DNA of 64,000 nucleotides, from positions 62,001 through 126,000 of the forward strand of contig NZ_JACJQO010000005.1 of the NCBI RefSeq assembly GCF_014696715.1, in the 5' to 3' direction. Position 1 is the stretch's first letter. The number at the start of each line of letters is the position of its first letter. The translations under genes and the position numbers were made by a program. Source of the stretch: Pseudanabaena sp. FACHB-2040. GTDB lineage: Bacteria > Cyanobacteriota > Cyanobacteriia > Phormidesmidales > Phormidesmidaceae. Below are positions 1-64,000 of this stretch, in pieces. Under the pieces are notes generated by a model that saw only the letters and a list, made by a program, of their open reading frames with translations, had not been told where the DNA came from and did not search any database.

Positions 1-144
1 AGTTTTAATTATTGAAAGAGAGAAGGTATATCCCTCCCCTACTCAGAAAATAAAAATATTTAAAGTGTTTTATTTTTCAAATGTAGAAGCTATCCCTCTA
101 ACTCAGCACCCCATTCTGTAACAAAACAATCTTGGGATCTAGAA

Positions 145-672
145 ATGGGCACTCAATTGGCTGTTGCTTATTGCTTGGTAAGTGAAGAACACAACTCTAG
201 AGCTTTTGAGTCCTGGAATGATGCCACAGCTTTGCTTGATGAAATAATTGATAACGAAGGTTTTGATATATCTGAATTAAGAGTGAGTACGTGTAAACAT
301 GGATGGTACCTAGATTTACTGATGAGAATTTGCAAGGGGACTCAGATTCAAAATCTTGAATTTGCGAGTGTACGCGATTTTTGGAGTGTCATATGTGCTG
401 AGCAATTAGAAGCAGCAAAAGAGAGTTTGGAAAAAGTTTTGGAGTTTCTTGAATCAGGTATTCCAAATTTAGGAGAATGGGAGGACGACAAAGTTGAGGA
501 TTTGAGGAAGGATCTAAACGCCTTTGAACAAGCTGATGTAGATTTTAGAATCGATGATTATGGATTTGATGCAAATCAAAGTTTTTGTTCTCACATCAAA
601 ACGCTTCACTTTACAGTAAACGAAGCATTAGAGAAGGGGAAATGTCTTTTGTATTTCTTTTGCCCTTCATAG
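145..672 (+). CDS. Hypothetical protein, 175 aa
   Basis: I do not recognise this protein. It is acidic and soluble-looking, with no signal peptide or membrane segment. The middle (about residues 85-125) is rich in Glu, Lys and Leu and probably helical. Six cysteines are scattered without a clear metal-binding spacing. The ATG at 145 follows a purine-rich AGAA stretch. Base composition is clearly more AT-rich than the nitrate genes further right, so recent acquisition is possible. It sits alone, tail-to-tail with the pentapeptide gene, so no operon context helps. The length and acidity would also suit an immunity-type protein, but nothing specific supports that. Confidence 0.6.
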   Translation: MGTQLAVAYCLVSEEHNSRAFESWNDATALLDEIIDNEGFDISELRVSTCKHGWYLDLLMRICKGTQIQNLEFASVRDFWSVICAEQLEAAKESLEKVLEFLESGIPNLGEWEDDKVEDLRKDLNAFEQADVDFRIDDYGFDANQSFCSHIKTLHFTVNEALEKGKCLLYFFCPS

Positions 673-729
673 AACAAATCAATTCATACGTCTTGCTCGA
701 AGATAGCAACTATGAGTTTGACTAAAGAA

Positions 730-1779
730 TCACTCCTCAGAATCACAGCTTTCATCAGTGGAAAAAACGGCTCCTGCTGCTATTGGGTCAAACCCTTCTG
801 GAAATTGAGTATCAGCGTTGTAAATCGCGTTTTTAAAGTTTGCGCCATCGATAATGGCCCTTCTCAAATCAGTTACTCTCAAGTCAGCACCTTGAAGGTT
901 TGCACGAGTCAAGTTGGTATACCATAGTCGTGCGTTGCAAAGGCGGGAGTTAATAAGACTTGCTTCTAGAAAACTGGAATCTGTAGTAATTGAATTCTCA
1001 AAGATTGCCCCGTCTAAAACTGCTCTAGAGAAATCTGCTGAGATTTCAGAGTCACTAATGTTTAAACCCGTTAGGTCTTGATCTGCTAAGTCTAATCCAT
1101 ATCCTCGAATGCCTACGGCAGAAGAATAAGCTGCCAGTAAATACATACCTACATCAGGAGGAGAAAAGCCTTCTGGAAGCTGTGTTCGAGCATCATAAAT
1201 AACGTTTTCAAAAGATGTCGAATTAAAGTTGGCTCCTCTCAAGTCAGTTTCTAGGAGGTATACATTTTGCAAGCTAGCATTCGTAAAATCTGTATTGGTT
1301 AAATCTGATTTTGAAAAGTCAGAATCTCCAATTTCAGCATCTACAAAACGAGCGCCAGATGAATTAGTGCTTCTAAAATAGCTTGCTATGTTTGCATTAC
1401 TGAAATTAGCTCCTCTTAAATCCGCATTGTCTAAAGTGTCATAAATCAAGCTGGCATTTTCAAAGTTGGCAAGCTGTAAATTTGCACTAGACAAATCTAC
1501 TTCTCTGATGACTGAATATCTTAAATTTGCCCCTGGTAAATTAACATGAGTCAATTTAGAGCGTAATATTTCAGAAGCTCTTAAGGAAGCACCTGCTAAA
1601 TTTGCACCAGACATATCAGTGCTAGAAATAGTACAGCGATCGCATCTTCCAGTTTCAATAATCCTATTAATTACTATTCGAGGCGTTGGTTCTGGTATGT
1701 AGAGATCAGCTACAGCATTGCGAGAGAGTGCTGCAATGGAAATCAGAAACGCCAATCCTGCAAAGTACGCTTTTTTCAT
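730..1779 (-). CDS. Secreted pentapeptide-repeat protein
   Basis: The 349-aa protein begins with a short charged segment (MKKAY) and a hydrophobic stretch ending near residue 24 (RNAVADLY), a typical Sec signal peptide, so it should act in the periplasm or outside the cell. From about residue 50 to 330 it is built of A(D/N)LxX pentapeptide repeats such as ANLAGAS, ANLRYSV and ADLRGAN. These fold into a right-handed quadrilateral beta-helix in this family. Two segments with the pattern TQ-PEGF-P (about residues 195-210 and 325-335) interrupt the repeats at matching places, implying duplication of a larger block. No catalytic domain is visible. The family is very common in cyanobacteria and mostly of unknown function. 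Confidence 0.85.
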   Translation of the reverse strand: MKKAYFAGLAFLISIAALSRNAVADLYIPEPTPRIVINRIIETGRCDRCTISSTDMSGANLAGASLRASEILRSKLTHVNLPGANLRYSVIREVDLSSANLQLANFENASLIYDTLDNADLRGANFSNANIASYFRSTNSSGARFVDAEIGDSDFSKSDLTNTDFTNASLQNVYLLETDLRGANFNSTSFENVIYDARTQLPEGFSPPDVGMYLLAAYSSAVGIRGYGLDLADQDLTGLNISDSEISADFSRAVLDGAIFENSITTDSSFLEASLINSRLCNARLWYTNLTRANLQGADLRVTDLRRAIIDGANFKNAIYNADTQFPEGFDPIAAGAVFSTDESCDSEE

Positions 1780-1849
1780 ATAAGTAACTTTCTCAATATG
1801 GACACGTAATAATCTCTTCTAAACAAAGTTCCCCAATCCTTCTAAAAGG

Positions 1850-1878
1850 AAACCCCTCCCAAATTATGAGAGGGGTTT
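1850..1878 (-). terminator. Rho-independent terminator of the 76-aa gene
   Basis: A perfect 9-bp inverted repeat (AAACCCCTC / GAGGGGTTT) with an 11-nt loop lies about 25 bp past the stop codon of the 76-aa gene. On the minus strand it is followed by TCCTTTT. It separates the small gene from the pentapeptide gene downstream. Confidence 0.7.
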
Positions 1879-1902
1879 GAGTTATGGAATTGAAATCTCG
1901 AT

Positions 1903-2133
1903 TTAGCTTTCCGTATTGGGAGCGCTGCGTTTAATCAAGATGCTGATGTACTCGCCGGTTGCTCCTATAGGTTGCGGCTGAGTCCAGAAATTCTTGTCGG
2001 CGTACTTCAAAGTAGCAAGCAGTTTTTGCGTTGCAACGATCGCTCCGTAGTCTCCAATGAGGATGTGCTTCAGCGTTTCCTGGTTTGAGAGAACCGGAAT
2101 GGAGCGCAGTAATTCAGTTTTGCTAGTGATCAT
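1903..2133 (-). CDS. Small conserved protein of the 'HILIG' family, 76 aa
   Basis: This short soluble protein has no known function that I can name. The core reads LKHILIG, then a helix-like stretch (ATQKLLATLKYAD), a conserved Trp (FWTQPQP) and an ending ISILIKR. The same pattern occurs in the 81-aa protein at 55859-56104 and in a broken copy at 56287-56556, so the window carries three members of one small-protein family. The ATG is preceded by AGAAGGTAGAAAC, a reasonable ribosome-binding site. A long folded leader precedes it and a clear terminator follows, so it is probably a single-gene transcription unit. Independent conservation of the family makes it likely real despite its size. Confidence 0.7.
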   Translation of the reverse strand: MITSKTELLRSIPVLSNQETLKHILIGDYGAIVATQKLLATLKYADKNFWTQPQPIGATGEYISILIKRSAPNTES

Positions 2134-2164
2134 GTTTCTACCTTCTAAAGGAAAACAGGGAGGT

Positions 2165-2300
2165 CACTAGTAGCCCCTCCGAAGGTAGTTGGACAGGGGC
2201 ACTAGGCTAAAATGAGCCTAGCGCTGCCTTTCTACCCGGACTAGATTGGGAGCGTTAGGGGGATTGGAAAGGTACGAACTTTCCTTTCTCCCGTCTAGGC
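2165..2300 (-). promoter_or_regulatory. Highly structured 5' leader, candidate cis-regulatory RNA
   Basis: Read on the minus strand, the leader of the 76-aa gene folds into at least two strong elements. One is a nested stem: CTAGA/TCTAG and GGGAG/CTCCC arms (2241-2298) closing over GGAAAG/CTTTCC (2266-2284). The other is a 10-bp stem GCGCTAGGCT / AGCCTAGTGC with a 6-nt loop (2199-2224). A further CCCCT/AGGGG pairing (about 2174-2199) lies near the gene. I do not recognise a known riboswitch class. The compact consecutive stems just before a small conserved ORF suggest a regulatory leader or a processed small RNA. Confidence 0.45.
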
Positions 2301-2653
2301 TCTCCCTGCACTTAAAACGGTATCAGAACTGCTCAACGAGTTCAACCGTATTCAAAGAAGTCCTAAAAGATGGAATGAGGCAAAAACTCTTTTACATCAG
2401 ATTGCCTAGCGCCGTCTGACTAACCATCGTCTAATGAATTGCTGTCTGTCAGGAACTTTGTTTGCTGCTTCAAAATCTCTATACTCTGAAGGATTGCTTC
2501 CGGCATGACTGGCGTAAAGAGCAGTTGACTCTCTAAGGGCTTGGATGAGAAGATCGCTGCTCACCGCTCAGACTAAGGAAAGCAGAGATACGTTTTCTGC
2601 TGTTTCCACAAAGAAGTCTCCGTAAGATAAGGTTTATTCGCTAAAGTGCGCAC
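2301..2653. other. Gene-free stretch
   Basis: No ORF with coding character or recognisable RNA was found. It should contain the promoter of the structured-leader transcript (minus) and that of the Tic22 gene (plus), but I could not place either with confidence. Confidence 0.4.
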
Positions 2654-3415
2654 ATGGTTGGATCTATGAAAAAACTTCTTCGCTCTTGGTCTGTCGGCGG
2701 TCTAGCCACTCTGGTGCTGACAGGGGTTGGACTATTGGCTCCTCTATCCGCGGAAGCGCTACCTGAGGATCAAATTGTTGATAAGCTGCAGCAGGTGCCT
2801 GTCTTTCTCATCCTAAACTCGGAGGGCCAACCGCTGACTGCGGCTGCCTCCGCCGACGCAGCAGAGGTGAAGGTGCCAGTCGTTTTCCTAGATGGCGAAA
2901 CAGCTCAGGAATTTTTGGAGCAGGCACAGCAGGAAGATGCGAATGCTCAGGTCGCTCTGGTTGACCTGGGAACGCTGTTCCAAGAAACTCAATCTCAGGA
3001 AACAGGTCCAGCACCCGTCATGTACTTCCCAGAAGAGGATGAGTTGACAGCGGCAGCTACCATTCAAGATGATTTTCGGGGAGTGCCCCTGTTTTTTGCC
3101 CGTCGAGGTGAAGACGGGCCTTATCTAACAATCACGCAGGATGGGGTCTCTTCTCTGCCTATGTTTTTCTCTAGGCAGGATCTACAGACCCTAATCACCC
3201 GGTACACACAAGAAAATCCGGGTGAAGCCCGAGCCATCGCTATAGAGGTGCTTTCTCTGGAGTGGCTACTAGCGGCAATGGCTACCAGCGATGACCCCCA
3301 ACTAGACGAGCAACTGCAACGGATACGGCTGTTCCCTTCTTCTGAGGTGCTGCAGTATTTGCGATCGCAGCAGCAGGAGCAGTCTACCAGACCCGCTACC
3401 TCCTCTCAGCGATAA
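2654..3415 (+). CDS. Tic22-family protein
   Basis: The 253-aa protein has an N-terminal signal segment (KKLLRSWSVGG, then a hydrophobic run ending at AEALP near residue 36) and a Tic22-like fold. VPVFLILNSEGQPL and VPVVFLDGETAQEFL in the first half are echoed by VPLFFARR and LPMFFSRQDLQTLI in the second half. Cyanobacterial Tic22 homologues are periplasmic and are thought to help outer-membrane protein biogenesis; the plant relative works in the chloroplast intermembrane space. A second in-frame ATG at 2666 (MKKLL) gives a more typical signal peptide and may be the true start. The tail is Gln/Ser-rich and probably disordered. It is monocistronic, with a strong terminator right after it. Confidence 0.85.
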   Translation: MVGSMKKLLRSWSVGGLATLVLTGVGLLAPLSAEALPEDQIVDKLQQVPVFLILNSEGQPLTAAASADAAEVKVPVVFLDGETAQEFLEQAQQEDANAQVALVDLGTLFQETQSQETGPAPVMYFPEEDELTAAATIQDDFRGVPLFFARRGEDGPYLTITQDGVSSLPMFFSRQDLQTLITRYTQENPGEARAIAIEVLSLEWLLAAMATSDDPQLDEQLQRIRLFPSSEVLQYLRSQQQEQSTRPATSSQR

Positions 3416-3443
3416 ATCTTGCTAGTGCTCTAAATCCATATAA

Positions 3444-3487
3444 CAAAGCGAGAGAAGGCGTGGCATGCTTTCTCTCGCTTTGTTTTT
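3444..3487 (+). terminator. Rho-independent terminator of the Tic22 gene
   Basis: A perfect 13-bp inverted repeat (CAAAGCGAGAGAA / TTCTCTCGCTTTG) is followed directly by TTTTT. It is 28 bp past the Tic22 stop codon. Confidence 0.9.
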
Positions 3488-3583
3488 AGCAACCTAGTGT
3501 TTAACAACCTCTGCGGCAATCTCTTTCTGAATGCCCCCCTGTGAATGTCTTGGGGGAAGAAGTTCAAAGGAGCGACCACCCTA

Positions 3584-4315
3584 CTAACAAGCGCCCTTGC
3601 GGCGCAGTACCACGAGAATAGTTTGAAGAATGAGCTGTAGGTCATATCGGACAGACCACTGCTGCTGATACGCTAGGTCCATCTTGACAACAGCTTCAAA
3701 ATCTTTAACGTTGGAGCGACCCTTAACCTGCCACTCTCCTGTCATACCAGGCTTAATATTCAGGCGCTGCCAGTGATGTGGCTCGTACTGGCGAACCTCA
3801 TCAAGGGTTGGAGGACGCGTTCCTACTAGGCTCATGTCGCCTTTGAGCACGTTCCAAAATTGGGGCAGCTCGTCTAAGCTAGTGCGGCGCAGAAAACGGC
3901 CAACTCGAGTAATGCGGGGATCGTTCTCGTTCTTGAAGATCAGGCCCTGAGCCTGGTTTTCAACCAGATGCTTGAGCCTATCTGCATTGTGGACCATAGA
4001 ACGAAACTTCCAGATTTGGAAAGTACGCCCGCGATAACCGCAGCGCATCTGGCGGTAGAAAATAGGACCTGGATTGTCTAGCTGAATAGCCAAGACAACG
4101 GGCAGCGCAACTAGACCCGTGAGAAACAGACCTACCAGAGCTCCCGCAACATCAATACCCCGCTTGAGTGAACTGGTCACAGCAGGGTGAATGGGAGTAG
4201 CTAGGATTTCTGGAGAGGGAGAGAGCGGAAAATGAGCAGACTCAACTCGACCCTTGAGCGTAGGCGTCAAGGAAGGTCGACTGGGTTGGCAAGACGTTTC
4301 AGGAGAGGTGAGCAC
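3584..4315 (-). CDS. Undecaprenyl-phosphate sugar-phosphate transferase (exopolysaccharide initiation)
   Basis: The 243-aa protein is a bacterial sugar transferase of the PglC/WcaJ C-terminal type. It would move a sugar-1-phosphate from a nucleotide sugar to undecaprenyl phosphate, the first membrane step of polysaccharide assembly. One membrane segment (about residues 55-80, [20 protein letters not shown]) is followed by the family signatures [37 protein letters not shown] and [14 protein letters not shown]. The N-terminal 45 residues are Pro/Ser-rich and not conserved; the multi-TM N-terminal region of WbaP-type proteins is absent. The C-terminus ends RRKGAC. No glycosyltransferase is adjacent, so its polysaccharide is unknown; the export cluster at 36-40 kb is a possible partner. 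Confidence 0.88.
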
Positions 4316-4486
4316 AGAGATGGACTCCTCGGACCAGCGTGAAGATGCATTGGCTGATCTTAAAGAAGTTCTATGAAGTTTCGAAGATTTTGAGCTAAGG
4401 TTTGCTGAATCTTTAAGAAAGCTACTACTACTCTATGCACAGGTAAAGCTCGGGCTGAACCCAGCTCCTAACCTCGGTAGAGTTGG

Positions 4487-4936
4487 CTATGACCGATGGC
4501 TAATGCGGATAATCCAGTAGCTGATAGATAGCGCAAAGACGGCAGCCGCCAGACCAACAAGACTAGTGCCGGTAACTTTGTCCAGATCCACAATGACAAG
4601 TTTTCTACCTACAGCAGTTAATGCCGTTGCAATGACCAGTTCGACCTGGACAACGTGCTTCTTCAAATAGGCCGTGATATTCTCCAAGATTTCCAGAGCA
4701 ATTAGCACGCTGAGGAACAGGCCAAAAATCTGGCTCAGGGTTGGCCCAAAGAAACCATTCTCAGGAGAAACTCTCAAAGCTGTTGTCAGCACAATAAACA
4801 GGTCCACGACGATGACCAAAATCACCCCCACCATCGCCAGGGACAAAACCTTTGAGATAGCCCCCTCAAACTGGCCGAGCCGCCTTAAAAAAGCGCTATC
4901 TTCAAATTCCCTAGCCAACCGACGCCAAATGGACAT
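4487..4936 (-). CDS. PsiE-like small membrane protein
   Basis: The 149-aa protein has four predicted membrane helices (around residues 33-55, 68-90, 98-113 and 128-146) and resembles the phosphate-starvation-inducible PsiE family, often annotated in cyanobacteria without a proven role. The start lies 14 bp from the narB stop on the same strand, so it is probably co-transcribed with narB. The middle holds an amphipathic linker (ENITAYLKKHVVQVELV) typical of the family. Nothing in the sequence links it directly to phosphate or nitrate chemistry; operon position is the only hint of a nitrate-related role. Confidence 0.7.
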   Translation of the reverse strand: MSIWRRLAREFEDSAFLRRLGQFEGAISKVLSLAMVGVILVIVVDLFIVLTTALRVSPENGFFGPTLSQIFGLFLSVLIALEILENITAYLKKHVVQVELVIATALTAVGRKLVIVDLDKVTGTSLVGLAAAVFALSISYWIIRISHRS

Positions 4937-4950
4937 GCTCCTCTCCCCGA

Positions 4951-7212
4951 TTAGTGCTGAAGCACCTCTGTGAGCATAGTCGATGGGGAGGACTCTAGCA
5001 AAGAATTAGTTTGGGCCATATCGGCAGGTTCAGCCGTCTTTTCTTGAGCGTGTTTCTGCTTGGCTAGGGAAACTACCTGAACAGCGCAGGCTTTCAGTTC
5101 TGGCTGCAGGGAAAGCGGACAGCGTTCGGGGTGGGTAAGCCGATTACAGTCAGCATCTTCAGCCCAGAGACTGCCCCAGTGCATCGGCACAAACACAGTG
5201 CCCCGCCGAATATTTTGGGTGACCAGCACCTTGAGCCGAAGCTGGCCTCGGCGCGATCGCACCTCTGCCCACTCCCCCGACTGCATCTCTAGCTGCTGGG
5301 CATCCCTAGGATTGACTTCCAGAAAGGGTTCTGGGTGCAGCGCTCGGGTCTTTTCGATGCGGCCTGTGCGGGTCAGGGTGTGCCAGTGGCCGTAGAGGCG
5401 ACCCGTAGTCAATACAAAGGGGTAGTCGGGATCGGGTGGCTCGGCCAGGCCCTTTTCATAGAAGGGCACAAAACTGGCTCGTCCGTTGGGTGTGGGAAAC
5501 CGCAGGTCGGTGTAGAGCCGTTTGTCGCGTTTGCTTGCCGCTGTCGCCGGAGTTTCGACCACTGGACAAGGCCACTGGATCGGTCCCTCCTGGGCTAGGC
5601 GCTGATGGCTAAGGCCGCTCATGTCGCAGATGCGATCGCGAGTCAACTGCACAAACTCTTGGTAAACCTCAGCCGCATTCGTGAACTCAAACTGCCGCTC
5701 AAACCCCAAACGACGGCCGACCTCAGCAAAAATAGCCCAGTCTGGCCGAGCCTCGCCAATTGGCGGCCTAAACGCAGAGCAGAGGGTGACGGTGCGTTCA
5801 GAATTCGTCATCACCCCAGTTCTTTCGCCCCAGGGAGCTGCTGGCAGCAGCAGGTGGGCAAAAGCCGCCGTCTCCGTCGGGTAATAGGCATCTTGGTAGA
5901 CCGTGAAGGGCGAATTTCGCAGGGCAGCTTTGGTGCGCTCCAGATCTGCCATGCTAACCGCTGGATTGGTGGCTGCAATCCAAAAAAGTCCTACCTGGCC
6001 TTGCTCTAGTGCTAGCATCATCTCCCAGGCTGCTAGGCCCGGTTCAGCCGCAATGCTCCCTGGGGGCAGTTGCCAGACCTGCTCAACGGCCTGCCGATGG
6101 GTCGGATCCTTCACGCTGCGATAGCCGGGCAGCAGATGAGACAGACCACCAGCTTCTCGACCGCCCATGGCATTGGGCTGGCCGGTTAGAGAAAAAGGGC
6201 CAGCACCCGGTTTGCCCAGATTACCGGTCATCAGGTGCAGGTTGATCAGGCTACAGACCTTAGCAGTGCCTTCCGAAGACTGGTTCAGCCCCATCGACCA
6301 TAGCGATAAAACTCGCTTAGAGTCGGCCCAGTAGCGGGCTGCGGTTTCTAACTCTTCTACCCGAATGCCGCAGTGCTCAGCCACCAGATCAGGGTGGTAA
6401 TGGCGCAGTACCTCGGTATAGGCCGCAAATCCCTGAGTGCATTCCTCGATAAATTCGGTGTCAATCTGACGCCACTGCAGCAACAGATGAGCAATGCCGT
6501 TGAGCAAGGTGATGTCTGAACCTGGTCGAATGGCCAGATGCAGGTCGGCAAAGCTAGCGGTTTCGGTGCGCCGGGGATCTACGACAACAAGCTTAACGTT
6601 GCGGTTTTTCTTGTGATATTTCTTAAACCGATTAAAGACAATGGGGTGGCACTCTGCCGTATTGGTGCCAATCAAAAAGGCGCAGTCCGTCAGCTCTAGA
6701 TCGTCATAGCAGCAGGGTGGGCCGTCAGAGCCTAAAGCTTGGCTGTAGCCCGCGACCGCCGAGGACATACAAAGCCGAGAATTGGCGTCAAAATTATTGG
6801 TGCCTAGACAACCCTTGATCAGTTTTTGGGCCACATAATAGTCTTCGGTCTGAAACTGACCCGAACCATACATGCAGATGCCGCTTGGCCCCAACGTTTG
6901 CCGCACCTGCTGAATTCGATCAACCAGGGTTTGCAGCGCTTCTTCCCAAGAAACTCGGCGAAAGGGCTGGTCCAAAGATTCCCGCAGCATGGGGTACTTG
7001 AGCCGGTCTTTATCTAGGGATTCGGCAACTGTGGCTCCTTTGACACACACTTGTCCTTTACTGGAAGGGTGAGCCCGGTCTCCTCGAGTCTGCCAAGTGG
7101 GGTTGCCTGCGCTGTCGCGGTGAGTAGGACGCTTGGGCAGGGCAGGAGGGAGCACCTCTAGGCCGCAGCCTACTCCGCAGTAAGGGCAGAGAGTCTTTGT
7201 GGGATCAGCCAT
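4951..7212 (-). CDS. narB: Ferredoxin-dependent assimilatory nitrate reductase
   Basis: The 753-aa protein reduces nitrate to nitrite in the cytoplasm with electrons from ferredoxin. The N-terminus has the [4Fe-4S] ligands CPYCGVGC (Cys9, Cys12, Cys16) and Cys56 in GQVCVKG. Molybdopterin-binding segments follow: [38 protein letters not shown] and [14 protein letters not shown]. The C-terminal dinucleotide-binding domain contains [19 protein letters not shown] and [20 protein letters not shown]. The length matches cyanobacterial NarB. The last 40 residues ([12 protein letters not shown]...) look like a non-conserved tail. It lies downstream of nirA on the same strand, 354 bp away. In many cyanobacteria the nitrate permease genes lie between nirA and narB; here they are absent. 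Confidence 0.95.
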
Positions 7213-7566
7213 AAGGCAGATGAAGATCTAGATAAAAGGCAATGAATTAAGCAGCATTGAATTGGCTAGGTAGGCCCTTTCAGGGCAGTTTGTGGTGCAA
7301 AAGTGGCTAAACCAGCCTTTTAAACCTCACGACAGCCACTTTGCCGCAACAGAAGTCAGAGCAGGACATCACTCGCCTGTATGAGTATTGTGTAGAAGCC
7401 CGGTAAAGGAAGCACATTGCCAGACATCTTGTGCTACTCTCCTAATGAATGAAAACTGCGTGTGTGTGCCCTGCAAGTGTTCTGCTCTGGCAGGGACTTT
7501 TTTACGGGAAAAACCGGGCTAGGGCAGCAACTCGAAACCAAATCTGAATTTGTTTACTCCCTCCAC
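7213..7566. other. nirA-narB spacer with two hairpins
   Basis: No protein gene was found. Two inverted repeats are visible. GCAAAAGTGGCT pairs with AGCCACTTTGC (about 7292-7353, one bulge). CCCTGC/GCAGGG (about 7468-7498) is followed on the plus strand by ACTTTTTT. The second looks like a terminator for plus-strand transcription, although no plus-strand gene ends here, so a small antisense or intergenic RNA is possible. No GTA-N8-TAC NtcA site was found for a separate narB promoter. Confidence 0.4.
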
Positions 7567-9165
7567 TTAGGCAGATTCAGACGCTGTGACTAAAATCGAG
7601 CCATTCAAGCTACTGTTGCTTGCCTGCGTTTTTGGGCTGGCCTGGAAATGCTCTATCAGCAGCTGGCGCAATACATCAGGCAGATCATCACAGGCCACTC
7701 CCTGCTGCACCCGTTCGCCTAGTCGAGCTTCCTTGCCGACTTTGCCGCCCATGTAGATATCAACTCCTTCCAAGGTTTTGCCTGCTTTGCGCACTTTAGT
7801 GCCCATCAGGCCGATATCAGCTACTTGGGGCTGACCGCAGGAGTTGGGGCAGCCAGTCCAGTGAATTCTTACGGGCTGAGGCAAAGACAGCTCGGCATCT
7901 AGGGTTTGGGCCAGCGCCAGCGCCCGCTGTTTAGTCTCAATCAGGGCGAAATTACAAAACTGGGACCCGGTACAGGAAACTAGCGATCGCACCAGAGTCT
8001 GCGGAGCAATCGAAAACTTCTGCAGAAGCGGCTCCTGAAGAAAAGCCGACAGGCGAGAATCGGCAACATTCGGAATAATTATGTTTTGCTCCACGGTGAG
8101 GCGAACTTCACCATTGCCATAGACTTCTGCCAGGCGGGCCACGTCATAGAGATCGCCAGCCTGTAGCCGCCCAACCGGAACGTGCAGGCCCACATAGTTT
8201 AGGCCGGTTTGTTTTTGGGGATAAACGCCAATATGATCTCGCTTGTCCCAGTCAATTTCATCTTCTGGGGCTGCTGAGAGCAGCGGCCGCCCCAAGGCTG
8301 TTTCCACCTCAGATCGAAAGCGTTCCACACCCCACTCATCGATCAGCCACATCAGCCGCGATTTTTGGCGGTTGGCCCGCAGCCCGTGATCCCGGTAAAC
8401 CTCTAGAATGGCCCGACTGATATCGACGACTGTATCATCGGGCGGCACCCAGGCATTGAGGGGAATGGCAGCTTCGCAGCGACGGGCAGAGAAAAAGCCG
8501 CCCACCAGCACGTTAAAGCCCAGTTCACCGTCGCGATAGGCAGGGACAAAAGCAATGTCGTTAATCTCAGCGTGAATCGAGTTGTCGCGCCCCCCTTCAA
8601 TGGCAATATTGAACTTGCGGGGCAAGTTGGTAAAGGCCTGGTTGCCCTCCCCGTTACTGGTGATCATGTCCTGCACCTTGAGCACCAGACCCTGAGTGTC
8701 GATCAGCTCATTGGCGTCAATACCAGCGACCGGAGAGGCAGTGATATTGCGAACGTTGTCCATTCCCGACTGCACAGAGGTCATGCCTGCCTGCTTAAGC
8801 TGCTCGAAGATATCAGGAATATCTTCCAAGCGAATGCCCCGCAGCTGCAGGTTCTGGCGAGTGGTGACGTCGGCGCTGCCGTCTTCGCCGTAGCGCTGGA
8901 TAATATCGGCCAGCACTCGCATTTTGTAGCTGCTCAACAGACCGCTAGGAGTGCGCAGCCGCAGCATAAATTTGCCAGGCGTAACCGGTCGGAAGAAAAT
9001 GCCCAACCACTTCAGCCGGTGGGTCAGATCGGTTTCATCAACTGCTTCCCAGCCAACCTGAGCAAACTGCTCTAGCTCGTTTCTAACGACAAGCCCATCT
9101 TTCTCAGCTTTGAGCTTTTCAAACTTGTTGAGTTTTTCTTCGGTTTTGGTAGTTGAACTAACCAC
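7567..9165 (-). CDS. nirA: Ferredoxin-nitrite reductase
   Basis: The 532-aa enzyme reduces nitrite to ammonium using six electrons from ferredoxin. The sirohaem/[4Fe-4S] cysteines are present as CTGSQFC (Cys398, Cys404) and CPNSC (Cys439, Cys443). Both ferrodoxin-like repeat halves are recognisable: MLRLRTPSGLLSSYKMRVLA, then DVTTRQNLQLRGI in the first, and NYVGLHVPVGRL, then RLTVEQNIIIPNV in the second. The last 30 residues are Ser/Asn-rich and variable. The ATG at 9165 is preceded by GGTGATCC. It heads the minus-strand arm of the nitrate cluster, and the upstream spacer carries NtcA- and NtcB-type sites, so induction under low ammonium and by nitrite is expected. Confidence 0.95.
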   Translation of the reverse strand: MVSSTTKTEEKLNKFEKLKAEKDGLVVRNELEQFAQVGWEAVDETDLTHRLKWLGIFFRPVTPGKFMLRLRTPSGLLSSYKMRVLADIIQRYGEDGSADVTTRQNLQLRGIRLEDIPDIFEQLKQAGMTSVQSGMDNVRNITASPVAGIDANELIDTQGLVLKVQDMITSNGEGNQAFTNLPRKFNIAIEGGRDNSIHAEINDIAFVPAYRDGELGFNVLVGGFFSARRCEAAIPLNAWVPPDDTVVDISRAILEVYRDHGLRANRQKSRLMWLIDEWGVERFRSEVETALGRPLLSAAPEDEIDWDKRDHIGVYPQKQTGLNYVGLHVPVGRLQAGDLYDVARLAEVYGNGEVRLTVEQNIIIPNVADSRLSAFLQEPLLQKFSIAPQTLVRSLVSCTGSQFCNFALIETKQRALALAQTLDAELSLPQPVRIHWTGCPNSCGQPQVADIGLMGTKVRKAGKTLEGVDIYMGGKVGKEARLGERVQQGVACDDLPDVLRQLLIEHFQASPKTQASNSSLNGSILVTASESA

Positions 9166-9462
9166 AGGATCACCTAACTAAGCGTTTCAAAAGACAGCAA
9201 GACTGACGCAATGAGTAATCTAAACCCGCTTCGAGAGCAAACAATTAAGCAGTGAAATCAACCGTTGGATATAAATATTTAAATTTTTCTTGACCTAGAA
9301 CCTCAGACTGTCTTGTCAATGCTGTTCGAAAATGACTTTCTTGAAACGATTTGAGAATTGAAGCAGAGTAAAAGAGAGACTCAAAAACTGCTGCCAATAA
9401 AAGCCGCTGCTGCTGCTCCAGCCAAAGCCTACAAAAAGTTTTGCCGACTGTATTTGACTCTT

Positions 9463-9505
9463 ACGTTAAGCAACAAATCAAGGGGCTTTTGTATCTGTAA
9501 GCACA
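9463..9505 (-). promoter_or_regulatory. Predicted NtcA-activated nirA promoter
   Basis: Read on the minus strand, TGTG-N8-TACA (9490-9505) matches the NtcA consensus TGTA-N8-TACA in all but one position. It is followed, exactly 22 nt after its TAC, by TAACGT (9463-9468), a TAN3T -10 box. That is the architecture of canonical class II NtcA promoters. The predicted start near 9456 leaves a leader of about 290 nt before nirA. The sites were found by eye, without scoring. Confidence 0.55.
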
Positions 9506-9528
9506 GTTCTGTAAACAATTTGTAAGCC

Positions 9529-9555
9529 TTGCATGGGCCTCATGCAATTCCTGCA
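9529..9555. promoter_or_regulatory. Predicted NtcB (LysR-type) binding sites
   Basis: Two overlapping dyads sit just upstream of the NtcA box. One is the perfect inverted repeat TTGCATG-N5-CATGCAA (9529-9547), which has the LysR T-N11-A form. The other is TGCA-N5-TGCA (9543-9555), the motif I recall for NtcB sites of the Synechococcus nirA promoter. They centre about 80-95 bp upstream of the predicted nirA start. The ntcB gene itself is 1.8 kb away in the divergent arm. Confidence 0.55.
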
Positions 9556-9974
9556 TTTTTCTTCGCCGCCTGGGTTTCGCTAAACCTAGAAGAATCAGTA
9601 AGATGCTTTGCTAGATGGCCAAGCTCAAAAAAAATTTCTGATTTGCAACCTAATTTGTAAAAGTCAGGCCGGTGGTAGGTACTCCTCAGATAGAGCCTGA
9701 AATGCCTTTTGGGGGTGCTGATTATTCAGCAAATCGGTTTTAACCGCTCGGTGGGGCAGTGTAGAGTAAGCCAGACAAATAGGGTAGATGGGGTTGTTTG
9801 CTAGGGCCGTTTAGAGCGCTTTAATCGACCCTTTACTAGAGCCCGCTGGGCATCTCCAAGCTAGAAAAGTAAGCTGGGATTGTGAGGGAAATGATTAAGG
9901 CTTAACCAGACCATTGTTTCGATTCACGCCACTTAAGAGCCAAGTCTGAGTCACGTTTTAAAGGACGGTAATCG

Positions 9975-11114
9975 TTGTACTCTTCGTCTGAAACCCACTC
10001 ACATAACACTGGTCCACAAACGGTATCTGTCGATCAACCCGAAGTTTCCCTCAACAGAGCGATTGATACACTTCTGCTAGGCAACTTTCACGACCGATGG
10101 GAAGTAACTAAGCGCCTGCCAAACTTTGGTGAAGAGGCCATTTCACCCATACTGGCCTTGCTGGGAGACGACAGCTTGGATTGGGAAGTGCGCTGGTTCG
10201 CCGCCCGCACATTGGGAGAATTTGACCGGCCTGAGGTAGTGGCTGCCCTGCTATCGCTGTTTATGGCCACTGAGGATGAGGAACTGCGGCAAAGTGCAGC
10301 TGACGCTCTGACTCAAATCGGCCCTTCTGCCGTGGCAGCACTAGCCCACTCCCTGCGGGAGCGCGATCGCAAACCCATTGCAGCCCAAGCCCTGGCTCAG
10401 ATTCGTCATCGCTCGACCATTCCGCCTTTGCTAGAGCTAGCCCAAGACGAGTCAGCCCCACTACGGGCCCTAGCCCTAGAAGCGCTGGCTGGGTACCCCG
10501 AGCCTCGGGTGCTAACTGCCGTTCAGGCAGCCCTGGTTGATCCAGCGGGAGAGGTGCGGCTGCAGGCAGTTCGAGCCTTAGGAGCCTACCGCCAAAAGCT
10601 GGACCCACAGGACCTGATGGACTGGCTAGAACCGCGCCTACAGGACGGACATCTAGGCGTTTGTCAGGCTGCGATCGCACTGCTAGGTCGCCTGTCCCTG
10701 CCCACTGCTGCGGCCCGACTGATCGCGTTGATTCAGACCCCTACAACCCCTAAGTCCCTGCGGCTAAAGGCCATTCAGTCCCTAGGGTGGATGGGGATTC
10801 GGCCTGCAGTTGAGGGCCTGCTGGAGATTTGGCAGGAAGCCTCAGTAGACGAACGCTCTGCCATTGTTACAGCCCTATCGCACCAGCCTGAAGCAGAGTT
10901 GCGAGAGCTAGCAGCTCAGGCCCTGCTCAGCTGGCTGCAGCAGCTTTCTCTGGAGCGTCCATCATCAGAGCTAGAGCCGCTACGACGACAGAGCGCCTTG
11001 GCCTTAGGCCAGATGAGAGTCGTAGCCGCCAGGGCTACCCTAGAAGTCCTGAAGGAAGACCCCGATGAAGGCATGCGGCTACATGCGATCGCAGCACTGA
11101 GACACTTAGACTGA
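9975..11114 (+). CDS. HEAT-repeat protein, NirB-like, of the nitrate cluster
   Basis: The 379-aa protein consists almost wholly of HEAT/PBS-lyase-type helical repeats from about residue 40: LLGDDSLDWEVRWFAARTLG, LRQSAADALTQIG, VRLQAVRALGAY and MRLHAIAALRHLD. These repeats normally bind other proteins. It starts with TTG at 9975 after AAGGACGG. It lies divergent to nirA, with ntcB following. The same order (nirA, divergent HEAT gene, ntcB) is known in other cyanobacteria, where this gene, called nirB, is needed for full nitrite reductase activity. It is not the NADH nitrite reductase called NirB in enterobacteria. The alternative is a phycobilin-lyase-like HEAT protein, less likely given the location. 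Confidence 0.7.
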   Translation: MYSSSETHSHNTGPQTVSVDQPEVSLNRAIDTLLLGNFHDRWEVTKRLPNFGEEAISPILALLGDDSLDWEVRWFAARTLGEFDRPEVVAALLSLFMATEDEELRQSAADALTQIGPSAVAALAHSLRERDRKPIAAQALAQIRHRSTIPPLLELAQDESAPLRALALEALAGYPEPRVLTAVQAALVDPAGEVRLQAVRALGAYRQKLDPQDLMDWLEPRLQDGHLGVCQAAIALLGRLSLPTAAARLIALIQTPTTPKSLRLKAIQSLGWMGIRPAVEGLLEIWQEASVDERSAIVTALSHQPEAELRELAAQALLSWLQQLSLERPSSELEPLRRQSALALGQMRVVAARATLEVLKEDPDEGMRLHAIAALRHLD

Positions 11115-11284
11115 GTGGAAGAGGAGTTAGTAGAAGGGTTAGCTTTTTCTTCCTCTCTCCTCCCTCTTCCAAAGAACTTTCAACCTATTCTTTCAGACAA
11201 AACTTCGCGAATAGGCACGTTCTGTATCTTCGTTTAGCAGTTTTTGATACTAAGCAGTGCCCCGGCTTTTGTTATTCAGTTAAC

Positions 11285-11311
11285 AATCCCGACCGACTCT
11301 CGGTTGGGATT
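11285..11311 (+). terminator. Hairpin between the HEAT gene and ntcB
   Basis: A 12-bp inverted repeat (AATCCCGACCGA / TCGGTTGGGATT, one G-U pair) with a 3-nt loop lies 26 bp before the ntcB start. Downstream bases are only moderately T-rich (TCACTGTTT), so it may be a terminator of the HEAT gene or an attenuator in the ntcB leader. Confidence 0.45.
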
Positions 11312-11336
11312 TCACTGTTTCAGGTGCTAGGTCCCC

Positions 11337-12278
11337 ATGCGTATAGAGCAGTTGCAGGCATTTTTAGCCGTTGCGGAAACCGGGAGCTTTCAGGCGGCTG
11401 CTCGCCAGTGCCAGGTTACCCAATCCACCATCAGCCGTCAGGTGCAGGCGCTAGAAGCCGATCTAGATGCGCCCCTGCTTCATCGCGGGGCGCAGGCCAA
11501 GCTCACGATCGCGGGGGAACGGCTAATGCCCAAAGCTCGCCGGATTTGTCAGGACTGGCTACAGGTGTCGCGCGATATTGCCGACCTGATGGCCGGAAAG
11601 CAGCCAGAACTGTGTGTAGCAGCGATTCAAACAGTGTGCGCCCACTTTTTGCCGCCGATTCTGCAGCAGTTTTGCCAGGACTACCCCAACGTGCAGCTGC
11701 GGGTCAGTTCCTTAGGTAGCGATCGATCCCTAAAGGTACTGAGAGATGGCCTGGTAGACATTGCCATTGTTATGCAAAATCCCAAGCTGACGGCCCACCC
11801 AGAAATGGCCGTGATCCCGCTTTATGAAGAAGCCGTAGAGGTACTGCTGGCCGCCGATCACCCGCTTACAGCCTATGAGGCAGTGCCCTGGGAAGCGCTG
11901 TCCCGTTTTCCCCATGTGGTGTTTAAAGACGGCTATGGGATGCAGCGGCTGGTGCAAGAGCAGTTTCAGAAGTGTGAGGGCACTCTACAGGCAGCGCTAG
12001 AGTTGAATACGCTAGATGCCTTTCGGGGGGTCGTGCGGCAGGGAAATTTCGTGGCCCTGCTGCCCAAGGCTGCCCTGACCGAGTGCCGCCGGGACCCTAC
12101 CCTGGCAGTGCGAGTTACCGAAGCCCCCGTGTTGCGTCGTCAGGTTGTGCTGGTGACCACTCACGATCGGCTCACCATCCCGCCCATACAGCGGTTTTAC
12201 GAGCTGGTTAAAACCCTGGCTAGTGACTTTCAAGGGCCTGCTGCAGCTACCGTTTCACCACTTGCCTTCGTCCGCTAG
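11337..12278 (+). CDS. ntcB: LysR-type activator of nitrate assimilation
   Basis: The 313-aa protein has an N-terminal winged helix-turn-helix (about residues 1-60: MRIEQLQAFLAVAETGSF, then QSTISRQVQALEADL) and a LysR effector domain (about 90-300, starting PELCVAAIQTVCAHFLPPIL). NtcB senses nitrite and boosts transcription of the nir operon together with NtcA. Identification rests on the LysR fold plus position beside nirA, a nirB-like gene and a cnaT-like gene, the order known from Anabaena and Synechococcus. The 13-bp gap to the next gene implies a shared transcript. The C-terminal ~15 residues are variable. Another LysR regulator of nitrogen or carbon genes is the only real alternative. 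Confidence 0.82.
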   Translation: MRIEQLQAFLAVAETGSFQAAARQCQVTQSTISRQVQALEADLDAPLLHRGAQAKLTIAGERLMPKARRICQDWLQVSRDIADLMAGKQPELCVAAIQTVCAHFLPPILQQFCQDYPNVQLRVSSLGSDRSLKVLRDGLVDIAIVMQNPKLTAHPEMAVIPLYEEAVEVLLAADHPLTAYEAVPWEALSRFPHVVFKDGYGMQRLVQEQFQKCEGTLQAALELNTLDAFRGVVRQGNFVALLPKAALTECRRDPTLAVRVTEAPVLRRQVVLVTTHDRLTIPPIQRFYELVKTLASDFQGPAAATVSPLAFVR

Positions 12279-12291
12279 AGTGTGATCCACC

Positions 12292-13374
12292 ATGAGCCAA
12301 GAATTTAGGGAATTACTGAAAAAGGTCGGCAGCGGTAGCCATACCTCCAAAGACCTGAGCCGCGAGGAAAGTGCCCTAGCCACCCGGCTGATGCTGCTGC
12401 AGGAGGCTACCCCAGCCCAGATCGGCGCGTTTATGATTTCCCACCGGATCAAGCGACCTACAGCGGCAGAGCTAGCAGGCATGCTAGATGCCTACGAAGC
12501 CCTAGGCCCGACTCTGCCTGCCATTGCTAGCGCAATTCCGGTTATGGTGCTGGGCTGCCCCTACGATGGCCGCTCGCGCACCGCTCCGGTAACTCCCCTA
12601 ACAGCGTTGATCCTAGCGGCGGCGGGGGCTCCGGTGCTGCTGCATGGCGGCGATCGCATGCCCACTAAAGAAGGCATTCCCCTAATTGAAATCTGGCAAG
12701 CCCTGGGACTCTCCCTAGAACGCCTGGATCTGGCGCAGGTCCACACCCTGCTAGAACGCACTGGATTTGGCTTTATCTACCTGCCCCAGCATTTTCCGGC
12801 GGCTCAGTCGCTGGTGCCTTACCGTGAGCAGATCGGCAAGCGCCCGCCCTTTGCCACCATTGAACTGATGTGGTCGCCCTATGGTGGAGCCAGCCAGACT
12901 GTTACCGGCTATGTTCATCCGCCCACCGAGGGGTTGGCTCAGCAGACCTTCCAACTGCGAGGGCTACAGCGCTTTATTGCTGTCAAGGGCTTAGAGGGCA
13001 GCTGCGATTTACCTCGCAGCCGCACCGCCATTATTGGCTTAGGGCAACCCGACGGCTCTATTGAACGAGTGCTGCTCCACCCCCGAGACTACGGCTTTGC
13101 CGCAGAAGACGTGCCCTTTGAGGGAGATGAGTGGCTGCACCGATCGCTTGCATCGGTGCTCCAGGGAGAGCCCAGCGAACTGATGCGCTCTACCGTTTGG
13201 AATGGCGGCTTTTACCTGTGGCGCAGCGGCGTTAGCGAGTCGCTTGAAGCGGGGCTGACCTTGGCGACCACCCTGATCCAGCAGGGCCAAGTTCAGGCCA
13301 AGCTCGATCAGCTGCGCCAGGCAGTTTTGGATCTAACCTTAGCTGCGTCGCCGGTGGGGTTGAGCATTAGCTAA
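12292..13374 (+). CDS. cnaT: CnaT-like protein (anthranilate phosphoribosyltransferase fold)
   Basis: The 360-aa protein has the TrpD/nucleoside phosphorylase type fold. An N-terminal helical domain carries the segment LMLLQEATPAQIGAFMISHR. A phosphoribosyl-binding-like domain contains LHGGDRMPTKEGI, where TrpD has a GNRSxSS-type loop. True TrpD would be in a trp context; here it directly follows ntcB (13 bp). In Anabaena the equivalent gene next to ntcB, cnaT, is required for nir operon expression although the protein is enzyme-like, not DNA-binding. I infer the same role. The substrate is unknown. Its last 8 bp overlap the convergent GNAT gene. Confidence 0.75.
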   Translation: MSQEFRELLKKVGSGSHTSKDLSREESALATRLMLLQEATPAQIGAFMISHRIKRPTAAELAGMLDAYEALGPTLPAIASAIPVMVLGCPYDGRSRTAPVTPLTALILAAAGAPVLLHGGDRMPTKEGIPLIEIWQALGLSLERLDLAQVHTLLERTGFGFIYLPQHFPAAQSLVPYREQIGKRPPFATIELMWSPYGGASQTVTGYVHPPTEGLAQQTFQLRGLQRFIAVKGLEGSCDLPRSRTAIIGLGQPDGSIERVLLHPRDYGFAAEDVPFEGDEWLHRSLASVLQGEPSELMRSTVWNGGFYLWRSGVSESLEAGLTLATTLIQQGQVQAKLDQLRQAVLDLTLAASPVGLSIS

Positions 13375-13855
13375 ACGGGCCGCTCGACGAGGCTGCTTCT
13401 GCGCCTCGATAGGCCGGGGTAAACTCTCGCTCGACGGGCTGGTTAAACAGAACCAGGGTAGTGCTGGAGTTGGCTTGGAAGCCGATGCGCTCATAAAAGC
13501 CCTGTTGATGCGTGGTCATCAAGTAAACGCGCTCAACCTGGCTGACGTGGGGGTGGCCCAAAACTGTCTGGACCAGCTTACGGCCCAGGCCACCACCCTG
13601 ATAGTTAGGGTCGATCACTACATCCCAGATGGTGGCCCGGTAGATACCGTCGGAGGTGGCGCGAGCAAAGCCAATCAGCGTTTTTTGATCCCAAACGGTA
13701 ACTACTGGGTGGCTGTTTGCGATCGCAACCTGCATATCTTTCATGTCTCGGTCTTTTGCCCAAAAGGCAGCGGCCTGAAATAGTCGGTAGAGCTGGTCTA
13801 AATCAGACTCCGAAAAATCTTCGCTGTACTGAAAATGAACGTGGCTACAGTCCAT
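13367..13855 (-). CDS. GNAT-family N-acetyltransferase
   Basis: The 162-aa protein has the GNAT core. IGFARATSDGIYRATIWDVV is strand beta4 with its lead-in, YQGGGLGRKLVQTVL is the acetyl-CoA pyrophosphate loop (R/Q-x-x-G-x-G/A type), and YLMTTHQQGFYERIGF is the beta5/alpha4 region. It resembles the cyanobacterial and plastid GNAT group that acetylates proteins, but its substrate cannot be read from sequence. The C-terminal 25 residues (PAYRGAEAASSSGPFS) are low complexity. The 3' end overlaps the cnaT-like gene by 8 bp in convergent orientation, so the two transcripts may interfere. Confidence 0.82.
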   Translation of the reverse strand: MDCSHVHFQYSEDFSESDLDQLYRLFQAAAFWAKDRDMKDMQVAIANSHPVVTVWDQKTLIGFARATSDGIYRATIWDVVIDPNYQGGGLGRKLVQTVLGHPHVSQVERVYLMTTHQQGFYERIGFQANSSTTLVLFNQPVEREFTPAYRGAEAASSSGPFS

Positions 13856-14307
13856 TGCGGCGGTTACGTCCTTACGACAAGGCAGTTAATCGGGCAGTAA
13901 CGGCACTATCCCAAAATGCTTCACTAAAGCATAAACAGATTTATCTGAATCGGGATATACCGAAAATGGCTGATTCAATCCAAAAATCAAGATATCGTGA
14001 CACCCTTTGGCTTAATCCTTTAGGATGATTAGCCATAGCGGGTTTTACGCCCTAATACTGCTTCAACCCTCTATTTACATCTCCCCTGCAGGCTCTTTTG
14101 GACCACTCAGCCCAGCCCAAAGTCCAGATGATAGGATAGATAAGCCCATCTAGCCCAGTTTGGCCCCCTTTATCTCGGCTGCCAACCTTCGCTGATCAAG
14201 TGAGTTGGGTCACTGGCTTGAGGTGCGGGAATCGTCCCTTGCAGCGCCTCAATACATTACGATTTACTAAAGTCTTATACCCCTACGCTGTCTTGGTTCC
14301 CTAATCC
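13856..14307. other. Spacer upstream of secA
   Basis: About 450 bp without a supported gene between the divergent GNAT and secA starts. It should hold both promoters. I see no strong dyad or RNA-like structure. Confidence 0.4.
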
Positions 14308-17097
14308 ATGCTGAAGAACCTTCTGGGTGATCCCAATACCCGCAAGCTTAAGAAATATCAGCCCGATGTGGCTGAGATCAACCTCTTGGAAGAGGACATC
14401 AAAGTACTCTCCGACGAGGCACTCTCCGCCAAGACAGGAGAATTTAAGCAGCGGCTGGAAAAGGGAGAAACCCTCGACGACATTTTGACCGAAGCTTTTG
14501 CTGTAGTGCGTGAGGCCTCCCGGCGAGTGCTGGGTATGCGCCACTTCGATGTACAGCTGATTGGCGGCATGGTGCTGCACGATGGTCAAATTGCTGAAAT
14601 GAAGACCGGGGAAGGCAAAACCCTGGTTGCGACCCTACCTTCTTACCTCAATGCTCTAACTGGTAAGGGCGTTCACATCGTCACCGTGAACGACTACCTA
14701 GCCCGTCGAGACGCCGAGTGGATGGGGCAAATCCACCGCTTCTTAGGCCTGAGCGTGGGGCTGATTCAGCAGGGCATGTCTCCCGCTGAGCGCAAGTTTA
14801 ACTACGGCTGCGACATCACCTACGGCACCAACAGCGAGTACGGCTTTGACTACCTGCGCGACAACATGTCCACGGCTATGCAGGATGTGGTGCAGCGCCC
14901 GTTCAACTTCTGTGTCATTGACGAAGTCGATTCGATTTTGATCGACGAGGCCCGCACGCCGCTGATCATTTCAGGTCAGGTGGATCGGCCCAGCGAAAAA
15001 TACACCCGAGCGGCAGACGTCTCTCGTGAGCTAAACCCAGAAGAGCACTACGAAGTAGACGAGAAAGCCCACAACGTGCTGCTGACCGACGAGGGCTATA
15101 TCAAATCGGAAGAACTGCTGGGCGTCGTTGACCTGTTTGACCCCAAAGACCCCTGGGCTCACTACATCTTTAACGCGCTTAAGGCCAAAGAACTCTTTAC
15201 CAAAGACGTCAAATACATCGTCCGCAATGGCGAGGTGGTCATCGTCGATGAATTTACTGGGCGAGTCATGCCCGGTCGCCGCTGGAGCGATGGCCTGCAC
15301 CAGGCGATCGAGGCCAAGGAGCGGGTAGACATTCAGTCTGAAACCCAAACGCTAGCCAGCATTACCTATCAAAACTTCTTTCTGCTTTACCCTAAGCTGT
15401 CGGGCATGACCGGCACAGCCAAGACAGAAGAGGCCGAATTCGAGAAAATCTACAACCTAGAAGTCACCATCATCCCAACTAACCGGGTGAGGGCGCGTCA
15501 CGATGTTTCTGACGTCGTCTACAAGACCGAAGAAGCCAAGTGGAAGGCAGTCGCGGAAGAATGTGCAGAAATGCACGAGCTGGGTCGCCCCGTACTGGTG
15601 GGCACGACCAGCGTAGAGAAATCGGAACTGCTCTCCAACCTATTGCAGCAGTTAGGCGTGCCCCACAACCTGCTTAATGCTAAGCCCGAGAACGTTGAGC
15701 GAGAATCAGAAATTGTGGCCCAGGCCGGTCGCCGGGGAGCTGTGACGATTGCCACTAACATGGCGGGGCGAGGCACAGACATTATCCTTGGGGGTAACGC
15801 TGACTACATGGCCCGCCTCAAGGTGCGGGAATATCTCATGCCCCGGATCGTGAAGCCGGAAGATGAAGACGAGTTTTCGGTGACGGCAGTGCCCGGCGCT
15901 AAAGGTCGAGGCCCCGCCCAAGGCTTTACACCAGGCAAAAAAGTTAAGAGCTGGAAAGCCTCTCCCGATATTTTTCCCACCGAGCTGTCAGCCGAAGCCG
16001 AAGCGGCGCTGCGTAGCTCGGTCGATCTGGCGGTGAAGACCTATGGTGAGCGCAGTCTGCCAGAATTGCAGGCAGAGGAGAAGGTTGCGATCGCAGCCGA
16101 AAAAGCCCCCACCGACGATCCCGTTATCCAGAGCTTGCGGGAAGTCTACAACCTGATTCGCCACGAATACGAGAACCTCACTGAAGCAGAGCACGACGAA
16201 GTCGTTCGCCTAGGTGGGCTCCACGTCATGGGGACAGAGCGCCACGAGTCTCGCCGGATCGACAACCAGCTGCGGGGCCGGGCCGGACGTCAGGGCGACC
16301 CTGGCTCCACCAAGTTTTTCCTCAGTCTGCAGGACAACCTGCTGCGGATTTTTGGTGGAGATCGCGTTGCAGCCCTGATGAATGCCTTCCGGGTAGAAGA
16401 AGACATGCCAATTGAGTCGGGCATGCTCACCCGCTCCCTAGAGGGAGCACAGAAGAAGGTCGAGACCTACTACTACGACATTCGTAAGCAGGTCTTTGAA
16501 TATGACGAGGTGATGAACAACCAGCGTCGCGCCGTTTACGCTGAGCGCCGCCGAGTGCTAGAAGGGCAAGACCTCAAAGAGCTGGTCATCGCCTACGCCG
16601 AGCAGACGATGGATGACATCGTGCAGGCATACATCAACCCAGAGTTGCCGCCCGAGGAGTGGAAGCTCCCCGAGATGCTGGAAAAGATCAAGGAGTTTGT
16701 CTACCTGCTGGCAGACCTAACCCCCGACCAGCTAGAAGACCTCTCACTGGGCGAAATTCGCACCTTCCTCCATGAGCAGGTTCGGATTGCCTACGACATC
16801 AAGGAAGCTCAGGTCGATCAGATCAAGCCCGGTCTGATGCGTGATGCAGAGCGATTCTTTATCCTGCAGCAGATCGATACCCTCTGGCGCGATCACCTGC
16901 AGCAGATGGACGCCCTGCGGGAAACAGTGGGCCTGCGTGGCTACGGCCAAAAAGACCCGCTGCTTGAGTACAAGAGCGAAGGCTACGAGCTGTTCCTCGA
17001 CATGATGACGGGCATTCGCCGGAACGTGGTCTACACCTTGTTCCAGTTCCAGCCACAGCCACAGCCACAGGTGAGAACCTCTCAAGAAGTCGTCTAA
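14308..17097 (+). CDS. secA: Preprotein translocase ATPase SecA
   Basis: The 929-aa motor drives Sec-dependent export through SecYEG at the plasma and thylakoid membranes. Walker A is in [14 protein letters not shown] (about residue 105), Walker B in [20 protein letters not shown], and the second motor half contains [17 protein letters not shown]. The preprotein cross-linking domain (about 220-370) and the C-terminal helical scaffold (from about 650, [20 protein letters not shown]) are present. The C-terminal zinc-binding SecB-binding tail is absent; the end is Gln/Pro-rich ([15 protein letters not shown]), as in cyanobacterial SecA. Length fits the family. It stops 3 bp from the convergent binding-protein gene. 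Confidence 0.97.
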
Positions 17098-17100
17098 ACT

Positions 17101-18210
17101 TCAATTAGCCCGCTGCCACAGCCGGATCACCTCAGTTACTACCTGACGATCTGGCGGCAGCGAGATCTGGCTAGGCGGATTGACCTCAGCCCCTGGAATC
17201 CCTTGGCTCCAGGGGCTGTTGGGTACGCTCTCTAGATCTACGCTAGGGTTTACTGGACGAAAGCCATGCTGCACAAAGACCGTCTGCTGTTCGGGCGCAG
17301 CCAGAAACTCAAGAAAAGTACGGGCCGCTTTAGCCTCCCCGCTGCTGACATCCTGGCGGAGAATGGCAGCAGTGGAGACGGTTTCGACCGTGCGATCCAG
17401 ATAGTAGATTTCGTAGCTCTGGTTCTGAGTGGTGCCCGACTGCTCCCAGCGATGCAGGGCAATGCTTTCGTAAACAGTGGCGATGTCGGCATCGTTGGGG
17501 CCTCGGGTAATAAACTCCTGCAGCAAAATGTCTGTGGAGCGGGGCGGCTGGTAAACCGAGCTCTTGACCTGGGCAAAGAGCGACTGAACCGGCGGCGCAT
17601 TGAGGGCAGCCGGGCTGAGGGCTGACGTGTTGAGCGCTGCTTCAGACCAAAGAGTAAGCGTGAGCTGACCGCTGTTAGAGCGGGTTGGATCGGTGGTGAC
17701 AAAGTCGAAGCTGCCCCAAGCCGGATTGCCGCCAATCGCACCCCAGTTGGCCTGTTCAATGGCCTGCTCCAGGCGCGACCACTGAAATTGGCCATTGGGA
17801 AAGAGGGCCTTGCCGCGCTCAGGCCATGCGATCGCAACCAGCAGCGTCTTCGCCACTGGCTGTGGCTCCTCGTAGAAGGGGCTCTCGCCGGTTTGAGTTT
17901 GCCAGCGCTGACGCAGCTCCTCCAGCAGATCGCCGTTAGCCGGAATCAGCACAGTCGCTTTGAAGTCGTTTCTATCATCTAGATAGTTGTTAACGACATC
18001 CTGAGAGCCCTGAATTTTAATTACTAGATCAACGTTGGGATTAGCCTGCTCAAATCGAGGCTCCAGCGCTGCTAGCGGTTCCTGTAGTTCCGAGCCGCTG
18101 ACGACTGTGACCGTCTGCTGCAGACCCGGCAGAGGGGCGTAGGTTAGGGCCAAGGCTCCAGCAATAATGGCGGTCGAGAGAGCTATCCGTGCACCTGAAG
18201 ACTGCGTCAT
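17101..18210 (-). CDS. Extracellular solute-binding-type protein, last gene of the VWA operon
   Basis: The 369-aa protein has a signal-type N-terminus (ARIALSTAIIAGALALTYAP) and a periplasmic binding-protein fold. TVTVVSGSELQEPLAALEPR opens lobe I, GSQDVVNNYLDDRNDF follows, and FVTTDPTRSNSGQLTLTLW resembles the ligand-binding P-loop-like TxSNSG motif of phosphate/molybdate-type binding proteins. LQEFITRGPNDADIATVYE and VQHGFRPVNPSVDL mark lobe II. The same TRSNSG motif occurs in the first gene of the operon, so the two binding domains are probably related. No permease or ATPase for an ABC importer is present. It starts 36 bp after the previous gene. Ligand unknown. Confidence 0.7.
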   Translation of the reverse strand: MTQSSGARIALSTAIIAGALALTYAPLPGLQQTVTVVSGSELQEPLAALEPRFEQANPNVDLVIKIQGSQDVVNNYLDDRNDFKATVLIPANGDLLEELRQRWQTQTGESPFYEEPQPVAKTLLVAIAWPERGKALFPNGQFQWSRLEQAIEQANWGAIGGNPAWGSFDFVTTDPTRSNSGQLTLTLWSEAALNTSALSPAALNAPPVQSLFAQVKSSVYQPPRSTDILLQEFITRGPNDADIATVYESIALHRWEQSGTTQNQSYEIYYLDRTVETVSTAAILRQDVSSGEAKAARTFLEFLAAPEQQTVFVQHGFRPVNPSVDLESVPNSPWSQGIPGAEVNPPSQISLPPDRQVVTEVIRLWQRAN

Positions 18211-18246
18211 AGTAAGCTCCTTGGGGGTAATGCCGAATGGTGGGAA

Positions 18247-18795
18247 CTACTCTTGGGAAAGAGATTCGGGGTGACGATGTAACGAGGTAGCAGGAACTGC
18301 CGGAGGCCAGCGCACATCCCAGAAGCTCCAGCTCACGACCCCCAGCAAAAAGGCCATCAGGCCACTTCTCACCAGGGCGAAGGTCGGCTGCGCTGGTTGA
18401 AAAGTCAGCGTATCGGAGCCACTCCCGGCCAGAAACTCCTGCACCTGCCGCTTAATAGCCGCCCCCGAAATGGGGCTTTGGGCAATTTGAGTGGAAAAGG
18501 TCTGGGATTCGCCGCTGAGGGTAAGGGTATGGCGAAATCGTACCCCGCCACGCGGTACTCGGTCAGTTAGCTCCGAGACCACCTCCACAGACTCGACCAC
18601 AAAGGGCTTGGCGGCACCGGGAATCAGCCCATAAAGGAAGGTGCTCACCGCCTCGCAGCGCACCTCATCGGAGGCCGGGCGGTGGCAGGTCAGACCCTGC
18701 CCACCTGTAGTCAAACAGCAGTAGGCGACTAGCAGCAGCAAACAGAGCAGACCCACAATCGGCAGGCTCGCAGGTCGGGCTTTAGACTGGGTCAT
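18247..18795 (-). CDS. Membrane protein of the VWA operon, 182 aa
   Basis: I do not recognise a family. There is a membrane helix near the N-terminus (LPIVGLLCLLLLVAYCCLTT, about residues 11-30) and a second near residue 145-160 (GLMAFLLGVVSWSFW). The roughly 110 residues between carry GLTCHRP and SDEVRCEAVS, cysteines that could form a disulphide if this part is periplasmic. The start is 2 bp from the previous stop, so it must be translated within the operon. Its role is presumably to anchor or stabilise the two exported VWA/binding proteins. Confidence 0.65.
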   Translation of the reverse strand: MTQSKARPASLPIVGLLCLLLLVAYCCLTTGGQGLTCHRPASDEVRCEAVSTFLYGLIPGAAKPFVVESVEVVSELTDRVPRGGVRFRHTLTLSGESQTFSTQIAQSPISGAAIKRQVQEFLAGSGSDTLTFQPAQPTFALVRSGLMAFLLGVVSWSFWDVRWPPAVPATSLHRHPESLSQE

Positions 18796-18797
18796 AG

Positions 18798-19526
18798 TTA
18801 CCCTTCAGCAATCAGCACCTCCATATTCTCCTGCATCCCGTTGAACTCAGTGCTGAGGCTGCGCACTTCGTCAGCTGCCAGGGAACTGCTCAAATCGGCG
18901 GTGCGTAATTTGTTCTGAAGCTGCTGCAAAACGCCTGCGGCATCGAGAATTAAGGTTGATAGGCTGACAACTTGAGCCTCACGAGCATCTTCCCCCTGCT
19001 GGGCGAGCTGCCGGTTGCGCTGCAAACTGGCAATTAGGGTATCCCACTGTTGGCGGGCCACGCCACTGCTGTTTTGCCGCTGCCGCTCGGCCTCGATCAG
19101 CTGCTTTTCTAGATCGGTGACCGACAGCAGTGAATCTTTGCCCTGCAGCCGCTGGGCCAATTGGTCGATTTTGGCAGGCAGTTCGCGGCTGCGATCGCAA
19201 GCATACTGCACTACTCCTAACAGCTCTATCTGATGAGCCTCGGTCAGCAGCCGTTGGGCCTCGGCCTGCAGCGCAGTGGCCTGCTGGGTGAGGTTCAAAG
19301 CCTGTTGCCGAGTTTTTTGCAGCTCCTGCTCCAGACGCGGGTTTTCCAATACAGGGGAGGAGTCGGGCTCGCGAGATTTAAGGGCAGTAGCTCCGAGGGT
19401 TGCGATCGCGGCCGCAGCAGGCAGCATCACCCCGCTGGGCAAACTCGCCAGACGCACCCCCAAAAACAGCGTCAAACCGCCCGCCAAAACCGCTAAAGGA
19501 TACTGCAGAGGATTAGCCAGCTTCAT
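18798..19526 (-). CDS. Membrane-anchored coiled-coil protein of the VWA operon
   Basis: The 242-aa protein starts with a pair of hydrophobic segments (about residues 9-24 and 32-47), a likely membrane hairpin. It is then almost entirely heptad-like helix rich in Gln, Leu, Glu and Arg (about residues 60-240), a coiled coil. No enzymatic motif is visible. It begins 2 bp after the VWA gene stop. The design resembles scaffolding or sensing subunits such as those in TelA-like or phage-shock assemblies, but I cannot assign it to either family. Confidence 0.65.
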   Translation of the reverse strand: MKLANPLQYPLAVLAGGLTLFLGVRLASLPSGVMLPAAAAIATLGATALKSREPDSSPVLENPRLEQELQKTRQQALNLTQQATALQAEAQRLLTEAHQIELLGVVQYACDRSRELPAKIDQLAQRLQGKDSLLSVTDLEKQLIEAERQRQNSSGVARQQWDTLIASLQRNRQLAQQGEDAREAQVVSLSTLILDAAGVLQQLQNKLRTADLSSSLAADEVRSLSTEFNGMQENMEVLIAEG

Positions 19527-19528
19527 GG

Positions 19529-21235
19529 TTAAAACTCCAGCTGCAGATCCGACATCAAGCGAGCAATTGTGGCCGGATCGCCCTTGGAATAGTAGCCGCC
19601 ATTGAGCTGAGCAATCTGCTGCAAAGCTTCTGGGTCAAAGTCACCTTCTTCTCCATAGCCCACCGTAAAAAAGGCAATCCGCTCATCACTGGAGAACCCA
19701 CTCTGCTGCAGCTCCTGGCCCAGCTGTTCCAGAGAAATGCCTGACTCCGAATCTTCCCCATCAGTCAGCACCAACACTGCATTGATGGCGTCGTCCCGAC
19801 GGTTCTGCCGCAGCCAATTACGAGCATAGAGACTGGCATCATACAGGCGAGTGCCGCCTTCGACCTGTAGGCTATTGATAAACTGCAATCCCCGCTGCTG
19901 CCCCTCAGGCGTACTGTCTGCCAAAACCGGAGACCGAATACTGGAATCGAAATCAATTAACGCCACCTTGTCCTTAGGCCCTAAGCTCGTAATGTAACTC
20001 TGCAGAGTGCTCTGCACTGCAGGCATCTTGTTGCCCTCCATAGAGCCAGAGGAATCGACCACAATCACCACTAGCGACGGCTTTTTAGCAGTCTCCTCCC
20101 AACTGGTCAGTATGGCCTCCACGACCTGGGGTTGCGGGGGGCGGTAGGAGTCGTAGCTAGCCTGAGGATTGACGCCAAACTCCGGGCTAAATTTGGCCCC
20201 CAGAGGCACTCCCGGCACCCCTGGACGCAGCCCCAATTCAGCGGCGATCTGCTGAACTGCTGGAGTCTGTAGATAGGCCAGGATGGCCTCTGCAGCCTCC
20301 TTCTCCTCAGCGCTAACCCAGGGAGCATTGGGCAAAATACCTCGCATATTGGAGGTAAACGTGGCCTTGGGGTACACCGCTACATACTTGGGCTGATCAG
20401 GTTGGCGCTGGCTGTTAGCCTCAATCACTGAAGACTCATAAACAGAACCAATGGAAGCCCAGAAAGGCCCGTTTTCGAGCATAGACTGAGCCAGAGACCC
20501 GGTAGAAACACCGTACCGGGTAATTTTGCTTTGAATGCTTTGAATGCCTGACTGGTAACTCTGGATGTCTTCAGGGGTCAAATCCTCTGGCCGCTTGCCC
20601 GATACAGAAGCGTACTGAGCCACTAGGGTTTGCAGCCCCGAGTTGGAGCGAGTAGGCGCAGTGTGAACGTAGTAAATATTTTGCGCCGGGCTAGCAGCAT
20701 CGAGATCCTGATGAGTTTGAGCGGTGGTTAACGCTCGATACAGATCGTCTACCTGCTGTAGCCCAGGGGCCAAATTTTCCTGCGTCATAAAAACCATTGG
20801 GCTATTGGCCAGCAGTGGAGCGTCGGCAATCGGCGGAATGTAGTTTTGTCCCGGAAAGACCTGCTCCATCTGATAGATCAGCTGACTGTGATAGATTTCC
20901 CCATCCACCGAAATCAGGGTGGGAAACTCGGGTGCCTCGGCTGCTAGGGTGCCCGACTTGAGCTGCTGTGCCAGCGTCACCACCTGATTGACGACATCAC
21001 CACTGCCTGCGGCTTCGCAAGACAGATAAAAGGCTTCGCCGCTGCTGAGTTTAGGGTCTTGCTGATTAAATTGCTCTGCTGCCTGATCGCAAAAGTGGCC
21101 TAGGGCGCTGCCAACTAGCAGCTTAACTTCCAGTCCCTGGCGGTTTTCACTGCTGCTAAGCCCATTGTTACAGCCAACTAGCAGCAGCACTAATCCTGCC
21201 GACAATGCTCGAATTCTGCCATTTGCATTGGACAT
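19529..21235 (-). CDS. Lipoprotein with solute-binding and VWA domains
   Basis: The 568-aa protein has a lipobox (LLLVGC, Cys22), so it should be lipid-anchored outside the plasma membrane. Residues about 35-350 form a binding-protein-like domain (SGDVVNQVVTLAQQ, TAPTRSNSGLQTLVAQYASV). From about 385 a von Willebrand A domain follows with an intact MIDAS: DSSGS (Asp394), a Thr in GGTRLYDAS (about 462) and the Asp of VLTDGED (about 491). Metal-dependent ligand binding by the VWA part is therefore plausible. It is the first of four tightly packed genes. Fusion of the two domains in one lipoprotein, repeated by a separate binding protein at the operon end, is unusual. Confidence 0.8.
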   Translation of the reverse strand: MSNANGRIRALSAGLVLLLVGCNNGLSSSENRQGLEVKLLVGSALGHFCDQAAEQFNQQDPKLSSGEAFYLSCEAAGSGDVVNQVVTLAQQLKSGTLAAEAPEFPTLISVDGEIYHSQLIYQMEQVFPGQNYIPPIADAPLLANSPMVFMTQENLAPGLQQVDDLYRALTTAQTHQDLDAASPAQNIYYVHTAPTRSNSGLQTLVAQYASVSGKRPEDLTPEDIQSYQSGIQSIQSKITRYGVSTGSLAQSMLENGPFWASIGSVYESSVIEANSQRQPDQPKYVAVYPKATFTSNMRGILPNAPWVSAEEKEAAEAILAYLQTPAVQQIAAELGLRPGVPGVPLGAKFSPEFGVNPQASYDSYRPPQPQVVEAILTSWEETAKKPSLVVIVVDSSGSMEGNKMPAVQSTLQSYITSLGPKDKVALIDFDSSIRSPVLADSTPEGQQRGLQFINSLQVEGGTRLYDASLYARNWLRQNRRDDAINAVLVLTDGEDSESGISLEQLGQELQQSGFSSDERIAFFTVGYGEEGDFDPEALQQIAQLNGGYYSKGDPATIARLMSDLQLEF

Positions 21236-21540
21236 ATGGATTGTCTGTCGAGAGTTTATGGGAGTGAGCTATCTACAAGCTACTCATCGAAGATTAACGA
21301 TTCCGTAAAGCTAGGGTGATTCACTAAAAGCAAAAATTTCTGCGAAAACTCGATAAAAACCTGAAAATCAGCTCAAGGTCCTGCCATTTGTAGTTTAAAC
21401 ATCTATCCAAAGAGAGATGGCGTTTTAGTATGAACACAAGTTTTCACCTATAGTGATTTTGTCTATTCCGTATATTTTGTGAGTAAAGCTATTTGGCTAC
21501 GGGGAACTCTTGGAAGCACTCCACTGCTTTTGATACGCTG

Positions 21541-22143
21541 ATGAAAATAATTTTGACGGTCACAGCCATAGGACTGGTGACTGTGATGGGGGTAGCGGGG
21601 GCTGCAACCGCAGCGACGGCCCAACCCAGTGCCGGTTCTCGTTGTGACGATGTCAATTTTATAGAGACTAGCAGTAGCGAGTGTATTGACCTAACTCGAC
21701 TTACCAGCACCCTTGAAATTGAACTCAGCACTCAGTTTTATACTGCCCTGGGTCGATTGAGTATTCCTGTTTTGCACAAAGACTGTGAGTCTGACAAAAC
21801 CTTGGGATATTACGACCTCTCTAGCAATGAGATGGTCTTGTGCATGAACAATCTTCAGGACGACCATGTCGAGATTGAAGCAACCTTGATTCATGAGTCT
21901 TGGCACGTAGTTCAAGACTGTGAGGATGGGCTAGATAATGCCAGCTACCGACCGATGTCTCTGCGGCATGGAGATTCTGCCAATCTGGATCTCATGGCCT
22001 CCAGCCTACAGCGGGCCGACCTGAGAACCATTGAAAACCATTACAACCCAGAGGATCGACCCCACGAAATCGAGGCTCGCTACATGGAGCATCACCCAGA
22101 TCTAGTGCTGCAGGCCCTAAACGCCTGTGCCATTCGGCAGTAA
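21541..22143 (+). CDS. Secreted zincin-like protein with HExxH motif
   Basis: The product from ATG 21541 is 200 aa. It begins MKIILTVTAIGLVTVMG and ends its signal peptide around AATAQP (residue 28), so it is exported. HESWH (His118, Glu119, His122) fits the HExxH zinc-protease motif. EIEARYMEHHPDL near residue 180 could supply the third ligand Glu, as in many small zincins. Six or more cysteines suggest disulphides. A TTG 48 bp upstream is an alternative start but would spoil the signal peptide. I know no named family; catalytic activity is inferred from the motif. It ends one base before the convergent GH1 gene. Confidence 0.65.
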   Translation: MKIILTVTAIGLVTVMGVAGAATAATAQPSAGSRCDDVNFIETSSSECIDLTRLTSTLEIELSTQFYTALGRLSIPVLHKDCESDKTLGYYDLSSNEMVLCMNNLQDDHVEIEATLIHESWHVVQDCEDGLDNASYRPMSLRHGDSANLDLMASSLQRADLRTIENHYNPEDRPHEIEARYMEHHPDLVLQALNACAIRQ

Positions 22144-22144
22144 G

Positions 22145-23638
<1,494 letters not shown>

Positions 23639-23837
23639 CTACCGTGTTGGCATATTTTTGGTATCGGCCTCCAGAGAGCCGAAAAGTTCTCTCAACACCT
23701 GCCTGCATCCCTACCCTGGCTATAGCAATTTCAAATCAGCTGTGCGGGGTGCAAGGGTAGAACCTCTGGTTGGGGGCACAGCTCCCACACCCCCATACTT
23801 ACAAATAGTTTGCTAACGCTATATGAGGACAGAGAAC

Positions 23838-24692
23838 TTATTTTTTCGGCAGCAGCCCCAAATTTCTGCCAATGGCTCTGTCTAACCAGCGATGTGGCAT
23901 TGCCAAAGGTAAAACCCAGTTGAAAAGGGGATTGGGAACGAACGCATAACGGGTTTTTGGAGCTTTCAGCTCAAATACCTGCCTGATAAACTCCCCAACT
24001 TGGTCTGGAGAATATCCTGCCTTACCAAGACCCGTCATATACCGCTGAAATGCCTGTAGGGGTTTTGCATATTCTGTCGCGGCATACTGGCTCATATCTT
24101 GAGCTGAGTCCTTATCCCAAATGGGCGTATTGACTGCTCCAGGTGCGACGATAACAACATCAATGCCATGCAGCTGCAGTTCCCGGCGCAGGCTATGAGA
24201 TATTCCTTCAATTGCGTGTTTGCTGCCCGCATACGCACCGATAAAGGGGGCTGCAATCTTTCCCCCAACAGAGCTTATGTTGATAATTCTGCCCGGTTTC
24301 GTCGCTGGGGACTGTCCAGCCTTTAATAAGGGTAAAAATGCCTGTATTACGGCAATTGGAGCAATCACGTTCACCTCAAACTGCCAACGAATCTCATCGA
24401 TCGACTGGTAGACAAGTGGCCCACTAGTCGCAATCCCGGCATTGTTAACTATTCCGGCTAATCCGTCGGGTCCAACGATTGATGCGACCTGTCGAGATGC
24501 GTTTTGCAGCGATTTTGTGTCGGTCACATCAAATAGCAGCGGCGTCACATTAGGCCCAATTTTGTCTGTGAGCCGCCTCGCATCTTCTTCTTTGCGAACA
24601 CTTCCAAACACCCGCTAGCCACAGTTGGCAAACGCCCTCACGGCGCTATACCCGATGCCAGAAGATGCTCCAGTCACCAAAATTGCCCTCAC
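23838..24692 (-). pseudogene. SDR-family oxidoreductase interrupted by an amber codon
   Basis: The original gene starts at GTG 24692 behind an excellent AGGAGG site and reads MRAILVTGASSGIGYSAV, the TGxxxGxG nucleotide-binding motif of classical short-chain dehydrogenases. After 25 codons a TAG (24615-24617) interrupts it. The frame then continues as RVFGSVRKEEDA through NNAG, the catalytic YAGSK and a full C-terminus to 23838. A GTG at 24611 could restart a 257-aa protein, but it would lack the NAD(P)-binding loop and hence normal function. The gene is divergent from a MerR regulator. Either a recent nonsense mutation or a sequencing error explains it. Confidence 0.75.
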
Positions 24693-24729
24693 AGTAACTC
24701 CTCCTACCTTGTGAACTGCAGTTACCTCA

Positions 24730-24760
24730 CCGTAAACTATGGACTATACTCCAAGGTCAA
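24730..24760 (-). promoter_or_regulatory. MerR-type operator-promoter of the SDR gene
   Basis: On the minus strand TTGACC (24755-24760) and TTACGG (24730-24735) are separated by 19 bp. This over-long spacer is the hallmark of MerR-activated promoters. The spacer contains an imperfect dyad, ACTATGGA / TCCAAGGT (24736-24757, 6 of 8 positions symmetric). The divergent MerR gene starts 10 bp away, so the site should serve both genes. Confidence 0.5.
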
Positions 24761-24769
24761 GGGATTGCC

Positions 24770-25114
24770 ATGCTGATTGGAGAACTCGCTAAGAAATCGG
24801 GGCTACCGACCGATACTATCCGCTTCTATGAGAAGAGAGGCTTGATTGATTCTGAGCTAATCGAACGTAGAAGCAACAACTATAGAGATTACTCGGAGGT
24901 CAGCCTAGAAAGGTTGGTGTTGATACAGCGCGCCAAACGGCTAGGATTCACGCTGACCGAGATTCAGGACTGGATTAAAGCTTTTGAAAATGATCAGCTT
25001 ACGCTTGATCAAAAGCAAAGAATTTTGGGTCAAAAGCTTGAGGAGGTTGAGGAACGAATTCAAGAACTAAAGAGGATGAAGAGCTATCTCTCAGAAAAAA
25101 TAGCTCGCTTATAG
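24770..25114 (+). CDS. MerR-family transcriptional regulator
   Basis: The 114-aa protein has the MerR winged helix-turn-helix (LIGELAKKSGLPTDTIRFYE, then EKRGLID and YRDYSEVSLERLVLIQRAKR) and a C-terminal dimerisation coiled coil (about residues 75-112). It contains no cysteine at all, so it is not a CueR/ZntR-type metal sensor. The effector domain is too short for a drug-binding module. It lies divergent from the broken SDR gene with a MerR-type operator between. In related pairs such regulators respond to aldehydes or oxidants and switch on the adjacent dehydrogenase; here that is inference. Confidence 0.85.
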   Translation: MLIGELAKKSGLPTDTIRFYEKRGLIDSELIERRSNNYRDYSEVSLERLVLIQRAKRLGFTLTEIQDWIKAFENDQLTLDQKQRILGQKLEEVEERIQELKRMKSYLSEKIARL

Positions 25115-25152
25115 AAGTGAGCCCTCTTCAATCACTATAGGAAACATAAAAG

Positions 25153-25623
25153 ATGGCTACTCCTTACACCGGAGGCTGCCAGTGCGGGCAGATTCGATAC
25201 GAGATTCGAGCCGAACCCCTCACGCTGTATGCCTGTCATTGCAAGGAATGTCAAAAGCAATCCTCTAGCGCCTTTGGCATGTCGATGTCCGTTCCTCGTG
25301 CCGCAGTTGTCATCCTTCAGGGACAGCCAAAGGAATGGAAGCGAGTCTCTGACAGCGGGCGGGAAGTAAGCTGCTTATTCTGTCCGGAATGCGGTACAAG
25401 ACTATTTCACAATCCTGCTCGAAATTCTGAAATCAGCAACGTTAAGCCCGGAACACTAGATGATACGAGTTGGCTCAAGCCCGCTGGCAATTTGTGGACT
25501 CGAAGTGCTCAAAAATGGATCATTTTAGATGAAAAATTGCTCAACTACGAAGCTCAACCCAGCGACTTTTCTCCGCTGCTTGAGCGGTTTCGGATCGAGT
25601 GTATTAAGAACAATTCTACTTGA
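25153..25623 (+). CDS. GFA/CENP-V-family zinc protein
   Basis: The 156-aa protein belongs to the glutathione-dependent formaldehyde-activating (GFA) family. The zinc-binding cysteines are visible as GGCQCGQIRY (Cys9, Cys11), YACHCKECQKQ (three Cys) and CPECGTRLF. SSAFGMSMSV is the conserved segment after the second cluster. Most members are not proven formaldehyde enzymes. It lies 38 bp after the MerR gene on the same strand and may share its transcript, which would suit an aldehyde-detoxifying theme with the divergent SDR. Confidence 0.85.
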   Translation: MATPYTGGCQCGQIRYEIRAEPLTLYACHCKECQKQSSSAFGMSMSVPRAAVVILQGQPKEWKRVSDSGREVSCLFCPECGTRLFHNPARNSEISNVKPGTLDDTSWLKPAGNLWTRSAQKWIILDEKLLNYEAQPSDFSPLLERFRIECIKNNST

Positions 25624-25677
25624 TTTGAATCTACACCAATCGAGATGCACAGCTGAACTCTGTAGGATTAATCTGAA

Positions 25678-26106
25678 TTGGCTAACGTAGTATATAAAAC
25701 AGATCTAAATCACGTTGACTGGGTGCAGGTGAAAGCAATACTGCATCAGGACGATTTTGATAACGGACGTAGCCCTGAACAGCTCAAGGCATCGTTTGAG
25801 AATAGCTATGCTACCTGCCTTGCCTATGCCGAGGAGCAAATCGTCGGGACTGCTCGGGCGTTATCTGACGGTGTTTGTAATGCATATATTGTTGATGTGT
25901 GGACGCTTAGCTCCTTTCGCCAGCAAGGAATCGCGAAGACGATGATGCAGATCCTTATAAGCAAATTACAGGGGCAGCACGTTTATTTATTCACAGATGA
26001 TGCAGTTGACTTTTACAAGAAGCTCGGTTTCGTCGAACAGCCTGTTGGTTTAAGCCAAGTGGTCGGTAATTGGCTGGTCAATGATGAAACCAGCTTAGTC
26101 AGCTGA
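25678..26106 (+). CDS. GNAT-family N-acetyltransferase
   Basis: The 142-aa protein starts with TTG at 25678 (MANVVYKTDLNHVDW). The GNAT core is clear: ARALSDGVCNAYIVDVW (beta3-beta4), FRQQGIAKTMMQIL (acetyl-CoA loop QxxGIA) and YLFTDDAVDFYKKLGF (beta5 and the following helix). The substrate is unknown. It follows the GFA gene by 54 bp. It differs from the GNAT at 13367-13855 in sequence but has the same overall layout. Confidence 0.8.
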   Translation: MANVVYKTDLNHVDWVQVKAILHQDDFDNGRSPEQLKASFENSYATCLAYAEEQIVGTARALSDGVCNAYIVDVWTLSSFRQQGIAKTMMQILISKLQGQHVYLFTDDAVDFYKKLGFVEQPVGLSQVVGNWLVNDETSLVS

Positions 26107-26165
26107 GGTTTTCGCTTCCAGCAGCTATTGCCCTTTGTCCAATCTACGAACTGACTACAAACTAA

Positions 26166-28433
26166 CTACTCAGCGCTGAAGATCAGAACCGGGACGCGCT
26201 TATAGGCGGGTGTTCCTGAACGGGTTTCGATATGCGCTTTCATCAACACGTTGGCTTCGGGGTAAAACATCAATGCTGAGCCGGGCCGAACCTCGCCGCA
26301 GATAATTTCAATCTGGTTGAGCTGCCCGGCATCGCCTCGCACTGAAACACGCTGGTGCTCAACAAATCCGGCTTGGGCAACATCTTGCGGGTGCATCAGA
26401 ATGCAGTGGCGGTGGGGCATACCCCGATAGCGATCGCCCTCTTTATAAACCACTGTATTGTGCTGAGAGTAGCTGCGCCCGGTCATCAGCGCCAGCACCA
26501 AGCCCTGAACGGGTTCGGCTAGGCCAAAGTCTTGGGGCTGAGGCAGAGTCAGGGTTGGCAAAGGGGTGATGTGCATTTGGGCTTTGCCAGAGGGGGTCGG
26601 GAACTGGGGTTGGGTGAAGATGCGACCCGCGATGGTGAACTCTTCCTCAGTCTCGTCGATTTGACCGATTTTCTCGTAGCCGGGAATGGTTTGGGCAATG
26701 AGTTGGCGGACGTAGCGGGTATCTTGCAGCCTGCGCCAGTCAACTGGGGTATCGCCATGAAGACGATGGGCCAGATCGGTTAGAAACTCGACTTCCGAAA
26801 TCAGGTCGGCTCCTTTGAGATGCGTTTTGCCCTCGTCGTTGAGTCGCACGAAGTTGTTGCCCGACTCGGTAGTAGTTTTATGGGGGTTTTCGAAGCGGTT
26901 GAAGACGGGGACGATGATTGTGTTTTGTCGGCCTAGACCGTGGAAGTGGCCTAAGTTGGGCTTGGTGGACAGGTAGATAACGGTGTCGATTTGGCCTAGA
27001 GCACGCTTGGCTTGGGTGAGATCGGGGTTGGCAGCATACAGGTTGCCGCCTAGGCAGAGCAGGGTATCTACCTGGCCGCTGTCGGCAGCTTCGATCAGGG
27101 CACGGGCATCGTAACCAGGTTCGCGCTTGAGGGATCGGCCCAAAAGCTTTTCTAGCGCCTGACGAATTTCTTCTTTAAGGTGCGCGGTCACGCCCATTGA
27201 ACCGAAGCCCTGCACGTTGGAATGGCCTCGAATGGGCATCAGACCCGCGCCTGGTTTGCCGACATTACCGGTGAGCAGGGCCGTATTGGCAATGCTGAAG
27301 ATGGTATCGACGCTATTGGCCTGCTGGGTAACGCCCATTGCCCAGGCAAAAACGACCCGCTGAGATTGACTGATTAGGGTGGCGGCGGCTTCGATCTCCT
27401 CCTGGGATAAGCCGCAGGTGTTGACCAGGGTTGACCAGGGGGTTGTTTGAGCCTGTGCGATCGCATCCCTCCATCCTTCTGCATGCGCCTCGACAAAATC
27501 AGTTTTGACTAGGCCCCGCTCAAGTAGAGACTTTTGAATGCCGACAAACAGCGCCACATCGCTGCCCGGAATCGGCTGCAGAAACAGAGAGGAAATGTCT
27601 GATCCTTGCAGTAGTGAGGTCAGTGGAAAAGCGGGAGAGCCGAACTTGACTAGCCCCACCTCCCGCACCGGGTTCACCACAATCACCCTGCCGCCGCGAT
27701 CGCGTAGCTTGATCAGCTCATTCATTAACCGGGGGTGATTGGCCGGGGCATTCGACCCCACCAGTACTACACAGTCGGCCTGGTGTAGCCCTTCCAGACT
27801 CACCATTGACGTACTGATGCCAAAGACAGCCTTAAGGCCTACGGTAGACGGGGCATGGCAGAGGTCGGAGCAATCGGCCAGGTTATTGGAGCCTAGCGAT
27901 CGCATCATCAGCTGCAGCAAATAAGCCGCTTCGTTGGAAGAGCGCCCGGAACTGTAGGAGGCCACGCGCTCGGGGGAGTGGCGGAAAGCGGGGGTTGCGA
28001 TCGCAAAAATCTCCTCCCAACTAATTCGCTCGTAGTGAGTACTGCCAGAGCGCAAAATCACCGGAAAACTTAGCCGCCCCAGCCGATCAGCTTCTAGAGA
28101 CGTGAGTTGCTGCAGTTCTGCCAAGCTGTGCTGGTCAAAAAAGTGAGGCTGCACTGGGGGCTGCAGTTCGGCCGAAATCGCCTCCACACTCTTCGCGCAG
28201 CGCTGCAGCGGTTCGCCCACTTCATTTACAAAGCCGCCCTTTTGGCCGCCTGTGCCCCAAGCGCAGGAGAGGCAGGCGCTTTTGTGAGTCAGAGTTTGCC
28301 AGAGCTTAGGGCCTTCGGCAGAGAGAGTGTGCTCAGCCCAATATTGAATAATGGGCAGACCGCCACCCATCTTGGGCTTACCAGAAGCGGGCGAGATGCC
28401 TGATTGAGGCTGCTTGGCGTCGGAAGAAGTCAT
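26166..28433 (-). CDS. YdeP-type molybdopterin oxidoreductase (FdhF/YdeP family)
   Basis: The 755-aa protein belongs to the bis-MGD molybdopterin family of the FdhF/YdeP type. ACLSCAWGTGGQKGGFVN near residue 55 is the family's N-terminal signature, lacking the full CxxCxxxC [4Fe-4S] motif of formate dehydrogenases. NNLADCSDLCHAPSTVGLKA, VLVGSNAPANHPRLMNEL, RGHSNVQGFGSMGVT and LMTGRSYSQHNTVVYKEGDR mark cofactor-binding segments. Electron donor and substrate are unknown for the family; YdeP in E. coli is tied to acid resistance. No accessory dehydrogenase subunit is nearby. It is uncommon in cyanobacteria as far as I know, but Mo-cofactor is already needed by NarB. Confidence 0.85.
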   Translation of the reverse strand: MTSSDAKQPQSGISPASGKPKMGGGLPIIQYWAEHTLSAEGPKLWQTLTHKSACLSCAWGTGGQKGGFVNEVGEPLQRCAKSVEAISAELQPPVQPHFFDQHSLAELQQLTSLEADRLGRLSFPVILRSGSTHYERISWEEIFAIATPAFRHSPERVASYSSGRSSNEAAYLLQLMMRSLGSNNLADCSDLCHAPSTVGLKAVFGISTSMVSLEGLHQADCVVLVGSNAPANHPRLMNELIKLRDRGGRVIVVNPVREVGLVKFGSPAFPLTSLLQGSDISSLFLQPIPGSDVALFVGIQKSLLERGLVKTDFVEAHAEGWRDAIAQAQTTPWSTLVNTCGLSQEEIEAAATLISQSQRVVFAWAMGVTQQANSVDTIFSIANTALLTGNVGKPGAGLMPIRGHSNVQGFGSMGVTAHLKEEIRQALEKLLGRSLKREPGYDARALIEAADSGQVDTLLCLGGNLYAANPDLTQAKRALGQIDTVIYLSTKPNLGHFHGLGRQNTIIVPVFNRFENPHKTTTESGNNFVRLNDEGKTHLKGADLISEVEFLTDLAHRLHGDTPVDWRRLQDTRYVRQLIAQTIPGYEKIGQIDETEEEFTIAGRIFTQPQFPTPSGKAQMHITPLPTLTLPQPQDFGLAEPVQGLVLALMTGRSYSQHNTVVYKEGDRYRGMPHRHCILMHPQDVAQAGFVEHQRVSVRGDAGQLNQIEIICGEVRPGSALMFYPEANVLMKAHIETRSGTPAYKRVPVLIFSAE

Positions 28434-28830
28434 GGCAAATTCTCAGGGCGAGGGGTCGGTAGCGGTGAAGCGGCAGCTGTATACCGTACCTTAATTTGCC
28501 TAGGCCAGGCTGTGTATTGACTTGCATTAAAAATGTGCAAAGTCGTGCAGAATTTTGCCAGTCCCAGCAGCATTCTCTGCTGGCAAAAACCAGGCAAGTT
28601 CCAGCTTTTAACCTTGACTCAATCTGGCAAGTTCAGTAGCCTTGGAGGCTGAAGCAGGTCTCTCGCTGCTTGTCTTTTTGGGGAATCTAGTTAGCTTGAC
28701 TCAGCGCTGTTGACCGCTGCGTAGCTAGGCCAATGGCTGCCGCAGCTTGAAGCTGTTTTGTAGAACGCAGTCAATCAGACCAAGACCGCCTAAACTACAC
28801 ACGTTTAGGGATTTCTACTCAGCATGCACT
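28434..28830. other. Divergent promoter region
   Basis: No supported gene. The stretch separates the YdeP-type gene (minus) from the GT81-like gene (plus). An upstream extension of the latter frame to 28747 exists but has no good ribosome-binding site and looks untranslated. An inverted pair GCCAG...CTGGC occurs around 28557-28590. Confidence 0.4.
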
Positions 28831-30024
28831 ATGCCTGACTTTCACCTTAACTATGTTCCGACCTTCACCCTGCTCTCTAACGAAGCCCACGAGACGATGG
28901 AGCAGAGGCTTTCTCGGGCCTCACAGCGCATTCCTATTGGGGTCATTGTTCCGGCGCTCTTCAGTGATCTTGCCAGCCCCGCAATGGCAAATATCATTCA
29001 AGAACTCAAAGACATGGAGTTTATCCAGCGGGTCTACATCAGCCTCGATCGGGCCAGCTTTGAGGAGTTTCAAAAAGCTCAGTCAATCGTTGCACCGCTA
29101 GAGGAAAAAGCCTGTCTGCTTTGGAATGACAATTCCAGAGTGCAGGCCGTGATGCAGAAGATCGATGACGTAATTCCGCTAGGGCCTCGGGGCAAAGGGC
29201 GGGCAGTCTGGACCGCTTTAGGCTACGTTTTGACCAAGGAAGAAGTTGCAGTGCTGGCATTTCACGATGCCGATATCTTGACCTACAACCGCAGCTTCAT
29301 GGTGCGGTTGCTGTACGCGGTTGTGCAGCTTCGCTATCAGTTTGCTAAGGGCTTTTACGCCCGCTATGGCGATCGCCTCTACGGCCGGGTTTTGCGCTTG
29401 TTCTACTTTCCCCTAGTGCGCGCGCTCCGCGAGATCTTGGGCCATATAGATTTTTTGGAATACATGGCCGACTTTCGCTATCCCCTATCTGGGGAATTTG
29501 CCACCTTTACCAGCCTTGCCCGGGAAATGCAGTTTCCCTCTGATTGGGGCATTGAGGTAGGCATTCTTTCTGAGATTTATCGGTTGGTGAGAGTGCCTCG
29601 CATTTGCCAGGTGGAGCTGGTTCATCGCTATGACCACAAGCATCAGCAGGTGGGCGCAGATGCCAATGCTGGTCTCAAAAAAATGGCTGCCGACATTGCC
29701 CGCACCTTCTTTGCCCAGCTCTCTGCTCAAGGTATTGTCCTGAGCAATGAGTTTTTCCGCAGCTTAAAGCTCACCTACCTCACCAATGCCCGCAATGCGA
29801 TTGGGGTCTATGAAGCCATTGCCGAAATGCACGACCTCAACCAGTATGACCTGCACGTAGAGATCTCTGCCGTCGAAGCCTTTGCCCAAGCGCTCGATCA
29901 GGCGCTCAACGACTTTCACCAATATCCCTTTGGTTCACCCCTAATTCCAGACTGGCGGCGGGTAGAAGTTGCCATTGATGGCATTATGGACGAACTCACG
30001 GACGCGCTAGATAACCCGCTATAA
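28831..30024 (+). CDS. GT81-like glycosyltransferase (glucosyl-3-phosphoglycerate synthase type)
   Basis: From ATG 28831 the product is 397 aa (MPDFHLNYVPTF). It has a GT-A fold: IGVIVPALFSDL opens the nucleotide-binding half, GPRGKGRAVWTAL is the conserved basic loop and LAFHDADILTYN holds the DxD metal site. FAKGFYARYGDRLYGRV, YPLSGEFATF and WGIEVGILSEIYR match the glucosyl/mannosyl-3-phosphoglycerate synthase group. Such enzymes make precursors of the compatible solute glucosyl- or mannosylglycerate. A matching phosphatase is not in the window, so the product is tentative. It is followed after 20 bp by a DUF981 membrane gene. Confidence 0.75.
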   Translation: MPDFHLNYVPTFTLLSNEAHETMEQRLSRASQRIPIGVIVPALFSDLASPAMANIIQELKDMEFIQRVYISLDRASFEEFQKAQSIVAPLEEKACLLWNDNSRVQAVMQKIDDVIPLGPRGKGRAVWTALGYVLTKEEVAVLAFHDADILTYNRSFMVRLLYAVVQLRYQFAKGFYARYGDRLYGRVLRLFYFPLVRALREILGHIDFLEYMADFRYPLSGEFATFTSLAREMQFPSDWGIEVGILSEIYRLVRVPRICQVELVHRYDHKHQQVGADANAGLKKMAADIARTFFAQLSAQGIVLSNEFFRSLKLTYLTNARNAIGVYEAIAEMHDLNQYDLHVEISAVEAFAQALDQALNDFHQYPFGSPLIPDWRRVEVAIDGIMDELTDALDNPL

Positions 30025-30044
30025 ACGGAGACAGTCTTACCCCT

Positions 30045-30611
30045 ATGTTTGTCAACTACATCGCACTCATGCTGATTAACATGGTTGCCGGGCTGGTCAT
30101 GCTGGCAACCTTCGTCTATCAGGGCTTTGACAGCAACCCCAAGCGGTGGGTACCAGGATTTGGGATGACAGGTGCGATCGCACTAATCACCGGCCTGCAC
30201 ATGGTGTTGACCTGGCCCGTCAGAGGCAGCTTCAACATTGCCTTTGGCGAAACGACCGTACTGTTTGGCATTCTCTTTCTCGCCACTGCTGTTGCTCTAG
30301 CGATGAGCTGGGGTCTCTTGAGCGTGGCCATCTATGCCTTTTTTGTCGGCCTGACCTCGATTTTGATCGGGCTGCGCCTCATCACTCTAGATCTAACCCG
30401 TCGCCCACTGATTTCTGGCTTGGGCTTCGTTTTGACAGGGCTGGGCGGGGTACTGGCAGCGCCCACCCTGCTCTACCTCAAGGACAATCGCCCCTGGCGG
30501 CTGCTGGGAACCGCCGTACTGCTAATTGCTGCCCTGATCTGGGCCTTTACTGGATACATGGCCTATTGGGGCCACATGGAGCAGTTTCAAGACTGGCAGC
30601 CTATGCCTTAG
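30045..30611 (+). CDS. DUF981-family membrane protein
   Basis: The 188-aa protein has about six closely packed hydrophobic helices with short loops and conserved segments ITGLHMVLTWPVRGSFNIAF and LPTLLYL-like turns, matching the DUF981 family of uncharacterised integral membrane proteins. It starts 20 bp after the glycosyltransferase stop and is surely co-transcribed. Function unknown; a role in exporting or sensing the solute made by the upstream enzyme would be speculation. Confidence 0.75.
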   Translation: MFVNYIALMLINMVAGLVMLATFVYQGFDSNPKRWVPGFGMTGAIALITGLHMVLTWPVRGSFNIAFGETTVLFGILFLATAVALAMSWGLLSVAIYAFFVGLTSILIGLRLITLDLTRRPLISGLGFVLTGLGGVLAAPTLLYLKDNRPWRLLGTAVLLIAALIWAFTGYMAYWGHMEQFQDWQPMP

Positions 30612-30618
30612 GGCCAGT

Positions 30619-30640
30619 GGGGCGCAGGAGTCTGCGCCCC
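30619..30640. terminator. Perfect hairpin between convergent genes
   Basis: GGGGCGCAG / CTGCGCCCC with a 4-nt loop lies 7 bp after the DUF981 stop and 40 bp from the convergent methyltransferase end. There is no T-run on either side, so it may be a bidirectional barrier or a dispersed palindromic repeat. Confidence 0.5.
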
Positions 30641-30680
30641 TACCAGAGATTGCCTACAGCTCAAATTTAGGAACTAGGTA

Positions 30681-31646
30681 CTAGCTCTGAGCCTGCGGTT
30701 TTCGGGCCACGATGGTGCGGTGGCGTGGATCGCTGGGCACCGATACTACCTGCTCAAAGCCAACAACCGCTAGTGCCCCTTCTAGATCGAAGGTATAGTA
30801 CTCATCGGTCCAGGGTTCGGTGCTTTTCATTAGAGTGAAGAGCACAGGCGGCAGGTTTTGGATGATAGGGGATTTGGGATTGTTATCGACAATTGCGATC
30901 GCACCCCCCGGTCGCAGCAGCCTCAAAGCCTCCCTAAAAATTGCCCCAGCCGCGTCACGGGGCAGCTCGTGAACGACAAACTGAAGTGTGACCAGATCAA
31001 AAGAGGCATCGGGCAGCCCTGTCTTCTCGGCCTGAGCGTGAAGCCAGTTCGCCACCTCTCCTGCCGTGTCCCGCGTTTTGGCCACTGCCAGCATATAAGG
31101 CGAGAGATCCAGTCCCACCGTTCGCACCGGCTCAGCCTGAGCTTGGCTGTAGTAGCGATGCAGCGCCAGCGTCGAAATACCTACTGAGCAGCCCATGTCG
31201 AGAATGTCGCGCACTGGCCCCACGCCAGAATTTGCTAATACCTCGTGAAAGCTGCTCCGCAATCGGTCTTGAGCGGCTTGCCAAGTCAGGGGTTCCTGGG
31301 GCCAGACTCGCAGGCCCATTGAATAAGTCGCCGGTTCTACCTCAAAGGCTGCCTGCCAGCAGAGATTGCCCTCGTTATATGCGTGAAACGGCACCTGGTA
31401 ATAGGCCGGGTAGGTAACTGCCAAGTTGGTCACCTCTGCCAGCCGTTCCTTGGCTCCAGACGACTCTAGTTCCTCAGCCATCTGACGCCAAGCGATTCCT
31501 TTGTTCTCTGCCGTTTTGATCAGCACCTGCCGGGCCTGCCGCTTCATCAAGGCATAGAGGGGCCGGGTTTGAATTAGTCGGTTTACCAAGCGAGAGAGCA
31601 GATCTTCACCTGCCCAGTCGGGTTTAGCCTTGATTGCGGTGGTCAT
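30681..31646 (-). CDS. Class I SAM-dependent methyltransferase
   Basis: The preferred start at 31646 (MTTAIKAKPDWAG) gives 321 aa; an in-frame upstream extension to 31793 lacks conservation features. The methyltransferase core has motif I DILDMGCSVGISTLALHRYY (about residue 150), acidic motif VGLDLSPYMLAVAKTR, LPDASFDLVTLQFVVHELP and LRPGGAIAIVDNNPKSP. An N-terminal helical region (about 1-110) precedes it. The substrate is unknown; a similar layout is seen in small-molecule methyltransferases of cyanobacteria. It stands alone between two hairpins. Confidence 0.8.
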   Translation of the reverse strand: MTTAIKAKPDWAGEDLLSRLVNRLIQTRPLYALMKRQARQVLIKTAENKGIAWRQMAEELESSGAKERLAEVTNLAVTYPAYYQVPFHAYNEGNLCWQAAFEVEPATYSMGLRVWPQEPLTWQAAQDRLRSSFHEVLANSGVGPVRDILDMGCSVGISTLALHRYYSQAQAEPVRTVGLDLSPYMLAVAKTRDTAGEVANWLHAQAEKTGLPDASFDLVTLQFVVHELPRDAAGAIFREALRLLRPGGAIAIVDNNPKSPIIQNLPPVLFTLMKSTEPWTDEYYTFDLEGALAVVGFEQVVSVPSDPRHRTIVARKPQAQS

Positions 31647-31810
31647 GGGCCTATCATCAGTTTTCTTGCAAAGCCTATTGTAGGCCGCAGTTGACCTGAT
31701 AAAGCCATTGCCACATTTTATGTAGCAGAGGTGAGAAAACCTATCCAGACTCAGCATTTGACTGATTAGCTTTGTTCTAAGCTTTCTAATCAAAACTATC
31801 TTCCGAAAAA

Positions 31811-31851
31811 AAGGAATGTTGAAGGAGCCAATCGCCCCTCCAACATTCCTT
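31811..31851 (-). terminator. Rho-independent terminator of the 136-aa gene
   Basis: The arms AAGGAATGTTG and CAACATTCCTT, extended inward with minor mismatch, flank an approximately 10-nt loop. On the minus strand they are followed by TTTTTTT. It lies 26 bp past the stop of the 136-aa secreted protein gene. Confidence 0.88.
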
Positions 31852-31877
31852 AAATTCAGTAAATGTAGTTACACCCG

Positions 31878-32288
31878 TTAGCGATTTCTTAGCTCTTCTA
31901 CAATTTCGTTTTCTTCAGTAATCTCCTCAAGATTGAGTTTGTTCTTAATCGTTTCACCTACCGAGTCTCCGGACTCCTTTTTCATATCACTTTTGGTTTC
32001 AGCGGCAGCAGAGACTTCGCTTTGCCACTCACGGCGCTGTTCTCGCATTTCATCAAGCCTTGATTCAGAGACAGTCGGCTCTTGATTTTTGAGTTCTGCT
32101 TGAGAAGCAAAACGAGAAGATGCAGCCAGGGCTACCAGCACGTTAGAAGCGGATTCCGTTCTTGGAGGAGTAGAATTTGCTAGCGCTGCCGTTTGAGAAA
32201 AGCCAAACAGTACTATTACACCCATGAGCAGCACAGCAAGACGTTTAGCAGTGGCTTTTAACGAGAAAAAAAACTTATGAATCGTCAT
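31878..32288 (-). CDS. Secreted hypothetical protein, 136 aa
   Basis: A clear signal peptide (KATAKRLAVLLMGVIVLFGF, cleavage around ALANS at residue 38) precedes a polar, charged mature part of about 98 residues rich in Glu, Lys and Ser with predicted helix and no cysteines. NKLNLEEITEENEIVEELRNR at the end is strongly acidic. I recognise no family. The gene has its own terminator and is probably monocistronic. It may be a small periplasmic stress or lipid-binding protein, but nothing shows this. Confidence 0.65.
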   Translation of the reverse strand: MTIHKFFFSLKATAKRLAVLLMGVIVLFGFSQTAALANSTPPRTESASNVLVALAASSRFASQAELKNQEPTVSESRLDEMREQRREWQSEVSAAAETKSDMKKESGDSVGETIKNKLNLEEITEENEIVEELRNR

Positions 32289-32693
32289 GATTCCTATCCT
32301 TTCAAAAACAGAAATAAATTGTGGAAAGCGTTACTGAGCTCTGAGACTTTTCTCTCACAAAAAAATTGCATCTTGTATCTTGAGAAAACTAATGAATTAG
32401 TTCTCAAGGTTGAGCTCGCAATTTCTTCAACTTCAGTAGAGTAAGCAAAAATACAAATTCTAACGTCTCCCCCCGGATAGAAACGCTCCAAGAGGATTGG
32501 ACTGGACGTATCAGTAGCAAGCGTAGGGTGAGTTATGCCGCATAACAGGGGATAGCGCCTCCTCCCAGCAACCTAATATCACCAATCTTAAGCATTAATC
32601 AACGTCAGCTAACGCCAACTGGGGGCTGAGCCTGCAGTACATAGGCAGGTAACCACTCTGTTGTTAGGCAACATTACTCACTGCTGTTAAACC

Positions 32694-33479
32694 TTAAACA
32701 AACACAGGGCACTTCAAAGGTGGCGGCATAGCCGCGAAAGATTCAAAAGCAGGCCGAGCAAAGTAAAACCCCTGAAACAACTCAACCCCCAAGTCCTGCA
32801 AAAACCTAAACTCCTCGTAGGTTTCAATGCCCTCGGCAATGGGCTCAATTTCCAGCTCCTGGCAAACTCGCAAAATTGCCTTCACAATGGTCTGCCTAGT
32901 TCTATCTTGATCAATGCCTCGAACCAAGGCCATATCGAGCTTAATTAGATCGGTTTGAATGTCCGCCAGTAAGTTTAGCCCAGAGTAGCCCGCGCCAAAA
33001 TCATCAATAGCCGTTCGGAAACCTCGCCTCTTGTATTCCCGAATAATCTCCTTCAGATGGGCCGGATCGACCACTCGCTCATTTTCGGTAATTTCAAAAA
33101 TGATGCGATCAACCGGAAAATTATAGGATTTAGCTGCTGCCAGCGTCGTCTGAATGCAATTTTCAGGCCGATACACGGCATTCGGCATAAAGTTGATGCT
33201 GATAGACGACTGAATACCAAACCTCGCTGCAAGCTGAACGGCCCGAATTCGACAGGCCTGATCAAATCGATAGCGATTAGCCGGACTGATCCGGCTCAAA
33301 ATTTGCTGAGCCGACTCGTTGTTAATACCGCGAACGAGAGCTTCGTAGGCAAAGATTTTCCAAGAAGTAGTATTCACAATTGGTTGAAACGCCATTGTGA
33401 ACCTGAAATCAAGTCCTCTACCCGACGTACAGTCAGCGCAGGAAAACGAGGGGTTATCCTGATGAGCCATTAAGCGCAT
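32694..33479 (-). CDS. Stand-alone EAL-domain c-di-GMP phosphodiesterase
   Basis: The 261-aa protein is one EAL domain without a GGDEF partner or membrane segment. Catalytic motifs are intact: YEALVRG (residues 45-51), INFMPNAVY (metal-binding Asn), FEITENE, IDDFGAGYSGLN (the DD pair), IKLDMALVRG (Lys), AEGIET (Glu) and LFQGFYFARP. It should hydrolyse c-di-GMP to pGpG and so favour motility over sessile growth. The N-terminal CADC with two cysteines near residue 14-17 is outside the domain. It is not in an operon. Activity is expected, the input signal is unknown. Confidence 0.92.
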   Translation of the reverse strand: MRLMAHQDNPSFSCADCTSGRGLDFRFTMAFQPIVNTTSWKIFAYEALVRGINNESAQQILSRISPANRYRFDQACRIRAVQLAARFGIQSSISINFMPNAVYRPENCIQTTLAAAKSYNFPVDRIIFEITENERVVDPAHLKEIIREYKRRGFRTAIDDFGAGYSGLNLLADIQTDLIKLDMALVRGIDQDRTRQTIVKAILRVCQELEIEPIAEGIETYEEFRFLQDLGVELFQGFYFARPAFESFAAMPPPLKCPVFV

Positions 33480-34056
33480 TCCCCTTTTGAAAAGGATAAG
33501 AATTGAGAGCTGCCAGCGTTTTGTAAAAAGGAATCGCTGCTAACAGGCTTAAACTTATAGCTTCTAATCATCAAGAATTTCTCCAAAAGTCCAGCTAGGC
33601 AACCAACTTGATGCCGCCCTAGAAGAACCTATTTATGCAGAAACATCCTGATGATAAACCTTTGAAAAGCCGCAAAATATAGAAAAACATCCAGAATGCT
33701 TTCGTTTGAAGAGCGATTCTTGTAGTGGATGTCTATGGGGAATATTTATGTGGTTTACGAATTTTAATCTAGCAAAGATTTGGCGATCGAAGCAAAGACC
33801 AGTCGGTAGATATTGATGTGCTTTAATTTTCAATACCTCAGCCTGTCCGGACATCCTCCCATGGGAGGATTTGAAAACTAAAGCCCTTTGCATGAATTAC
33901 GGCTTGAATTAGAGGAATCCTAACTTGGACACATTATCTTGCCACTGGGGGGAGGATTCCTTTCTAAGGATTGATACAAACAAAATCAGGCCAGCCAGGA
34001 TGAGCCTGGCGGCCTGAGCATTAGATTGCAATAGTTAATTAGGTGGGTAGAGTGTC
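33480..34056. other. Gene-free stretch with an 18-bp palindrome
   Basis: No convincing gene. The perfect palindrome ATCCTCCCATGGGAGGAT lies at 33853-33870. The related phrase GAGGAATCC and GGAGGATTCC appear at about 33911 and 33952. These may be an operator or the remains of a small mobile sequence. The terminator of htpG lies at the right end. The EAL promoter should be at the left end. Confidence 0.4.
33987..34016 (-). terminator. Rho-independent terminator of htpG
   Basis: Minus-strand hairpin with arms CAGGC(C)GCCAGG and CCTGGC(T)GGCCTG around a short CTCAT loop, followed by ATTTTGTTTGT. It begins 40 bp past the htpG stop codon. Confidence 0.7.
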
Positions 34057-36033
34057 TTATCGCTCCGTTAGGCGAGTTAACAGCTTATTTGACCGCTCCA
34101 CAAAAGTTTTCATGCCATCGGCATCGAACCCTTTTTGAGCCATCAGCGCTAGGTCATACACCTGGTTACAGATCAGGCTGGCCATCTCGCCCGCTGGAGA
34201 AGTGCTGCCGTCGGCCTGCACAATGGTGCTCTGGCTGAGGTTGAGCAGATTTTGGATCAATGGGTGGGCGGTGTTGACCAGCAGCACGTGGTCTTCGGGA
34301 AACTCCATATTCTTCTGCTGCATCAGGGCCATCATTTCCTGCATGCGGCGAGTAGCTTCAGGTAAGAGCACCATTGCAGGGGGAGCTGCCTCGGCATCAT
34401 CGGCCTTGAGAGCCTGGGGCTTGACGTTGAGGCGGGGCTTGTTCAGCGCCTTCTCAAAGAGCTCTTTAACCTGGTCGTCACGGGTTTTGTTAGTAGCCGG
34501 ATCGACAATTTCACTCTGCTTGTCCTTGTCTAGCAGCGTGTCATCTAGATCGGCGTCTACCCGTGAGAACTTGACATCGGGGTAGTCTCGTTCTAGGGAG
34601 GGAATAAAGTGGGTATCAATAAATGAGTCCATAAACAGAACTTCGATGCCCTGGTTTTTGTGCAGGCCGATGTAGGTTGCCTGAGTGACTTCGTCGGTAG
34701 CGTAGAAGATGCGGTTTTCGTGCTTCTCTTTGTTGCGCTCCAGGTAGTCTGCCAGGTTGGTGTAGTAGAAGCCGTTGGCGTCGGTGGCGGGCTGGTCGGA
34801 AGAAACTTCAGCCCAGGCATCGCCCTCTTCACTCTGCACTTCTACTTTGGCGGCAGCGTCCCCGAGCTTGGCTGTGGTGCGGAAAATCAAAATGTCTTTG
34901 GTTTGCTCTTTGAACTTATCGTCGTTCAAAGAACCAAACTTGACGAAGTTGCCCAGGTCTTGCCAGCTCTCGATGTACTTGGCGAGGTTGTCGCGGTGGA
35001 GCTGCTTGAGGTTGTCTCCCACTTTTCGGGCGATGTAGTCGGCAATTTTGCGAACGGTGCGATCGGCCTGCAAAAAGCTGCGCGACACGTTCAGCGGGAT
35101 GTCGGTGCTGTCGATTACGCCGCGTAGGGGCAATAGGAAGCGGGGTACCACTTCTTCGCAGTTGTCGGTGACAAAGACCTGATTGGAGTAGAGCTTAATG
35201 CTGCTCTTGGTGACGTCAATGTCGGGCTTGAGCTTGGGGAAAAAGAGGATGCCGTTGACGACAAATGGGTAGTCGGTATTGAGGTGAATCCACAGCAGCG
35301 GATCTTCCTGATAGGGATAGAGGTAGCGGTAAAACTCTAAATAGTCTTCGTCTGTGAGGCTATTGGGGGACTTTTTCCAGGGGGCTTCGTGCTTGTTGAC
35401 CACCTCGCCGTCTAGCTTGATCGGGACGGGCATGAAGTCGCAGTAGGTGGTGATCAGCTGCTTGATTCGGTGAGATTCTAAGTACTCCTTTTCCTCCTCC
35501 ATCAGGGTCAGGGTGATGGTGGTGCCGACGGTGGTGCGGTCGGAGGCAGAGATCTGGAACTCGGTTGAGCCATCGCAAGACCAGTGAACGGCTTCGGCTC
35601 CTTCTTGATAGGAGAGGGTATCGATTTCTACCCGTGAAGACACCATGAAGGAAGAATAGAAGCCCAAGCCGAAATGGCCGATGATGCTCTCATCGGAAAT
35701 GTTTTTGTACTTGGTGACAAACTCTTCGGCGCTGGAAAAGGCCACCTGATTAATATACTTTTTGACCTCATCGGCAGTCATGCCGATGCCAGTGTCGGAA
35801 ATGCTGAGGGTTTGTTTTTCTTTATCAAGCTTGATTTCGATCTCTGGGGGGCTAACCTCGCCAGAATATTCGCCGGAGCGGGCTACCATCGACAGCTTAT
35901 TGATCGCGTCTACGGCGTTGGAAACCAGCTCTCGCAGGAAGATCTCGTGGTCTGAATAAAGCCACTTCTTGATAATGGGAAAAATATTCTCGGTATGGAT
36001 CGAAATGTTGCCCTGTTCCAAGATCGTGGTCAT
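34057..36033 (-). CDS. htpG: Hsp90-family chaperone HtpG
   Basis: The 658-aa chaperone has the Hsp90 N-terminal ATPase domain with FLRELVSNAVDAINKL (catalytic Glu and Asn), ISDTGIGMTADEV and GHFGLGFYSSFMV (ATP lid). The middle domain contains LPLRGVIDSTDIPLNVSRSF and the arginine of LQADRTVRKI. The C-terminal dimerisation domain ends at LTRLTER, with no MEEVD tail, as in bacteria. Length fits cyanobacterial HtpG, which supports heat and light-stress tolerance and phycobilisome assembly. No CIRCE element is visible upstream. It is monocistronic. Confidence 0.97.
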   Translation of the reverse strand: MTTILEQGNISIHTENIFPIIKKWLYSDHEIFLRELVSNAVDAINKLSMVARSGEYSGEVSPPEIEIKLDKEKQTLSISDTGIGMTADEVKKYINQVAFSSAEEFVTKYKNISDESIIGHFGLGFYSSFMVSSRVEIDTLSYQEGAEAVHWSCDGSTEFQISASDRTTVGTTITLTLMEEEKEYLESHRIKQLITTYCDFMPVPIKLDGEVVNKHEAPWKKSPNSLTDEDYLEFYRYLYPYQEDPLLWIHLNTDYPFVVNGILFFPKLKPDIDVTKSSIKLYSNQVFVTDNCEEVVPRFLLPLRGVIDSTDIPLNVSRSFLQADRTVRKIADYIARKVGDNLKQLHRDNLAKYIESWQDLGNFVKFGSLNDDKFKEQTKDILIFRTTAKLGDAAAKVEVQSEEGDAWAEVSSDQPATDANGFYYTNLADYLERNKEKHENRIFYATDEVTQATYIGLHKNQGIEVLFMDSFIDTHFIPSLERDYPDVKFSRVDADLDDTLLDKDKQSEIVDPATNKTRDDQVKELFEKALNKPRLNVKPQALKADDAEAAPPAMVLLPEATRRMQEMMALMQQKNMEFPEDHVLLVNTAHPLIQNLLNLSQSTIVQADGSTSPAGEMASLICNQVYDLALMAQKGFDADGMKTFVERSNKLLTRLTER

Positions 36034-36190
36034 GGCTGCTTTCTATCGCTTCTAAGGGTGACAATAAAGTGGGTGGCAATAAAGACTATCCTAACGGGCT
36101 ATTTTGGGTGCGATCGCACCTCTCTCACAAGCCGCATATTCTCCCCTGGTCGGTTCGGTTTCCCTCACTAGGGTTTCGGCGTGGTTGAGC

Positions 36191-37306
36191 TTAGTTGTGA
36201 GTAGCCGCCTTGACTAAGGAAGATTCCACCCCATCAAGTGTACGCACCAGGCTAAACTGGCTAACCGCGTAGTCACGGCAGCGCTGGCCCAAGCCTGGGT
36301 CGTGGTGCCGCCACTGGGCCAGCTGTTGAATGCGCTGGGCTAGCGCTGCGGCGTTACCCGCCTCAACCAAATTCTCGGCCAGCGGCCCCGTCAACACCTC
36401 GGGAATGCCACCGATCCGGCTGCCAATTACTGGAATGCCGCAAGCCATCGCCTCAATTAGGCTGCGGCCAAAGGGTTCGGGCCATTCGCTGGGCAGCACC
36501 ATCAAATCGCTGGCCCCATAGACCTGTTGGGGCTGGGAGACATGGCCCAGGAAGGTCACCTGCTGTTCTAGCCCCAAATCGCGCACTAGAGTTTTGAGCA
36601 CTGTCAGGTAGTCAGGACGGCGGGATTTTCCGGCAATGGCCAGATGAACCGTTGGAGCTATTCGCTGAACGGCTCGCAGTAGCGTTTCTAGGCCCTTAGT
36701 GGGGTCTAGGCGTCCGACGTAGCAGACTAGGGGTTTGTCGGGCGGGAGGTTGAGGTGCGATCGCATTTCCGCCACCTCCCCCGCAGGCATAAACCGTTCA
36801 GAGTCAATGCCGTTGTACACCACATCAATCTGCTCGGCGGCAAAGCCCCGCTTCACCCATTCCTCTCGGGTCTGCTGTGAAACCGCAATCAGGCGGCGAG
36901 CCCTCTTCATGCCCAAAGACCACTGCCAACCCAGAGCTGGCGGCGGCGGCAGGCGCAGATGACAAACAAACGGCACTCCCTTGAGCTGGGAAAGCACCAG
37001 ACCGGCAAAACTGTCGTGGTATTGATTGCTGTAAACCAGGCCCGGCGGTTCCACTGCAACCCGTCGTAGGTCATTGACTAGCTGCCAGCTTGAGGTCAGC
37101 GGCTGCCGCATCTCAATCCGGTACTGGCGTAGGAGCATCGCACTGTGGCAAAAGGTTTGATACTCTGCCAGCAGGTCGCCCGGACTGCGATACAGCAGCG
37201 TTAGACGGTGGCCCCGCTGGGCTAACCCGCGGCACACGTCGAGCAGGCTCAGTTCTTGCCCCCCTCGCTGGGTAGAGGGCTCATTCTCCAAAACGATGAT
37301 ATGCAT
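36191..37306 (-). CDS. Glycosyltransferase family 4 protein
   Basis: The 371-aa protein has a GT-B fold. The N-terminal half contains QRGGQELSLLDVCRGLAQRG. The C-terminal half has VVYNGIDSERFMP, VCYVGRLDPTKGLETLLRAV and the donor-binding motif PSEWPEPFGRSLIEAMACGI with the Glu pair of EX7E. It should transfer a sugar from a nucleotide-sugar donor in the cytoplasm to a membrane-linked glycan. It starts 6 bp after the GT2 gene, so it is co-transcribed with it and probably with the ABC exporter. Acceptor and sugar are unknown. Confidence 0.9.
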   Translation of the reverse strand: MHIIVLENEPSTQRGGQELSLLDVCRGLAQRGHRLTLLYRSPGDLLAEYQTFCHSAMLLRQYRIEMRQPLTSSWQLVNDLRRVAVEPPGLVYSNQYHDSFAGLVLSQLKGVPFVCHLRLPPPPALGWQWSLGMKRARRLIAVSQQTREEWVKRGFAAEQIDVVYNGIDSERFMPAGEVAEMRSHLNLPPDKPLVCYVGRLDPTKGLETLLRAVQRIAPTVHLAIAGKSRRPDYLTVLKTLVRDLGLEQQVTFLGHVSQPQQVYGASDLMVLPSEWPEPFGRSLIEAMACGIPVIGSRIGGIPEVLTGPLAENLVEAGNAAALAQRIQQLAQWRHHDPGLGQRCRDYAVSQFSLVRTLDGVESSLVKAATHN

Positions 37307-37312
37307 GGGCCT

Positions 37313-38338
37313 CTACTCAGGACTGCGGGAATCCCCTGCTAACATATCAGGCTGTTTGCCAGCCCAGTTTCGCTGAACCTGCTCAATCTGCCGCTGCACC
37401 CCGAGGCCAGCCACAAAAAAGGGACTCAGAACGGTCGCCACCAATCGCCGCATTTCACAAGCAGCGGCCCCCTGGCTACCCAGATCCTGCCGGTGTTGCC
37501 AGTAATAGGTGCCCGCTTTTTTCAGGTCGCTCAGCAGGTAGGCCAGCAGCATCGCCGGTCGCTGCCAAGTGGGCAAGGCCAGCATTCGCAGGTGGTGCCG
37601 TCCCAGGCCAATGCCCCAGAGGTTGCGGCTCATGTAGTCAAAGGTTAGGCGCGAGGGGGGAATGCAGTGCTGAATTTCCATTGCCGGGTTGTACCAGACC
37701 TGCCAGCCAGCTCGGTGCAGGTGAAGCAGCGCTTCGTAGTCTTCCCCGGCCAGCATGGACTGACCGACTCGGCCAATTAGCAGCAGGTTTGAAGGTACGC
37801 ACTGCAGCCAAGCCTCACGACGCACGACTAAACCCGCTGAGGGAGGCATGCCGTTGCGGCGAGGTTCGTAGCGCAAAGGTTGATCGCCCCGGTCGTTGAG
37901 GGCCAGGTAAAAGAGAATAGACCTCAGGGCTTCGGGCGGCGGCGCTTCGTACTGCCCATAAATTCGGCTGGCAAAAGCTCCCGCGTTGGGATGGGCCTCG
38001 GCAAAGGCGACAGCAGCGACAACCCAGGTAGGCTCTGGTAGGTTGTCGTCGTCGAGGCAGCCTACTAGCGGGCTGGCGGCCTCCTCAATGCCTCGCTGCC
38101 GGGCGTAGGCCGAGCCCTGCTGCGGTTCAAAGCAGTAGCGCAGGGGGCAAGGTGCTGACCAAGTGGACTGGATTTGCTTGATCAGGTCTGCTGTACTGTC
38201 GGTACTGTTGTTGTCCACCACCACCACTTCCCAGCGCAGCGATTCGACGCCCTGCTGGGTCTGCAGTCGCTCTAGCAGCGGGGGCAGGTAGGCAGCCCGG
38301 TTGTAGGTAGGGATCACCACAGTGAAGTCTGGCGGCAT
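37313..38338 (-). CDS. GT2 glycosyltransferase, HpsE-like
   Basis: The 341-aa protein is a GT-A family 2 enzyme: FTVVIPTYNRAAYLPPLLER, EVVVVDNNSTDSTADLI and the DxD motif in VGCLDDDNLPEPTWV. The segments GSAYARQRGIEEA, PPSAGLVVRREAWL, LAGEDYEALLHLHRAGW and VWYNPAMEIQHCIPPSRLTF match my recollection of hormogonium-polysaccharide protein HpsE of filamentous cyanobacteria. That family makes the secreted polysaccharide used in gliding. Other hps genes are not in the window, so a general exopolysaccharide role is safer. It lies between the ABC exporter and a GT4 gene. Confidence 0.8.
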   Translation of the reverse strand: MPPDFTVVIPTYNRAAYLPPLLERLQTQQGVESLRWEVVVVDNNSTDSTADLIKQIQSTWSAPCPLRYCFEPQQGSAYARQRGIEEAASPLVGCLDDDNLPEPTWVVAAVAFAEAHPNAGAFASRIYGQYEAPPPEALRSILFYLALNDRGDQPLRYEPRRNGMPPSAGLVVRREAWLQCVPSNLLLIGRVGQSMLAGEDYEALLHLHRAGWQVWYNPAMEIQHCIPPSRLTFDYMSRNLWGIGLGRHHLRMLALPTWQRPAMLLAYLLSDLKKAGTYYWQHRQDLGSQGAAACEMRRLVATVLSPFFVAGLGVQRQIEQVQRNWAGKQPDMLAGDSRSPE

Positions 38339-38413
38339 GGCAGATGTATTTCAGCACGGCTGCTTTTCAAAGTACCCAAAAGCAACAGTACACAAAAGCA
38401 GCGCTGCCGTCAG

Positions 38414-40198
38414 CTAGCCCTGACGCAGACCCATCTGCACTTTCCAAAGGCTGGCGTAGAGGCCGTTGCGCTCTAGCAGTTCTTCGTGGGTGCCCCACTC
38501 GACCAGTTGGCCCATCTCCATCACATAGATCCGGTCGGCATTGCGGACGGTGGAGAGGCGGTGTGCGATCGCAATTGTCGTCCGGTTCCGAGTAATTTTC
38601 TCCAAAGATCGCTGAATTGCCGCTTCAGTCTCATTGTCGACCGCTGACGTGGCCTCATCTAGCACCAGAATAGGCGGATCTTTCAGCACAGCACGGGCAA
38701 TGGCTAGGCGCTGACGCTGACCACCCGAGAGCTTCTGGCCCCGTTCGCCCACAATCGTGTCGTAACCAGCGGGCAGCTGTTCGATAAACTCGTGGGCCTC
38801 GGCAATCTTAGCCGCTTCTACGATGTCTTCGGGGGCAGCGCTAAAGGTACCATAGGCAATGTTTTCCGCTACGGTACCGTGAAATAGAAACACGTCCTGG
38901 CTAACCAAACCGACAGCCTGCCGCAAATCCTGGGAGTTGAGTTCGCGGATATTAATGCCGTCTAAGGTAATGCGTCCGGCACTGATCTCGTAAAAGCGCA
39001 GCAGCAGCTTCACTAGAGTGCTCTTGCCCGACCCAGTTGACCCGACAATCGCAATGGTCTTACCCGCAGGCACCTTCAGTGTGAGATTTTGCACCACCGG
39101 CTGCCGGTCTTGATAGGCAAAGGTGATATCTTCAAACACCACTTCGCCCCGCACCTGCTTAACGGGCAGGCGATGATTGCCGGGGCACAGGGTAATCGGC
39201 GTGTCGAGCAGCTCCATAACTCGACTGGTCGAGGCCATCGCCCGCTGATACTGATCCAAAGTATCGCCGAGCCGGGTCAGGGGCCATAGCAGCCGCTGGG
39301 TGATGAAGACCAAAACGCTGTAGGTGCCCACCTCCAAGTTCCCGGCAACAGTCTCCAAACCGCCTATCACCAGTGTGGCGGTAAAGCCAAACAAGATAAA
39401 AATTCGGATCAGGGGAATAAAAGCAGCACTCAGAGCAATGGCGTGACGGTTGCTGAGGCGATAGGCTTCGCTTTCCTGGCGAATGCGCTCGATTTCATAG
39501 TCCTCCGCCGTAAAGCTCTTGATCGTCATGATGCCACTGAGGTTGTTGGAAAGCCTGCTGTTAAGCAAGCTCACCCGCTCCCGCACTAGGGCATAGCGGG
39601 GGGCTAAGAGCTTTTGGAATGCGATCGCACCCCATACAATCAGCGGCATCGGCAGCATGGCCAGCCAAGCCACCTGCGGAGCCAACACAAAAAACGCCCC
39701 ACCAATCAAGATGACTGTCGTGATCACCTGGAGCACCTCGTTGGCTCCGCTGTCGAGAAACCGCTCTAGCTGGTTGATGTCGTCATTGAGTACCGCCATC
39801 AGCCTGCCAGTACTGCGCTCCTCAAAATAAGCCATCTCTAGATCTTGCAGATGGGTGTAGGCATCGACCCGCAAGTCCCGCTGAATCGTCTGAGCCAAGT
39901 TGCGCCACAGCCAAGCATAGGCGTATTCAAATACCGACTCCAGACTCCAGATCACAAAGGTCAGCAGCGCCAGCACCAAGAACTGGCCGCGAACAGTCTC
40001 AATTCCCCAATTGGCAATCCAAGAATCTTCCTGCTGCACCACAACATCAACCGCCAGACCAATCAAAACCGGCGGAGCCAGATCAAAGAGTTTATTTAAG
40101 ACCGAGCACAGGCTAGCCAGCCGAATCCGCTGGCGGTAGGCCCGACCGTAACGCAGCAGGCGCTGCAGAGGTTTAGAAGGCAAGGCGGTAGAAGGCAT
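38414..40198 (-). CDS. ABC exporter, fused membrane and ATPase domains
   Basis: From ATG 40198 ([18 protein letters not shown]) the product is 594 aa; an extension to 40306 reads through a non-conserved hydrophobic leader. Six membrane helices (about residues 25-310) precede an ATPase domain with Walker [11 protein letters not shown], the Q-loop [12 protein letters not shown], the signature LSGGQRQR, Walker [13 protein letters not shown] and the switch His in IAHRLSTV. This is an MsbA/Sav1866-type half-transporter that works as a homodimer exporting lipid-linked or hydrophobic substrates. Two glycosyltransferases follow within 75 bp, so a glycolipid or polysaccharide precursor is the likely cargo. 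Confidence 0.92.
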
Positions 40199-40365
40199 AG
40201 CAACAAGCAAGTGAAATGGAAAACCCTGGGTTTGGGGCGAAGCAGCAGCAATCTGCATCAGCAAGACAACAAGCCAGTGAAGTGTTCGCTTGAAACCCGA
40301 AATCAACTAACCGCACGCTGTATCTACCCCGGAATCCTAGATCCTAACCGGAAACTCCTACGACG

Positions 40366-40761
40366 ATGGAAGAAATCCCACCCGCCAAAGAAAAGAGAAG
40401 CCTAACTATTCTGGCTCTGCTATACCTAGCCCTGTTTCTAACCATTTTGTGGCTAGCCTACACCGATCAACTGCCCGCCTTCCTAGGAGACATTCCGGCC
40501 CACGACAAAATTGCTCACGTAGTTCTCTATGCCGTGGCCGCTTACCTGGGACATCGAATATGCCGCTATCACCGGTTTTCCTTGGCAGGCAGGCAGATAC
40601 CCACCTTCCCGGCTCTGTTTACTCTGTTTACAGTGAGTGAAGAACTAGGTCAGTTTCTTGCTCCCAGTCGCTCTTTAGATGCGATCGATTTGGTTGCCAG
40701 TTTTGCAGGAATTGTTCTGGGATGGTGGTTGGCAGAGCGAAACCGTAAAAGCGAGGCGTGA
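40366..40761 (+). CDS. VanZ-like membrane protein
   Basis: The 131-aa protein has four hydrophobic helices and the VanZ-like signatures DKIAHVVLYAVAAYLGHR and SEELGQFLAPSRSLDAIDLVAS followed by the glycine-rich last helix AGIVLGWWLAER. VanZ homologues in cyanobacteria have no established role; the original member gives teicoplanin resistance. It lies divergent from the ABC exporter with no operon partner. Confidence 0.78.
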   Translation: MEEIPPAKEKRSLTILALLYLALFLTILWLAYTDQLPAFLGDIPAHDKIAHVVLYAVAAYLGHRICRYHRFSLAGRQIPTFPALFTLFTVSEELGQFLAPSRSLDAIDLVASFAGIVLGWWLAERNRKSEA

Positions 40762-41371
40762 TAACTCAATTGGCTTTAAAGAGGGTAGAAATATATTTTC
40801 TTTTTAAGCTTGCAATCTTCTCAAGCTAAAGAGATGCCACTAATAAAATTTTTACTTTATCAGCAAATAATCACTTCAAGATATCATTACGCATTTCCAC
40901 CAATGCTCGCTTTGATATCATCACGAATGAAATCTTTAGGCATTTGCTCCTCGCAAATCTCTGTTCGATTTTTCTAATTACTTGATTGATTCAGATAAGA
41001 GTTCTAGCAGGAGAGAACGGTCATACATACAGCGCTTCTTGGTCTATTCTCGTTTTTAGATAAACATTCATACCGTGCCAGTATCGAATAGCGCGGTTTT
41101 TTGATTACATCGTCTCTGTTGTTACATCAGTATTCATATGCTTAGTTGATCTTGCTTCTTTAAGCTAAGTTTTCAGGATCTGGCTTATTGCAGAAGTGAA
41201 TCGAAATGCGTTTGACGCTCCGGCAACAATCAGGAGTTGCAAGAAAACGGCAAGCTGAGTACAGATGCTCGATTGCATCCCTGACGATGCCCCCTGTTTA
41301 CCTGCAATTGTCTCTATAGTGTCTTTAGAGACCTTTAGTTACAACAGCCCTACAGGGCGCACAGTGCATTC
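40762..41371. other. Gene-free stretch
   Basis: About 600 bp with no supported gene. It is AT-rich at the left. A tiny 18-codon minus-strand ORF (40887-40943) has a strong GAGGAG site. The octamer GATATCAT occurs twice around it. A promoter for the downstream permease is expected near the right end. Confidence 0.4.
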
Positions 41372-42145
41372 ATGCTCGAACTTTTGCTTGGCGAACTCAA
41401 GCGCACGTGGATCCAATTTATCCGCTATCCGGCAGAGGTGATCGGCGGCATTATTATTATTACTTCCGTCTTTTACGGCCTGTTTTTGAGTGCTCAGTAC
41501 ATGGCAGGGCCGTCCCTAGGTTTTGGCGATCGGCTCGATGCGGTCGTGGTGGGCTATGTGCTGTGGAGCTTGGTGCTTTACATCGTCAACGACATTGCCA
41601 TTGGGCTGCAGGTTGAGACGCAGACGGGCACGCTGGAGCAGGTATTTTTGTCGCCCTTTGGGGCACCACAGGTCTTCTTTGCTCGCGCCCTAGCTAGCTT
41701 GGCCCTACGGCTGACGCTGATTTTGGGCATTTTGCTGATTTTGATGGGCATTACAGGCAGCCGTCTGCAGTTTCCGCCAACGCTACTGCTGCCGCTGGTG
41801 ACGCTCTTGCTGGCAGCTTATGGGCTGGCTTTTGTGATGGGGGCCTGTGCGCTGATATTCAAGCGGGTGCAGCAGGTGTTAGGCGTGTTTCAATTTGCCC
41901 TGCTGTTTTTGATTGCGGCTCCTACGGAAGAGTGGAGCGGCACGGCTCGCTGGCTGGCTTACGGACTGCCGATGTTGCCCAGTACTGGCCTGCTGCGCGA
42001 TTTGATGGCGCGAGGTGCGGCACTAGACTGGGGCGTGTGGGGAGTTGCGATCGCAAACGGCCTAATCTACTTTTTCCTGGGCATCAGCCTATTTCGCTGG
42101 GCCGAACGAGAGGCCAAGCGGCGAGGTATTTTGGGTGGCTATTGA
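41372..42145 (+). CDS. ABC-2 type transporter permease
   Basis: The 257-aa protein has six membrane helices and an ABC-2 layout: an N-terminal cytoplasmic elbow (LLGELKRTWIQFIRYPAEVI), two helices, the coupling region VETQTGTLEQVFLSPFGAPQVFFARAL and four more helices. The segment EQVFLSPF is typical of the family. It should pair with the ATPase at 42432-43418, which begins 286 bp downstream on the same strand. A typical cyanobacterial operon of this sort has two permeases; only one is here, so it probably works as a homodimer. Substrate unknown; drug or lipid export is likely. Confidence 0.85.
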   Translation: MLELLLGELKRTWIQFIRYPAEVIGGIIIITSVFYGLFLSAQYMAGPSLGFGDRLDAVVVGYVLWSLVLYIVNDIAIGLQVETQTGTLEQVFLSPFGAPQVFFARALASLALRLTLILGILLILMGITGSRLQFPPTLLLPLVTLLLAAYGLAFVMGACALIFKRVQQVLGVFQFALLFLIAAPTEEWSGTARWLAYGLPMLPSTGLLRDLMARGAALDWGVWGVAIANGLIYFFLGISLFRWAEREAKRRGILGGY

Positions 42146-42153
42146 GACGTTAG

Positions 42154-42327
42154 CTACACTGGGCGCATCAAGACTTCCCACACCACCGGAGAGATGCCGT
42201 TAGCGGCCTCGTAGGGTGAAATAGGAGGGCGCTGCTGAGGTGTTCGCGGCTTAGGGGACGGTGTAGCTTGATTTGATTCGGAAGAATTGGCGGGTTGGGG
42301 GGGTGGGAACATCACTTTAGAGTCCAT
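42154..42327 (-). CDS. Small proline-rich protein, antisense within the ABC operon
   Basis: A 57-codon ORF on the strand opposite to the exporter genes starts MDSKVMFPPPQPANSSES and ends SPVVWEVLMRPV. The ATG at 42327 has a good site (AAGGTGATGCT). It is Pro/Ser/Gln-rich up to about residue 35 and then has a hydrophobic C-terminal patch. I know no function. It fills exactly the space between the permease and its ATPase, which argues that it is a real insertion or a conserved antisense gene; the short length leaves doubt. Confidence 0.4.
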   Translation of the reverse strand: MDSKVMFPPPQPANSSESNQATPSPKPRTPQQRPPISPYEAANGISPVVWEVLMRPV

Positions 42328-42431
42328 AGCATCACCTTAAAAAATAGGCGACATTGATACTATACACAGGCTTCACTGTTTCGTCGGGACCTTTTTTATC
42401 CCAAATTCACTGAACTTAATTCCTCCCCCTT

Positions 42432-43418
42432 ATGACCAATATTATTGAGGTTCATGGGCTTAGTAAGCGCTACCCTGTCGCCGTCAAAGAATCGGGTCTG
42501 CAGGGTACGCTAAAGCATTTCTTTCGCCGCACCTACCGCACTGTTGAGGCTGTGCGTCAGATCTCTTTTACGATTGAGTCGGGCGAAGTCGTCGGATTTT
42601 TAGGCCCTAATGGAGCCGGGAAAACCACGACCTTAAAAATGCTGACCGGGCTCATTCACCCATCTGAGGGCAGCGTGCAGGTGGCGGGTCAGGTGCCTTT
42701 TCAGCGGCGGGTTGACTTTCTTCAAACCATTACGTTGGTGATGGGGCAAAAGCAGCAGTTGCTTTGGGATTTACCTGCGCTAGATTCTCTTCGCATTAAC
42801 GCCGCTATTTACGGCTTGAGTGACAAGGAATTTCGTTATCGCGTGGATGAACTGGCTGATATGCTTTCTCTGCATGAGAAGCTCACCCAGCCGGTTCGCA
42901 AGCTCTCTTTGGGCGAGCGGATGAAGGCTGAAATGCTGGCGGCTTTGCTGCACCGTCCTCAGGTGCTCTTTTTGGATGAGCCTACACTGGGTCTGGATGT
43001 TAATGCGCAGGTTGCGGTACGGGAGTTTTTGCAGGAGTATAACCGCCGTTACCAGGCTACAGTGCTGCTGACTAGTCACTATATGGCTGACATTACTGCG
43101 CTTTGTGAGCGGGTTTTGCTGATCCATCAGGGGATGCTGATCTATGACGGCAGTTTGGATGGGTTGCTGGATCGTTTTGCGCCTTATCGGGAGGTCAAGC
43201 TGGAGCTTGACTACCCGGTGCAGGAGGAGGCGCTGCAGGTTTTTGGGGAAGTGGAGATTACTGAGGGCTGTACTGCTCGTTTGATTGTGCGGCGAGAGGC
43301 GTTGACGCAGACGGTGAGTCAGCTTTTGTCTCAGTTTCCGGTTAAGGATTTGACGGTGACGGATCCGCCGGTGGAAGAGGTGATTGGTCGGGTTTTTCGG
43401 GCGGGGAGTGCGGCTTAG
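42432..43418 (+). CDS. ABC transporter ATP-binding protein
   Basis: The 328-aa ATPase has Walker A GPNGAGKTTTLKML, Q-loop LVMGQKQQLLWDLPALDS, signature LSLGERMKAEM and Walker B VLFLDEPTLGLDV, followed by the switch His in LLTSHYMADI. The C-terminal 90 residues form the extra domain of ABC-2 ATPases. LSLGE instead of LSGGQ is usual in this subgroup. It pairs with the permease at 41372-42145. The last base composition (GCGGGGAGTGCGGC) is much more G-rich than upstream. Confidence 0.9.
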   Translation: MTNIIEVHGLSKRYPVAVKESGLQGTLKHFFRRTYRTVEAVRQISFTIESGEVVGFLGPNGAGKTTTLKMLTGLIHPSEGSVQVAGQVPFQRRVDFLQTITLVMGQKQQLLWDLPALDSLRINAAIYGLSDKEFRYRVDELADMLSLHEKLTQPVRKLSLGERMKAEMLAALLHRPQVLFLDEPTLGLDVNAQVAVREFLQEYNRRYQATVLLTSHYMADITALCERVLLIHQGMLIYDGSLDGLLDRFAPYREVKLELDYPVQEEALQVFGEVEITEGCTARLIVRREALTQTVSQLLSQFPVKDLTVTDPPVEEVIGRVFRAGSAA

Positions 43419-43800
43419 GGGGGAAGGCGTAGGTAAGGGCTTGTGGCGAAGGTTGGGGTAAGGCGTGGATCAATGGGTTTATGGCAGAGTCTCTGCTTGG
43501 GTGGCAGCCCCCCAAACCCCCCGATTGGGGGACGAGGCGCGTCCCCCAAACCCCCTCCGCCAAATCCCCCTGCATCGAAACTTTTATTGCGGTCTATTCA
43601 GGCTGGGGAGGAGTGTGTAAGCCTCTGCACTTAAGAGATCTAGCCGATTTACAAACAGGTGTGTTGGTTACGGCACCAAAAGCAAAGCTGTTCCTCTCCT
43701 AGCGATCAAATTTCTCTGATTACAGCCACTTTCGATTGCATTCACTACCCATCCACTCCCTACCCATCCACCCCCTACCCACTCACCCTAGCCGTAGTCA
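43419..43800. repeat. Repeat-rich spacer between the ATPase and the RND pump
   Basis: No gene. Two sorts of repeat are present. At 43507-43570, tracts of CCCCCCAAACCCCCC and GATTGGGGGACGAGG form overlapping C-rich/G-rich hairpins, a sequence type dispersed in many cyanobacteria. At 43745-43795 a degenerate tandem of CCCATCCACTCCCTA / CCCATCCACCCCCTA / CCCACTCACCCTA occurs. Similar pyrimidine-rich tracts recur at 46925-46975 (opposite strand) and 49863-49995. Confidence 0.6.
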
Positions 43801-46800
43801 CTAATTTGAAAACCGCTGCAGAACTCCAGATTTCGCGCTGGGCATGGGGATCTGCGCTCCTGCTAAATGCTGCCGTTGGGGACGATTGAGTAGCAGATGG
43901 GCTGACGGAATATAGTAGAGTGCCATCACGGTTGCACCGCCTAGTCCGCCTGCGATCGCAATTGCCAAGGGCGGCCAAAACCCGGTCTGATCGAGCATCA
44001 GCGGGATAAAGCCCATGATTGTGGTCAGGGTGGTTGCTAGTACGTGGCGCGTTGCTTTGAAGACCACTTGTTCAACGGCGCGGGGGTCGCCCTGATCGGC
44101 TTGGGGGTCGTCTTTGATGGCTGCCAACACCACGATTGAGTCGTTAATTGCCAGCCCGATCAGGCCCAGCGTGCCGAGAATGGCGGTAAAGCCAAAGAGT
44201 GAGCCAAATACCTTCAGCGCTAGAGCTGCTAAGCCTACGGAGCATAGGGCCACTGAGCCGATCAGCGCTGCTAGTCCAAAGGAATTGAATGATAGCACCA
44301 GGGTTGCTGTCATCAGAATCACCAGCACACTGACTGTGGAGAGCAGGCTGCCGATGGCGTCGCCTCGAGCATCGGCTTCGCCGCCATACTCCAGCCGATA
44401 CCCCGGCGGCAGCTCAAAACCGCTGGTCTGGAGCTGAGTCTTGAAGCGCTTGAGCACCGTATCGGGCAATGCCCCAGCGGTGATAAAGCCCTGCACCGTG
44501 TTGACTCGCTGCCCCTCTCGCCGAGTCAGCACAGCGAGGTCGGGCTCTAGAGAGAGCGATGCGATCGCATCTAGCGGCACCTGGCCCTGGGGCGACACCA
44601 TTTCTAAAGCGGCAATGCTGCTCAGATCTCCTCTCTGGGAATCTGGCACCCGCACGCGCACCGGAATATTCTCAGTGCCTTCTAGAATCGAACCGCCGAT
44701 TGCCCCTTCTAGTGTGGCATTGAGCTGTCCGGCGATGGCGCTGTTGTCTAGTCCGGCCCGCCGCGCCTGCTCCTCATCTACGGATAGGGCTAGCTTGGGG
44801 AGAGCTTCGGTCAGATCGGCCTGGGTATGAATTACGTCGGGGACTTGGGCGAGTTGCGATCGCAGCTCATTGCCCAACTGGCGCAGCCGCTCCATGTCCG
44901 ACCCATACAGCCGCAGCTCAATCGGCGCATCAAAAGGTGGCCCCTGCTCTAGCTGCTTCACCAGCACCTGCGCCTCTGGAAAAGCCCCATCTAGCTCTGT
45001 CTGTAGCGTCTGGATCGTCTGCCGCAGATGGGCTGTGGAGCGGAGCTGCACCATTGCCTGGGCATAGTTCGCTGCATTTTCTCGGTTGGCAATCACGTTG
45101 TAGAAAAAAGACGGCGCACTCTTGCCCAAAAACCAATGCACCTCGTCCACTTCCGGATGCTGCCGCGCCAGATCTCGTGCCCGCATCGCCTGGGCCTGGG
45201 TTTCAACCAGAGACGTCTGGGTGGGCATGACAAACTCAATCTGAAACTGGTCCCGGTTAGTCGGCGGAAAAAACTGCTGCTCCAGCGTCGGAAAGACTGC
45301 AAAGCCCACAATTGGCAAGATTAACGACAGCCCCACCCCCAGCCAAGGACGTCGCAAGACCGTTCTCAGGCTTTGGCGATACAGCCCAGCCATCCAGTCA
45401 TTGCTAAAGCCTTCGCTGAGCCACTGACGGCTACGGCCTAAAGGCTGCCAGCGGTGCAGCAGCCCTACCAACGACGTAATCACCGTTAACGAGAGAAATA
45501 GAGAACTGATCAGCGCCAAGATGACCGTTAGACCAATAGTGCCGATAAACTCGCCAACGCTGCCCGGAGACGATGCAATGGGCACAAAGGCCAGCACCGT
45601 TGTCAATGTCGAAGCCAGCAGCGGAATGCCCAGGTGGCTTACGGTTTCGTGAATTGCTGTTGCCGGAGGCATCCCTTGGCGCAGCCGCATCTGCACCTCA
45701 TCGACGGCAATGATGGCATTGTCAATTAGCAGCCCCAGCGCAATGATGATGCCCGTCACCGACATCTGATGCAGGGGCACCCCCAGACCGCTCATCCAGC
45801 CAAACACCATTAGGCTGGTCAGCGGCAGCGCCAGTCCGACAATCAGCGCCGACTTCACCCCCAGCATCACCAGGGAAACCGCAATTACCAGCCCCGATCC
45901 AAAGACCAAGTTGCCGATTACCCCATTGAGCCGCTGCCGCACATACACGCTCTGATCCAGCACCACCTCCAGCGTCAGTCCATCCGAGAGATTGGACTGA
46001 AACTCGTCCAGTGTTCGCCGCGCCTTTTCCGCCCACTGGTCTACCCGCTGGGCCGACTCCACCGTGGCCGAGAGCACAATCGCGGGCCGTCCGTTGACGA
46101 AAGCCAAATCGCTGGCCGGTTCGGCAATGCCCTTACTGACCTCAGCTACGTCTCCCAACCGAGCCACCTGTCCGGTATCGCTCACCTGAATGGGGATATC
46201 TCGAATCCGCGCCAGTGAATCTAGCTCGCTGTTAACCTCCAGCAGCAGCTCACTGCTACTGCTACGGAACTGTCCGGCAGACACCTTAGCATCGCTAGCG
46301 GCGACCTGCTGAGCTAATCCCTGAGCAGTCAAGTTGAGGCGGGCTAGATCGGGGGTTGCGATCGCAACCTGAATTTCCTCATCCGGTGCTCCAAACAGCT
46401 CCACCTTATCCGTCCCCGGAATGCTCCGAATGGCATCCTCCAAGCCTTGGGCCACCCGCTGCAAAATGGTGTAGTTGGGTGACGTATCCAGGTTCCAAGT
46501 CAACCCCACGATCAGGGCGCTGGCCTTAGTTATGCTGTCTTCGTATTCGGGGGCACTGGCTTCGGGCGGCAGCTCTGGCACCGCATCATCCATCTTGCTG
46601 CGCACCTTAGCCCACACCGGATCAACCTCGCGCACACCTTCCTTCAGCTCTACGGTGATCACAGAAATTCCGTTGCCGGAGGTGGATCGCAGCGACTCTA
46701 TTTCTTCTAGCTCAAACAGGCTCTTTTCAATCTTGTCTGTCACCAGTGCCTCTACCCGCTCCGGCGTCGCCCCCGGCAGAAAGGTAGTGATGTTGCCAAA

Positions 46801-46923
46801 CCGCTGGGTGATTTCAGGGTCTTCCATGCGAGGCAGGGTGAAAAACGCCGACAGGCCCCAGGCGAGGATTAGCACCAGGGTGAGGATGAGGAGTTGGCGG
46901 TTGCGGTAGAAGAGGTTGAACAT
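43801..46923 (-). CDS. RND efflux transporter, inner-membrane pump
   Basis: From ATG 46923 (MFNLFYRNRQLLILTLVLI) the product is 1040 aa; the longer frame to 47043 reads through a repeat tract and is unlikely. It is an AcrB/MdtB/CzcA-class RND protein: twelve membrane helices, two large periplasmic loops, and the proton-relay region GIIIALGLLIDNAIIAVDEV in TM4, with its paired Asp replaced in this subgroup. GTLGLIGLAINDSIVVLAAI marks the second half. The membrane fusion protein lies 58 bp upstream and a PadR regulator is divergent. No outer-membrane TolC-type gene is in the window. Cargo may be drugs or metals. Confidence 0.93.
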   Translation of the reverse strand: MFNLFYRNRQLLILTLVLILAWGLSAFFTLPRMEDPEITQRFGNITTFLPGATPERVEALVTDKIEKSLFELEEIESLRSTSGNGISVITVELKEGVREVDPVWAKVRSKMDDAVPELPPEASAPEYEDSITKASALIVGLTWNLDTSPNYTILQRVAQGLEDAIRSIPGTDKVELFGAPDEEIQVAIATPDLARLNLTAQGLAQQVAASDAKVSAGQFRSSSSELLLEVNSELDSLARIRDIPIQVSDTGQVARLGDVAEVSKGIAEPASDLAFVNGRPAIVLSATVESAQRVDQWAEKARRTLDEFQSNLSDGLTLEVVLDQSVYVRQRLNGVIGNLVFGSGLVIAVSLVMLGVKSALIVGLALPLTSLMVFGWMSGLGVPLHQMSVTGIIIALGLLIDNAIIAVDEVQMRLRQGMPPATAIHETVSHLGIPLLASTLTTVLAFVPIASSPGSVGEFIGTIGLTVILALISSLFLSLTVITSLVGLLHRWQPLGRSRQWLSEGFSNDWMAGLYRQSLRTVLRRPWLGVGLSLILPIVGFAVFPTLEQQFFPPTNRDQFQIEFVMPTQTSLVETQAQAMRARDLARQHPEVDEVHWFLGKSAPSFFYNVIANRENAANYAQAMVQLRSTAHLRQTIQTLQTELDGAFPEAQVLVKQLEQGPPFDAPIELRLYGSDMERLRQLGNELRSQLAQVPDVIHTQADLTEALPKLALSVDEEQARRAGLDNSAIAGQLNATLEGAIGGSILEGTENIPVRVRVPDSQRGDLSSIAALEMVSPQGQVPLDAIASLSLEPDLAVLTRREGQRVNTVQGFITAGALPDTVLKRFKTQLQTSGFELPPGYRLEYGGEADARGDAIGSLLSTVSVLVILMTATLVLSFNSFGLAALIGSVALCSVGLAALALKVFGSLFGFTAILGTLGLIGLAINDSIVVLAAIKDDPQADQGDPRAVEQVVFKATRHVLATTLTTIMGFIPLMLDQTGFWPPLAIAIAGGLGGATVMALYYIPSAHLLLNRPQRQHLAGAQIPMPSAKSGVLQRFSN

Positions 46924-46981
46924 GGGATGGGTGAGGGGGTGGGCCGGTAAATGGGTGAATGGGTAGGGACTAGACGCACCA

Positions 46982-48346
46982 CTACAGGGCCTGGGTAATG
47001 CTGACGGATTGACCAGGGACAACTCGGTGGGCTCCGGCGGCAATAACTTGTTCTCCGGGCTGCACCATGCCTCGAATGAGAATGCGATCGCCTTCGGTGT
47101 GGAGCAGCTCTACGTCTCGGCGGGCCACTTCAAAACCTGCCTCCGCCCCGTCTTCACGAGGCACCGCTACATACACCGACCACAGCCCGCGTTCACCTGG
47201 CACTAGCGCTGTTGAGGGCAGCCAAAAGCCTTCGCCTGCCTGCGATTCTGTCAAAACTAAGCGAGCGGTTTGGCCTACGGTAATGGCCGTGTCTGCCTGA
47301 ATTGCTAAAACTATGGTTACGGTGCGGCTGGTTGGATCGAGTTCTGGCAGCAGGGTGGTTACCGTAGCGGGTAAAGTGGCGTTGCCTACCTGCACGGTCT
47401 GGGAACTGCCGACACTGAGCCTGTCTGCAACCTGGGTGGGAACGCCAATGCGGGCCTCTAGCGTGTTGCCTTCAACCAGCTTGAGTACGACCTGGCCGCT
47501 GCCGACGACGGCTCCTTCATCGACCAGCCGCTGGCTGACCGTGCCGCTGAAGGGTGCTCTGAGCACGCTTTTAGACAGATCTACATCAATTGCCTGTAGG
47601 CTGGCGTCGAGCTGGCGAACGCGGGCGGCCTGACCTTCGACCTGCTCGCGGCGAGATCCGGCCAGCAGCTCGTTGAGCTGGCTTTGGGCCTGCTGCAGGC
47701 GGTTTTCTAGAGAGCCGGTACCAAAGGTCTGCTGATCGAGTTCCTCCAGGGAAATTGCGCCGCGAGTGTAGAGTTCCTGTCGTCGCTGCCGCTGAATTTG
47801 GGCCAGGGCTACCTGCTGCTCTAGGTCGGCTACTGCGGCTTGGGCAGCAGCAATACTTTCCTGTCGCGGGCCTATTTCTAGCTCTTGCAGCTGGGCCAGG
47901 GCCTGATCTTTTTGGGCCAGAATCTGCTGTCGCTGCGCTTCCAGGCTGCGGACGTCGAGCTGGGCTAGGGGTTGCCCGGCGGTGACTGAGTCGCCATCGT
48001 CTACCAGCAGTTTGATGACGGTGCCTGCGCCCTCAAACCCCAGGTCGCTGCTGCGCCGCACCACAACTTCCCCGGTGTAGGTGCGCTGGGTTTCGTAGCG
48101 ATCGACTGCGGTTAGCGGCACAGTCTGCACAGGTAAAGTCTGGGCTTCAGCCGTTTCAACTGGCGCTGAGGAGAGCAGTTGAGGCAGCACCACTGCCCCT
48201 AGGGGCAGCAGCGCCAGCGGCAAGAGCCAAATCCAGCGGCGATTGTGCGATCGCTTTTTCTGCTTGGAGTTACTGGGTTCAGAAACGGGGGCCGAGTCGG
48301 CTTGGGGCGGAAGCATTTCGATGGGAGCAGTGGGTTCGGCCTGCAT
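46982..48346 (-). CDS. RND efflux periplasmic adaptor (membrane fusion protein)
   Basis: The 454-aa protein has a membrane anchor (WIWLLPLALLPLGAVVLPQLL, about residues 35-55), a lipoyl half-motif EGAGTVIKLLVDDGDSVTAGQPLAQLD, a long alpha-hairpin (about 140-235, rich in Gln, Leu and Arg), the second lipoyl half APFSGTVSQRLVDEGAVVGSGQ, then beta-barrel and membrane-proximal domains (ARLVLTESQAGEGFWLPSTALV). It bridges the RND pump to an outer-membrane channel. It is the first gene of the operon, read away from the PadR gene. The extended N-terminus (QADSAPVSEPSNSKQKKR) is basic and disordered. Confidence 0.92.
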   Translation of the reverse strand: MQAEPTAPIEMLPPQADSAPVSEPSNSKQKKRSHNRRWIWLLPLALLPLGAVVLPQLLSSAPVETAEAQTLPVQTVPLTAVDRYETQRTYTGEVVVRRSSDLGFEGAGTVIKLLVDDGDSVTAGQPLAQLDVRSLEAQRQQILAQKDQALAQLQELEIGPRQESIAAAQAAVADLEQQVALAQIQRQRRQELYTRGAISLEELDQQTFGTGSLENRLQQAQSQLNELLAGSRREQVEGQAARVRQLDASLQAIDVDLSKSVLRAPFSGTVSQRLVDEGAVVGSGQVVLKLVEGNTLEARIGVPTQVADRLSVGSSQTVQVGNATLPATVTTLLPELDPTSRTVTIVLAIQADTAITVGQTARLVLTESQAGEGFWLPSTALVPGERGLWSVYVAVPREDGAEAGFEVARRDVELLHTEGDRILIRGMVQPGEQVIAAGAHRVVPGQSVSITQAL

Positions 48347-48461
48347 AGGGGCACCTAAAACGGGTTGATGGGCAAAAGGGCTATATCCAAAAAAGTGTTA
48401 TTCAAAAAGGTGATATCCAATAACTTGATATAAAACTTGTTGTGTATTGCCCCATAGCCTA

Positions 48462-48479
48462 TACTCAAATTGTTGAGTA
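48462..48479. promoter_or_regulatory. Predicted PadR operator
   Basis: A perfect inverted repeat TACTCAA-N4-TTGAGTA sits in the spacer between the divergent pump operon and the PadR gene. Left of it (48381-48440) a degenerate, roughly 16-bp repeat (ATATCCAAAAAAGTG, ATTCAAAAAGGTG, ATATCCAATAACTTG) occurs three or four times and may be a second array of half-sites. The local PadR protein is the obvious candidate ligand. Confidence 0.55.
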
Positions 48480-48508
48480 TGTCAATCTTTTCTTGTTCGG
48501 TTCCCTCG

Positions 48509-49066
48509 ATGGCTCTAGCGCATACAATTCTGGCGGTTCTCGCTCATGCTCCCTACAGCGGCTACGACCTTAGCAAGCAGTTTGAGGAGGGGGTAGGTTG
48601 TTACTGGCAGGCGAGCCAGCAGCAGATTTACCGGGAACTCGGAAAAATGGAGCAGCAGGGCTGGGTAACTTTTGAGAAAATTCCTCAGGAAGGCAAGCCG
48701 GACAAAAAGATTTACCAGATGACTGAGGCCGGGCGGCAGGAACTGCTGCGCTGGTTTGGTGAGCCAACCGAGCCCACACCCATCCGCGAGGATTTGCTGG
48801 TCAAGGTGCTGGCAGCTCCGTTTATGCCTACAGAACTGCTCATTAAAGAGCTGCAGCATCGCCGCCAGCTGCACACCGAGAAGCTGCTAGAGTACCGGGC
48901 GATTGAGTCTGAGCACCGAGACTGCCCCTTGCCGCCAATTGATGAGCGCTTTCGCTACCTGACGCTGCGGCGGGGCATTCGCTACGAGCAAGACTGGATT
49001 GACTGGTGCGATGAGGTGATGGACTTTCTCAAGCAGCAGGAAAGTGCGTCGCCTGCGCAGAAATAG
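48509..49066 (+). CDS. PadR-family transcriptional regulator
   Basis: From ATG 48509 (MALAHTILAVLAHAPYSGYD) the product is 185 aa. The PadR winged helix-turn-helix spans about residues 1-85: YSGYDLSKQFEEGVGCYWQ, then QQQIYRELGKMEQQGWV and KKIYQMTEAGRQEL. The C-terminal half (about 95-180) is a helical dimerisation/effector domain. PadR proteins repress adjacent efflux or catabolic genes and let go on binding phenolic or drug-like ligands. It is divergent from the RND operon with a dyad between, so autoregulated repression of the pump is the natural reading. Confidence 0.88.
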   Translation: MALAHTILAVLAHAPYSGYDLSKQFEEGVGCYWQASQQQIYRELGKMEQQGWVTFEKIPQEGKPDKKIYQMTEAGRQELLRWFGEPTEPTPIREDLLVKVLAAPFMPTELLIKELQHRRQLHTEKLLEYRAIESEHRDCPLPPIDERFRYLTLRRGIRYEQDWIDWCDEVMDFLKQQESASPAQK

Positions 49067-49194
49067 CCAGCAGCAGTCTCGACATTAAGGGAAATGAAAA
49101 TAACGGGCGTTGATCCGGATGGCGGGAGTACGCTGGCAGCAGAGACCCGTATTCTTTCGCGCTAATCTGGCTGCCTGGGAGGCGCAACCGCATC

Positions 49195-49836
49195 ATGCTT
49201 TATGGCATTTGTTTTATTATCGGAGGCATCTTGGTCGTCCTTTCAGCCGCTGGTGGGCTGGATTTGTTAGACATGGACGTTAGTGCAGATGCCGATACCG
49301 ATGTCGATATCGGCTTGGGCGGCGGTCTTGACGACATTGATGTGGGCACCCACGCCGGACAAAGCGAAAACGGCAGCAGGGCTCTTTATGCCAAGCGGCG
49401 GCGGTGGCTACCCTTTTTTAGTCTGCGGTTTTGGACCTTTGGAACCTGCTTTTTTGGCCTCACAGGGCTGCTGGTAAATCTGGCCCAGCCAGACCTCAAT
49501 CCAGGAACGGTGGCCCTGATCGCGGCGTTGATGGGGCTGGCCTCGGGCCTCGGGGCAGCAGTAGCAGTGCGATCGCTCAGGAGCGAAACTGTCAGCAGCC
49601 TGATCCGCCCCGAAGAAATGGCCGGCTGCATCGGCACCGTCGAGATTCCCTTTAATGCCGATAGCCGAGGCAAAGTTCGCCTCAGCATCAAAGGCTCAAC
49701 CCTCTCTTTTGTGGCCTACACCCATGAAGCCAGAGCCTTTCAGCGAGGAGAGGCAGTACTCGTTGTTGGCCTAGAACACAACCGGCTCTGGGTCGTCTCC
49801 GCCGATGCTCTGGAATCCACCCCAAACAGCGTGTAG
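49195..49836 (+). CDS. NfeD/YuaF-like membrane protein of the flotillin operon
   Basis: The 213-aa protein has an N-terminal helix (GICFIIGGILVVLSAAGGLD), an Asp-rich loop (about residues 23-50, DMDVSADADTDVDIGLGGG), two or three more helices (about 75-130) and a C-terminal OB-fold (about 145-210: GCIGTVEIPFNADSRGKVRL, VAYTHEARAFQRGEAVLVVG). This is the NfeD/YuaF arrangement found beside flotillin genes in bacteria, where the protein helps organise membrane microdomains. It precedes two flotillins on the same strand. Confidence 0.82.
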   Translation: MLYGICFIIGGILVVLSAAGGLDLLDMDVSADADTDVDIGLGGGLDDIDVGTHAGQSENGSRALYAKRRRWLPFFSLRFWTFGTCFFGLTGLLVNLAQPDLNPGTVALIAALMGLASGLGAAVAVRSLRSETVSSLIRPEEMAGCIGTVEIPFNADSRGKVRLSIKGSTLSFVAYTHEARAFQRGEAVLVVGLEHNRLWVVSADALESTPNSV

Positions 49837-49862
49837 AGACAACTCTAGCTAAAGCGAGAACA

Positions 49863-49995
49863 GTGGCTGCCCACCCCCATCACCCAAAGAGCACCAACCC
49901 CCACCCCAACAGCCAATACTCTTTGCCCCCAACCCTGCACCCTAGACCCTACACCCTCCTACCCCTGCACCCATTTCCTCCCCCTCTTCTCCACA
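49863..49995. repeat. Pyrimidine-rich low-complexity tract
   Basis: About 130 bp of plus-strand sequence is almost all C, T and A in degenerate CCCTACACCC / ACCCCCACC-type repeats. It lies between the NfeD and first flotillin genes, with GAGAGT-poor sequence. It probably grew by slippage. A related tract codes the Pro/Ser-rich tail of the first flotillin. Confidence 0.6.
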
Positions 49996-50008
49996 CTCAG
50001 GTAGACCC

Positions 50009-51385
50009 ATGGATAAACCAATCAGAACCATCGAGGTATCGCCTACCCCTGTTCTGGGACAGGCCAGCGGCGGTGCTCCAGTGGGGCCGGGCGCTGCGAT
50101 CGCAGTTCTCATCTTTGCCATCTTCATCATGATTTGGGGTGCGAACGCCCTGGTGCAGATCTGCGACCCCAACAAAATTTTGATCATCTCTGGGCGCAAG
50201 TACCGCCGCGAAGATGGTCAGGTGATGGGGTATCGGGTGATCTACGGCGGGCGCACCCTGCGAATTCCCGTTCTAGAAACGGTCAAGACCATGGATCTGA
50301 GCACCATGCCAGTGCCCATTGAGGTAACCAACGCCTACTCTAAAGGCGGCACGCCGCTCAGCATTCAGGCGATTGCCAACGTCAAAATTGCCCGCGACGA
50401 AGCCTTGGTTGGCAACGCCATTGAACGCTTTTTAGGACGGGGGCCTGCCGAGATTTCGCGGGTAGCGCGGGAGACGCTAGAGGGCAACCTGCGCGGTGTG
50501 GTCGCCACCCTCACGCCTGAGCAGCTCAACGAAGACCGGCTAGAGTTTGCTGAGCGCATTGCCAGCGACGTTCGCGATGACCTGGCTAAGCTGGGGCTGC
50601 ACCTCGATACGCTAAAGATCCAGAGCGTGTCTGATGAGGTGGACTATCTCAACTCCATCGGGCGGCGGCAGATTGCCAATATCGTGCGCGACGCCGAAAT
50701 TGCAGAGTCTAACGCCGTTGCCGAAGCGGAGCAGATCGAGGCCGAGTGCAACCAGCTGGCCGAAATCGCCAAAACTCAGACCCGCACCGCCGTTCAGGAA
50801 AAAGAAAACGAGCTGCGGCGGATCACCGCTGAAGTCGAGAAGCAGGCCCGCATCGAAGAGGAGCGCACCACTGCCGCTGCCGAAGAAGCCCGCGCCCGCG
50901 CCCAGCGCGAGCTCCAAGCCATCCGCGCCGACCTGGAAAAAGCCCGTCTGGAGGTCGAGCAGGTGCTGCCCGCTGTGGCCCGCCAGCAAGCCCAGGAACT
51001 AACTGCCCGAGGCGAAGCAGCCAAGCTCAGAGAAGATGCCTCAGCCTCAGCCCAGGCTAACCAGATGCTGGTCAAAATCTGGCAGGAAACGGGTGTCGAT
51101 GCTGCCGAACTTTTCCTAGTGCAGCAAATGGAGATGGTGCTGAAGGAAGCAGGCCGCATCCCCAGCCGTCTACACCTGGGCCAGGTACACGTGATTGATA
51201 ACGGGGACGGACGTGCGATCGCATCTCTGCTCAACGCCTACCCCGAAATGGTGCGCCAGTTCCTCCGCCAGTCTGAAGAAACCCTAGGCATTCCCCTCTC
51301 CGGCACCCTCTCCCCCGCTACCTCCCGTCCCTCCATCTCCCCGACCTCCCCAGTCCCCCCCATCCCCACCCTGGAGGATCTATGA
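50009..51385 (+). CDS. Flotillin-like SPFH protein 1
   Basis: The 458-aa protein has a membrane anchor (about residues 31-52, AIAVLIFAIFIMIWGANALV), an SPFH domain (about 55-215: KILIISGRKYR, VPIEVTNAYSKGGTPLSIQA, ETLEGNLRGVVATLTPEQLN) and a long coiled coil (about 225-350) rich in Ala/Glu/Arg. Flotillins scaffold ordered membrane domains at the cytoplasmic face. The last 30 residues (PATSRPSISPTSPVPPIPT) are encoded by a pyrimidine-rich tract. It overlaps the next gene by ATGA, so translation is coupled. It is likely a paralogue of the following gene. Confidence 0.9.
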   Translation: MDKPIRTIEVSPTPVLGQASGGAPVGPGAAIAVLIFAIFIMIWGANALVQICDPNKILIISGRKYRREDGQVMGYRVIYGGRTLRIPVLETVKTMDLSTMPVPIEVTNAYSKGGTPLSIQAIANVKIARDEALVGNAIERFLGRGPAEISRVARETLEGNLRGVVATLTPEQLNEDRLEFAERIASDVRDDLAKLGLHLDTLKIQSVSDEVDYLNSIGRRQIANIVRDAEIAESNAVAEAEQIEAECNQLAEIAKTQTRTAVQEKENELRRITAEVEKQARIEEERTTAAAEEARARAQRELQAIRADLEKARLEVEQVLPAVARQQAQELTARGEAAKLREDASASAQANQMLVKIWQETGVDAAELFLVQQMEMVLKEAGRIPSRLHLGQVHVIDNGDGRAIASLLNAYPEMVRQFLRQSEETLGIPLSGTLSPATSRPSISPTSPVPPIPTLEDL

Positions 51386-52671
51386 GCCTAATCATTGCCT
51401 TACTAGTCGTCATGTTTGGGGCAACCGGCGGCATTATGCTGGTGGTTCGCAACCTGTACCACATCTGCCAGCCCAGCGAAGTGCTGATCTTTGCTGGCGA
51501 CAACCGCGCGGTTAGCGATGGCCGCAAAGTTGGCTATCGCCTGGTTAAAGGCGGCAGCAGCATCCGCAAACCCCTGTTGGAAAAGACGTTCCGCATGGAG
51601 CTGACCAACATGATCATTGAGCTGAAGGTGACCAACGCCTACTCCAAAGGCGGCATTCCCCTCAAAGTCGATGGCGTCGCCAACATCAAAATTGCCGGGG
51701 AAGAGCCCACCATTCACAACGCGATTGAGCGTCTGCTGGGCAAAAGCCGCCAAGAAATTGAAAAAATCGCTCAAGAAACCCTGGAAGGCAACTTGCGCGG
51801 TGTCTTAGCGACCCTCACTCCGGAGGAAGTCAACGAAGACAAAATGGCTTTTGTTCGCAACCTGCTAGACGAAGCCGAAGACGACCTAGAACAGCTAGGG
51901 CTGATCTTAGACAACCTGCAAATCCAAAACATCTCCGACGACGTCAGCTACCTCAACTCCCTGGGCCGCAAGCAGCGAGCCGACCTGTTGCGCGATGCCC
52001 GCATTGCCGAAGCCCAGGCCAAAACCAAGTCGTCATTGCAGGCTTCGGAGAACCTGAGAAAGACCTCGCTGCGCCAGATCTCAGCCAAGATCGAAACCAC
52101 CCGCGCCGATGCCGACCGTCGTCTGCAAAACGCTCTAAGTCAGCGCCAAGCCGCAATCTCTGAAGCCGAATCAGAAATTGCCGCCGAAGTTGCTCGCACC
52201 GAAGCGGCTCTAGCCGTGCAGCGGGAACGCCGCAACCAGGTAGAGCAGCAGCTCCAGGCCGATGTAGTCGCTCCTGCCGAAGCTGCCTGTAAACGTGCTC
52301 AAGCCGAGGCCAAAGGCGAAGCTGCCAGCATCATCGAGGATGGTCGGGCCAAGGCCGAGGGTATTCGAGAGCTGGCCGAAACCTGGAGAGCCGCAGGCGA
52401 CAGCGCCCGCGAGATCTTCCTGTTCCAGAAGCTAGAAACGCTGCTGGGCAGCCTAGTTGCCACTGTGCCCGATATCGAAGTCGAAAAAGTCACGGTGATC
52501 GACCCCGGCGGTGGAAGCAGTGCTACTAAGCTGGCCTCGTTTATGGAGCAGCTACGCCAGAGCACAGGCCTTGACTTGGCTCAGACTGTTCGTGGTTTGG
52601 GCGGCAATGGGAATGGCAACGGCAATGGTAGTGCATCGTTGCCTAGCGATCGCAAAGATACTGCTAGTTAA
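51382..52671 (+). CDS. Flotillin-like SPFH protein 2
   Basis: The 429-aa protein repeats the layout of its neighbour: N-terminal membrane helix (SLIIALLVVMFGATGGIMLVV), SPFH domain (VTNAYSKGGIPLKVDGVANI, ETLEGNLRGVLATLTPEEVN), and a coiled coil (about 210-330). The two share many identical stretches, clear duplication. The C-terminus is a Gly/Asn run (GGNGNGNGNGS) made by a GGCAAT-type repeat. It starts inside the stop of flotillin 1 (ATGA). Expected to form hetero-oligomers with it; a strong terminator follows. Confidence 0.9.
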   Translation: MSLIIALLVVMFGATGGIMLVVRNLYHICQPSEVLIFAGDNRAVSDGRKVGYRLVKGGSSIRKPLLEKTFRMELTNMIIELKVTNAYSKGGIPLKVDGVANIKIAGEEPTIHNAIERLLGKSRQEIEKIAQETLEGNLRGVLATLTPEEVNEDKMAFVRNLLDEAEDDLEQLGLILDNLQIQNISDDVSYLNSLGRKQRADLLRDARIAEAQAKTKSSLQASENLRKTSLRQISAKIETTRADADRRLQNALSQRQAAISEAESEIAAEVARTEAALAVQRERRNQVEQQLQADVVAPAEAACKRAQAEAKGEAASIIEDGRAKAEGIRELAETWRAAGDSAREIFLFQKLETLLGSLVATVPDIEVEKVTVIDPGGGSSATKLASFMEQLRQSTGLDLAQTVRGLGGNGNGNGNGSASLPSDRKDTAS

Positions 52672-52692
52672 AACTGTCGGTTTCTGCTAGTT

Positions 52693-52726
52693 AAACCCCA
52701 GGGTTCTTAGAGAACTCTGGGGTTTT
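52693..52726 (+). terminator. Rho-independent terminator of the flotillin operon
   Basis: AAACCCCAG(G)GTTCT pairs with AGAAC(T)CTGGGGTTT, followed by TTAGATTTTG. It is 22 bp past the flotillin 2 stop. The 12-mer CTGCTAGTTAAA occurs twice just before it. Confidence 0.85.
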
Positions 52727-52862
52727 AGATTTTGCTTTTGCGATCGCACCCTAAGCAGCGTTTGTCTGTCTGCTGCCATGATGCATTGGTCGGATAGTGC
52801 CACTGATAGCTTTCAACGGCTCAAACTCCCGCTACTGTACGAGATTTAGGGAGTTTAGGCCT

Positions 52863-53255
52863 TTAGACCGTCGCACTGGCGCTGCCACCAACGATTTGCC
52901 AGCCGTTTTCGCCTTTGTGCCAAACTCTCATGTAGCGATAATCGCCTGAGAAGGCATTGCCTAAATACGTGACGCTCAGGAAGATTTTGGCCGCCACAAG
53001 AACAACGTTCTCACTGCAGACCCGTATTTCTAATTCTTTAGGTACAAACTCGTGAAACTGTGTGCCACCAGTACGGTGCAGCTCTAAATCCATCGCTTTA
53101 GTGGCCAGTTCGCCAGTTGGTCCCACGAAAAGCAGATCATCAGCGATGAGCACGTCCAATTCAGACACGTCTGAGGCTGCCATTGCGGTGTAGAGTCGTG
53201 CTTCGCATTCGCGAATTTGGGTTTCAATTTCTAAATTCAGGTTTTTCATTGTCAT
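52863..53255 (-). CDS. NTF2/SnoaL-like protein, 130 aa
   Basis: The 130-aa cytoplasmic protein has the DUF4440/SnoaL-like cone fold: an N-terminal helix (IETQIRECEARLYTAMAASD), the turn LDVLIADDLLFVGPTGE, and the C-terminal strands YRYMRVWHKGENGWQIVGGS. Such proteins are ketosteroid-isomerase-like and may bind or convert small ligands, or serve as stand-alone association domains. No substrate is evident. It is a single gene with about 200 bp of spacer on each side. Confidence 0.8.
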   Translation of the reverse strand: MTMKNLNLEIETQIRECEARLYTAMAASDVSELDVLIADDLLFVGPTGELATKAMDLELHRTGGTQFHEFVPKELEIRVCSENVVLVAAKIFLSVTYLGNAFSGDYRYMRVWHKGENGWQIVGGSASATV

Positions 53256-53637
53256 CTAGATACGAATTGCGTACCTACCGATAGATCGAGGCGGCCTAAC
53301 GGTCGCGCTCACCGGACACAGATAACCTTTGCAACTCAACCGAAAAAACTGGGTGTTCCGGTGCAGCGCGGTTGTTAGCTGGCGGTCATTACGATAGAAC
53401 ACCACTAAGTTCAGCTCCAGATCTCGTATTACTCTTCCAATTTTTTACTTAAATTTTACCGAGAGTTTAGTGCAACAGCAGAAAATAGTGCTAATGTACT
53501 ATATGAAGTGCATTTGCTTCGACTTCGCTTATCTGCGCTGCATCTACTTAAATTTTAATAAAGCAGAACGAATTATCCTGATTCTTGAGACTCTCCTGTG
53601 GAGAACTATAAGTCTCTCATTGCAGGATAGTACTTGT

Positions 53638-53952
53638 ATGAGTTCCAATGATCAGAAGGCAAAAGCGAAAGTTTTCATTTCTATAGTTTTTGAAATTGTA
53701 GGTGAGAGTATTAGTGCAATGCCTAATCACGAAGAGATTAAAAGTTTAATTGCTCAAGCAGATTTAGAAATAGAAGGAAATCAAACTTTCAGTGATCTGC
53801 TTGAGCAATTAGCATCAAATATTGAAAACGATGAGGAAACGCTTGCTATGATTGCAGAGAAATTGGACGAGTACAAGCGACGTATATATAACGCTTTGGA
53901 AAATGATCTACCAGATTATCCCGATCGTGAGAGTTTTTACAAAAAGCCCTAA
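53638..53952 (+). CDS. Hypothetical acidic protein, 104 aa
   Basis: The preferred ATG at 53638 gives MSSNDQKAKAKVFISIVFEI; an upstream frame to 53470 has many Cys and Ile but no site and looks non-coding. The product is acidic and probably helical with no membrane segment. It is AT-rich compared with the flotillin operon, and I know no family. It lies at the start of the gene-poor, AT-rich region, tail-to-tail with a membrane protein gene. Confidence 0.55.
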   Translation: MSSNDQKAKAKVFISIVFEIVGESISAMPNHEEIKSLIAQADLEIEGNQTFSDLLEQLASNIENDEETLAMIAEKLDEYKRRIYNALENDLPDYPDRESFYKKP

Positions 53953-53987
53953 ATCATAAATGTTAAAGAGCGAAATCTTGTAAGCTG

Positions 53988-54965
53988 CTATGATTTTGCA
54001 GCTTCGCTGTAAGAATATTGATCAATCAATTCAATGAATTGATTTAGATAATTAACGACTGTAATCTTGGTAAGATTGGAGGACAAAGGATCGTTGTCTG
54101 GATAATCCTTAAGATTTTTGAACTGGCTGTTTAGGATAGAGTTTGCTATCGCTCGAATAATCTTTTTATAAGCTTCTTTGTCAGGAACACCAGATTCATT
54201 CATATGCCTCATGCCAATACAGCCTATTGGCATAAGAAATCCAAGATCGTTGTCAATGCTGCAAACTAGCCAAGCACTAAGATATGCATATATATCAACT
54301 CTTAGTGAATGAAGATCATTTCCTGCCCTAATTCTTTCAGAAACCTCCTCGAATTCCAATTCAAGCCCATCCATGATACCTTGTACGGCAAGTTGATCTA
54401 GAAATCTTTCAGGCAAGTCGTGAATAACGCATCTTACCTCTCTCGATGCTTTATTATTTCTAAATTCCTCATCTAATTTTTTCCCAAACGCGAGCCTGTC
54501 TTCAGAGTAGGCTTCTTTTAATTCTGAGTTAACTTCTTGAAGTTTTAGATTTTCATATCCAAGAGATTGCTTCAGATAAGAAAGATAATTTTGATCTAAG
54601 CGTTGTCTAATATTCGAGTTATTTAGCTGGTTTTGGAGTGATTGTATCTCCTGGAGAAATTTATTTCTTACACCTTCTTCAATGTTTTTAGTCGCAGCAT
54701 CGAATTCGGTCGCTATCACATCCTTAACGAAGTCGTATCCCAGTACAACTAAAGTTGCAGTAGTGATAATTCCAAGGACACCCTGTTCAATTGGGCTTTT
54801 CCAAATACTTATTGCTGCCAAGAAGAAGGACAGAATGACAGAGAATAGATAAAACCCCAACAAATGAGTTATCGTTTGCTCCCTCGTTTGAACTATTCTC
54901 TTACCTCTGATACGACTATATATCCTCCACCAGGGTTTAGTGATAACACTTCTCAGCTTATTCAT
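53988..54965 (-). CDS. Hypothetical membrane protein with coiled coil, 325 aa
   Basis: Two close membrane helices (about residues 31-52 and 62-80: FYLFSVILSFFLAAIS, GIITTATLVVLGYDFV) follow a basic N-terminus, placing the rest in the cytoplasm. A coiled coil (about 90-165) and a globular helical domain (about 170-320) follow. I recognise no family. The base composition is low in GC and HIP1 sites are absent in this gene, unlike surrounding cyanobacterial genes, which supports horizontal acquisition. Similar two-helix plus cytoplasmic-domain proteins occur in phage defence, but there is no direct evidence here. Confidence 0.6.
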   Translation of the reverse strand: MNKLRSVITKPWWRIYSRIRGKRIVQTREQTITHLLGFYLFSVILSFFLAAISIWKSPIEQGVLGIITTATLVVLGYDFVKDVIATEFDAATKNIEEGVRNKFLQEIQSLQNQLNNSNIRQRLDQNYLSYLKQSLGYENLKLQEVNSELKEAYSEDRLAFGKKLDEEFRNNKASREVRCVIHDLPERFLDQLAVQGIMDGLELEFEEVSERIRAGNDLHSLRVDIYAYLSAWLVCSIDNDLGFLMPIGCIGMRHMNESGVPDKEAYKKIIRAIANSILNSQFKNLKDYPDNDPLSSNLTKITVVNYLNQFIELIDQYSYSEAAKS

Positions 54966-55350
54966 GATGGTTTGCTAGTTGTGGTAGATAGAAAGAGTCT
55001 AAGGATAAAACAGCCTATGCAACCTTGATATTTCCCGCTATCTTATCAAATTCTTCTATCAGGGACTATGATCTACTCAAAACAAACCTCAGCTAGATAG
55101 CTTCAACCCCTCACTACGACGGCTAACGGCACAAGTCAGCGGTTGCAAATGAACTTGAACGTTGATGAGATTGCCCCTCGTCACTGCCCTCACCGACAAT
55201 CTTCTGGGCGATTTCGCTACCACAGATAACACTCAAACCACCGCCTCAACAGACTATATTCTGGGTGTTTTCGGGCTGACCGATAACCTCCAAGCACGAG
55301 TGCAAAGACTGGATGCGGAGCCAGCTAACTCGTTATTAGAGGGAAACTTT

Positions 55351-55462
55351 CCACCTAATCACCCTGTACAGGTGATTAGGTGGAATTCTGTCAGCCTAAT
55401 ACCCCTATAGGGGAGATTAGGTAGAAACACGTCAGCCTAATACGCCTGTGGAGGTGATTAGG
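55351..55462. repeat. Three tandem 41-bp units, each a 27-bp palindrome
   Basis: CCTAAT begins at 55354, 55395 and 55436, exactly 41 bp apart. Each unit folds: unit 1 is a perfect 13-bp stem CCACCTAATCACC / GGTGATTAGGTGG (55351-55383); unit 2 has CCTAAT/ATTAGG around CCCCTATAGGGG; unit 3 has CCTAAT/ATTAGG around CCT/AGG. The 14-bp linkers also resemble one another (ending GTCAG before units 2 and 3). The inner bases change in a compensating way between units while pairing is retained. It is not CRISPR: linkers are short and similar. Confidence 0.8.
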
Positions 55463-55858
55463 TGGAAAAATTCAGTATAACCACCCCTTTTTCTGACGGG
55501 CTAGGTTGCTTATGTTTTATTTAATGTTCAGTTGGTATGCCTCTAACCCTGTGGAGCCTAATCAACTCCTGCCTTCAAACAAAATTTCTCGATACGCTTG
55601 ACGCCTGCTTAGCGCACACCGTATTCTCAGTCATTAAGCTGTCAAGTCCGACAGTTGAGACACAGAACTCATGGACTTAGCGCCGCCTGCAAGTGTTGGA
55701 AGCACAAACAGGCGACTATTCCCCCGAAGCTGTTCCTGCCAGTTCGGAGGCTTGGAGGCCACTATACCTCCCCAGCCGCCCCGATTGCACACATCTAGGG
55801 GCTGCTAGGAAAGTGAGTTCTGGTTTCCTAAACCACAACATAGGAACCCAGAACCACC

Positions 55859-56104
55859 ATGTTTCAATCAACCGAAACGGGCGCTCAACCGCCCACAGTT
55901 TCACCTACCCAATTAACCAAGGCCAAACCCAACCGCCAAAAAGTCACTAACGTACTCTACGGCAGCCTAGAAGCCCTTGACCGCATGACCAAGTACCTCC
56001 ATACCCTCCAGTACACAGACCCCGACGACTGGAGCGACCCCATCCCTAGCGGCAAAGATTGCCAGTGGATGGTCGTGCACATAAAGCACCTGCTGATTGA
56101 GTAG
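55859..56104 (+). CDS. Small protein of the 'HILIG' family, 81 aa
   Basis: The 81-aa protein has a variable N-terminus (FQSTETGAQPPTVSPTQ) followed by the same core as the 76-aa protein near the left end: VLYGSLEALDRMTKYLHTLQ, YTDPDDWSDPIP and a C-terminal VVHIKHLLIE. Alignment by eye matches L-x-TL-x-Y-x-D, the Trp and the final I-K. The ATG at 55859 is preceded by an A/C-rich stretch (AACCACC) and a weak AGGAACCC site. It sits downstream of the palindrome array and just before a dead third copy. Function unknown. Confidence 0.6.
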   Translation: MFQSTETGAQPPTVSPTQLTKAKPNRQKVTNVLYGSLEALDRMTKYLHTLQYTDPDDWSDPIPSGKDCQWMVVHIKHLLIE

Positions 56105-56286
56105 GGTCTGAAGGCCAGTCCTGGCTTGGAGGAAACCCAACAAACTGCTGACAGCGTTAGGTTTTGCCGAGCTTGGCGCTGTTGATGAAATCAGCATTTT
56201 GCAAAATACTCTTGGGAAAGCTGCTATCGCTATACCTGCCATATTTGCGATCGCACGTTCCCAACAGTAAGACGAACAGTCCCCTT

Positions 56287-56556
56287 GTGCTGAAATACCC
56301 CCACGCCCAACCAGGCCGAGAACCCCTGCGCCATATCTTGATCGGCTCTCCCGACGGTGTGCAGCAGGCCATCCACACCCCACACATTCTTAACCACACC
56401 GACCAACTCACTTGAAGCAAAATTTTTCGGGTGCCTCCCACCGGCATTTTGATTACTCCAGAGCAGGGCAAAGTGTTCCGCTATTTGTTGCGCTACTGCA
56501 CCCTTAGCCAACGAGAACGGTGTGCGCCATACTGCACTGTGGTGCACACAAGCTAA
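56287..56556 (+). pseudogene. Broken third copy of the 'HILIG' small-protein family
   Basis: The frame from GTG 56287 reads LKYPHAQPGREPLRHILIG, then SPDGVQQAIHTPHILNHTDQ, a TGA at 56413-56415, and continues in the same frame as SKIFRVPPTGILITPEQG, KVFRYLLRY to TAA 56556. The TGA falls exactly where the intact relatives have their conserved Trp (FW-TQP, DDW-SDP), so a TGG to TGA change is the simplest explanation. Everything else remains open, so the loss is recent. Alternatively the second half could restart, but no start codon follows. Confidence 0.65.
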
Positions 56557-56983
56557 TTTTTGGGGGTTGCGATCGCATCGCTAAAAACATTTAAAAATTT
56601 CCCTGTGATTTATCTAAAGCAGAATATTATGCAGAGGTGTTCCAATTAATCCGCCAAAGCCTTGATGTGGCGGAATTGTTTTATACAAGTACTCGGCTAT
56701 AAATCTTAGGCAGCAACAAATCTGCCTAACCTACCAACTTGGAAGCTTAGACAACAATTTCCCTTCCAAGAATGAGTTATGTGAGCGTTCGAAGTCTTTC
56801 GGAACGCTGGAAAGGGCTTTTGAATACTTTCCTCAAGCGTTCAGGTGAATACCTGTATCGGAGCACTTAATCTAGGCTACGTAACCTCTCGAATGAGTTC
56901 TAAAAGAGCTAAGGCAAGGTTGCTGCCATGCCATGAATCCTTGATAAAGCTTCGTTAATTCAATAATCCACAGGGTGAGTGAT
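56557..56983. other. Gene-free stretch with hairpins
   Basis: No gene. TCCGCC/GGCGGA (56650-56674), followed by ATTGTTTT, looks like a plus-strand terminator. TTAGGCAG/CTGCCTAA (56706-56729) is a perfect 8-bp stem, and AGCGTTC/GAACGCT pairs at about 56783-56807. These may mark small RNA ends or remnants of a degraded element. Confidence 0.4.
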
Positions 56984-57874
56984 ATGTCAGAGAATCAGTC
57001 TACTTTTGAGCAGAGCTATCGCTGGCAATACCCCGATGTTTTCCCCCGAACACCTGTACTGACAAGCTATGAAACGGATTGGAACAGCATCAGTCTAGAG
57101 TATCAACATCAGCCAGCCGGAGGAACGCCCACAGTTTGCGTTGACCACTATATGGTGGGTATCTATCTTGGGCAGAACTGTCAGCTAGAGCATATTTTAG
57201 ATGGGCATCTGCAAACAAAAATGGTTTCTAGCGGTGCAGTGATGTTGTGCCCCATGCATCACTCCCACAGCTTTCGCTGGGATCGAGAGATCCACGCAAT
57301 GGGCCTCAATTTAATGCCAGAACTACTCGCCCGCAATGCCTCGGAGCTGTCTGGATCCGAGAGGGTCGAATTTATACCGCACTTCGCACTTTACGATCCA
57401 CTCATTCAGCACATTGGCTTAGCCCTCAAAGCCGATCTGGAGTCCCACAAACCCGGTGGTCGGCTTTATGCAGAGAGCATGGCAAACGCATTGGCCGTTC
57501 ATCTGCTTAGGCACTACTCCTCTCACAACCACCAACCCACACGCAACTTTGAGGGTCTAGCGCCTCGTCAACTCAGACAAGTCATTGACTACATCAATGA
57601 CAACCTTGAGCAGGACTTGGGGCTAGAAGAACTAGCTGCGATCGCAAAGCTCAGCCAGTTCCACTTCTCCCGCTCCTTCAAGCGCTCTACGGGCCTGAGC
57701 CCGCACCAGTACGTGATTCGTCAGCGCGTTGAACGGGCCAAGCAACTGCTGAAACAGGGGGGGATGAGCATTTGCGAAGTTGCGATCGCCTGCGGCTTCA
57801 CCCACCAAAGCCACCTCAATCGTCACTTCAAGCGTCTGACGGGAATTACACCAAAGAATTTTTTGAAGCCATAG
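56984..57874 (+). CDS. AraC-family transcriptional regulator
   Basis: From ATG 56984 (good AGGGTGA spacing; a GTG at 56975 is the alternative) the product is 296 aa. An N-terminal cupin-like ligand-binding domain (about residues 20-150, with the His-rich turn CPMHHSHSFRWD) precedes a double helix-turn-helix (about 195-295): DYINDNLEQDLGLEELAAIA, FHFSRSFKRSTGLSPHQYVI, VAIACGFTHQSHLNRHFKRL and TGITPKNFL. Such regulators in cyanobacteria often sit next to TonB-dependent siderophore receptor genes. Just after it, a 40-codon ORF with a signal-like start may be a relic of such a gene. Its target is unknown. Confidence 0.88.
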   Translation: MSENQSTFEQSYRWQYPDVFPRTPVLTSYETDWNSISLEYQHQPAGGTPTVCVDHYMVGIYLGQNCQLEHILDGHLQTKMVSSGAVMLCPMHHSHSFRWDREIHAMGLNLMPELLARNASELSGSERVEFIPHFALYDPLIQHIGLALKADLESHKPGGRLYAESMANALAVHLLRHYSSHNHQPTRNFEGLAPRQLRQVIDYINDNLEQDLGLEELAAIAKLSQFHFSRSFKRSTGLSPHQYVIRQRVERAKQLLKQGGMSICEVAIACGFTHQSHLNRHFKRLTGITPKNFLKP

Positions 57875-58041
57875 CAATTTTGTGCAAAAACAGCACACTT
57901 GTGCAAGATCTTCAAGCCTAGTTGATTTAATCTTAACTTCATTCGATAAATAATCGGAGAAGACTGCTGTAGCGTAATGCTAGTAGTAGAACAAAGTAGC
58001 TATCACGATCAAGTCGTCGGCCAAATCCTACCCGAAGAGTT

Positions 58042-58164
58042 ATGAAGATCTCTGTAAAGTGGTTTTTACATGGAAGTTGCTGTACCTTAGCTGCATTGGC
58101 TCCAGTGTTAAATCTGGAAGGCGACTTGCTCTGGTACACGATTCTAATTCATATTAATTCTTAA
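58042..58164 (+). pseudogene. Possible remnant of an exported-protein gene
   Basis: A 40-codon ORF starting MKISVKWFLHGSCCTLAALA looks like the signal peptide of an outer-membrane or secreted protein, then loses character and stops at 58164. Its place directly after an AraC regulator fits the start of a deleted TonB-dependent receptor gene, but no receptor sequence follows, so this is only a suggestion. The alternative is chance. Confidence 0.25.
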
Positions 58165-58308
58165 ACATGAAAAACCTTATTGAGACGGCATCAGTTGAAC
58201 AGCGTATAGCTTGACCTTAGGCAAGCTTTTATCCACTGAAGCTCTACTTTTTTCAAGAGAACAAACAAGTATTAGCCAGAGAAAGTCCAATTTAGGTAGG
58301 GGAGAGCA

Positions 58309-58995
58309 ATGTCACAAAGTCTGTCAATTACTGCTCTCATAGCAGGCGTCATCTTCATCATACTTGGTTTAACTGGAGGAGGCTTCAAGATTTTTGGAGC
58401 TGAGATAGCATCATCTATCTCCAATAAATACTTACGCTTTATAGCAACCGCGTTTGGCATCATTTTCCTCATAATCTCATTTCCACAAGTTCTTTCTGAA
58501 CAACAAGTAACAGAGCCATTTAGAACGAGCAACCAAACTTCGGCTTCCATCAACAACTTATTCGACAAGACAACAATTACAAATAGCATACTAGAACCAG
58601 TAGACTTTACGGCGCAGGGGATCCCAGTCGTTGCAACAGAAAACGGCAACGGAGCAAAGTTGTCAGTCAGAGTAAATAACCTTTCTGGTGATATAAACAA
58701 AAATGATTATAAGCTTGTCTCTTTTGCAAGAGTTAACGGAAGTAGTAATTGGGATTATCAAGGATCAAAGATTTTATCAGAATCCCCCTCTCCTTTCGAA
58801 CTGACACTCTGGCATGATCCAGAAGCCAACGCAGGCAATCAGAAGTTGTACGAAGTAATTACAATTATCTCTTCAACACTCAGTAGTTCTGCCCCCAAAA
58901 CTTTCACTGAAGATGATGTAGAAAGATTTCAGATTACAAGAAGTGAGACTTTGGTATTTTACCGGGACGATTCACGACGATCTATTCCCCAGTAA
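58309..58995 (+). CDS. Hypothetical membrane protein, 228 aa
   Basis: The 228-aa protein has two hydrophobic segments near the N-terminus (about residues 8-24, ITALIAGVIFIILGLTGGG, and 42-60, LRFIATAFGIIFLIISFP). They are followed by an approximately 165-residue hydrophilic domain rich in Ser, Asn and Thr with beta-like pattern (SVRVNNLSGDINKNDYKLVS). I recognise no family. The ATG at 58309 has a strong site (GGGGAGAGCA). It is AT-rich and stands alone in the turnover region. Confidence 0.6.
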   Translation: MSQSLSITALIAGVIFIILGLTGGGFKIFGAEIASSISNKYLRFIATAFGIIFLIISFPQVLSEQQVTEPFRTSNQTSASINNLFDKTTITNSILEPVDFTAQGIPVVATENGNGAKLSVRVNNLSGDINKNDYKLVSFARVNGSSNWDYQGSKILSESPSPFELTLWHDPEANAGNQKLYEVITIISSTLSSSAPKTFTEDDVERFQITRSETLVFYRDDSRRSIPQ

Positions 58996-59075
58996 GTAAA
59001 ACCATAAGAAGTAATCAATGTACATCGATTACTTCTTATATCTAAAGTGATAATGATCATAGAAGTTATAGGTTA

Positions 59076-59316
59076 AATGGCTGGGCTGCCTTTAGCGGCA
59101 ACTCTGCTGCTGCACCTCAGTTAGCAGGCATTTTCGCCTTGATGAGGCAGGCGAATTTTGACTTGTCTCATACCAGAATTAAGCAGATTTTGCAGCACAC
59201 TATCACTGATGTGTCGAAAGGAGTTAGCAATCCCTGCAGCAGCGATGCATCTGATCGTGATGGTCTGGATTTAGCTTCGGGTTTATGGTGTAGCTGATGC
59301 TTATGGTGTGATTTGA
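59076..59316 (+). pseudogene. C-terminal fragment of a subtilase-like protease with frameshift
   Basis: The frame from 59076 reads NGWAAFSGNSAAAPQLAGIF, the catalytic-serine segment of S8/S53 serine peptidases (usually SGTSAAAPQVAG), then FALMRQANFDLSHTRIKQIL and SDRDGLDLASG. At about 59283 one extra T shifts the frame. In the next frame the expected ending YGVADAYGVI and TGA (59314-59316) appears. The N-terminal catalytic half is absent upstream. It is a clear relic of a protease gene that was deleted and then frameshifted. Confidence 0.75.
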
Positions 59317-59457
59317 GGAGTGGCGCGTACTAAATTTTCTGTTTGAAAGCAGTAACTTGTGGTGGTTCGCCCAGCCTACCAATTGAGGTAGAAATAACTT
59401 GGAGAAACTTCGAAATCAAGACTCAGTTCAAAGTTTTTGTATCGGGAGTTAGCATAC

Positions 59458-60051
59458 ATGACCATGAAATCTGATTATTTAAAACTCAAAGAGCATTTAG
59501 ACGAGATTTTGTGGGAATTTGAGAAGATTCTTGAGGAAAAAGGAATTAATGGAATAGAAGTTGTGTTAACCGAGGCTAATTTCGTATCTCGCTCACGCAA
59601 ATCGAAGACAGCTTTTTCACTGCGAAAAATTCTGGAAGAGTGCTTTCCGTTAGGAGCCAAAAATATTGAAGAAAAACATATTTTGGCAACTCAAAGTTTG
59701 TTAAATTTGAATAAATATTCGGAGACTGCCATTAAAGTTTTGCTTGAGGTAGTCAACAGTCCAAATAATTATTCATCCTCTTTACAGGGGCTAGCAGTTA
59801 AAATCCTTGAAGAGTTACCTGATCTACACAAAAAAACTCTGCAAAAAACCGGTTCTAAACAGTCAGATAACCCAATTCCCTTAGAAGAGACGTCAGTACA
59901 AGTACTTGAAGATTCAGTCAGCTTAGATAGTGTCTTCTTCTCTAAAGATGCTCCTGTTGCAACTCCTAAGAATTGCACAAACCTAAACGACAAAAACTAT
60001 ACTAAGGATACGTGTTGCACATCATCTTCATCTAAGGAAAAGGCAGAATAG
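59458..60051 (+). CDS. Hypothetical protein, 197 aa
   Basis: From ATG 59458 (MTMKSDYLKLKEHLDEI; GGGAG site upstream) the protein is 197 aa, AT-rich and charged. The first 130 residues are predicted helical (LKEHLDEILWEFEKILEEKG, LKIL-type segments). The C-terminal 60 are Ser/Asn/Thr/Lys-rich and disordered, with a cysteine pair near the end (DTCCTSSSSKE). I recognise no family. It converges with the STAND gene with only 19 bp between. Whether it belongs with the STAND pair is unknown. Confidence 0.55.
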   Translation: MTMKSDYLKLKEHLDEILWEFEKILEEKGINGIEVVLTEANFVSRSRKSKTAFSLRKILEECFPLGAKNIEEKHILATQSLLNLNKYSETAIKVLLEVVNSPNNYSSSLQGLAVKILEELPDLHKKTLQKTGSKQSDNPIPLEETSVQVLEDSVSLDSVFFSKDAPVATPKNCTNLNDKNYTKDTCCTSSSSKEKAE

Positions 60052-60070
60052 GCTTTAAAGTAGTAAAACG

Positions 60071-62173
60071 TTAGAGTCCTAGCTCCCTACAGTCCCGATT
60101 AGGGTCTAAAGAGAACTTCTCAGGGAGGTTTGCTTGGCACAGTATTGACTGTTCAAGTTGCGATTGTTGAAGCCCCTTGGCTGTTTCAAAATTTGTCTTG
60201 TATGCGAAACTCTCCTCAAACTTGGCATCTTCTAATAAAGCTTCACTGAAATCGGCGCTTTTAAGGTTGGCTTTACTAAAATCAGCCCCCCTAAAATCAG
60301 CGGAACTAAGATTGGTTTCGGCTAGATGCGCCGCCCTGAAATTTGCCCTCCAAAGGGTCGCCCCACTTAAATCCATACCGTTTAGAACATCATTACAAAA
60401 ATTAGCTTCTTCTAAGTTGTCCTTCTGGCCTACGAAAATCATGTATCTAACCAGTATCGGAATGCCACGGTTTTGCTGACAATCGTCATCCTTTCGATCA
60501 ATAATTCCTTCTATAAAACCAAGTAGGGCAAAGTGTAAAATAGCTAGTGTTCCTGCAAAAGGAAAAATCGCAAAGACAGAACTCACTTTCAAGAGACTTT
60601 GTCGCTGCTTTATTCTACTTGCGCGTATAAATTGTTCTGCCAAACTGGACAAGGCAGTTTCGGAATTGTTTTTGTTTGTTTGAAGAAAGCTTCTAGCATC
60701 ACGCAAAGACCGCCCCTGCAATAAGCAATCTTTAGCTCTCTGCCGATCACTCCACTCGATCGCTACCTGTTCAATTCTGCGTTTTTGCCGTAAAGTCTCC
60801 CAATGTTCCTTCAGCCAGTCCTGCAGCTCCTTCCAGTTACGGATCAGGGCTTCGTGGGCAACTTCGAGCATTTCAACCTGCTGCTCGTTGCAGGACGTGA
60901 CTAAGATCCAAACGCCGGGCCGGGCAAAGCAGTCGATCACTTCTCGAACGAGGGCTTCGCTGCTGTCTCCCGTGATAAGTTCAGAAATCGCGGCGCGGCG
61001 GCGAGTGTTTTTGTTGTCTTCGTTGATTTGTACCAGGGCGAGAAACGTGCAGCGAGCGACTCTTTGCTGATCGGGCGTTAAGGACTCATAGAGCCGTTTG
61101 GCTTCGCTGGCCAGTGCTCCGCCCACGCCGCCGATGTGCTTCAGCGTGTCTGCGGGTTCCACACCATTGCGAAGCCCCTCCCAGATTTGAGTCAGCGCAA
61201 ACTGCAGCAGGGGGAGGGCGGCTTCTTGGCCTTCGGTTTCTCGAATTAGCCACTGCACGGTGGCTTTATCTAAGGCGTGCCCGGCTCGTTTTGCTGGCTC
61301 GGTGATTGCGATCGCAAGCTCCTCTGGCTGCATAATAGGTACTAAAAACCCTTGGGAAGAAAAGAGCTTGTTCAATCGCGGGTGTTGCTGAGTAGCTCCC
61401 AAAAAATCACTCCGCAGCGTCAAAATAATCGAGACTCGTTGGGAGCGATTGCTGGCTGCACACAGCAAATTCTCCACAAAAGCATCCCGCTCCGCTGCAT
61501 CTGTGCAGAGCGTGTAGATCTCCTCAAACTGATCCACCAAAACGATGAGCGGTGAGAAGCTAATATCAGGAAAGACATCTGCAATCCGGCGCAGCCCGTC
61601 AAATTCCTTCTGACTATTGGCCTGAAGCAATTCCTCCTTAAACTCGCGCGTTTTAGCAACGGGCATGGGATCACTTGTCGCAATTCGAGCCAGCACTGTG
61701 GCTAAGGCTTCGAGGGGATGGTTGCCAGGGGTTAGCACCACGACGCGAGTGCGATCGCATCCCGGCAATAGCTGCTTACCCAAAGCAGGAATTAACCCTG
61801 CCCGCGCTAGAGATGACTTTCCCGAACCGGATGGGCCGTATATGGGTAAGACTCGAACCGTGTTGCGATCGTTATACAGCTGTTGAAATCGTTGCCACAA
61901 TTGCTCAACGTGAAGCGATCGTCCGAAGAAGCGATCGCCATCGGTTTCCCGAAACGTCAACAGACCCTGATAGGGATTTTGTCCTAGTTCTTCAGAAGGC
62001 GTTTCTGCCTCTGTTGTAGTCGGAATCTGGGACAGATAGACGGTCAGTTGCCCAACCGCTAAACCTCCTACCATTTGAGCAATCGCCTGTCCCTGATTTT
62101 GATCTACCGTTTGGCGAACTTGATTGGTAGGATCAGGGGCTAAAACCGAGCCAGAGTCTGAAGAATCCGACAT
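60071..62173 (-). CDS. STAND NTPase with N-terminal amyloid-like motif and pentapeptide repeats
   Basis: The 700-aa protein resembles NLR-type immune receptors. Residues about 18-50 (RQTVDQNQGQAIAQMVGG...) match the C-terminus of the adjacent small protein. A STAND NTPase of the nSTAND1 type follows: FFGRSLHVEQLWQRF (about 82-96), Walker A GPSGSGKSS (113-121), Walker B LIVLVDQFEE (209-218), sensor ILTLRSDFLGA and the winged-helix region EVAHEALIRNWKELQDWL. A membrane helix lies at about 531-558 and pentapeptide repeats at 586-675 (ADFRGADFSKANLKSADFSE), which may be the sensor. It starts 49 bp after the small gene, so both form one operon. Function is inferred from architecture. Confidence 0.85.
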   Translation of the reverse strand: MSDSSDSGSVLAPDPTNQVRQTVDQNQGQAIAQMVGGLAVGQLTVYLSQIPTTTEAETPSEELGQNPYQGLLTFRETDGDRFFGRSLHVEQLWQRFQQLYNDRNTVRVLPIYGPSGSGKSSLARAGLIPALGKQLLPGCDRTRVVVLTPGNHPLEALATVLARIATSDPMPVAKTREFKEELLQANSQKEFDGLRRIADVFPDISFSPLIVLVDQFEEIYTLCTDAAERDAFVENLLCAASNRSQRVSIILTLRSDFLGATQQHPRLNKLFSSQGFLVPIMQPEELAIAITEPAKRAGHALDKATVQWLIRETEGQEAALPLLQFALTQIWEGLRNGVEPADTLKHIGGVGGALASEAKRLYESLTPDQQRVARCTFLALVQINEDNKNTRRRAAISELITGDSSEALVREVIDCFARPGVWILVTSCNEQQVEMLEVAHEALIRNWKELQDWLKEHWETLRQKRRIEQVAIEWSDRQRAKDCLLQGRSLRDARSFLQTNKNNSETALSSLAEQFIRASRIKQRQSLLKVSSVFAIFPFAGTLAILHFALLGFIEGIIDRKDDDCQQNRGIPILVRYMIFVGQKDNLEEANFCNDVLNGMDLSGATLWRANFRAAHLAETNLSSADFRGADFSKANLKSADFSEALLEDAKFEESFAYKTNFETAKGLQQSQLEQSILCQANLPEKFSLDPNRDCRELGL

Positions 62174-62222
62174 GATACAAATGCACCCAGTTTATTTAGT
62201 TCACCTACATTTATAGGTCCAC

Positions 62223-62660
62223 CTATAGGTTCACGCCGTCTTGAATATTACCGTCAATTCGGCCAATGGCTTTGCCACCAGTCATTTGCCCAATTACCTG
62301 CCCTTCATTATTCGTAACCGTCTGATTAATTTGCACTCCCGCTGTTGTTAGGGGGCTTTCTTGCATAATTCGAGCAATCGCCTCTTCCAGATCTGGATTC
62401 TCCTTCAGCAAGGTTTCTAGCTCTTCTTGAAAGACCGCTTTACGAGCCTCACTTTCTGGCTTTGCTGCCACCTGTTCTGCTGCAATTCTGGCGTCGTCTT
62501 TCGCCACCAACTTAGGATGCAATTTGCCCCAAATTTTCTTCGCTGTTTCCCAAGCATCCGGACCAATCTGACTACCTGCACTTTCAGCAGCCTTCTCACC
62601 CAGCTTCATCAGAAAAGGCATACAGGAATTAAGAAGAGCCGCCAGCGCTAAAATATCCAT
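62223..62660 (-). CDS. Putative Bell-domain effector with C-terminal amyloid-like motif
   Basis: The 145-aa protein starts with a hydrophobic helix (MDILALAALLNSCMPFLMK), then GEKAAESAGS and KKIWGKLHPKL. This matches the pattern of bacterial Bell domains, helical membrane-targeting modules compared with fungal HeLo/HELL pore formers. A charged helical part (about residues 50-100) leads to VQINQTVTNNEGQVIGQM, TGGKAIGRIDGNIQ (109-140). That segment shares 14 of about 26 residues with the N-terminus of the downstream STAND protein. In amyloid-signalling pairs the receptor motif templates the effector motif and triggers membrane damage. The Bell call is by pattern memory; the shared motif is directly visible. 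Confidence 0.65.
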   Translation of the reverse strand: MDILALAALLNSCMPFLMKLGEKAAESAGSQIGPDAWETAKKIWGKLHPKLVAKDDARIAAEQVAAKPESEARKAVFQEELETLLKENPDLEEAIARIMQESPLTTAGVQINQTVTNNEGQVIGQMTGGKAIGRIDGNIQDGVNL

Positions 62661-62909
62661 TTTATTTCTACCTGATGGTGCAGCAATAACTTCTCTCTAC
62701 CACATCCAATCAAGTTAATTCAATAGTAGCCATGTTCTGAAAGCTCCCTAGGTGAACAGGGAGATGCGATCGCACTGCTTACCAAGAGAAGAATCATAGC
62801 TGTCAGAGCCGAGTTAGCCTTCTCCTGCTTTGTCACCTATGCGTGACTGCGATACTGTTTAGTGGACAGCGCTGGCAGTTAGCTGATCTCCTCTAGGTGA
62901 AAGCACATC

Positions 62910-63338
62910 ATGCAAAAAATTCTTTTTGATCTAGATATTTATCCTTACCAGATTGACTACCTGGGTCACGTTAATAATGCTGTTTACATTCAGTGGATGG
63001 AAATTGGGCGCATAAAATTGCTAGAGGCAATTGGCCTGCCTATTCATGAAATCTCGGAGCAGGGGTTTGTACCCGTTCTGGTTCACACCAGCATCACCTA
63101 CAAAGTGCCTCTGTATGTTAGCGATCGCGTTCAGATAGAGCTATGGTTATCTGAGTTGCGCCATGCTTCTGCCATCTTGCAATTTCGCTTTCGCAGCGAC
63201 CAACAAACGCTTGCAGCTGAAGGCATGCAAAAAGGTCTATTTGTGGATAAGCAAACTATGCGACCAAGGCGGCTTCTCCCAGAAGAAAAAGCTTTGTTTG
63301 TCCCATACCTAGACACGATTTTAGGTACGAACCAGTAG
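62910..63338 (+). CDS. Acyl-CoA thioesterase of the hotdog fold
   Basis: The 142-aa protein has the 4-hydroxybenzoyl-CoA thioesterase/YbgC layout: YQIDYLGHVNNAVYIQWMEI carries the catalytic Asp of the D-x-x-GHVNN motif, followed by the central helix ARIKLLEAIG and strands FVPVLVHTSITYKVPLYVSD and QIELWLSELRHASAILQF. The substrate is not predictable; cyanobacterial members include the menaquinone/phylloquinone-pathway thioesterase, but the position here gives no support. The ATG at 62910 is preceded by AGGTGAAAGCACATC. Confidence 0.85.
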   Translation: MQKILFDLDIYPYQIDYLGHVNNAVYIQWMEIGRIKLLEAIGLPIHEISEQGFVPVLVHTSITYKVPLYVSDRVQIELWLSELRHASAILQFRFRSDQQTLAAEGMQKGLFVDKQTMRPRRLLPEEKALFVPYLDTILGTNQ

Positions 63339-63512
63339 GTGTGCAGAGTTTTGGTAGAGGCACGTCTCCTACTCTAGATAGAACAAGTCTGACAGAAAAC
63401 TTTATATCCTTTGATGGAAAGATTTTGCAAAGCTACAGGCAGTTAAAGAGATTCATGACACAACTTCTGTAGCGAATGGTGGACTAATGCAAGTTATTGA
63501 GCAAGGAGCATA

Positions 63513-64000
63513 ATGGGTGGCAGCTTTCCCGCCATTCGAGATTTAGCAATCATTGGCAATCGTCGGACTGCGGCCCTGCTGACACATACGGGTGAGATTG
63601 TCTGGTACTGTCCAGGGCGGTTTGATCGTCCGTCTCTTTTAGCCGCCTTGCTCGATCCGTCGCAGGGCGGCAGTTGGAAGTTGAACATTCCGGAGGTTGC
63701 CTGCTCTGGGCGGCGCTACCTGGAGGATAGCGGCATTTTAGAAACAACCCTCACCCTGCCAGCGGGTGAGCTGCAAGTTACCGATTGGATGCCGATGGGA
63801 GAAAATGTTCCCCACGGAATTTGCCGCCAATTTTCATCAGCTCCTACCGATATTGCCGTCACGCTGCACCCTGCCCCCAATTATGCAGAGCGACGCCCTA
63901 CTCTTAAGCCCCAAGAGCACGGCATTCAAATTGATGGGCAGCATTACCTGTACGCATCTCATCCTCTCATTATTCAAGATGGGCGAGTTAGCTTTCTTCT
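63513..64000 (+). CDS. GH15-family protein, N-terminal part (truncated by window end)
   Basis: The frame from ATG 63513 (AAGGAGCATA site) is open to the window edge, 162 codons. FPAIRDLAIIGNRRTAALLT, then GEIVWYCPGRFDRPSLLAAL is the trehalase-like N-terminal domain seen in GH15 glucoamylase/trehalase relatives; YLEDSGILETTLTLPAGELQ and VTDWMPMGENVPHGICRQ follow. The catalytic (alpha/alpha)6 domain should lie beyond the window. It could act on alpha-glucans or trehalose; without the catalytic part it cannot be decided. Confidence 0.8.
   Translation, partial: MGGSFPAIRDLAIIGNRRTAALLTHTGEIVWYCPGRFDRPSLLAALLDPSQGGSWKLNIPEVACSGRRYLEDSGILETTLTLPAGELQVTDWMPMGENVPHGICRQFSSAPTDIAVTLHPAPNYAERRPTLKPQEHGIQIDGQHYLYASHPLIIQDGRVSFL

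Follow-up and report, generated by a model that had tools for sequence, protein, structure and literature searches.

A co-inherited three-gene set of cyanobacteria joining two sulfate-binding-protein-like proteins, a VWA domain and a membrane-hairpin protein: a possible TelA-less relative of TelA/XpaC-linked loci

The xpaC-yaaN operon is listed in the core sigma-W regulon of Bacillus subtilis (PMC3498285), and a Listeria mutant of lmo1967, encoding TelA, was described as 4-fold more susceptible to nisin and 2-fold more susceptible to tellurite (PMC12791056, citing Collins 2010). According to the relevant passages of both papers, the function of TelA and XpaC in Listeria is not well established (PMC3498285, PMC12791056). 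In other lineages, TelA is also found in clusters with substrate-binding proteins (SBP) and SBP-VWA fusions, whose members are annotated at most as "toxic anion resistance protein", "substrate-binding and VWA domain-containing protein" or "hypothetical protein". A literature search on combinations of TelA, XpaC, VWA and SBP, covering titles and the first part of abstracts and drawn mostly from outside the subscription journals, returned no paper on the operon described here.

We analysed a window of 64,000 nucleotides from Pseudanabaena sp. FACHB-2040, in which the ORF list confirmed four minus-strand ORFs at 17101–21235, separated by 2 bp (A/B), 2 bp (B/C) and 36 bp (C/D), the same genes and gaps as in the first-pass annotation; all features given below lie on the minus strand. 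Gene A (19529..21235, 568 aa) encodes a lipoprotein with a sulfate-binding-protein-like domain and a VWA domain, B (18798..19526, 242 aa) a transmembrane (TM) hairpin and helical/coiled-coil protein, C (18247..18795, 182 aa) a two-TM protein, and D (17101..18210, 369 aa) another protein resembling sulfate-binding proteins, with a hydrophobic helix at its N-terminus. Purifying selection on A and B is strong, with dN/dS values of 0.056 and 0.077, respectively, relative to the "Cyanobacteria bacterium Co-bin13" contig (L065), where they are 90% and 91% identical. Since the two 2-bp gaps and also the start of C are retained in this contig, the arrangement of the locus reflects more than chance.

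Gene A matched the Pfam families SBP_bac_8 (86.3 bits; cut-off 27) and VWA (60.5 bits; cut-off 23.8). Near its N-terminus it carries the motif LVGC, which we take to be a lipobox; the corresponding cysteine, C22 (21170..21172), is present in that column in 18 of 18 orthologues. The binding domain spans about residues 34–345 (20201..21136), as delimited by Pfam and fold comparison, and includes the motif TRSNSG at residues 195–200 (20636..20653), exact in 16 of 18 orthologues. The same motif occurs in D at residues 176–181 (17668..17685; exact in 13 of 15 orthologues), so the TRSNSG-type binding domain that had been noticed in both end genes is indeed present in each. The VWA domain follows at about residues 386–568 (19532..20080; Pfam, and fold match to 4fx5 with Z 22.0). 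As judged from the alignment, it carries the D-x-S-x-S, T and D residues of a MIDAS: the DxSxS element is DSSGS (residues 394–398, 20042..20056), and D394, S396, S398, T462 and D492 are invariant across 22 sequences that take in distant paralogues. The intact MIDAS reported earlier for the VWA fusion is in agreement with these data.

The VWA domain of A is related to MIDAS domains that act in adhesion and docking, among them those of integrins, TRAP, alpha-2/delta subunits and inter-alpha-trypsin inhibitor heavy chains. The set might consequently act in surface adhesion or envelope assembly, with the MIDAS binding an envelope or extracellular partner, the SBP domains binding its sugars or anions, and B serving as anchor in the cytoplasmic membrane. 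We regard this as improbable: judging by the first residues of the ORFs read, no pilus, secretion or polysaccharide gene recurs beside the clusters, and the association of related loci with TelA, described below, would be left unexplained.

D matched SBP_bac_11 (73.8 bits; cut-off 25), and the hydrophobic helix at residues 6–25 (18136..18195) is a probable signal anchor that may hold the protein in the membrane. Together with the Pfam assignments, the predicted structures indicate a substrate-binding-protein fold for both D and the binding half of A (Z about 27). The closest match of each was the sulfate-binding protein Sbp (5um2; Z 27.1 for A and 27.4 for D), in match lists that leave room for other folds, and the modelled likeness is one of fold: D scored only 15.8 bits against the sulfate-binding family TIGR00971, below its cut-off of 155.5. 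Because of this low score, and because thiamin-, polyamine-, ferric- and sugar-phosphate-binding proteins come just behind Sbp in both lists, no ligand can be assigned from the fold.

Most of the solved relatives in these lists bear the names of transport binding proteins, and A and D resemble sulfate- and ferric-binding proteins. This would suit orphan components of an ABC importer that pick up an oxyanion, a metal complex or a small nutrient and pass it to a permease whose gene lies in another part of the genome. We searched for partner genes with a motif scan reaching up to 6 kb (in 6 of 19 clusters one or both flanks fell short of this length) and found no ABC-ATPase-like ORF in the flanks of 18 of the 19, in line with the ABC permease having been reported as missing from the locus. 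The exception was G056, which has upstream of A both an ABC-ATPase-like ORF and an ABC-3 permease (PF00950); in G085, B adjoins a CbiQ gene. Although these two genomes speak for import, the ABC-ATPase-like ORF occurs near a single cluster, and a C-terminal VWA domain and an obligate TM-hairpin coiled-coil partner would be unusual among importer parts; we consider import unlikely.

The obligate character of the partnership emerged from a neighbourhood survey across the phylum, which the first-pass annotation had proposed as a check. Orthologues of A, B and D were confined to an identical set of 19 of 244 sampled genomes, counts that are not independent since the 19 genomes share ancestry. The three genes lie in a row in 16 genomes and adjacent with D inverted in one; in the remaining two (G085 and G241) they are scattered, yet A, B and D are all kept. 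The boundary of the set was sharp, the lowest score among the 19 and the next below being 424.9 and 70.6 bits for A, 100.8 and 44.8 bits for B (the latter a remnant), and 283.4 and 38.2 bits for D, for which the SBP halves of A were disregarded. In G183, B and D survive as neighbouring remnants riddled with stops, and G147 has such a remnant of B. Pairwise distances at 15 loci were correlated (A–D 0.94, A–B 0.83, B–D 0.85), as species history alone could yield in this comparison made without a control gene. In our favoured reading, A, B and D form one obligate three-part unit, and from their exact co-occurrence the loss of any one gene should resemble loss of the others. Separately, a scan of genome contigs for related loci returned three loci, and a plasmid search with D returned one record.

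The unit had been described as comprising four genes, but only A, B and D are co-inherited. Just 2 of 17 clusters (G000 and G024) have an ORF of 70 aa or more between B and D, which rules out C as a core part; the metagenome contig L067 also has an ORF in this position. No paralogue of C was found in its own genome at E 1, and C-like proteins near A', the paralogue of A discussed below, were too weak to count as relatives (E 0.24 and 0.056 in L039 and L072). Pfam placed neither B nor C in a family above cut-off. The earlier view of the locus as an exported operon is supported, and the description of its middle genes as membrane and coiled-coil proteins stands, with the refinement that the coiled-coil protein B also has a TM hairpin (residues 11–49, 19380..19496, by hydropathy) and that C has two predicted TM segments. 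By the positive-inside rule, the bulk of B is expected to be cytoplasmic.

The layout of B is the same as in XpaC-type proteins. However, comparison with an XpaC group, first of 3 and then of 10 sequences, did not show B to be XpaC, hhalign giving just 6% in local and 25% in global mode with the larger group, and PF10112 (XpaC) was absent from the best 25 of the 51 families listed for 17 B proteins. The genome of the window has no match to PF10112 either. We reserve the name XpaC for proteins of G034 and G313, in which the hairpin protein beside A exceeds the Pfam cut-off. PADLOC returned only weak matches to B, and we did not retain it as a defence-system component.

Sets of an SBP, an SBP-VWA protein and a hairpin protein are also found in other members of the phylum, as well as in Betaproteobacteria, in Deinococcus and in an actinomycete. 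Two TM segments were predicted by hydropathy for B, the proteins of G034, G330, Sphaerotilus, Variovorax, Deinococcus, Nonomuraea and Streptomyces, and B' of L037. Three overlapping segments were predicted for the G313 counterpart and one each for those of Miltoncostaea and Thiodictyon, which we accordingly do not call hairpins. Pfam named none of the hairpin proteins of Sphaerotilus, Deinococcus and Variovorax, and hhalign placed Sphaerotilus-type proteins at 49–66% against the XpaC group.

TelA ("toxic anion resistance") was present in four of seven such loci read (G034, Sphaerotilus, Variovorax and Nonomuraea) and absent from three of the seven stretches; it is TelA, instead of importer genes, that accompanies these four, a further point against import. 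No TelA was found in the stretches read at the G313, G330, Deinococcus, Thiodictyon, Streptomyces and Miltoncostaea loci. As judged by profile comparison, A belongs to the same family as the TelA-linked SBP-VWA proteins (hhalign 100%, E 2.7e-38, 6 sequences) and D to that of the TelA-linked second SBPs (98.6%, E 1.2e-15, 7 sequences). The presence of TelA, and sometimes of a Pfam XpaC, with the same set in other lineages suggests envelope stress or toxic-anion biology. Because TelA (PF05816) has no match in the genome of the window and, across the 244 sampled genomes, exceeds the cut-off in no more than 2, this link to stress runs through distant relatives only.

With two different binding proteins per set, no transporter and relatives tied to "toxic anion resistance", the proteins could also form a periplasmic sink, A and D sequestering a toxic anion directly and B merely anchoring or clustering them. 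Sequestration would need neither a MIDAS domain nor an obligate coiled-coil partner, and we find this very unlikely. Instead, we favour, at about even chances, the view that the set is a cyanobacterial form, lacking TelA, of a broader TelA/XpaC-linked envelope module that would serve ligand-gated envelope stress sensing or protection, and not import. Among the roles named in the first-pass annotation (sensing, adhesion or assembly, rather than import), sensing is the one we favour; that annotation had missed the TelA/XpaC-linked relatives.

In such a module, A, anchored by lipid, and D, held by its N-terminal helix, would both display their binding domains in the periplasm. A cleft would close on a small ligand, probably an oxyanion or an anionic group of comparable size, and the MIDAS of A would then use a bound divalent metal to dock onto a partner, which may be D. 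B, in the place held by XpaC/TelA in other lineages, could relay this state across the membrane or scaffold the complex from the cytoplasm, the outcome being envelope stress sensing or protection and not uptake. Tentatively, and with less confidence than for the module itself, we propose a minimal three-part ligand-gated trans-envelope switch, in which two receptors act through MIDAS-VWA docking on a membrane-hairpin coiled-coil effector and TelA is dispensed with. If true, this could show to which stimuli the TelA/XpaC systems of many phyla react. Both of these stress proteins occur here in several phyla; judging from the co-inheritance of A, B and D, systems of this kind may comprise a pair of periplasmic receptors together with a docking domain of the MIDAS type, and the TelA-less cyanobacterial version leaves the receptor half open to study alone.

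Compared with known systems, Sbp (5um2, 1sbp) offers the closest fold for D and the binding half of A, but D scores far under the family cut-off, the two adjoin no ABC transporter, and A includes a VWA domain. A cyanobacterial paralogue set, B'–A'–small one-TM protein (L035–L042, L064), likewise has a TM-hairpin helical protein next to its SBP-VWA protein; A and A' are homologous (hhalign 99.7%, mostly over the VWA), whereas B' matches B over the hairpin only (55%), precedes A', and has no second SBP adjoining in the loci read. Like the clusters of Sphaerotilus, Variovorax, Nonomuraea and G034, the window has two binding proteins, both profile-homologous to theirs, and a helical protein with two TM segments is common to all these sets. 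Unlike them, its genome lacks TelA, its B is unrecognisable as XpaC and it has the extra, optional C. The gene order is SBP/TelA/SBP-VWA/TM-hairpin in Sphaerotilus, Variovorax and Nonomuraea and SBP-VWA/XpaC/SBP/TelA in G034, the order A–B–D being common to the window, G034, G313 and G330. Finally, the xpaC-yaaN operon of Bacillus and Listeria, without binding proteins in the accounts given of it (PMC3498285, PMC12791056), pairs a TM-hairpin protein with TelA, which is missing from the window; in G034 both are joined to an SBP and an SBP-VWA protein.

The interval 17101-21235 contains four minus-strand ORFs, separated by 2, 2 and 36 bp, as the first-pass annotation had stated. Within this interval, A encodes a 568 aa lipoprotein with SBP_bac_8 and VWA domains (Pfam), B a 242 aa protein with a predicted TM hairpin (residues 11-49) followed by a predicted helical domain, C a 182 aa protein with two predicted TM segments, and D a 369 aa second SBP (SBP_bac_11 by Pfam) with one N-terminal hydrophobic segment. 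No Pfam family scored above cut-off for B or C, the NCBIfam search returned nothing over a curated cut-off, and in the PADLOC search only B was matched, weakly. Comparison with a sister contig, which retains the start of C and both 2-bp gaps, indicated strong purifying selection on A (dN/dS 0.056) and B (dN/dS 0.077). Convergent with D is secA (14308-17097, plus strand); the two ORFs are 3 bp apart (17098-17100), which leaves no space for a terminator between them. The divergent gene upstream (21493-22143, plus strand) has a weak match to Peptidase_M76, below cut-off (19.2 bits; cut-off 25.2).

A, B and D were each searched against one set of 244 genomes from the phylum. With cut-offs that we placed at score gaps, strong matches of all three were found in an identical 19 of 244 genomes (G000, the window's own, G215, G042, G019, G060, G024, G191, G070, G109, G193, G119, G085, G241, G056, G145, G151, G187, G175 and G237). 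The weakest strong match and the next genome scored 424.9 and 70.6 bits for A, 100.8 and 44.8 (a remnant) for B, and 283.4 and 38.2 for D, not counting matches to A through its SBP half or to a second D piece in G237. VWA domains and SBP families being widespread, the tallies at E 0.001 are higher: 103, 22 and 83 of 244, respectively. The carriers span nine families and share ancestry, so that they are not independent events. Since other sampled members of five families (f1, f6, f7, f15 and f20) had no strong match to A, B or D, the set appears to come and go as a whole.

A, B and D are consecutive on one strand in 16 of the 19 carriers. In G175, A and B are together and D adjoins them on the opposite strand; in G085 and G241, from one genus, the three are dispersed yet all retained. 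Apparent frameshifts split A and D into pieces in G237. Two congeneric genomes of 2.8-3.0 Mb contain decayed remnants: in G147 a piece of B interrupted by many stops (C1:1906144-1906368), and in G183 another, with D pieces alongside (C1:2637844-2638787). No A remnant was detected in the stretches examined at E 1e-4. From their size and gene decay, we would guess that these are reduced, host-bound cyanobacteria. An ORF between B and D is present in just two of 17 clustered genomes, making C optional; the unit is thus A, B and D, not the four genes previously proposed. The lone D of G085 is flanked by an FtsW/RodA-type gene and a CHASE2-protein kinase gene (L121 4515-8923), an order that is the same in G241, judged from protein starts. 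D on metagenome contig L067 (3404-5365) shares its reading frame with an M48 (HtpX-like) protease domain, possibly through an assembly error.

The AlphaFold models were good overall: that of A had a mean pLDDT of 87.8, with residues 1-30 below 50, and that of D 86.6, with a few residues below 50, three of the five D models being poor (59.6-65.2). By structural alignment (VIA-align), the modelled D was nearest to two sulfate-binding proteins, 5um2 (Z 27.4, rmsd 2.9 over 290 residues) and 1sbp (Z 27.2, rmsd 2.9 over 286). The modelled binding half of A was also nearest to 5um2 (Z 27.1, rmsd 3.9, 300 aligned), on a par with 1sbp (Z 26.3) and a thiamin-binding protein (Z 26.5), and sugar-phosphate and polyamine binders were only just lower. 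In these models, the ligand of A or D is not fixed by the fold. The modelled VWA domain of A aligned with 4fx5 (Z 22.0, rmsd 2.3, 172 aligned), and its metal-dependent docking site (MIDAS) residues showed no variation across 22 sequences. Profile comparison found the SBP of A homologous to D (98.6%, E 1.2e-15). Exact TRSNSG was present in 16 of the 18 A sequences and in 13 of the 15 D sequences, and VYES in all (18/18 and 15/15).

We scanned the flanks of 19 clusters (17 genomes, window included, and two metagenome contigs) for ABC-ATPase-like ORFs with three motifs, over about 6 kb or less where the contig or available stretch ended; as a control, one such ORF was recovered elsewhere in the window. 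Only G056 had one, in an ABC-3 system upstream of A (1/19). The earlier view that no importer partner lies beside these genes therefore holds for the flanks of the other 18, and this context argues that A-B-D is not an importer. ABC-3 (metal-type) permease genes occur at L036 8126-8986, L040 7671-8519 and L057 10871-11749; one is downstream of A', the cyanobacterial paralogue of A, in G024 and likewise, from protein start only, in G042. These neighbours of A' and that of A in G056 are perhaps due to chance.

SPFH/Band_7 (prohibitin-type) genes (L039 7851-8729, L072 9118-9996, L073 3402-4187 and L126 9404-10387) were found near A' in G193 (Pfam) and in Pseudanabaena and Stanieria (annotation); in G041 such a gene adjoins TelA (Pfam). 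Several cyanobacteria have, after A', a one-TM protein of 113-125 aa with an IDRSYC-like motif (L035 9729-10082, L037 10224-10601, L073 6647-6988), whose L037 copy had no match over cut-off in Pfam or NCBIfam.

More distant relatives associate these genes with TelA ('toxic anion resistance', PF05816) and XpaC (PF10112). G034, from another class of the phylum, has the order SBP-VWA, XpaC (94.3 bits; cut-off 29.8), SBP, TelA (385.2 bits; cut-off 30); Pfam does not name its second SBP, which profile comparison (group of seven) identifies as a homologue of D. G313 and G330 encode SBP-VWA, hairpin protein and SBP, with TelA absent within the stretch read; the G313 hairpin protein, the one covered by the Pfam naming, is XpaC (49.7 bits). 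Plasmids of Sphaerotilus, Variovorax (one of three matching records) and Nonomuraea carry SBP, TelA, SBP-VWA and hairpin protein, and a Deinococcus plasmid SBP, SBP-VWA and hairpin protein without TelA. Counting the loci read beyond the orthologous group in which the two SBPs accompany a hairpin protein, TelA was present in four of seven. Three further loci are more loosely related: SBP-VWA is accompanied in Thiodictyon by SBP and a helical protein that lacks the hairpin, and is followed in Streptomyces by a hairpin protein and in Miltoncostaea by a helical protein for which one TM segment is predicted; TelA was not seen in the stretches read. Profile comparison supports homology to the TelA-linked group for A (100%, E 2.7e-38) and for D (98.6%, E 1.2e-15); the match between B and XpaC was not significant (6% local, 25% global).

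The xpaC-yaaN pair (yaaN being a telA-type gene) is described as a core sigma-W regulon member in B. subtilis (PMC3498285), and a Listeria mutant in lmo1967 (TelA/YaaN), whose function is called 'not well established', as having raised susceptibility to nisin and tellurite (PMC12791056). Because of the two receptor-like domains, the MIDAS and the lack of a permease nearby, our preferred role for A-B-D is ligand-gated sensing of, or protection from, envelope stress, and not import; we give this an even chance of being correct. The ligand, the MIDAS docking partner and the membrane topologies of B and D are putative. We found no publication describing the set in listings of open-licence literature. 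Its component parts and the TelA link are already recognisable, and the wider kind is known yet uncharacterised. Across the sample, TelA exceeded cut-off in two of 244 genomes and XpaC in one. SBP-VWA and SBP are common to G034 and the window's genome, whereas TelA and a Pfam-recognised XpaC are present in G034 and neither is over cut-off in the window's genome.
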